A stretch of 28,247 bases of DNA, taken from Saccharothrix sp. NRRL B-16348 (GTDB taxonomy: Bacteria > Actinomycetota > Actinomycetes > Mycobacteriales > Pseudonocardiaceae). Every line of letters begins with the position of its first letter. Within the stretch, counting starts at the first letter, position 1. Shown piece after piece: positions 1 to 28,247 of the stretch. Location: contig NZ_LGED01000278.1 of the NCBI RefSeq assembly GCF_001280085.1, positions 1 to 28,247 on the forward strand, given 5' to 3'. Made by a program: the position numbers and the translations under genes. The notes below the pieces were generated by a model. The model did not search any database. It was not told the DNA's origin and worked only from the letters and a program-made list of their open reading frames with translations.

Positions 1-1
1 C

Positions 2-279
2 TGCGCCCGCGTCCGCTCCAAGCTCCGCACCAGCACGGGGTGGTCGACCGCCAACGGCACGCTCACGTCCGAGGGAGAGGCCTTCGGCCAGAACTCCACT
101 GCGGACCCATCCAGCACCACCACCGCGGCGAAACTGTGGGTCGACGAGCAGGTCTGGGACACCGCCGTGGCGAAGGCCCGTGAACGGTCCTGCTGCACGA
201 CGCCGCAGCCAAGGCGTCAGCGCGGATCGAGGCCGGGCCGATGTGCACCCGCAGCGACCGCGGCACGGCTACGACATGA
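2..279 (+). pseudogene. Partial, frameshifted fragment of an unrecognised gene (left edge)
   Basis: From the left edge one frame reads without a stop and with good actinobacterial codon usage (residues such as GWSTANGTLTSEGEAFGQNS and AAKLWVDEQVWDTAVAKARE). Near base 188 the sensible reading moves to another frame (VLLHDAAAKASARIEAGPMC) and ends at TGA 277-279. The simplest view is the 3' end of a gene that starts outside the window and has a single-base frameshift. I do not recognise the family. A sequencing error at the shift point would restore an intact C-terminus. Confidence 0.3.
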
Positions 280-404
280 GCCAACGCGGACCACGGGCAC
301 ACCGCATCGGCACCCGACTCGCCCACGACGGCACCACCACCCGACCGGACGCCCCCGAACCACCCGCCGCAGCGCTGATATCGGTCCAGGTCCACGGCGG
401 GTCA

Positions 405-870
405 ACGCGACCGGTAGCAACAGCACCGCGATCGGCAACCTCGCCGGCGATGTCAACCTCCACCAGCCTCGACGTCGGGTGGTGTGGCCGGTACGGGTCG
501 GTTCCCGCACACACCGGCGGACCACCTCAGGACCGCCGCGCCCACGCGGTGCTGGTGGACACGTTGGCCGGGGGCACTCGGTCGTGCCGGTCGGGGCCGG
601 GCAGCGCACCGGTGTGGTGTCGGGGATGGGCGGGTCGGCAAGACTCAGCTGGCCGCCCGGCACCCCTGGTCGGTATGGGCCGACCCGGTGGTGGACGTGG
701 CGGTGTGGGTGTCGGCGCTCTCGCGCGACGTGATCGTGACCGCCTACGCCGAAGCCGCCGCGCGGGTGCTGGTCGAGCAGGACCCGCGGATCGCCGACCG
801 GCCGCCCGAGCAGGCGGCGGGCCGTTTCCGGGAGTGGCTGGCCGACGTGTCGCGCCGCTGGCTGCGTGCG
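405..870 (+). pseudogene. Frameshifted remnant of an NB-ARC/STAND-type NTPase
   Basis: Pieces of one protein lie in three frames: an N-terminal GSNSTAIGNLAGDVNLHQ segment, then AHAVLVDTLAGG, then GQRTGVVSGMGG, then VGKTQLAARHP followed by VDVAVWVSALSRDVIVTAYA. Joined, VVSGMGG plus VGKTQLAA is the P-loop of NB-ARC-type regulators, and the downstream text fits the first helix and strand after the P-loop. Frame changes fall near 450-490, 575 and 630; the last looks like loss of one G in the P-loop codons. The reading stops resembling the family after SRRWL near 865, so the rest of the NTPase and its TPR region are missing. Several independent shifts argue for a true pseudogene rather than a sequencing error. 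Confidence 0.6.
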
Positions 871-1063
871 GGTTCACCCGATCGGGCGCGGAACTCTGGC
901 CTTCCGGCCGGAAACTATGGGGATCAGGGACGACTGGGTAACGGTGAATAGGTGAACCGATGGAGCTTCGATGCTGGATACTCGCAACTAATCGCCAACG
1001 TAGAGAACTACGAAGGTTCTTTGCTTGGTGAGCACTACAGCCTCAACCGGGTGACCCATTGAA
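871..1063 (+). pseudogene. Tail of an unrecognised gene with an internal TAG
   Basis: In the frame that ends the NTPase remnant, the text GNYGDQGRLGNGE runs into TAG (949-951) and then continues sensibly as NRWSFDAGYSQLIANVEN and LLGEHYSLNRVTH to TGA at 1061-1063. Base composition here is clearly lower in GC than the preceding NTPase piece, so a junction near 870-890 between two unrelated gene fragments is likely. The family is not recognised. The stretch 1064-1386 that follows is lower in GC and holds no convincing gene; it presumably contains the promoter of the secreted nuclease. Confidence 0.3.
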
Positions 1064-1386
1064 TGACGCCCCGGCGCTGTGACTTGCGTCATCCATCAGG
1101 TAATACCATCGGCGGTTTCGTTCAGGTAGAAGTTACTGACGGTGCCCGCTTGGAGCCGCCGGCTTCACCGTGTCGGCGGGTTGCCGAGAACTTTAGGCGA
1201 CTGAAAGGATCAAGGCGGCTGATTTTCCAGTCAGCAGGCAAATAGGGGGCGCCTGCGGGGGTCTGCATCAATGACGTGCCACAAAGTCGCGTACTCCTGT
1301 TTCAATCGGTCGTTGGCTTCGGTCATCGAGGTCGACGACAGATTGCGGCTGCCCGCTATCGAGGATCTACAAGCCGGGAGTCAATC

Positions 1387-2646
1387 GTGAAACACGGTAC
1401 CGTGTCGGTACTCGCAACGCTGGTCGTGTCGGCGACCATTTCTGTGTTTCCAGCATCAGCTGCCCCTTCGTCGGAGCAATCTTTCGAAACTGTCGACCTG
1501 ACGACGGTCAAGGCCGAGTTGGCAAATCATCGCGATGTCGACCGATTTTCGCAGCCTGTTCGCGCTCAGGCGGTGGCGCCAGGCACCCGCAGAGCCAAGG
1601 ATGCATCCGACAATTGTGACGCCGTCCGCGTCGGCCAATCGGCGCTGGGGCCGGATGGGCAACTTAAACTGTGTGTGCAGTCGACGCCGATTACCCCGGA
1701 AGCGGAACGCGCCGCCCGTGAACGCCGTAGCATGACGACTCAGGCCGTACAGCCATTGCCCTCATGGTGTTATGAGCATGTTGACGGCAGCTGGTGGATC
1801 ACGCGCACCCAAGGTTGTCAGATCTCCCCATTCACGGTGACGATCGTCCGCATCGTCAACGGCGTGTACGTCTGGGTGGGTGAAATGAAAATGAACCGTT
1901 ACGAGTATGTGTACACATCCGCCACCCTCAACACCTACGGGCATCAGGTAGAGTTCGGCACTTGGGCGCAGAGCGGCGATACTGCGGGCGTGACCGTTTC
2001 TGGCTACAACATTTGCTCTGAGGGCTGCACCGTCCTGAACAGTTCCTTTCCAGCGCAGTCACCGATCGGTAGGATCGCGCAGGGCGAGGCCTACATCAAC
2101 GGTGACGCGACTGCGCGTGGCAGCGTGGCATACACCGACACATCTTGGTATTTCACATTCGCGAAGCCGGGAGCCGTGCCTGGCGTGGCTGATGGCGGGG
2201 GAAGCTTCCCTTGGACTCGCTGTGATCACGCGCTTCCCGGGCCGTCTGTGGCCGGATGTGTCATGGGCGACTTCACCCCGACCATGTCCTACAGCCTGAG
2301 CGGTTCTTACCCTGAGTTGGCAACTCACATCCGCGACGCCCAGGCCGCCGGCCTGCCCGGAGGCCTGGCGAGCAACCGGCCGTTGAACCGGCTGACCGAC
2401 CCTACTCTTGTGGACAAGAATCGAGCAGTGGCATGTCCGGCGAGCCTTCCGCGGCCTCCCGGTCAGAGCTGCGACGAATACCCAATGGCGTCGACACATC
2501 AAGGAGCCGCGACCGGCGTGAACGGCTACAGTTGGCGCATGATCAATGAAAATCAGAACTCTTCAGGCGGCGTCGCCCTGAATGATTTCTTCAGAGCGCA
2601 GCGGATCATCGAGTGGGATGGATTCTGGATGGTCATCACCCCGTAG
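1387..2646 (+). CDS. Secreted NucA/NucB-family deoxyribonuclease
   Basis: This is a 419-aa protein, predicted to be exported and to cleave DNA outside the cell. The frame is open from 1276, but GTG 1387 is preferred: it has GGGAG 6 nt upstream and opens a classical signal peptide (VKHGTVSVLA, hydrophobic core to about residue 20, cleavage probably after ASAA near 26). The C-terminal 60 residues carry the family signature CDEYPMAST at 362-370, followed by NENQNSSGGVALNDFF and a terminal D-GFWMVIT, the layout of the NucA/NucB DNase domain (PF14040), whose active-site acids lie in the CDEYP motif. The middle region (about 120-330) is Cys-containing and unassigned. The next gene begins 19 nt downstream, suggesting a functional pair. 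The nuclease assignment rests on the C-terminal motif; the substrate and role (nutrient release, competition) are inference. Confidence 0.78.
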   Translation: MKHGTVSVLATLVVSATISVFPASAAPSSEQSFETVDLTTVKAELANHRDVDRFSQPVRAQAVAPGTRRAKDASDNCDAVRVGQSALGPDGQLKLCVQSTPITPEAERAARERRSMTTQAVQPLPSWCYEHVDGSWWITRTQGCQISPFTVTIVRIVNGVYVWVGEMKMNRYEYVYTSATLNTYGHQVEFGTWAQSGDTAGVTVSGYNICSEGCTVLNSSFPAQSPIGRIAQGEAYINGDATARGSVAYTDTSWYFTFAKPGAVPGVADGGGSFPWTRCDHALPGPSVAGCVMGDFTPTMSYSLSGSYPELATHIRDAQAAGLPGGLASNRPLNRLTDPTLVDKNRAVACPASLPRPPGQSCDEYPMASTHQGAATGVNGYSWRMINENQNSSGGVALNDFFRAQRIIEWDGFWMVITP

Positions 2647-2658
2647 GGTCGATACACT
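2630..2658 (+). promoter_or_regulatory. Candidate promoter for the partner gene, giving a leaderless transcript
   Basis: TGGTCA (2630-2635) and TACACT (2653-2658) are separated by 17 nt and lie inside the last codons and just past the stop of the nuclease gene. A start site about 7 nt beyond the -10 box would fall at the ATG at 2666, so the mRNA would be leaderless. This fits the absence of a good Shine-Dalgarno sequence before that ATG. Confidence 0.35.
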
Positions 2659-2665
2659 GCGCGGT

Positions 2666-3277
2666 ATGAGTGATCCGACAGCAGTGGCCGAAGGTGTGGT
2701 ACCGGTCCGGTACCACACCTTCTGGCTAGCGGATGTTCCGGTTCCCGCGCAACGGCCGGAACCTGACCGGCGCAACGGCCTGGTTGACGGACAGTTTGGC
2801 CTGTGCGTGGTCTTCACCGGTATCCACACAGGGCGGGCCCTCGTTGCAGTCGAACTGTTCGAAGAGACGCCCGCGTATGGCGACCTCAACGAGTGGGAGG
2901 AAGTGGTCGAAGTGTCCTTCGAGGCTCCTCACGGGAATGTCGTAGTGACCGGTATCGAGGCCGACGCTTTTGGATCTTTTCCAGTGCTGACGCCTTACGG
3001 GCCCGGCTGGTATCGGGTGCGACTCCATGCTCGCGGACGTGATACCGCAGTAGATCTCGTAGCGAGTGAGCCTGTCGAGCACTACCTGGTCCATATCTGG
3101 CCTGAATCGGAACGCGCGGATGACATCGTCAAGTTGACGGACGGGTATGGACAGGGTCTGCGCGCGACGGCGATGCGAAGCGCTCCCGATCTCATAGTCG
3201 AACCGGTTAACGAAGAGCAGACGGGGTTGGAAGCCAACCTGCGGTGGGCGGTCAAAAAATTTGGGCCTGAGCGTTAG
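2666..3277 (+). CDS. Conserved hypothetical protein, possible partner or immunity protein of the secreted nuclease
   Basis: This is a 203-aa soluble protein with no signal peptide or membrane segment, from ATG 2666 to TAG 3275-3277. The frame is open further upstream, but those codons overlap the end of the nuclease gene, so ATG 2666 is the natural start. Visible text includes VRYHTFWLADVPVP, NGLVDGQFGLCVVFTGIHTG, a WEEVVEVS segment, and GPGWYRVRLHARGRD followed by EPVEHYLVHIWP. It reads as a compact alpha/beta protein of a type common in actinomycetes; I cannot attach a named domain. Its position 19 nt behind a secreted nuclease gene suggests a cytoplasmic immunity or accessory role, which is inference only. 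No Shine-Dalgarno is evident, and a candidate promoter lies directly upstream. Confidence 0.72.
   Translation: MSDPTAVAEGVVPVRYHTFWLADVPVPAQRPEPDRRNGLVDGQFGLCVVFTGIHTGRALVAVELFEETPAYGDLNEWEEVVEVSFEAPHGNVVVTGIEADAFGSFPVLTPYGPGWYRVRLHARGRDTAVDLVASEPVEHYLVHIWPESERADDIVKLTDGYGQGLRATAMRSAPDLIVEPVNEEQTGLEANLRWAVKKFGPER
2690..2722 (+). promoter_or_regulatory. Perfect 15-bp hairpin in the 5' coding region of the partner gene
   Basis: GAAGGTGTGGTACCG (2690-2704) is exactly complementary to CGGTACCACACCTTC (2708-2722) across a 3-nt loop. It lies 8 codons into the 2666 gene and about 45 nt after the nuclease stop. It could act as a terminator or attenuator for read-through from the nuclease gene, a translation-tuning structure, or a protein-binding palindrome. 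No T-tract follows. Confidence 0.5.
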
Positions 3278-3723
3278 TTCAAGAGCGGGCAACTGTGCCA
3301 AGGATTGCGCTCGATTCGGAGGGAAGGGCTTCGGCGTCGGCGACTTCGGCCTGTTGGGCCGCCATCGGTACGCGGCAGAGGCAGTCCGGCGCGGCTACGA
3401 GGTCTTCTTTGACTCCGACGGCGAGGAACCGGGATCGAGCGCGGGCGGACGAGGGCCCTTCCGGGCAGCAGCGGCACCACCGAAGCGCCCGCCTCGTCAC
3501 CGGCCGTGTCGCCGCCGGACCCGACGACGCGCCATACCCAGTCCGGTAAGCCCAGATCTGCCGGGCACCGGCCGTACCTGTGATGGGCGTGAGGTGCTCC
3601 GGCATCTCCAGCTGGCGACCGCGCTGCGTCGACTCGACGTGTGCACCGGCACTCACTGCCTGCATCGTGGTCGTCCGACAGCTTCCGCGCCGCGGTGCGG
3701 TCGGCAGGTCCCGGCTGCTGGGT
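3278..3723. other. Gap with no convincing gene
   Basis: About 446 bases between the partner gene and the end of the 3724-4224 gene. On the + strand near 3330-3430 a short stretch reads GDFGLLGRHRYAAEAVRRGY then EVFFDSDGEE, which looks coding-like, but it has no start with a ribosome-binding site and dissolves into low-complexity Pro/Arg text. It is probably a gene remnant. Nothing recognisable is seen on the - strand. Confidence 0.35.
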
Positions 3724-4224
3724 CTACGTCGGTACGGTCAGATGCTCGGCCACGGCAGTGCTGATGGTCGCGGCGCCGACCCAGCCGTCCGGTTCGACGG
3801 CGTCGGCCGGTAGGTCGATGACCCGTAGGGGTTCGTGGCCGGTGAGGTCGATGGCGTCCACTGCGGGGTAGGCACGCAGTTGTCGCGCCGCGGGACGGAT
3901 CGGGACCACGGCAGGTCTGCCGTCCAGGGTCACCAGCAGGCCGAGCACCTGTTCGTCGTTCTCGGCGGGGTCGACGTGGACGTGGCCGATCTCGGAGTCG
4001 ATGCCGCGTCGGGCCAACAACGCCACGACCGCTTGAGCCACCGTGTCACTGACCACGATGAGCCGCGACCGACGGGTGATGTCCACCATGCGCTCACTGG
4101 GCGCGATCGTGACGGGTCGGTCGTTCCTGTCACGAGCGGTCGTCGGTTCGGGCGTGAGCTGCCGGAACAACTCTCGCGCCTCCCGGTCCAACCGGTCCGG
4201 ATCGACAGCAACAGCCTTGGCCAC
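3724..4224 (-). CDS. Conserved-looking hypothetical protein
   Basis: This is a 166-aa soluble protein starting at GTG 4224, with GGAG 9 nt upstream on the - strand. Text includes LDREARELFRQLTPEPTT, then ERMVDITRRSRLIVVSDTVA, then LLARRGIDSEIGHVHVDP, then LGLLVTLDGRPAVVPIRPAA, ending in VAEHLTVPT. Codon usage is strongly actinobacterial in this frame only, supporting a real gene. No catalytic motif, membrane segment or signal peptide is visible and I do not recognise the family. It is isolated, with decayed sequence on both sides. Confidence 0.6.
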   Translation of the reverse strand: MAKAVAVDPDRLDREARELFRQLTPEPTTARDRNDRPVTIAPSERMVDITRRSRLIVVSDTVAQAVVALLARRGIDSEIGHVHVDPAENDEQVLGLLVTLDGRPAVVPIRPAARQLRAYPAVDAIDLTGHEPLRVIDLPADAVEPDGWVGAATISTAVAEHLTVPT

Positions 4225-4631
4225 AGGTCACTCCACTCACACCAATCCGAGCAGTACTCACACACCTTACGGCGGGCAAGGCGATCCGATACCCGGTGGG
4301 CTTCCGGTGCGGCGACGTCGAACCCGGCTACGGGCGTGGCTTGGCAACACCGAGACCGGTGTGCCAGCAGGAATCTCCAAGTGCAGAGCGGCCAGTCGGT
4401 CTCTCGTCAGGTACGGGGTCAACGCGCAGGCCCGATGCCGCAACACGGCGGGTTCGACTTGTCGGTGACACATCGCAGGCGGCACGCGCCATCGGCCGCG
4501 ATGGGCGCCAGGGACGGACGTGGCCGTTGGCGCTAACGGGTGGAGCGTCTGACGAGGTCGAGCCACGGCGAGAGTCGATCGTGCAAGCCCAGTCGGCGGG
4601 GTTGGTGTTGCGGTTCCAGCTCGGCTGTCGA

Positions 4632-4756
4632 GGTTGTTGAGTTGGCGTTGGGCGCGGTCGGTGGCGGTGCCGCGGCCCGACAGCAGGCACTAGAGGTATA
4701 CCGGCAGTCGGGCCGCGACATCGATGCCGAACGCGCCCAACGCCAACTCAACAACC
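4632..4756. repeat. Near-perfect 30-bp inverted repeat
   Basis: Bases 4632-4656 are an exact reverse complement of 4732-4756 (25 bp). After one mismatch the pairing continues to 4661/4727, giving 29 of 30 matched. The arms are separated by 65-75 bases that include most of the TPR remnant. As a result both strands encode a similar VVELALGA peptide. No transposase or target duplication is visible next to it. Confidence 0.75.
4676..4756 (+). pseudogene. C-terminal remnant of a TPR/NB-ARC regulator
   Basis: The + strand reads ARQQALEVYRQSGRDIDAER then AQRQLN, the usual last helices of actinobacterial TPR-containing NTPase regulators. Nothing upstream in this frame continues the protein. It may be the far end of the same gene type whose N-terminal half is broken at 405-870, but that is conjecture. 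Confidence 0.35.
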
Positions 4757-4837
4757 CCACCGACACCGACCCTCACAACGCCTGAGCCGCCCACCGCACC
4801 CCGGACGGTACGGACAATGCCGTGGTGCACGCTCTCA

Positions 4838-6172
4838 CCGGGCTTCCTCGCCAATCCCGAAGGGCTGGCGCTGGGCAACGCGGTGCAAACCAACCTCGTT
4901 GCGGCGCAGTTTTGGACTTCGTGTCCTCCGCCCACCCGGTGTTTTTGTTGCGATCCTCGCCAGTCCCGGAGGGCTGGCGCTGGGTGCCGAGCACACCCAG
5001 CACCTCGGGGTTGTCGGAGTTGCGATCCTCGCCAGTCCCGGAGGGCTGGCGCTGGGCGCGGACAGCGCCTCGTCGGCGTGGTGCTCGCCGGCGTTGCGAT
5101 CCTCGCCAGTCCCGGAGGGCTGGCGCTGGGTACAGGTAGGCGAGGGTGCCCTCGGTCCACGTGAAGTTGCGATCCTCGCCAGTCCCGGAGGGCTGGCGCT
5201 GGCGGGCTGTTGGCCCACAGCTGCGCCAGGTCGACCAGGTTGCGATCCTCGCCAGTCCCGGAGGGCTGGCGCTGGGGGCCGGGTCGTCCACCCACTTGCC
5301 CGACGCCTTGTCGTTGCGATCCTCGCCAGTCCCGGAGGGCTGGCGCTGGCCCGAAGGGGTGGCTGCCCGCTCCCACCTCACCCACGAGTTGCGATTCTCG
5401 CCAGTCCCGGAGGGCTGGCGCTGGCGAAAGGCTTCCCCGTGGGCATCTTCGACGCCAAGTTGCGATCCTCGCCAGTCCCGGAGGGCTGGCGCTGGCGGTC
5501 TCGCACCGCCCGCACCAGCTGGGCGGCGAGTTGCGATCCTCGCCAGTCCCGGAGGGCTGGCGCTGGGTGCGAGCGGTGACCACGACGCCCTCGGTCGCCG
5601 GGTAGTTGCGATCCTCGCCAGTCCCGGAGGGCTGGCGCTGGCGGCCGGGGCGGGTGCCGGTCGACAGGGATCCGGGGGTTGCGATCCTCGCCAGTCCCGG
5701 AGGGCTGGCGCTGGCTGGCGGGAGGCGGCGATGCTGTGCGGGCAGGACGTTGCGATCCTCGCCAGTCCCGGAGGGCTGGCGCTGGCGTCCGAGGCGCAGC
5801 ACCTCCCGAACTAGTCAACGTTGCGATCCTCGCCAGTCCCGGAGGGCTGGCGCTGGTCGTCTCGCGCCTCAAGGCGGACTTCCAGGACATTCCGTTGCGA
5901 TCCTCGCCAGTCCCGGATGCGATCCTCGCCAGTCCCGGAGGGCTGGCGCTGGTCGACGACGGCGTCAACCCGGTCCGCCGCTACCGCAAGTTGCGATCCT
6001 CGCCAGTCCCGGAGGGCTGGCGCTGGATCGAGCAGACGGACTCCCCTGCGTTTCTGCTGGGGTTGCGATCCTCGCCAGTCCCGGAGGGCTGGCGCTGGAC
6101 AGTCCGGCGCGGCTGGACTTCAACGAGGCGTACCTGTTGCGATCCTCGCCAGTCCCGGAGGGCTGGCGCTGG
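4838..6172 (-). CRISPR. CRISPR array 1 (type I-C), 17 repeats plus a degenerate distal one
   Basis: A 37-nt repeat (+ strand: begins GTTGCGATCCTCGCC, ends GGGCTGGCGCTGG) starts at 4947, 5019, 5093, 5166, 5239, 5313, 5388, 5459, 5530, 5605, 5678, 5749, 5820, 5894, 5990, 6062 and 6136, with 16 spacers of 34-38 nt. The copy at 5388 has one C-to-T change. The unit at 5894-5952 is a fused partial-plus-full repeat without a spacer. A diverged copy lies at 4838-4874, followed by 72 nt of non-repeat sequence. Transcription is inferred to run leftward from a leader at 6173-6473: degenerate repeats are on the left, and on the - strand the hairpin is followed by AGGATCGCAAC, an 11-nt handle as made by Cas5d. 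Confidence 0.95.
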
Positions 6173-6473
6173 GCTGGGTGAGCAGCTCAAATACGAGATG
6201 AGCCGCGCACAGTGCGCCGACAATCTCATTGTTTGAGACGACACGCCGTTGCCGGCTTCGGAACCTCTCGGCGTGTCGTGACACGCATGATGTTCCGAAG
6301 CGCCTCGTCCGCCGGAACCTGGTGTGCGGGCTCTTCGGCTGACGGGTCCTGTCCTGCGTAATGGTATGAGCGGCGAGGTCCGACGACGGTTGCCGGTCTG
6401 GTGGAGTGTGCACGGCTGGCGGCGGGTTCGCTGGTGTCGATCGTGGTTGGTTCGGGGCGTGGCGTGTGCGGCT
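6173..6473 (-). promoter_or_regulatory. Leader of CRISPR array 1
   Basis: This 301-nt region lies between the last repeat and the stop of cas2 and has no gene. Bases 6235-6301 match 15605-15671 beside array 2 (about 56 of 67 identical, no gaps), at almost the same distance from the repeats (62 and 63 nt). The block contains two interleaved inverted repeats: ACGACACGCCG (6238-6248) with CGGCGTGTCGT (6269-6279), and CTTCGGAAC (6256-6264) with GTTCCGAAG (6292-6300). A smaller palindrome GCGTGTC-GT-GACACGC sits at 6271-6286. A weak -10-like TACCAT on the - strand lies at 6361-6366. A role in adaptation and pre-crRNA transcription is inferred. Confidence 0.7.
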
Positions 6474-6764
6474 TCAGATGATGAGTGGTTCCCGGTGTGC
6501 GGCGTCGGTGGCGGCTCCGAGGTGTTTGGCGGTGTCAAAGGTTCCCCGGTCGAGGTGGTAGATGCGGACCGAGTCGCGGCTGGGGTCGATGATGGCGAGA
6601 AGGCGTGCTTCGAGGGTGAGTCGTTGGCTTGGGGTGCAGACGACTTCGAAGACGGACTTCTGTACCCGGTGTCCTACGCCTTCGCAGGTCTTGGCGACTT
6701 GTCGGAGTCGTCGTTCGCCTTCCGGTGTGGTGGTGTCGACGTCGTAGGTGACGAGGAATTCCAT
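6474..6764 (-). CDS. cas2: CRISPR-associated endonuclease Cas2
   Basis: This is a 96-aa subunit of the Cas1-Cas2 integrase that inserts new spacers at the leader end of the arrays. It opens MEFLVTYDVDT, the ferredoxin-like first strand with the conserved Asp at position 8, and continues with GERRLRQVAKTCEGVGHRVQ and KSVFEV, the standard Cas2 helix and second strand. The length is normal for type I-C. The ATG at 6764 overlaps the cas1 TGA by one base (TGATG), so translation is probably coupled. It is the last gene of the cas operon and ends about 300 nt before array 1. Confidence 0.95.
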   Translation of the reverse strand: MEFLVTYDVDTTTPEGERRLRQVAKTCEGVGHRVQKSVFEVVCTPSQRLTLEARLLAIIDPSRDSVRIYHLDRGTFDTAKHLGAATDAAHREPLII

Positions 6765-7780
6765 CAGGTGGTCGTCCAGGGGTGGTAGGCGTCGGCGGTG
6801 CCGCGGAGGTGGCGGGCGAGCAGGCGTGCTTGGACCAGGGGTATGAGGGCGGCGGGGATGTCGCGGCCGAGGGTGGCGTGGGGCCAGGTGCGGTCGCGGG
6901 CCTTGCTCCAGTGTTCGAGGAACAGTCGGCGTCCGTCTTCTGTGAGTTGGACGGCGCCGCCTGGCAGGGTCTCGGTGTGTCGGTCGGTGATCTGTCCGCG
7001 GTTGAGCAGTGTGAGGACGAGACGGTCGACCAGGAGTGGGCGCAGTTCTTCCATGAGGTCGAGGGCGAGTGCGGGTTTGGCGGGTCGGATGCCGTGGAGG
7101 TAGCCGATGTAGGGGTCGAGCCCGACTTGTTCGAGGGCGCCGTGGACGGCGACGCGGAGCATGCCGTAGCCGAAGGACAGCAGGCAGTTGACGGGGTCGG
7201 TGGGTGGTCTTCGGGTTCGCCCGGTGGCGACGCCGGGGGCGAGTTGGTCGAGTCCTTGGAAGTAGTCGCGCGCAGCGCGGCCTTCGATGCCGAGTGCTTC
7301 GGCGAGGGTGGTGGCGTCGGCGAGTTGGGTGAGGGCGCCGGCATGGTTCTCGGCGATGTCGCGTAGGCGTGTCTGGCGGGTTCCGGTGGTGTCGCGGGCG
7401 GCGCGGAGCAGGAGTTGGCGGTAGTTGTGCAGTTTGCCCGCGACGAAGGTCTTGGCGAAGGCCAGGCGTGCTTCGGGATTGTCGTGGGTGCGGACCTGGG
7501 CTAGTCGCAGGTGCGGGTTCCCGGTGTGGGATCCGCTGGTGCGGGCCAGGAACCGGCCGTTGCGCGTGACCCAGGTGATGGTGCGGCCGTCGGCGGCGCA
7601 GCGGTGGACAAGGTCGTCGGTGAGGGAGACGCCGTTCCAGGCGACGATGTGGTCGAGTCGGATCAGCGGCAGCAGGTGTCGTCCGGGTTTGTCGGGATGT
7701 GCGATGCGCAGGGCGTCGCCGTCGAGGTGCAGGCTGGTTCCCGGTGTGGTGGCGAACAGGGTTCGGAGGAGTTCAGTCAC
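6764..7780 (-). CDS. cas1: CRISPR-associated integrase Cas1 (type I-C)
   Basis: This 338-aa protein is the catalytic subunit of spacer integration with Cas2. The N-terminal beta domain reads MTELLRTLFATTPGTSLHLD. The C-terminal helical domain contains the expected metal-binding residues: Glu166 in ALGIEGRAARDYF, His229 in YIGYLHG, and the acidic group 241-245 in LDLMEELRP. NCLLSFGYGML at 198-208 is also typical of the family. It overlaps cas4 by 8 nt at its start and cas2 by 1 nt at its end. All active-site residues are present, so it is probably functional. Its placement behind cas4 is the standard type I-C order. Confidence 0.96.
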   Translation of the reverse strand: MTELLRTLFATTPGTSLHLDGDALRIAHPDKPGRHLLPLIRLDHIVAWNGVSLTDDLVHRCAADGRTITWVTRNGRFLARTSGSHTGNPHLRLAQVRTHDNPEARLAFAKTFVAGKLHNYRQLLLRAARDTTGTRQTRLRDIAENHAGALTQLADATTLAEALGIEGRAARDYFQGLDQLAPGVATGRTRRPPTDPVNCLLSFGYGMLRVAVHGALEQVGLDPYIGYLHGIRPAKPALALDLMEELRPLLVDRLVLTLLNRGQITDRHTETLPGGAVQLTEDGRRLFLEHWSKARDRTWPHATLGRDIPAALIPLVQARLLARHLRGTADAYHPWTTT

Positions 7781-8408
7781 GCCAGTCTCCGTGGGGGCGC
7801 GGGGTGAACAGGTCGGGGTGTGGGGCTCGGGGTGTGTCGGGAAGACAGCCGGGTTTGAGTGAGCAGCGGACGCATCGCGTGTCGTTGACCGGTGGTGGGA
7901 GTGTGCCGCTGTCGAGCAGGGCGCGGACCGCGCGGGCGGTGTCGGCGACGCTGCGGGTCAGGTCGTCGTCGACGAGGACTTCGTGGCGGCGCCGGTCCCG
8001 TCCGGAGAAGACGACGCCGTACGGGATTGGTGCCTGGAACATTTCGCGCAGGCACAGGACTTGCGCGGCGACTTGCAGGTCGGCCGGTCCACCGGGGTGG
8101 TAGCGGCCGGACTTGTGTTCGACGGGTGTGGGTCCGTGGTCGGTGAACTGGACGGTGTCGCAGATGCCGTGCACGCCGATCGTGTCGCTCCACACCGGCA
8201 GGGAGTGCCAGACCTTTCGGCCCCGGCGGTCGTTCCGGGTTCCGAGGGTGTCGACCGCGGCGTGGGCGAGGTCGCCGCGGACTGTGTCGACATTGGATTC
8301 GAAGTAGCCGTCGACGTGGATCAGCGCGGCCTGCCGGGGGCAGTAGGCGTGGTGCTCCAAGGCGGAGATCGGAATGCTGCGGAGTGTGTCGGTCGGTGAG
8401 TCGTGCAC
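7773..8408 (-). CDS. cas4: Cas4 Fe-S exonuclease
   Basis: Cas4 trims prespacers and helps select the PAM during adaptation. The frame is open upstream into cas7, but GTG 8408, 11 nt after the cas7 stop, is the likely start, giving 211 aa. The four iron-sulfur cysteines are visible: Cys23 in HAYCPRQAAL, and Cys179, Cys182 and Cys188 in RCVRCSLKPGC. The RecB-type nuclease residues are Asp84 (GICDTVQF) and Glu97/Lys99 (PVEHKSGR), with a following LQVAAQVLC helix. No clear Shine-Dalgarno is seen, consistent with coupling to cas7. A start a few codons earlier, within cas7, cannot be excluded. Confidence 0.92.
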   Translation of the reverse strand: MHDSPTDTLRSIPISALEHHAYCPRQAALIHVDGYFESNVDTVRGDLAHAAVDTLGTRNDRRGRKVWHSLPVWSDTIGVHGICDTVQFTDHGPTPVEHKSGRYHPGGPADLQVAAQVLCLREMFQAPIPYGVVFSGRDRRRHEVLVDDDLTRSVADTARAVRALLDSGTLPPPVNDTRCVRCSLKPGCLPDTPRAPHPDLFTPRPHGDWRD

Positions 8409-8419
8409 GGCCGCGACGC

Positions 8420-9307
8420 TCAGGCGATGAGTTTGGTCAGGGTGATGCCGGCGGGCAGGCCGTCGTCCTCGACCGAGACGACGTAGTCGCCGAACCTGCG
8501 GGCCGGGGTGTCCGGGGTCGCGGCGGTGGCGGTGACGCGTTCGGTGAGGCGGTGGGCGGGTGCCGCGCCGAAGGCGTCGGAGTGGCTGAAGACGTAGAGG
8601 CCGCGGGCGGTGAGGGTGCCGCGGGTGGCGGAGCGGTCGTGGTCGAACATCATCTCCAGCGTGCGGTAGAACAGCTCGAGGTCCTTGGCGTCGACGCCGG
8701 TCTGGCCACCCCTGGTGGCGGAGTAGTAGATCTCGGCGCGGTAGAGGCCGTAGGGGACGGTCCACTTGCCGCCCATCTCGGTGGTCTCGCCCTTGTCGAT
8801 GTCTTCCTGCTTGGTCTGGGTGACTCGGGTGATGGCGTGGTCGGCGGGGAAGATCGGGTCGATGCTGCGGGCCATGCCGACCTGCATGGGTCCACGGACC
8901 TGGCCGAGGGCGCCGGTCTTGCCGACCGAGAGGACCGCGCCGAACAGGCGGATGTCGACGTAGCGGTCGGACAGCCAGCCACGGGCACGGTCGGCGTCCT
9001 CCTTGGTGATCTTGGTGCCGAGTTTGAGGCCGGTGGCCTCGTAGGAGGCTTCGAGGCGCGGGTTGAGGGCGTGTCCGGCCTGCACGAAGATCCCGTAGCG
9101 GGGGTCGTCGCCGGCGGCGAGGGCGAGGGTGTCGCGGATCTTGCGCTTGAGGGCGACGTCGGTGACCAGGCCCTGCCCGGTCTCGTCGTCGGTGCGGGGA
9201 CGGTTGCCGGCGTCGGGGTCGCCGTTGGGGTTGCCGTCGGTGACGTCGAACAGGAACACCATGTCGTGGCGGACGGTGGGGTCGAGGTGGGGCTGGGTGC
9301 CGCTCAT
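8420..9307 (-). CDS. cas7: Type I-C Cascade backbone protein Cas7 (Csd2)
   Basis: This 295-aa protein is the subunit present in several copies along the crRNA in the type I-C effector complex. Its N-terminus contains FLFDVTDGNPNGDPDAGN, the hallmark of the Csd2 family, followed by LVTDVALKRKIRDTLAL. Later segments such as LFGAVLSVGKTGALGQVRGP and ELFYRTLEMMFDHDRSATRG are also typical. The length is normal. ATG 9307 overlaps the cas8c stop in an ATGA arrangement. Intact; role assigned from family. Confidence 0.95.
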   Translation of the reverse strand: MSGTQPHLDPTVRHDMVFLFDVTDGNPNGDPDAGNRPRTDDETGQGLVTDVALKRKIRDTLALAAGDDPRYGIFVQAGHALNPRLEASYEATGLKLGTKITKEDADRARGWLSDRYVDIRLFGAVLSVGKTGALGQVRGPMQVGMARSIDPIFPADHAITRVTQTKQEDIDKGETTEMGGKWTVPYGLYRAEIYYSATRGGQTGVDAKDLELFYRTLEMMFDHDRSATRGTLTARGLYVFSHSDAFGAAPAHRLTERVTATAATPDTPARRFGDYVVSVEDDGLPAGITLTKLIA

Positions 9308-11118
9308 GCGGGGATCTCCTCAGCGGTGCTGGCGGGGGTCGTGGCGGTGTCGGTCGTGTGGTCGGCGGCGGTCGCCTCGGAGGAGGCGCGGTCGTCCGCC
9401 CGGCGACGCAGGGTGGCGAACCGGTGGGCCCGCTGGTGGTGGTAGCCGAGCAGGAACAGCGCCTGCTCGGCCGGTGCGGCGTGGTGGGGAATGCCGGTGC
9501 CGGCGTCGAGGAGTCCGAACAGTTCGTCGAGTTCGCGTCGGTGGTTGACGCCCGCTCCGGCGCGCCTGCCGCGGAACTTGCGCAGCCAGGCGTCGGCGAG
9601 TTTGCGGCCGGCGATCAGCGCGGAACGCGGGTTGGTCACCGCGCCGGAGAAGAAGCGGTTGGCGTAGGTGGTGTTGAGCTTGCCTTCGAAGGCGTCGTGT
9701 TGAACGGCGTCCAGCGCGGCGAACAGGCGACCGGCGACGTAGGCCGGCGTGGTGTTGGTCGGATCGAGTCCGGGCATCGATTTCTCCGAGGTGAAGGGCG
9801 AACGCATGAGGGCGAGGTGGATCAATGCCGCGCGTGGTGTGTCCAGGCGCCCGTCGGTGCGAACCCGGTGCAGCAGGTGTGTCAGCAGCGACGGCGGCAG
9901 CGGAATCCCGCGCAGCGCCGCGCGCAGCAGGTCGCGCTGCACCCCGTTCGGGCGGTCTGCGCCCTTGGCTCCGACGAACGCGTACCGCTTCTCGGCGCGC
10001 AGCCAGCGTCCGGTGACACGGACGAGGCGTTCCAGCGAATGCGCCGAGGGCTCCTCCGGGTGCAGGGTCACCATCTCCAGGTCCCCGAACCAGGCGGCGA
10101 CGTTCTCCTCCACCGCAGACAGCGGCATCTCGAGCCAGTCCCGAACCATGACACGGGCGACGTTGCCTCCCACGGTGAGAGCGCAGAACTTGGCGCTGTC
10201 CACCGTGGATGATCGACGTCCCGAGCGCACGGCACGGATGAGCTCCGTGACCTGTCGGGGGTCGGCGTCGAGGATCAGTTTCATCGGGTTGCGTTCGACC
10301 GGTTCGGTGACCCACCACGCCAACCGGCTGTCCTGGCCTCCGAAGGAGGTCGTGTCCTGGGAGCTGAGCACCCGGACCAGTCCCGCGGACAGTCCTTCGC
10401 CGCAGGTGACGCAGATCGGGGAGCAGTCCAGCTGGGTGGTGAGGTCGTAGCCGAACACGCGCTCGTTGACGCTGACCAGCGCGGCGTCGTTCGACGCGCC
10501 GGGGACCAGTCGTGCGGGCACCTTGCCCGGCAGTGTGTCCAGCAGCGGGCCGACCGCGCCGCACACCAGGCACAGCCCTTCCCTTCCCCCGCCCTTGCGT
10601 CGGGCCACCTCCGCCGCCCAGAACGACGGCACCGAAGGCGCGCGGTAGGCGGGCGTGCCCTCGACAGTGATCAACACCCGCTGCTTGGACGCCACGGCGG
10701 GGTCCTGGACCAGCCGGTTCGATTCGCCCGAGTTGAAGAACAGGGACACGGCGCGCGCGATCGGGTCATCGCGGCCTTCGGGGCTGTCGGCCCACCGCCT
10801 CGTCAGGTCGACGAACGCCTGGTGGCACTGCTCGACCCGACGCGGCTTACTGTCGGCATCGGCCCATCCAAGGACGTACTGCACGTCGTCGGCAGCGAGG
10901 TTGGGCGCCACACCCACGGTGCGGACGACAGCCGGAACAACGTGCTCGGCGCCTCGCTGCCGTCCGGCGGCGTCCGGGAACACCAGGGTTTCCAGCCCTG
11001 TGCCGGCGACGGTGCCGTCGGAGGTGAGGCGCAGTTCCAGGTCGAACCGCAGTGCGCGGTGGAACGGCTTTGCCGAGGGGTCCTGTGCGGCGTGGTCGAC
11101 CAGTCGTCTGACCAGCAT
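9304..11118 (-). CDS. cas8c: Type I-C Cascade large subunit Cas8c (Csd1)
   Basis: This is the large subunit that recognises the PAM and positions target DNA. The frame is open far upstream into cas5, but the true start is ATG 11118, whose A is shared with the cas5 stop (TGATG), giving 604 aa, the usual Cas8c size. It begins MLVRRLVDHAAQ and contains DDVQYVLGWADADSKP, HQAFVDLTRRWAD, a Cys-rich LCLVCGAVGPLLDTLP segment with a later ICVTCGEG (possibly a zinc site), and a conserved helical C-terminus with AYVAGRLFAALDAVQ and NRFFSGAVTNPR. No breaks are seen. The Pro/Ala/Thr-rich last 25 residues are probably disordered. Confidence 0.93.
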   Translation of the reverse strand: MLVRRLVDHAAQDPSAKPFHRALRFDLELRLTSDGTVAGTGLETLVFPDAAGRQRGAEHVVPAVVRTVGVAPNLAADDVQYVLGWADADSKPRRVEQCHQAFVDLTRRWADSPEGRDDPIARAVSLFFNSGESNRLVQDPAVASKQRVLITVEGTPAYRAPSVPSFWAAEVARRKGGGREGLCLVCGAVGPLLDTLPGKVPARLVPGASNDAALVSVNERVFGYDLTTQLDCSPICVTCGEGLSAGLVRVLSSQDTTSFGGQDSRLAWWVTEPVERNPMKLILDADPRQVTELIRAVRSGRRSSTVDSAKFCALTVGGNVARVMVRDWLEMPLSAVEENVAAWFGDLEMVTLHPEEPSAHSLERLVRVTGRWLRAEKRYAFVGAKGADRPNGVQRDLLRAALRGIPLPPSLLTHLLHRVRTDGRLDTPRAALIHLALMRSPFTSEKSMPGLDPTNTTPAYVAGRLFAALDAVQHDAFEGKLNTTYANRFFSGAVTNPRSALIAGRKLADAWLRKFRGRRAGAGVNHRRELDELFGLLDAGTGIPHHAAPAEQALFLLGYHHQRAHRFATLRRRADDRASSEATAADHTTDTATTPASTAEEIPA

Positions 11119-11780
11119 CAGGCGGCTCCGGTCGCGGTGATGCCCTGCTCGGGCACGTGCATGACCCCGCCGGCGACTTCGGCGTGGAACCAGGTGAACG
11201 ACGGTGGCGTGGTGGAGTGGTCGACCGAGTGCAGCATCAGCCCCAGCTTCTCCGTGACCGGATACGCGGGTCGGTCGTCGGGATCGCCGAAGTAGGCGCT
11301 GAACTCCCGCACGCCCAGGTAGGGCTGGGAGAAGCAACTGCCGCGGGTGACACGGCGGCGGAACTGGTCGCGGTAGGCAGCCTCGGGCTTGTCCGACCGG
11401 TCGCCGGGCACGGCGTGGGCGTGGATGCGGTAGGCCACGTCGCGCAGGCACACGGCGTTGCGCTGCACCCGGTTGGCGACGGTGTCCAGTCGGCGGCGCC
11501 CCGAGGCGGCGTCGGCCAACGACGCCAAGTCCGTGGTCTCGTTGCGGCGCTGCGTGAACTGCTTGATCTCCGACAACACCTCGATAGCCACCACCTGCCA
11601 CCGGAACTGCGGCTTCCAGTAGATCGCCTCCAACACACCGACCGCGGCCGACGGCGTCATCACCGGGTAGGACACCCGTTCGACCTTCAACTCCGGGCGC
11701 GTGAACAACGCCGCATCGCCCCACACCTGCACCACCACCGGCGGCGCGCCCGACACCGACTTGCGCAGATCAACACTCAC
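11118..11780 (-). CDS. cas5c: Type I-C crRNA-processing endoribonuclease Cas5 (Cas5d)
   Basis: In type I-C, Cas5 replaces Cas6: it cuts each repeat below its hairpin and stays on the 5' handle. Two adjacent GTG codons (11783, 11780) are possible starts; the second gives a GTGA overlap with the cas3 stop and 220 aa. The text fits Cas5d: VQVWGDAALFTRPELKVERV, then YPVMTPSAAVGVLEAIYWKP, and near the C-terminus FRRRVTRGSCFSQPYLGVRE with EFSAYF. Absence of any cas6 in the locus agrees with this processing role. The repeats carry a hairpin followed by exactly 11 nt on the - strand, matching known Cas5d products. Confidence 0.94.
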   Translation of the reverse strand: MSVDLRKSVSGAPPVVVQVWGDAALFTRPELKVERVSYPVMTPSAAVGVLEAIYWKPQFRWQVVAIEVLSEIKQFTQRRNETTDLASLADAASGRRRLDTVANRVQRNAVCLRDVAYRIHAHAVPGDRSDKPEAAYRDQFRRRVTRGSCFSQPYLGVREFSAYFGDPDDRPAYPVTEKLGLMLHSVDHSTTPPSFTWFHAEVAGGVMHVPEQGITATGAA

Positions 11781-14020
11781 CACACCGTGTCCTCTCCGAT
11801 CGCTTCCTCGTCCACCCCGACGTGCACGTCGTACCCGCCCTGCCACTCCCACAGGTCCTCATGCCCGGCGATCACCGGCTTGCACAACGCCCGCACGTGC
11901 GGCGCTGTCGCCACCGCGCGGGGCAGCGACACCATGTGGCCGCGCAACTCCCGCAACACCGCGCCCAACGGCCCCGACCCCGTCCGCAACCGCTCGACCA
12001 GTTCGGCGGCCCTCGCCTCCGGGTCGTACTCGGTCACGATCACCGACACCGGGTCCTCGTCGATCATGCGGAACGCCAACCCGCGATCGCGCTTCCCGCC
12101 ACCGCCGTCGCGCTCCGGGCCGTCCGCGACGGCCTCGAAGTCCAACTCCATACGACTGGCCTGGATCACCGCGCCACGCTCGGCCTCGTCGACGTTCAAC
12201 CCGGTGTAGAGGCTGCGGTAGTACCGGTCGAGCAGAGCGGGATCGTCCGGATCCCGTCCCGGTCCGAAGATCCCGAGCGTCTTGGACACCCCCGCCCGGT
12301 AGAATCTCGGCACCGGCGCGTCGGAGGCGTCGAAGACCACGACCCGCCCCAAGCCTGGCAGTCTGCCTTCCCGGTTGGCCCGTCCCGCCGCCTGCTGCAG
12401 CGACTCCGCCGGGGCCAGCGCGCGGAACACCACGGGGAAGTCCACGTCCACACCGGCCTCGATGAGCTGGGTCGACACCACGAGCACCGGCTCTCCGTCG
12501 TCCAGCAACCCCCGTATCCGGGTCAAGGCCGTCTCGCGGTGTCGCGGGCACATCCGGGTCGACAGGTGCACCACCTCGGCTGCCGGCGCCTGCTCGGCCA
12601 CCATCCGGAACAACCGGCGGGCCTGGCCCACGGTGTTGACGATCACCAACGCCTGCCGCTCCCGCGCCACCTGCTCCGCGATCTGCGCGAGCGTCGGCTG
12701 AGGGTCGACCTGCCACTCGTAACGCACCCGTCGCAGCCGGGTGAACAACTCCACCGGCGCGTCGACCAGCGGCTTGATGTCCAACGAATCCCACACCCGC
12801 AGGTGCTCGAAGCTCGGCTGCGTCGCCGACGCCAGCAGCACCGTGGTGCCGAAGTGCCGCGTCAGCACCTTCAACGCGTCCAGGATCGGCACCAGCAACG
12901 ACATCGGCAGCGCCTGCACCTCGTCCAAGACCACCACCGCGTTCGCGAGCCGGTGAAGCTTGCGCGACCGCGCCGGCCTGCGCCCGAACAGCGAGTCGAA
13001 CAACTGCACCGTCGTGGTCACCACGAACGGCGAGTCCCAGTTCTCCGCCGCCAACCGCAGACGCCGATCGTCCAACTCGGCGTTCGAGTGGTGCTCCAGC
13101 ACCACCTCGTCACCCAGTAGATCCCGATACACCCCCGCGTTCTGCTGCGTAATCGTCGTGAACGGCACCGCCACGACAACCCGGGCCTTGCCGTGCTCGG
13201 CCGCGTGATGCAACGCGAACCCCGCCGCGGTCATCGTCTTCCCCGACCCAGTCGGCGCCGGAAGCCGATACACCCCAGGCTCCCCCACCGCCCGCCGAAC
13301 CACGTCCTCGTACAGGGCCGCCCGAACCCTGTCCACATCGGACACCTCACGACCATCGCCACGCTCGGCCAACAGCGCCACACGGTTGGCCTCGAACCTG
13401 CGGACAAGCCCACCCATGTCAGCGGGAGGCGCCACGCGCGGCGCGGCAAGCCCGTGCGCGTGAGCCGCCGTGTCGAGATGGTCGGCGTCCACCAACGCCG
13501 AGAACACCATCCGGACACCCATCTCCCCCACCATCGGCGACTCACCCCACGCCTCGGGCAACAACGAAGGCCCGTCGGCCAACGCACTCGCCTCGGGAAC
13601 CACCGCCAGGAACCGCCGCAACGTCTCCCGGTCTCCCGGCTCCGGGGTCAACGCCGCGAGCGATCGCACACGACCGAGCCCACCGTGATGCCCCGACACG
13701 GCCATCGCCGCCGCGAGCGCACGGTCGCGCACCAGCAACGCACCCACCCGCTTGTGGTCGATACCGACCCTCTCGCCGGTCGCCGCCACGCGCTGCAGCT
13801 TGGACTGCCACTCCGCCGAACACTTCCCGGCGTCATGAACAAGACCCAACGCCCACGCCAGATCAGCGGCACCGAACGACACCGCAAAACTGCGGGCCAA
13901 TCGCGCAGTCGAACGAACGTGCTCCGCCAACGCATGCCATTGACCGGTGACCGCACTGGGGCTGTGAGCCCACACGTCGAAACCCTTCACATCGCCGTCC
14001 CCCGACGAACGACGTGACAC
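11777..14020 (-). CDS. cas3: CRISPR-associated helicase-nuclease Cas3
   Basis: This 747-aa protein is the HD-nuclease/superfamily 2 helicase that degrades target DNA once Cascade has bound. The N-terminal HD domain shows His34, the His62-Asp63 pair in LVHDAGK, His89, and His111-His112 in SGHHGG. Helicase motifs follow in order: motif I PAPTGSGKT (around 254-262), motif II VVLDEVQALP (DEVQ at 366-369), SAT at 398-400, and motif VI QQAAGRANREGR. All key residues are present. The GTG at 14020 is used; another GTG lies 10 codons in. No Shine-Dalgarno is obvious. It is the first gene of the operon, so the region at 14021-14230 should contain the cas promoter. Confidence 0.95.
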   Translation of the reverse strand: MSRRSSGDGDVKGFDVWAHSPSAVTGQWHALAEHVRSTARLARSFAVSFGAADLAWALGLVHDAGKCSAEWQSKLQRVAATGERVGIDHKRVGALLVRDRALAAAMAVSGHHGGLGRVRSLAALTPEPGDRETLRRFLAVVPEASALADGPSLLPEAWGESPMVGEMGVRMVFSALVDADHLDTAAHAHGLAAPRVAPPADMGGLVRRFEANRVALLAERGDGREVSDVDRVRAALYEDVVRRAVGEPGVYRLPAPTGSGKTMTAAGFALHHAAEHGKARVVVAVPFTTITQQNAGVYRDLLGDEVVLEHHSNAELDDRRLRLAAENWDSPFVVTTTVQLFDSLFGRRPARSRKLHRLANAVVVLDEVQALPMSLLVPILDALKVLTRHFGTTVLLASATQPSFEHLRVWDSLDIKPLVDAPVELFTRLRRVRYEWQVDPQPTLAQIAEQVARERQALVIVNTVGQARRLFRMVAEQAPAAEVVHLSTRMCPRHRETALTRIRGLLDDGEPVLVVSTQLIEAGVDVDFPVVFRALAPAESLQQAAGRANREGRLPGLGRVVVFDASDAPVPRFYRAGVSKTLGIFGPGRDPDDPALLDRYYRSLYTGLNVDEAERGAVIQASRMELDFEAVADGPERDGGGGKRDRGLAFRMIDEDPVSVIVTEYDPEARAAELVERLRTGSGPLGAVLRELRGHMVSLPRAVATAPHVRALCKPVIAGHEDLWEWQGGYDVHVGVDEEAIGEDTVW

Positions 14021-14091
14021 TAGAGACGACCACCGACAAAACCGTCACCCACCCACACACCAGCACCAACTAACACCCGAACGGAGCAACG

Positions 14092-14130
14092 GCTTGGCGG
14101 AGGTGGTGGACATCCCCACCCCCGCCAAGC
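14092..14130. promoter_or_regulatory. Large hairpin upstream of cas3
   Basis: GCTTGGCGG (14092-14100) pairs perfectly with CCGCCAAGC (14122-14130). After one mismatch, GGTGG (14102-14106) pairs with CCACC (14116-14120), leaving a loop of about 9 nt that can pair further. It sits 72 nt upstream of the cas3 start. It could be an operator, a terminator shielding cas3 from upstream transcription, or part of a small RNA. There is no T-tract on either side. Confidence 0.5.
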
Positions 14131-14169
14131 AGCACGTGGGTATCGACTACGAGCGAAGCGACACAACAA

Positions 14170-14205
14170 GTTGCAACCCTCGCCGCCCCGAAGGAGCGAC
14201 GCAAC
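14170..14205 (-). repeat. Solitary CRISPR-repeat-like element upstream of cas3
   Basis: A single 36-nt element begins GTTGCAACCCTCGCCGCCCC and ends GGAGCGACGCAAC on the + strand. Its first half aligns with the array repeats (shared GTTGC, CCTCGCC and CCCG at matching positions); on the - strand it ends GGCGAGGGTTGCAAC versus GGCGAGGATCGCAAC in the arrays. Its second half differs. The ends GTTGC/GCAAC are inverted repeats. No second copy is seen within 80 nt on either side. It may be a remnant of an old array or a repeat-based regulatory RNA. Confidence 0.45.
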
Positions 14206-14368
14206 GAGGAGGAACCTAAACGACGAGTTCTTGTTATGTCGAATTCGCGCGTAGTGCTGAGCTTTACTCGCGTTTGCGCCGGTCTGCGGCTCGCCGCTAG
14301 GTTCTGCGGCCGGCAGGTATCAGCTCTCAAACACACAGAAGAGCCCGTTCCGACCCAGGAGGCCTCCG

Positions 14369-14641
14369 ATGCCACGTCCGGCCGATCTCCGACGTCCATC
14401 GCCGCGCCCAACAGGGACTGGCGACACGCACCCGACGAGCCCGGGCAGAAAACTCGACACCCAGGACAACCCTCTCGAGTCACCACCACGACATCCGCAC
14501 GGCTGGTTCGGCTACACAATCTCCGACGGGAAGCGCACGAGAAACGCCCAGAGATTGATCCGGACGGCCGTGGCAGGTGGAATTCTGCTGATCACCGCCG
14601 TGATCGGAGCAACGTACGCGTTGACGCATACCACGCTCTGA
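14369..14641 (+). CDS. Small single-pass membrane protein inside the CRISPR locus
   Basis: This is a 90-aa protein divergent from the cas operon, with AGGAGG at 14357-14362, 6 nt before ATG 14369, the strongest ribosome-binding site near the CRISPR genes. Residues 1-50 are Pro/Arg/Thr-rich and probably disordered. HGWFGYTISDGKRTRNAQRL (44-63) is followed by a hydrophobic segment (about 67-84, TAVAGGILLITAVIGATY) and a short tail, LTHTTL. The positive residues before the segment suggest a cytoplasmic N-terminus. I do not recognise a family. Sitting between the cas3 promoter region and the distal end of array 2, it may be an accessory gene of the locus or an unrelated passenger. The upstream stretch 14206-14356 is AT-richer and probably holds its promoter. 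Confidence 0.65.
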   Translation: MPRPADLRRPSPRPTGTGDTHPTSPGRKLDTQDNPLESPPRHPHGWFGYTISDGKRTRNAQRLIRTAVAGGILLITAVIGATYALTHTTL

Positions 14642-14705
14642 GGCGTTCACGCCTTCGCGCGGCACAGCCCGAACAGCTCAACCGCGTCCGCAGGATCGGA
14701 AGTCT

Positions 14706-15541
14706 CCCACCGTGTCTTCACCAGACCGGAGGCTGGCGCTGTCTGCTTCCCTGAACCGCCGGAAGTGCGCGACAGTGCGGTGTTGCGATCCCCCGCCAGC
14801 CCGGAGGACTGACGCTGCCGCCCTCCTCGACCACCGCGCCGTCGGTGATCCGGTTGTGATCCTCGCCAGTCCCGGAGGGCTGGCGCTGCGACGTCGCGGT
14901 TCAACGCTGTCGGTTCGTGGGAGCTGTTGCGATCCTCGCCAGGCCCGGAGGGCTGGCGCTGCAAGGCGTTGACCGTCATCTCGGTGGCTTCGTCACAGTT
15001 GCGATCCTCGCCAGGCCGGGAGGGCTGGCGCTGCGATCCGGCCGAAGCGGATCCTGTGCGAGTACTTCCCGTTGCGATCCTCGCCAGCCCGGGAGGGCTG
15101 GCGCTGCCCCTTCGGCGGCGAGGGCGGCGGTGCGGCGCTCGGAGTTGCGATCCTCGCCAGCCCGGGAGGGCTGGCGCTGCAGTAGTCAGTTCCGGGCGTC
15201 GGCGCCGTCAGGATGTTGCGATCCTCGCCAGCCCGGGAGGGCTGGCGCTCCGTGCACGAGGGTCCCGCCCACGTAGACCTGCAACCGGTTGCGATCCTCG
15301 CCAGCCCGGGAGGGCTGGCGCTCCTTCTCCTCGGGGACCGGACGCCCTTCGTCGTTGTCGTTGCGATCCTCGCCAGCCCGGGAGGGCTGGCGCTCCTTCT
15401 TCGTGGACCGCCTGGGGCGCGTGTGGCGCTGTGTTGCGATCCTCGCCAGCCCGGGAGGCTGGCGCTCCGTAGGCGATGTAAGTGATGGTGCTGACCGACG
15501 CGGTGTTGCGATCCTCGCCAGCCCGGGAGGGCTGGCGCTCC
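14706..15541 (-). CRISPR. CRISPR array 2 (type I-C), 11 repeats plus a degenerate distal one
   Basis: Repeats start at 14782, 14853, 14925, 14998, 15071, 15144, 15215, 15288, 15360, 15433 and 15505, with spacers of 34-36 nt. The mature repeat begins GTTGCGATCCTCGCC on the + strand and contains a perfect 9-bp palindrome CGCCAGCCC / GGGCTGGCG around GGGA. The left-most repeats are degenerate (14782 has several changes; a fragment lies near 14706-14742), and copies change stepwise toward the right, so the leader is on the right and transcription is leftward. The copy at 15433 lacks one G. From 15215 on, the repeat ends CTCC instead of CTGC. There are no cas genes of its own; the single upstream cas set presumably serves both arrays. 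Confidence 0.94.
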
Positions 15542-15672
15542 CCTGCATCAACAGCCTAAACACACGACCCACCACCTCAACGAACACATCAACTTCCACC
15601 AGGCGAGACGACACGCCGCCATCGACTTCGGACCCTCCCGGCGTGTCACGACACGCATGAGGTTCCGAACCA
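15542..15672 (-). promoter_or_regulatory. Leader of CRISPR array 2
   Basis: The block 15605-15671 matches the leader of array 1 without gaps. ACGACACGCCG lies at 15608-15618, CTTCGGACC at 15626-15634, CGGCGTGTC at 15639-15647 and GTTCCGAA at 15662-15669, with the same spacing as in array 1. The central palindrome is kept as GCGTGTC-AC-GACACGC. The 63 nt directly next to the last repeat are unlike the matching 62 nt of array 1. Confidence 0.65.
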
Positions 15673-16290
15673 GCCCATACCTCACCTGGATGAGGCCATG
15701 ACGTTGGTAACATCGGTGTGGCGCCGATGGTAGCTGTAGTGCACGTTCCTGACCTTCAGGGCAGAGCGCATGCACGGCGAGGCGCCCGTGATCGGGCCAA
15801 TCGAGAACAGCACGCACGCGTCGCCGAGCCCGATCACGCAGCCCGTCGGGACGTCGGGACGTCGTAGGAGCACCGCGGGAACAGACCGCCCAGCACCACC
15901 ACCGACGCGGAGCTTGTCAAGTACCGGATTTGATAGAGGGTGTGATCACCCGCTCAGTGTCGAGGCTGGAAAGTGACCGAGTACGGCCAGATGTGTCTGA
16001 GAGAGATGGCGGAGGTCCCCGACACCGACGACCATCAAGAGTTGGCGTGACACGGCGATCGCATTGACCAGCCTGACGGCCAGGCGTGACACTTGGACTC
16101 CGCATGGCTCCCGAGCTCCGATCAGGGATCCGGAACGAGATCGCCATCGGAAGCAGCAGACCCACCGGCGCTTTGCCTGAGCGTGACGCACCTCGGCGAC
16201 CGTCGGGACAACGGAAGATCGTGCTCTCGATCGCCGTCCTGTGAACTGTGCACACCAGCCAGTCATCCTCGATCCGGCGGCGTCGGGATC
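15673..16290. other. Gap with no convincing gene
   Basis: About 620 bases between leader 2 and the stop of the STAND gene. On the - strand near 15760-15860 a fragment reads PTGCVIGLGDACVLFSIGPI, and near 15990-16100 another reads LVNAIAVSRQLLMVVGVGDL. Neither has a start with a ribosome-binding site or a recognisable family, so I treat them as remnants or chance. Composition is somewhat lower in GC than the flanking genes. Any promoter of array 2 should be in the left part. Confidence 0.35.
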
Positions 16291-19200
16291 TCAGCGCACG
16301 TGGCGCAGCGCCTCGACCAAGCCGTACGCGCCGAGGTCGGACAGCGTGTCGATGAGGTCCAGGCATCGGGCGCGGACATCGGCGTCGCCCTGTCGGTAGA
16401 GGCGCAACACGACGGTGATCAGGTCGCGTCCTCCGGCGGCGACTCCGGTCCGCAAGTCGCCGAGCTTGGCGCCCGTGACGGCGACGGCGCGTTCACAGGC
16501 CTGGAGAACGACCTGTTCGGGGAGGTGGAGCCTGGCTTCCAGCACGTCGAAGAGGGTTTCGACATGCTCGACGAACGCCGGGCTCGTGGTGAAGGAGGCC
16601 AATAGCGCTTGTGCTGTAGCGGCGTCGGCTTGGTCGAGGTGGCGAATGGCGTTGGCCGCCTCGTCCCGTACGGAGGCATCCTCGTCGTGGAGGAGGCGCG
16701 TGACGAGGTCGGGCAGGGCTTCGGGTGCGGTGGCGATGGTGGCGGCTGCTCCGCGGCGAGCGGGTGCTGTGAGCGCGTCCGGGGAGTCGGGCAGCATCGG
16801 ATCGAGCCGCTCGTTGCCCAGTGCGATGACCCAACTCTGTCCGGCACGTTCTGCTACCCCGTCGGCGGCGTTCAGTGCCTGGGCCAGATGTGGGGCGAAG
16901 CGATGCGGGGCCCGCAGGAGGGCGTAGGTGAGCAGCCTCATCGTGGGTTCGGCGTCGACGATGTCGATCGGCACGTCGGTGAAGAGCCGGTCGGCCAGTT
17001 CGAGTGCTTCGTCGGGATGGGTGTTCAGCAGGGCGGTGACCGCCACGGCGGCTTGGACCCGGACGGCCATGATCGGATCGTTGGCCAGCGTGGAGACGGT
17101 GGGTAGCAGGCGATCGGCACGGTCAGGCTGTTCGAATAGCACGTCACCGATGGCGTCGGCGGCCACTCCCCTGGTGCAATTCAGGCCAGCGGTGTGCAGG
17201 TCAGCGCGGCTCTCACCGTGTGGGGCAGCCTCGTGGCGCGGATCGGGATCGCGGGCGTAGTGCTCGAGCAGGCCTATCAGGTCGTCGTCGGCGTGCTTGG
17301 CGACCACCCTCACGGCCCTGCAGATAGCCAGTCCGGTGGCCTCGTCGGCGATTCTGCGCGCATGCAGGCACAGCTGGGAAAGCGTCGGCACTGGCACCCG
17401 CCCGGCAACCGCCTGGACGATGTTGACGATGTGCGCCGGTGGAGTGTCGGCGGTGAAGGTCATCGCCAGTTCGACGAAGCGTTCGGGCTCGACCTCGGCT
17501 CGCCTGCCAAGCAGTCGTGCCAGTTCGCGAGCCCCACCGACGGGCACGCCCCGGGAGTAGTCGGTGGTGTCGCCGCGGTACTTGGTGATGGCGCGCAGCC
17601 AGTTTTGCTCGGTCATGAACTCGGCCGCACGTTCGGCGACCGGTGAGCCGACCCAGTGCGCGATCTGCGCTCCACGGGGCGGTGTCGGCGGGTAGTCGGG
17701 GAACCTGCGCTGCAGTTCGTCGACACGGCGTACGACAGCCGGGGCCAATCGTGTCCGCGGTATCGCGGACAGAAGATGGTACTGGGTCAGACCACGTACC
17801 CGGCGTGCCTCAGCGCCCAGTTCCCACTGCGGAAAGTGCTCCAACAGCTTGAGGCACAACGTGTCCAGGTGTTGGTCGTCGCAGTGGGCGGTGGCGACCT
17901 CGATGAGCTGACGCGTCGCCCACAACGGACTGCCACCCCATCCCAGCCTGAGGTTGCGGGCATCGCACAGCAGCCAGTCGATCGCTTCGTCGGCGGCCGG
18001 TTCACCGATCGCGGTGTAGACGCGGCAGGCGAGAAACCTCAGGGCCTCCAGTTCGCTCGAGGCGAGCATGCCCAGCAGGTCATCCCCATCCTCCCACGAT
18101 CGCGACGCCATCGCACACAGGGCCCGCTCGACTCCGGCAAACAGCGCCTCGCCCACCTCGGACGGAGAGCCGTCGCGGAAGTGGCTCCAACGTGGGCCGA
18201 CCCGGAGACTATCCGACTCCTGCCGCACACCGGTGGCCTCCAAAACCTCGATGAGGAACGGCAAGACTTCGGCGACGAACGTCTCCGGCGCGGCCTCGGC
18301 CACATCGGCGATCGTGGAAGGGCCGCCACCGCCCGAGCGTTGGACAAGGTGCCCGGAGGCGAACGGATCCGAGTCACCCTCAGCGCGCGTCAGCGTCCAT
18401 GCCCGCCGCAGGTGGGCACCGATGATGCGGGCCGTACCGCTGGGGTCCTCCTCGTGAGTGCCGTAGAGGATCGACCAGAAATCGCTGTTGACCGCGATGG
18501 GGCCTCGCGCCTCGTCGAGTACACCTGCCGTGACCAACTCGACGGTCAGGTCGACCAGTCCCGGAGTGAGGGACCACTCCACCATCGTCCGCAGCCGGTC
18601 GTTCCACTCCTGGGAGACACCGATATAGGGTCGTACCAGTGCGGTGACGCACTCGGAACGGTCCCGGGCCGCGATGATCAGTTGATACGCGGCGGCGCCC
18701 ACGGTGTGCGGGTCGGCGAGCATGCCCGGCCATCGGCCGGCTTGATCGGCCGCGTCGAACCAGGTGGTCGACGACAGCAACGCCGCCACCTTGGAGCTGC
18801 GCCGTGAGTTGTCGAACGCCAGTGGCTCGAGCACACGCCAATCCTCGGCCCCGGCGTCGAGCTGTGCGAGCACGGCGATGACCACGTCCAGCAGGTGCGA
18901 ACGGATCGTCGTGCTGCGGAGCAGCACGACAGCGGTGTCACGAAACGCTCGGCGGTCTGCGCCCGCCAGGTATTCCAGTACCTGGCGGGCCTGCGCCCGC
19001 CGAAAGAGGTGCTGCCCCGAGTCAACCAGGAAGTCGTGCAGATCCAGGCGCTGCCTGACGAACGTCCTAGCGAACTGGAAGTCAAAGTAGGTTTCGTGCA
19101 GGAAGCGAATGGCACCGGCTTCATCGACCAGCACCCCTGCCGAGATCAGGGCCGCCATGTGTGGTCGGGGAACCTCGTCGAGTACCGCACCGGGAACGTC

Positions 19201-20214
19201 GAGTGTTTCGTGGTCACTCATATAGTTGACCAGGGCGGTGGTGATCGACGCCCAGTCGAACCTGTCGAACTTGGTTTCCACGACCTGGCGAACCTCATCG
19301 GTGAACCGCTCGTACAGATCCGGCAACGTCCGGTAGACCACCTTCTGCGCCAACGGTTCGAGACGGCTGAACACCGACAGATGCAGCGGCCGGCGCAACA
19401 ACCGCAACGTCTCCGACGCCAGCCGCTCGGGATCCAGACCGCCAGCGCGCAGTGCCTGCTCGACCGCCTCGGCCTTCAGGTCACCGACCTCGATGCTGTC
19501 CACCCGGCTCTCGTCGCCGAGCAGGGACCTCATCCGCATGTCCATGGTCATGTCGACCGTCCGGACAACCAGGACGATCTTCAGGCCGGGAAGGACCTCG
19601 GCCTGGTCGAGCATCTCGTCAATCGCGTCGTAGCTATCGGGCATCCGGCCGCTGTACCTGCTCACCGCGTCCAACTGATCCACGACGAGCACCGCCGGGC
19701 CATCGCCCGCGACCCTGCCGAGCACCAGCAGAGGCGAATCGGACAGTCGGAGTTTCTCACCGAGTTCGACGGCCGAGCGTGTCACCTGGTCGATCTCGTC
19801 CATCCGGACAGCAACAGCCGTCCAACCGCGTTGCACGAGTTCATCCAACGCGTCGGCGACGACCGTGCTCTTGCCCGAACCTGCCCGACCGTGTACGACC
19901 AAGACCTGGCACGCGTCCGGTTCGGTGAGCCGCTGGACCACGAGCGCCGCATACGGGTGACTGGCGACGATCAGCGACTTCGCCACAGCGCTACGGCGAT
20001 GCTGACGGCCGACCGTCGCGGCCAACGCTGTCGCCTCTTCCGCAGCATTTGCTTTTGCGACTACGGACACATCGCCGTGGACATGTCCGATCTGCACGAC
20101 AGATCCAGTGACATCCGCGGCAGTGTTCGCGACGTTAGCGTGTATGGCGTGCGGCGCGTCCGGCGAGCCGGCGCCACTGCCGTCGGCAGCATCACGTCGG
20201 CGGAACCATCGCAC
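16291..20214 (-). CDS. Large STAND-type NTPase with helical-repeat C-terminus
   Basis: The frame is open from a TTG at 20235, but GTG 20214 is chosen because AGGAGG lies 4 nt upstream, giving 1307 aa. Residues 25-52 are a GDV-type low-complexity strand region (HANVANTAADVTGSVVQIGH). The NTPase core follows: P-loop HGRAGSGKST (108-117), Walker B AVLVVDQLD (174-182), and LKIVLVVRTVD (211-221). A winged-helix-like region ends in FLHETYFDFQFAR (371-383), the usual mark of STAND proteins. The remaining 900 residues are Leu/Ala-rich helices resembling HEAT or TPR repeats, probably a sensor. No N-terminal nuclease, TIR, protease or membrane effector is visible. A defence role (Avs-like) is suggested by architecture and the neighbouring CRISPR locus but is unproven; a regulatory role is also possible. 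It is monocistronic, ending about 620 nt from leader 2. Confidence 0.8.
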   Translation of the reverse strand: MRWFRRRDAADGSGAGSPDAPHAIHANVANTAADVTGSVVQIGHVHGDVSVVAKANAAEEATALAATVGRQHRRSAVAKSLIVASHPYAALVVQRLTEPDACQVLVVHGRAGSGKSTVVADALDELVQRGWTAVAVRMDEIDQVTRSAVELGEKLRLSDSPLLVLGRVAGDGPAVLVVDQLDAVSRYSGRMPDSYDAIDEMLDQAEVLPGLKIVLVVRTVDMTMDMRMRSLLGDESRVDSIEVGDLKAEAVEQALRAGGLDPERLASETLRLLRRPLHLSVFSRLEPLAQKVVYRTLPDLYERFTDEVRQVVETKFDRFDWASITTALVNYMSDHETLDVPGAVLDEVPRPHMAALISAGVLVDEAGAIRFLHETYFDFQFARTFVRQRLDLHDFLVDSGQHLFRRAQARQVLEYLAGADRRAFRDTAVVLLRSTTIRSHLLDVVIAVLAQLDAGAEDWRVLEPLAFDNSRRSSKVAALLSSTTWFDAADQAGRWPGMLADPHTVGAAAYQLIIAARDRSECVTALVRPYIGVSQEWNDRLRTMVEWSLTPGLVDLTVELVTAGVLDEARGPIAVNSDFWSILYGTHEEDPSGTARIIGAHLRRAWTLTRAEGDSDPFASGHLVQRSGGGGPSTIADVAEAAPETFVAEVLPFLIEVLEATGVRQESDSLRVGPRWSHFRDGSPSEVGEALFAGVERALCAMASRSWEDGDDLLGMLASSELEALRFLACRVYTAIGEPAADEAIDWLLCDARNLRLGWGGSPLWATRQLIEVATAHCDDQHLDTLCLKLLEHFPQWELGAEARRVRGLTQYHLLSAIPRTRLAPAVVRRVDELQRRFPDYPPTPPRGAQIAHWVGSPVAERAAEFMTEQNWLRAITKYRGDTTDYSRGVPVGGARELARLLGRRAEVEPERFVELAMTFTADTPPAHIVNIVQAVAGRVPVPTLSQLCLHARRIADEATGLAICRAVRVVAKHADDDLIGLLEHYARDPDPRHEAAPHGESRADLHTAGLNCTRGVAADAIGDVLFEQPDRADRLLPTVSTLANDPIMAVRVQAAVAVTALLNTHPDEALELADRLFTDVPIDIVDAEPTMRLLTYALLRAPHRFAPHLAQALNAADGVAERAGQSWVIALGNERLDPMLPDSPDALTAPARRGAAATIATAPEALPDLVTRLLHDEDASVRDEAANAIRHLDQADAATAQALLASFTTSPAFVEHVETLFDVLEARLHLPEQVVLQACERAVAVTGAKLGDLRTGVAAGGRDLITVVLRLYRQGDADVRARCLDLIDTLSDLGAYGLVEALRHVR

Positions 20215-20433
20215 GGCGCCTCCTGTGATCCGCAACTGTTCACGCCCGTATCAAGGGCGACCGAACTTGATCGGCCATCGTAAGCCAACCGACGCTGATA
20301 CCCGGTGAGCCCAGCGCTCGGCACGGCGACAGAGGAACCGAGCAACCGTCACGGCACGCCCGTCAAGGTCACAGCCAGCCGCCCCTCCGACCCGCTCGAC
20401 GCCAGGATGTCCGTCAGAACGGGTCAAGCCCAG

Positions 20434-23193
20434 TCAGGCCGTGCGGCCGTCAAGCTTCGCGCGTACGCGGTCGGCGTCGGCGTTGCGGTGTTGGTCGGTG
20501 AACAGCGCCAGCACGCGGCGCCACGCCGTGAGCGCCAGCTCCCGACGACCGGCGGCGGCGTGGCTGTCGGCCAACCGTTCCAGGGTGTCGGCGTAGTCGT
20601 AGGTGGTGGAAACGGCCTCGAACAAGAAGAGCGCCTGCTCGTAGTGGCGCACCGCGTCGCCGTACCTGCCCGCCTGGTGGGCCACATAGCCGAGGCTGTC
20701 CAGGATGCGGGCCTCGGCGTCGCGGTCCTCGTGGTCCCGCGCCAGGTGCAACGCCGTCTCGCAGTACGACCGGGCCGTCGCCAGATCGCCGAGCTTCGCC
20801 GCGTACCACCCCGCTTGGTTTAGCGCGTGTGCCTCGCGCATCGGTTCGCGCAGTGTGCGCAGGAGCGCCAACGCGTTCGTCGCGTGCCGCAGCGCCGCGC
20901 GATCGTCACCCCGCTGTTCCGACAGCCAGGCCAACGACTGGTTCACGTTGGCCAGGCCGTGCGGATCGGCCGCCTCCCCACTCAAGGCCAAGGCTCGGTG
21001 GAGGTGGTCGGACGCCTCCGGGAACTCACCCTCACGGGCCAGCGCGGCGCCCAGTCGCCACGCGGTCAGGGAACGCGGCCCCGGCTCACCGGCACGGTCG
21101 GCGGCGGTTGCGGCCGCGCGCCACATCGTCAACTGGTCCGCGCTGTGCCCCTGCCGCCGTTGGAACGTGTCCAACGCCCATGCCAACCGCCACACCGGTG
21201 GGTTCCAGTCGAGGCGCACAGCCGATTCCTGCGCCGCCATGAGGCACGGGTACTCCGCGGACAGCCACGTCAGCGCTGCGGACTCGTCAGCCAGGTCGGG
21301 GACATCGGTCGAGGGCTCACCAAGGGCCGAAGGGCGTTCGTACGGGTACAGCACCGCTTCCGCGGCACAACCGACCCGCGTGTAGAAGTCGATCACCCTG
21401 CGCAGCGCGGCGTCTGCGGCGTCCGGATGATCCGCACGCGCCCGTTCACCGGCGTAGATCCGCACCAGGTCGTGCACTTGGTAGCGACCGGGGCAGTGCT
21501 GCCGCACCAGGTGTCCGGCTTCCAGGTGGCGCAGCAGTTCCCGCGCCCGCGACACGGACACCGCGAGGAGAGCGGCCACGGCACGCAGGCCGATGTCCGG
21601 GCCGGGCGCGACACCGAGTAGCCCGAACGCCTCGGCCGCGGCCGGTGGTAGGGCCCGATACGACGTGGCGAACACCGCCCGCAGACCGGTGTCCAGCTCG
21701 TCGGTGTCCAATGCGCCGAGCCCGTCCGCGTCCCGCAACTCGCCCACGAGCGCCGCTAGGGGAAACCCCGGGTACGACGCGCCCCGCGCGCCGACGATAC
21801 CCACTGCCAGCGGCAGTCCCGCGCACCACCGCAACAGGTCGGCCACGGCCTCCGGTTCGGCGTGCAGCCGTTGTTCCGACAGGTGTCCGGCCAGCAGGTC
21901 CCAAGCCTCGGCGTCGGTCAGGACGTCCAGCGGCAGTGACGGGACGCCGTGTGTGGCGGCGAGCCCAGTGAGCCGGTTCCGACTGGTGATCAAAGTCGTG
22001 CACGTGCCGCTGCCGGGCAGCAGCGGGAGCACATGCGTGCTGTCCCGCACGTTGTCCAGCACTACCAGCAACCGCTTGCCCGCCACCAGGCTGCGGTACA
22101 GCGCCACCTGTCCCTCCGCGTCGGCGGGCGCCGACTGCGCGGGCACGCCCAGTGCGTCCAGGAACCCGCGCACCACCGATTCCGGCGACGCCGCGGCGCC
22201 TGGCGCGTACCCGCGCAGGTCCGCGTACAGCTGCCCGTCCGGGAACCGGTCGACGGCGCGGTGTGCCCAGTGCAGCGCCAACGTCGTCTTGCCGGTGCCG
22301 GCCGCACCCACCACCGCCAGGACGGCCGACTCGCCCCGGTCGCCCCCCAACACCTTGTCCACCCGCGCCAACTCGTCGACGCGGCCGACGAACAGCCGCG
22401 GCAGGATCGGCAGTTGCCTCGGTGTCGGTGTGCTCGTTCGCGGAGCGGACACCACGACCGGTTCCCCTTGCAGCAAGTGCTGCTGCAATTCCCGCAGTTG
22501 CGGTCCCGGATCGGTGCCCAGTTCATCGGCCAGCCGGCGCCGCACGACCTGGAAGTACTCCAACCCGTCGGCCTGCCGGCCGGACCGGTAAAGCGCCAGG
22601 ATCAGCTGCCCGGCCAACCGTTCGTCCAACGGGTTCTGCTCCGCCAGCGCCGACAGCTCGGCCACCAGGGTGTCGTGGTGGCCCAGGCGCAACGCGACGT
22701 CGTTTCGGTGCAGCACCGCGGCCCACCGCTCGTGCTCCACCGCGCGGCGCACCGCGTCCGCCCACGGACCATCCACGCCGCTCAGGGCGGGGCCGCGCCA
22801 CAAGCCCAGCGCCTGCTCCACCAGCGGCAAGGCCACCGCGTCGTCCTCGACGTGCGCGCGACGCACCAACGTGCGGAACCGGTGCAGGTCCACCGCGTCC
22901 TCGTCGACCGGCAGCAGGTAACCAGCCTGCGTCCGGTGGATGGAGGCCCCCGGCACGTCGGAGAAGACCTGTCGTAACCGGTACAGGTAGCCGTACAGGG
23001 TGTTACGAGCCTGCCTCGGCGGACGGTCACCCCATACCCGGTCGACCAGGACGTCCAGCGAGCGCGGCGCGTTGGGCTCCACCACCAACGCCGCCAGCAC
23101 GCACCGCTGCCGGGCATGCCCGAGGTCGACCGGCACCCCATCCACCCGTGCCCGAACCTCACCTAGCAACTCGAACCCCACCGACACCGGCAC
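20434..23193 (-). CDS. AfsR/SARP-family transcriptional regulator with NB-ARC and TPR domains
   Basis: This 919-aa pathway-type activator starts at GTG 23193 (two further in-frame GTGs follow within 5 codons). Residues 1-95 form the OmpR-type DNA-binding domain (FELLGEVRARVDGVPVDLGH; DVLVDRVWGDRPPRQARNTL; a GYLL hairpin at 91-94). The BTAD domain covers about 98-245 (ALYRSGRQADGLEYFQVVRR then LADELGTDPGPQL). The NB-ARC domain has P-loop VVGAAGTGKTTLALHWA at about 294-310 and LLVVLDNVRDSTHVLPLLPG. The C-terminal third contains TPRs (ARSYCETALHLARDHEDRDA, EARILDSLGYVAHQAGRYGD, AVRHYEQALFLFE). Such proteins respond to a nucleotide-dependent signal and activate secondary metabolism or nearby genes. 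It is divergent from a small secreted protein gene, a possible target across the 195-nt gap. No biosynthetic cluster is visible. Confidence 0.92.
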   Translation of the reverse strand: MPVSVGFELLGEVRARVDGVPVDLGHARQRCVLAALVVEPNAPRSLDVLVDRVWGDRPPRQARNTLYGYLYRLRQVFSDVPGASIHRTQAGYLLPVDEDAVDLHRFRTLVRRAHVEDDAVALPLVEQALGLWRGPALSGVDGPWADAVRRAVEHERWAAVLHRNDVALRLGHHDTLVAELSALAEQNPLDERLAGQLILALYRSGRQADGLEYFQVVRRRLADELGTDPGPQLRELQQHLLQGEPVVVSAPRTSTPTPRQLPILPRLFVGRVDELARVDKVLGGDRGESAVLAVVGAAGTGKTTLALHWAHRAVDRFPDGQLYADLRGYAPGAAASPESVVRGFLDALGVPAQSAPADAEGQVALYRSLVAGKRLLVVLDNVRDSTHVLPLLPGSGTCTTLITSRNRLTGLAATHGVPSLPLDVLTDAEAWDLLAGHLSEQRLHAEPEAVADLLRWCAGLPLAVGIVGARGASYPGFPLAALVGELRDADGLGALDTDELDTGLRAVFATSYRALPPAAAEAFGLLGVAPGPDIGLRAVAALLAVSVSRARELLRHLEAGHLVRQHCPGRYQVHDLVRIYAGERARADHPDAADAALRRVIDFYTRVGCAAEAVLYPYERPSALGEPSTDVPDLADESAALTWLSAEYPCLMAAQESAVRLDWNPPVWRLAWALDTFQRRQGHSADQLTMWRAAATAADRAGEPGPRSLTAWRLGAALAREGEFPEASDHLHRALALSGEAADPHGLANVNQSLAWLSEQRGDDRAALRHATNALALLRTLREPMREAHALNQAGWYAAKLGDLATARSYCETALHLARDHEDRDAEARILDSLGYVAHQAGRYGDAVRHYEQALFLFEAVSTTYDYADTLERLADSHAAAGRRELALTAWRRVLALFTDQHRNADADRVRAKLDGRTA

Positions 23194-23388
23194 TCACCCC
23201 CGTACTGGAGTACCGAGTCGACCCCACCGCGGACAAGACGGATCCCAGAAGTTCCCCAGATCGGCAGCGGACAATGCGCCGCCTGCACTCGACCGGCCTC
23301 CGGGAACGCGTCACAGATCCATCCCGGATTCCTCCCAGATCGAACCCGCAAGCTCGACCCGCACGCACCCGATTGAAGGAGGAACACG

Positions 23389-23736
23389 ATGTCGAGGACC
23401 GGTGTACGGGCCGCCGTGGCGGTGGCGGGACTGGCGGCCGCGGTGCTGATGCCAGGGACCGCGCAAGCAATCGGTGACGGCACCTGCACCACGCTGCGCG
23501 GCACGAGTGGCGGCTCGGCCTACGTCTGCGGCGACTACTGGCGTTCCGGCAGCCTCTACGACGGAACCTACGAGATCCGCAGCTCCAACCTGTACGTCCA
23601 GTACCAGGCCAACGGCGGTCGCTGGATCACCATCGGAGGGAAGGGCACGACCGGAGACGGCGGGTTCGAGCAGCTGCGGACATTCTACCTGCGAGCCTGC
23701 ACCTACAACGGCAGCTCGTGTGGCGGTGCATGGTAA
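23389..23736 (+). CDS. Small secreted four-cysteine protein
   Basis: This is a 115-aa precursor with AGGAGG 6-7 nt upstream of ATG 23389. The signal peptide is clear: MSRTGVRAAVAVAGLAAAVL followed by MPGTAQA, with cleavage before IGDG near residue 27. The mature part (about 88 aa) has four cysteines (GTCTT, YVCGD, RACTY, SSCGG) that could form two disulfides, and strand-like segments such as SNLYVQYQANGGRWITI. The C-terminus ends SSCGGAW. No known family is recognised; small secreted inhibitor or binding proteins have this look, but I assign no function. It is transcribed divergently from the SARP regulator, with a shared 195-nt intergenic region. Confidence 0.8.
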   Translation: MSRTGVRAAVAVAGLAAAVLMPGTAQAIGDGTCTTLRGTSGGSAYVCGDYWRSGSLYDGTYEIRSSNLYVQYQANGGRWITIGGKGTTGDGGFEQLRTFYLRACTYNGSSCGGAW

Positions 23737-24118
23737 GGCTGCCTCGGGGCGTCCGTCGCAAGGGGCGTGGGTCAGGCTTCCTGCGACGGATGCCAACAGA
23801 GTGCGAGGCGAAGCAGGACAGGATCCATACAAGTCATGCGAAAGTCCGGGTGGTGACCGGAGGCCGACGATGGCGGCCGGAACGTGGAGGAGCTCCTTCC
23901 GGGAGAGCGCCGGCAGGGCCTGACCGGTGACGGTAAGCCGCCGCGGTGCGCCAGGCTCCCGCGTCAGGCGGACGCGCGCGCCGAACCACGCCCCACGGCA
24001 CCCACGCGGCCACGGCGGATGGCCAAGGTCTCGAGCGGATCGACGCGGAGTCCAGCGACTTTCCTGCCGTTGCCCAGCCATCCCAGGCCGGCGCGTGGAG
24101 CCGTGCCGAGGAGTCCGG
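23737..24118. other. Gap with no recognisable gene
   Basis: About 380 bases after the secreted protein gene. No frame has a ribosome-binding site and consistent coding text. GACGGATGCC and neighbouring words show no clear hairpin terminator. I see nothing identifiable here. Confidence 0.3.
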
Positions 24119-24990
24119 AATGACCCGCAACGCCGACGCAAGCAGGCTATCCGCGAACTCCAGGCGGCCAACCCCGATATGGGCTATCGCGAGGCGGCCC
24201 GCTTGCCGGACCGGAACACGGCCGCCGCCCCCGCCCAGGCGCCGTCCGCGGCGAGCAGTACCGTGGTCGCGGCCCTGCGACGGGCGAGCAAAGACCTCAC
24301 GGTGCCCCGTCCTGGCGAGCCGTCTTTCCGCCGCCTGCTCCACGGCACCGAGAACCTCCGACTCCACGCACCCAGTTCGCGTGAGTTCCGGCCCGCTGGG
24401 GCAGCTCACCCTTGTTCGGCTACCAGCACGCGGTCGATCTGGACCGGCTGCAGATGACCTACGCGGCCCGCGCCCCGGCGATGCTCGACATCGTCGCCAC
24501 CGGCCGGGAACCCACTCGGTCCGCGGTCTCCTGCCGGCCGAGCCGCCCGCCCGTCCCCGACACACCCCGACATCGACACCTCCGCGCCGCCCACGCTCGG
24601 CATTCCCGACACGCTGGCGGAGACAACATCCCGCACCAGCACGCGGCACGCGACGCGATGGCCGCCATCCCGTCGCGGTCCGCAGCAGGTCTGCCGACCT
24701 CGACGTCGACCGCCTGCGACATGCAGTCTGCGTGCTGCTCTACACCGACGCGGTGGTCCTGTACCTGGCGAATCGACGACTTCCCGTGACCGGAGCGCTC
24801 GCGGCGGGTTCGTTCCCGCGAAATCTGTGGCGCGGAGTGCGGCCTGTCGCCGGCCGGAGCGGTGATGCGCCCCGATGTCGGTCGACCACCGCACCGTCAC
24901 CGACGACCCGCCCGGTGGCTCCGGTGAGGTTCCACCGGACGGACGCGGCTCCCGTGCCTTCCGGTAGCAGGCGCGCGGAAACCTGCATCT
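24119..24990 (+). pseudogene. Multi-frameshifted remnant of an unrecognised actinobacterial gene
   Basis: Coding-like text is scattered over the three + frames: RRRKQAIRELQAANPDMGYR then EAARLPD (24136-24210), continuing to SSTVVAALRRASKDLTVPRP and FRRLLHGTENLRLH; then FGYQHAVDLDRLQMTYAARA then PAMLDIVATGREP (24412-24515); then DLDVDRLRHAVCVLLYTDAV then VLYLANRRLPVTGALAAG (24690-24810). Each piece has actinobacterial codon usage and they follow one another in order, so they look like one gene with at least two or three frameshifts. ATG 24120 may be the original start. The family is unknown to me, although the first motif resembles N-termini of short actinobacterial hypothetical proteins. Confidence 0.4.
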
Positions 24991-25009
24991 AGCCAGATAT
25001 TGGTGCTGG

Positions 25010-25223
25010 TCAGTGATCGTGTGATGCGGCGGAGCGCAAGACTTTGGTGAGGAACCGGTCGGCGTCGAAGCGGGTCATCTCGACCGTGACGACGCGGTGG
25101 CCGAGGATCTGCGGGTGGTCACTGGGGTTCGTGGACGACAAGAACGTGGTCGCGGGTGATCTCGGCGAACAGTTCGGTGGTGGCATCCCAGTCGCGGGAG
25201 GACAGGTGGTGCGTGCCGGTCAT
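25010..25223 (-). pseudogene. Small hypothetical gene with a one-base frameshift
   Basis: On the - strand ATG 25223 opens MTGTHHLSSRDWDATTELFA then EITRDHVLVVHEP. One base too many in a run of four Cs then forces an early TGA. In the adjacent frame the protein continues DHPQILGHRVVTVEMTRFDA then DRFLTKVLRSAASHDH to TGA 25010-25012. Corrected, it would be about 70 aa. A homopolymer sequencing error is a real possibility. No family is recognised. It lies downstream of, and in the same direction as, the CoiA-like remnant. Confidence 0.4.
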
Positions 25224-25357
25224 CGGGGTTTTCGTTTCGGGTTGGGCGCGGTGTGGTGGGCGAAGAACGCGGTGAGTGCGGCCGGTTGAGTAGGTGCGGG
25301 AAGGGACGGTCGTCGCAGGTGCGGCAGAAGGCGTCGCGGGGTGTCAATGGTTGATGA

Positions 25358-26027
25358 TCACCCTGCCGGCGCGGAGATCACCGCCCACTCCCTGTCGTAG
25401 CGGCCGGGGCGGCTGGTCAGGGCGAAGTCGGCCGGCGTGTAGGTGGTGTGCTTGAGCGTGCGGGGTTGGTAGTGGTGGGCCTGCCCGTCCTCGTCGTAAC
25501 CCTCACGTTCGAACGCGGAGCCCAGCCGAAGGTGCCACACTTCACCGGCGTCGACATCGAGCACAAACACGCCTGCTTGAAGCGGTTGTGCACCCACAGC
25601 ACCTCCTTCGGGACACGGCACTCGACGTACTTGTCCGGTTCGAGGGGCGGCGAAACCGTGGGCAGGGCGCGTGCCCGCTTGTCGGTGAACACCCACAGCG
25701 TGTCCAGGAAACCCAGGCGGCGATCAAGTCGGGTGCGGGTTTTCGCCTTCTCGACCGGGATGGCATAGTCCTGCACCTCGGCGGCGACCCGGTGACCGGC
25801 GGGCAGGTGACCGCGACGTCCACACGGCGGCCGTGTCTGCGGTGAATCTTCTCCAGCCGGACGTGGTAGCCCTGACTGCGGAACCGGTCGGCCAGCAACT
25901 GCGTGGCACGCAGGTGGGTCACGCTTTCCGGTTCGCTCCAGCACTCGGCGCCGGCGACCTGGACGGACAAGCACCGAAGCCAGGCCAATGGCACCAGCCC
26001 CGGTCGACACTGCCCACTGCCCGGCAT
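25358..26027 (-). pseudogene. Frameshifted CoiA-like (competence-associated nuclease-like) protein gene
   Basis: Three frames on the - strand join into one protein. The first has AECWSEPESVTHLRATQLLA then DRFRSQGYHVRLEKIHRRHG then RRVDVAVTCP. The second has HRVAAEVQDYAIPVEKAKTR, then LGFLDTLWVFTDKRA and KYVECRVPKEVLWVHNRFKQ. The third has VFVLDVDAGEVWHLRLGSAF, ending in SRPGRYDREWAVISAPAG. A His-Lys/Arg start, an RRVDV segment and an AEVQ segment are the layout of the CoiA-like family, in which the D...E-x-Q residues are nuclease-like. Shifts fall near 25805 and 25578. Two shifts make a true pseudogene likely; the start is uncertain. Confidence 0.5.
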
Positions 26028-26083
26028 AGCGGCCCAGAACAGGCTGAACTGCGGTTATAGGCGCTATGTCACTGGTGTTGGGA

Positions 26084-26126
26084 CTGGTGGGTTCCGCACC
26101 GTGCGGTGCGGTGCGGAACCCACCAG
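26084..26126 (-). terminator. 17-bp perfect hairpin downstream of the 26142-26537 gene
   Basis: CTGGTGGGTTCCGCACC (26084-26100) is the exact reverse complement of GGTGCGGAACCCACCAG (26110-26126), with a 9-nt loop. It begins 16 nt past the stop of the small secreted protein gene on the - strand. No T-tract follows, as is common for actinobacterial hairpin terminators. Confidence 0.6.
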
Positions 26127-26141
26127 AGCCCTGGTCCGATC

Positions 26142-26537
26142 TCAGCAGGTGATGTAAGCCCCGTTCTCGGCGCTGGCACCGCTCGCGCTGATGGTGGCGT
26201 AGTAGTAGTGCCTGCCCGACATGCAGGCGACGCGGAGGTAGACGTCGACGTTGCCGTACTTCGAGTAGCTGTCGAATCGGGACCCGTCCCGGTACATGGC
26301 CGACGACACCCATGTCGACGAAGAACACGCCCCCGCCCGGACCCTGGCAAGAACCTCGGAGCCCGATCGAGTCGGCTTGGAAACGCTCAGCGAACCACAC
26401 GCGGCGATTGAGACGTCATCGGACGGCCGTGCCGCGGCCGCGCTGGTCTCGGCTGCCGACACCGGCGCGGCCAGCATGATCGCCGCACCCACGACCGCCG
26501 TGGCGGCCAGGCCCAATCTCCGGACGAACATCTTCAC
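26142..26537 (-). CDS. Small secreted four-cysteine protein
   Basis: This is a 131-aa precursor. GTG 26537 is preferred, with an AGGGGGGA ribosome-binding site about 5 nt upstream; an ATG two codons in is the alternative. The signal peptide is MKMFVRRLGLAATAVVGAAI followed by MLAAPVSAAE, with cleavage near residue 29. The mature part has four cysteines (AACGS, AGACSSS, VACMSG and the C-terminal ITC) and an alternating hydrophobic pattern (KYGNVDVYLRVACMSGRHYY). No family is recognised. It resembles the 115-aa secreted protein at 23389 in size, signal and cysteine number, but I cannot claim homology by eye. Its 5' flank runs into Tn3 transposase debris and a strong hairpin follows the stop. 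Confidence 0.75.
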   Translation of the reverse strand: MKMFVRRLGLAATAVVGAAIMLAAPVSAAETSAAAARPSDDVSIAACGSLSVSKPTRSGSEVLARVRAGACSSSTWVSSAMYRDGSRFDSYSKYGNVDVYLRVACMSGRHYYYATISASGASAENGAYITC

Positions 26538-26639
26538 AAGGTCCCCCCTCGCTCATCGAAACAGGATGGAACCCACTGTGACCGGATGATCTCGGACAAA
26601 TCTGGGAGGAATCTCGGACCCCGAGGCCGTAGTGGCCTT

Positions 26640-27650
26640 GAGCGCCCCGCCGGGGACCTTGCGCGCCCCTTGCCGTACAGCTCCCGCAGCACCCCGACCG
26701 CCTCCACCAGCGGCCGGGCGTGCTCGGAGGACTCGAACTCCAACGCGCCGACCACGTGCGGAGCGAACGCCCGCAGGTAGGTGAACGACGCGTCGATCTG
26801 CGCCAGGTGCCCGTGATCACGCGGCAACCGGTCTTTCGGGTCCCGGCGGGCGGCCAGCATCCGGTCCATGCCGATTCCCTCTCGCAGCCGCAGCCCACCT
26901 CGGCCGGTGCGACACCAAGGTCGGTGGCCACCGCCAGCATCTCCTCCAGCAGGTCCAGCTTCTGCTCCGAGGACCGCGCGCGCCGCCAACAGTTCGTCCA
27001 GCCTGCGCCGGGCCCGGTTCTCGGTGCCCGACAGCGCCTGGTCGAACATCTGCACGACCTCGTCCAGGACCTCCACCGCGCACTCGGCCAGCGTGGCCAC
27101 CAGGATCGGGTACCGCCTGTCGACCTCACGGCGCTGCAACGCCTGGTTGGTCGACCGGCGCCCGATCCCCGCCAACAACCAGCGCCGCGCGTCGGGCAGC
27201 ACCGACAGGTCCAGCGCGTGCGCGTCCAATTCGCGCAGGAACCGCAGCTTGTCCAACTCCGCCCGGATCGCCATCGGCGAGGCCGTCGTCGTACCCCGGT
27301 GCAGCCACGCCCACCGCGACACCGCCAACTCCGGCCGCACGATCAGCAGCCCGTCCAGCTCGGCCTGCCGCGAGGCGCCCAACAGCGGGGACAGACGCGA
27401 GTAGGTCTCGGCGGCGGCGCGTTCACGGGCGGTGGCCACCGCCCGCAGCAGCGGCACCACACACGGCCGCACGATCCGTACGCTGTGCAGGTACTCGCAC
27501 GCCAACCGGACCAACACGCTCGGCGCGTCGTGCTCCAGCGCACGGGCCAGCAGGAACTCCTCCAGGTCCTTCCACTCCGCGGCCTTCGCCGCACGCCAAA
27601 GCCCTTGTAGGCGCGGGCGATCAGCTCTGCCGGGGACGCGGTCCACCTCG
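26640..27650 (-). pseudogene. Truncated, frameshifted Tn3-family transposase
   Basis: On the - strand the middle part of a Tn3-family TnpA is recognisable: KAAEWKDLEEFLLARALEHD, EYLHSVRIVRP, LLPLLGAS-type text (RLSPLLGASRQAELDGLLIV), then DEVVQMFDQALSGTENRARR then RLDELLAARA, which is highly characteristic. Next comes EQKLDLLEEMLAVATDLGVA in a neighbouring frame, then ASFTYLRAFAPHVVGALEFE and VEAVGVLRELYGKGRA. Frame changes fall near 27600, 27000 and 26890. The N-terminal domain and the whole C-terminal DDE catalytic domain are missing, so it cannot transpose. I did not find intact terminal inverted repeats or a resolvase gene. Confidence 0.7.
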
Positions 27651-27957
27651 GCGTTCCGGTGGCCGGTATCGACCACGGGGGGCGGAAATCGTCACTCGGA
27701 ATCGTTGACCGAGGGTAACAGCGCAACAGCCCCCGCCTCGACGAGGTCGATTCCCCCTTGCCGGAGCACGACCACCATGGGCAGGGCTGTCGCAGCCACT
27801 CCGACGACCGGCTCGGACCGCGACCAGATCCGGGAGTCGGTCGATCGTGACGGCTGTCGCGAGTTCAACTCCTGTGCTGCGCCATCTCTGGCACGGCGAC
27901 TACTGACCACGCTGGGCCACGCGTATTCCTCCTCGGAGCTGAACAGAACAACTTGAC
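27651..27957. other. Gap with no recognisable gene
   Basis: About 307 bases between the transposase remnant and the truncated HTH gene. Short - strand open stretches exist, but none has a ribosome-binding site or known motif. CTCGG and CCGAG around 27694-27712 form a small inverted repeat. The right limit at 27958 is a sequence break inside the HTH gene, so this block may be part of an inserted or rearranged segment. Confidence 0.35.
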
Positions 27958-28032
27958 AGGGAACTTCAGGTCAGCGGCCAGCTTGTCCCTCGTCGCATCG
28001 GTGATGCGGGCGCCCTTCTTCAGGTTTGCCAT
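27958..28032 (-). pseudogene. Truncated N-terminus of a small HTH DNA-binding protein
   Basis: ATG 28032 opens MANLKKGARITDATRDKLAA then DLKFP. The first 23 residues match the start of a common small actinobacterial helix-turn-helix protein (MANL-KGARI-T...DKLAADLK), which normally continues with a lysine-rich linker and a RSYGFVHR-type recognition helix. Here the text changes after DLK and no HTH follows, so the gene is broken at about 27958. It lies 50 nt behind the DUF5753-type regulator gene, in the same direction. Confidence 0.55.
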
Positions 28033-28082
28033 GCTCGGTTCGTCCTCTCGGTCGGTGGGCGTTCGCGTCCAGGGTGGGTCGA

Positions 28083-28247
28083 TCAAGCCATGGGGACGGT
28101 GTGGTTCTGTGGCGGTCGGTCGAGCGTGCGATGGTCCCTGGAGATGTTCTCCAGCAGGTCCTCCAGCGCGTCGCCGCGCACCGCCAGCCGTTCGAGCCTG
28201 CCGAACAGCGCCAGGTACTCGCGCACGTCGTGCGGGTCGGTGATGGT
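28083..28247 (-). CDS. C-terminus of a DUF5753-type XRE-family regulator (partial)
   Basis: On the - strand the window edge opens into TITDPHDVREYLALFGRLER then LAVRGDALEDLLENIS, ending at TGA 28083-28085 (54 codons). This is the usual C-terminal end of actinobacterial helix-turn-helix regulators with a DUF5753 ligand domain. The DNA-binding part lies outside the window. No DUF397 partner gene is seen downstream; instead a truncated HTH gene follows. Confidence 0.6.
   Translation of the reverse strand, partial: TITDPHDVREYLALFGRLERLAVRGDALEDLLENISRDHRTLDRPPQNHTVPMA

Follow-up and report, generated by a model that had tools for sequence, protein, structure and literature searches.

A conserved compound leader element of CRISPR arrays in an actinobacterial family, a candidate DNA signal for spacer integration

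The type I-C locus and its two leaders

The window (the whole stretch of DNA that was analysed, 28,247 nt) contains a minus-strand type I-C operon in the order cas3-cas5-cas8c-cas7-cas4-cas1-cas2, with a CRISPR array on each side (Table 1). In both arrays the repeats are degenerate at the low-coordinate end, which places the leaders at the high end, and the crRNA is transcribed on the minus strand. Two irregularities accompany this layout. At 5894-5953 in array 1, a truncated repeat is joined to an almost complete one, giving a spacing of 96 instead of the usual ~73, and a degenerate repeat-like stretch (GTTGCAACCCTCGCCGCCCCGAAGGAGCGACGCAAC) at 14170-14205, upstream of cas3, is perhaps an array remnant.

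Both leaders carry a block of ~66 bp, 85% identical between them and located 67-68 nt from the first repeat of its array. A preliminary description of these blocks had listed four arms in the order A-B-A'-B', with identical offsets of 18, 31 and 54 from the start of A in both leaders; this proved exact when the coordinates were rechecked, and the palindrome GCGTGTC-NN-GACACGC was likewise found intact in array 2, where the A' arm is imperfect. The B arms of array 2 (CTTCGGACC and GTTCCGAAC) pair at 7 of 9 positions only, a feature absent from that description. The window has a single match to the pattern B-N20..30-B', and none of 100 shuffles has any. The arms are as described, but their interleaving is one projection only, since a further box, A'', pairs with A' nested inside B/B'.

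A BLAST search of the draft genome (10.9 Mb, 278 contigs) with 81 bp of the array 1 leader returned the query itself (E 5e-36), the array 2 block (E 7e-14, 85%), and the same palindromic block on the opposite strand (E 0.0014), with no further copies at E < 0.41. The preliminary description had named wide occurrence of the block away from arrays as a refutation; this was not seen, and the two copies of this genome both lie at arrays.

Table 1. Positions of the cas genes, CRISPR arrays and leader features in the window
Feature	Position	Strand	Remarks
Degenerate repeat	near 4840		Trailer end of array 1
CRISPR array 1, clean repeats	4947..6172	-	Repeats of 37 nt; crRNA strand -
Leader-repeat junction dyad, array 1	6173..6186	-	GCTGGGTGAGCAGC (GCTG-N6-CAGC)
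Linker, array 1 leader	6187..6237	.	Length fixed, sequence little conserved
Box A, array 1	6238..6248	+	Core GACACGCC at 6240-6247, 67 nt from repeat
Box B, array 1	6256..6264	+	Core TTCGGAAC
Box A', array 1	6269..6279	-	CGGCGTGTCGT, inverted copy of A
Box A'', array 1	6280..6286	+	GACACGC, conserved part CACGC; inner partner of A'
Box B', array 1	6292..6300	-	GTTCCGAAG, inverted copy of B; conservation ends just past B'
cas2 (6535-6788) and cas1c (6764-7780)	6535..7780	-	
cas4, cas7, cas8c, cas5, cas3	7773..14020	-	Type I-C operon
CRISPR array 2	14705..15541	-	Repeats degenerate at low end
Leader-repeat junction motif, array 2	15542..15555	-	CCTGCATCAACAGC (CCTG..CAGC)
Box A, array 2	15608..15618	+	Core 68 nt from repeat
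Box B, array 2	15626..15634	+	CTTCGGACC, one change
Box A', array 2	15639..15649	-	9/11 match
Box B', array 2	15662..15670	-	GTTCCGAAC

Anatomy and conservation of the leader element

The consensus was taken from an alignment of 114 copies, the elements kept for model R2, which exclude identical copies and 13 repeat-less, eight second-strand, five tandem and two odd matches. It consists of box A (GACACGCC), 8-9 free bases, and then a nested imperfect dyad, TTCGGAACC-N5-GCGTG-TCGNN-CACGC-N4-GGTTCCGAA, whose inner halves are A' and the following GACACGC, and whose outer halves are B and B'. The alignment has 38 columns with more than 1 bit of information, a figure flattered by the choice of copies by similarity. 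Information drops to ~0.1 bit immediately after B', the outer flank being near random. The linker that separates box A from the repeat has a nearly random sequence in the long spacing class defined below and shows some conservation in the short class, which is the narrower one; its only signal is an A/T-richer patch ~16-19 nt from the repeat.

Immediately next to the repeat lies a second motif, CCTG-N6-CAGG, of which 84 of 100 leaders preserve five or all six fixed bases. The mean match is 5.48, compared with 3.06 at random linker positions, and in 92 of the 100 the best NCTG-N6-CAGN match lies directly at the repeat. The end bases of the 84 good matches are C..G in 60, C..C in 14, G..C in 8 and G..G in none, a matching of the two ends (Fisher 9e-6) whose statistic ignores relatedness.

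Distribution among genomes

BLAST gave a match at E <= 0.1 in 123 of 390 genomes of the family, many of these trivial, while model R1, a sequence-only model built from 26 array-side copies, matched at E <= 0.01 in 116 of the 390, weak chance matches included. Loci were taken for all listed matches at E <= 1e-5 plus some weaker ones, and all loci were then rescored. Of 145 sequence-distinct matches, 117, from 48 genomes in 20 genera, have a CRISPR repeat next to their A side; adjacency was called by a script plus manual reading of the flanks, and one of the 117 (L067) was judged from a masked stretch plus the junction motif. The remainder comprises 13 matches without a repeat, eight matches to the palindrome on the other strand, five tandem copies and two odd cases. 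At 40 bits or more, 71 matches have a repeat and 4 do not, and the leader element is thus nearly confined to arrays. Two of the 13 repeat-less matches (L014 and L127) have flanks that appear transposase-like by eye, and another (L024) keeps a junction-like motif and has no repeats.

In a named genome collection, an exact pattern scan found 32 matches, distributed over 29 stretches. Of these matches 29 are leader copies, found in Actinokineospora, Goodfellowiella, Actinopolyspora, Lentzea, Saccharothrix, Solihabitans, Kutzneria, Halopolyspora and a record named Nocardia; a multi-copy array was detected by script for 23 of them, and the array of the other six is cut, masked, or represented by a single or degenerate repeat. 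The other three matches, in an Acidobacteria MAG, Geodermatophilus and an Alphaproteobacteria MAG, have no box A, B' or repeats. Across the class, 394 genomes searched with a stricter filter yielded convincing matches only in the genome of the window and in one other (G735), and 35 genomes of the family of the latter added nothing firm. Weak matches in several genomes of one genus, g25 (E ~1e-4, model positions 3-55), resemble coding sequence by eye (L142) and were dropped.

Spacing to the repeat and the Cas1c tree

The distance between box A and a fixed base of the repeat was measured in 100 leaders, a count that omits 14 of the 114 elements which have no CGATC anchor or have degenerate repeats. 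The leaders fall into two classes. In the short class (37 leaders, 14 genomes, six genera) the distance is 56-59 nt, with 35 leaders at 57 or 58, and the repeats end in CCAC in 36 of 37; in the long class (63 leaders, 28 genomes, 14 genera) it is 65-70 nt, with 54 leaders at 67 or 68. None of the 100 leaders has an intermediate distance. In a tree of Cas1c from 28 loci, one branch (99/97) has the 13 labelled short-class sequences on one side and 13 long-class sequences on the other, and the sequence from G358, unlabelled on the tree and with a distance of 57, falls with the short-class group. The split of the two classes by one Cas1c branch points to a single 10-bp step, or about one helical turn. 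The distance to the leader-repeat junction is therefore fixed and helically phased, but the case for phasing draws on few independent changes, the Cas1 tree showing a single event. The preliminary description had named a lack of conserved spacing in other leaders as a refutation; spacing proved to be conserved.

Co-occurrence with Cas1 and presence beside other system types

Cas1c scores 327 bits or more in 28 genomes, of which 27 carry the element (E <= 0.01); 17 of the 28 fall below NCBI's 385-bit cut-off, and 10 of the 27 had supplied sequences to the model. In the single exception, G316, cas2 lies 245 bp from the contig end. Where the only Cas1 matches are of 200-300 bits, mostly long frames as in Cas4-Cas1 fusions, five of 24 genomes carry the element, by a hand tally that leaves out the Cas1c fragments in G009 and G016. 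Well-kept elements are also present in two genomes with effector genes and undetected Cas1 (G078 and G244), and in five with neither Cas1 nor cas7c detected (G011, G221, G182, G008 and G341). Recent loss of Cas1 from such genomes is possible.

The element is not specific to type I-C, as divergent copies with long spacing occur in type III-B and III-D loci. In G220, such copies lie beside type III-B (Cmr) genes, 20-30 kb from a non-I-C Cas1, with box A at 67, 67, 67 and 66 (four copies measured of five). In G735, core copies flank type III-D genes (Cas10/RAMP/Csx19); box A is not recognisable, both leaders place box B at 87, which falls within the 84-89 of the long class, and the genome yielded no Cas1.

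Proposed role in spacer integration

The preliminary description had offered two functions for the block, an adaptation signal replacing the IHF site of other systems or a leader RNA switch. The first is the best reading, because the shared leader element is near-confined to arrays and its spacing to the repeat is strictly kept; the element is, however, found beyond type I-C arrays. We infer that the block is probably a conserved leader signal acting as double-stranded DNA, which would provide a docking or bending site for spacer integration in place of IHF. The fixed distance over a variable linker, the one-turn step, the junction dyad and the co-occurrence with Cas1c all fit such a site.

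By this mechanism, CRISPR arrays of this actinobacterial family would have a leader signal in two parts, with the block as the upstream one and the junction dyad CCTG-N6-CAGG marking the integration site. The upstream element, composed of box A and a two-fold-symmetric B-A'-A''-B' site, would be bound by a dimeric protein, and this may be the integrase, Cas1-Cas2(-Cas4), or a DNA-bending factor of the host. Bending of the ~50-bp linker would allow the upstream and junction sites to face one complex, which would direct new spacers to the leader end, a task that IHF and the upstream motif share in E. coli. A more specific version can be put forward tentatively, in which a dedicated actinobacterial host protein would bind the compound dyad and bend the leader for type I-C and III arrays alike, as IHF does in E. 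coli, making the leader code common to unrelated Cas1 lineages.

Several observations weigh against a docking site. The step between spacing classes is a single event, the element persists where Cas1 is undetected (G078, G244, G735 and others), and five genomes of the Actinopolyspora group have a copy without box A near cas3. In addition, the type I-C complex of Bacillus halodurans formed in vitro on a target whose leader portion was only 10 bp long (PMC6519985).

The persistence of the element in some genomes without detected Cas1 makes a role in transcription, by a regulator or a dual-use factor, a serious rival, though a less likely one. The element would then be the operator of a transcription factor controlling pre-crRNA, and in some genomes also cas3, possibly helping Cas1 as Csa3a does in Sulfolobus; Csa3a binds both a distal leader motif and a cas promoter (PMC9456107). 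The A-less copies near cas3 in the Actinopolyspora group suit an operator. They lie 67 bp upstream of cas3 in all three loci measured, with a B/B' dyad that is perfect in G052 and has one mismatch in G054 and G055, and five genomes of the group contain an A-less tandem copy ~200 bp from the leader copy (L037, L061, L065, L025 and L091). More widely, the core element is present 42-158 bp upstream of the inferred cas3 start in 9 of 19 I-C loci, mostly as the leader of the neighbouring array, but in the other 10, the window included, the 450 bp upstream of cas3 are free of core elements (a further locus, L206, was too short and was excluded). Furthermore, a fixed distance to the repeat is not required of an operator, and promoter-like conserved sequence is absent from the long-class linker and from the region beyond B'. 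Positions 6100-6550 of the window contain no promoters or terminators in a consensus scan of the standard types, and no ECF-like promoter spacing was seen by eye. Retention in genomes that have effector genes and no detected Cas1 accords with an operator, but was dropped as proof of a transcription role, since arrays without Cas1 and cas7c keep the element too.

The second proposal of the preliminary description, that the arms form alternative hairpins or a pseudoknot in the leader transcript, received little support and is improbable. RNA hairpins are possible: four of six leader RNAs, folded as the crRNA strand, gave z-scores of -3.4 to -4.4 against shuffles (array 1: -4.1), and both hairpin forms occur, with nested B/B' in four of the six folds and an A/A' stem in two, the minimum-energy fold of the array 1 leader being the nested hairpin (A'/A'' inside B/B'). 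However, array 2 and L115 folded weakly (z -0.6 and -1.5, respectively). Across the 114 copies the arms pair in 85.8% of cells, compared with 23-44% when slid, but shuffled partners pair in 84.9%; the observed value was reached by 9 of 500 shuffles, a slight excess that relatedness alone can give. The covariation score was reached by 13 of 500 partner shuffles, and the number of pairs changed on both sides by 60 of 500. Corrected mutual information in 74 sequences of <85% identity was at most 0.08 across the 23 arm pairs, of which two B pairs ranked 95th and 127th and the other 21 ranked 466th or lower among ~2280 column pairs. Conserved pairing of the A/A' and B/B' arms was thus not demonstrated by covariation, and the bases are kept individually, as in protein-binding DNA.

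That the element is now a functionless ancestral block inherited along with the arrays is very improbable: arrays without detected cas1 or cas7c still hold it, but its 38 informative columns are retained next to a long-class linker and an outer flank that are near random.

Relation to known leaders

The integration signal proposed here has partial counterparts in several systems. In the E. coli type I-E leader, an IHF site at -9 to -35 and an upstream element at -50 to -55 that contacts Cas1-Cas2 are described (PMC10011333). That leader and the present one both combine a junction sequence with a distant upstream site at a set distance, the bending that would link them being only proposed here. 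The sequences are unrelated, and the upstream site in the present leaders is a compound, dyadic site of ~66 bp, located farther away (about -58/-68 to -119/-129) and occurring with type I-C and III systems. The type I-A leader of Sulfolobus islandicus has a proximal stem-loop preferred by Cas1 and a distal motif at -143 to -94 bound by Csa3a (PMC9456107). It resembles the present leaders in its two-part organization, with an inverted repeat at the repeat and a distal motif at similar distances, but is archaeal and unrelated in sequence; no csa3 was found among the seven cas proteins of the window that were scanned. The type II-A leader-anchoring sequence, also named there (PMC9456107), is a short motif at the leader end adjoining the repeat; the junction motif here differs from it in being a dyad and in having a second element far upstream. 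The specificity of leader motifs for system type and taxon is stated in a further paper (PMC12814883).

The leader element bears on how integrases locate the leader end in bacteria without IHF. It offers a precise site (boxes, distance and 10-bp step), suitable as bait for a binding protein, in a group some of whose genomes contain numerous arrays, and its sequence model recognises leaders, and hence the direction of arrays, in this actinobacterial family. The motif is not named in the titles or abstract openings of the literature searched. To judge by their titles, Santiago-Frangos (2021) reportedly surveyed CRISPR leader motifs and their phasing, phased motifs being said to be a recognised idea, and Buyukyoruk (2025) reportedly surveyed diverse CRISPR leader motifs; either may list the motif.

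Genomes with unusual arrays

Several loci carry the element in unusual surroundings. In the genome G201, 13 element matches are scattered across many contigs, the majority accompanied by a second repeat class (GTTGCGATCCCTTGCGGGG...); one I-C operon was seen in this genome, whose arrays may be fed in trans. In G062, an I-C operon (L206) gave no match to cas4 and retains cas1 only as its final 36 residues; cas2 and the leaders remain. Two loci of G052 (L096 and L098) contain an I-C leader back to back with an array of repeats that look like type I-E (CCATCCCCGCGCCTGCGGGGAGCAC), a unit present in near-identical copies at several sites of the genome, and L097 and L100 have lost the I-C array and retain the I-E-like side. 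Repeats of I-E-like appearance also abut, or lie ~190 bp from, a leader element of the I-C type in G184 (L134 and L220) and G201 (L070), and in G184 the last of these repeats runs into the leader element.
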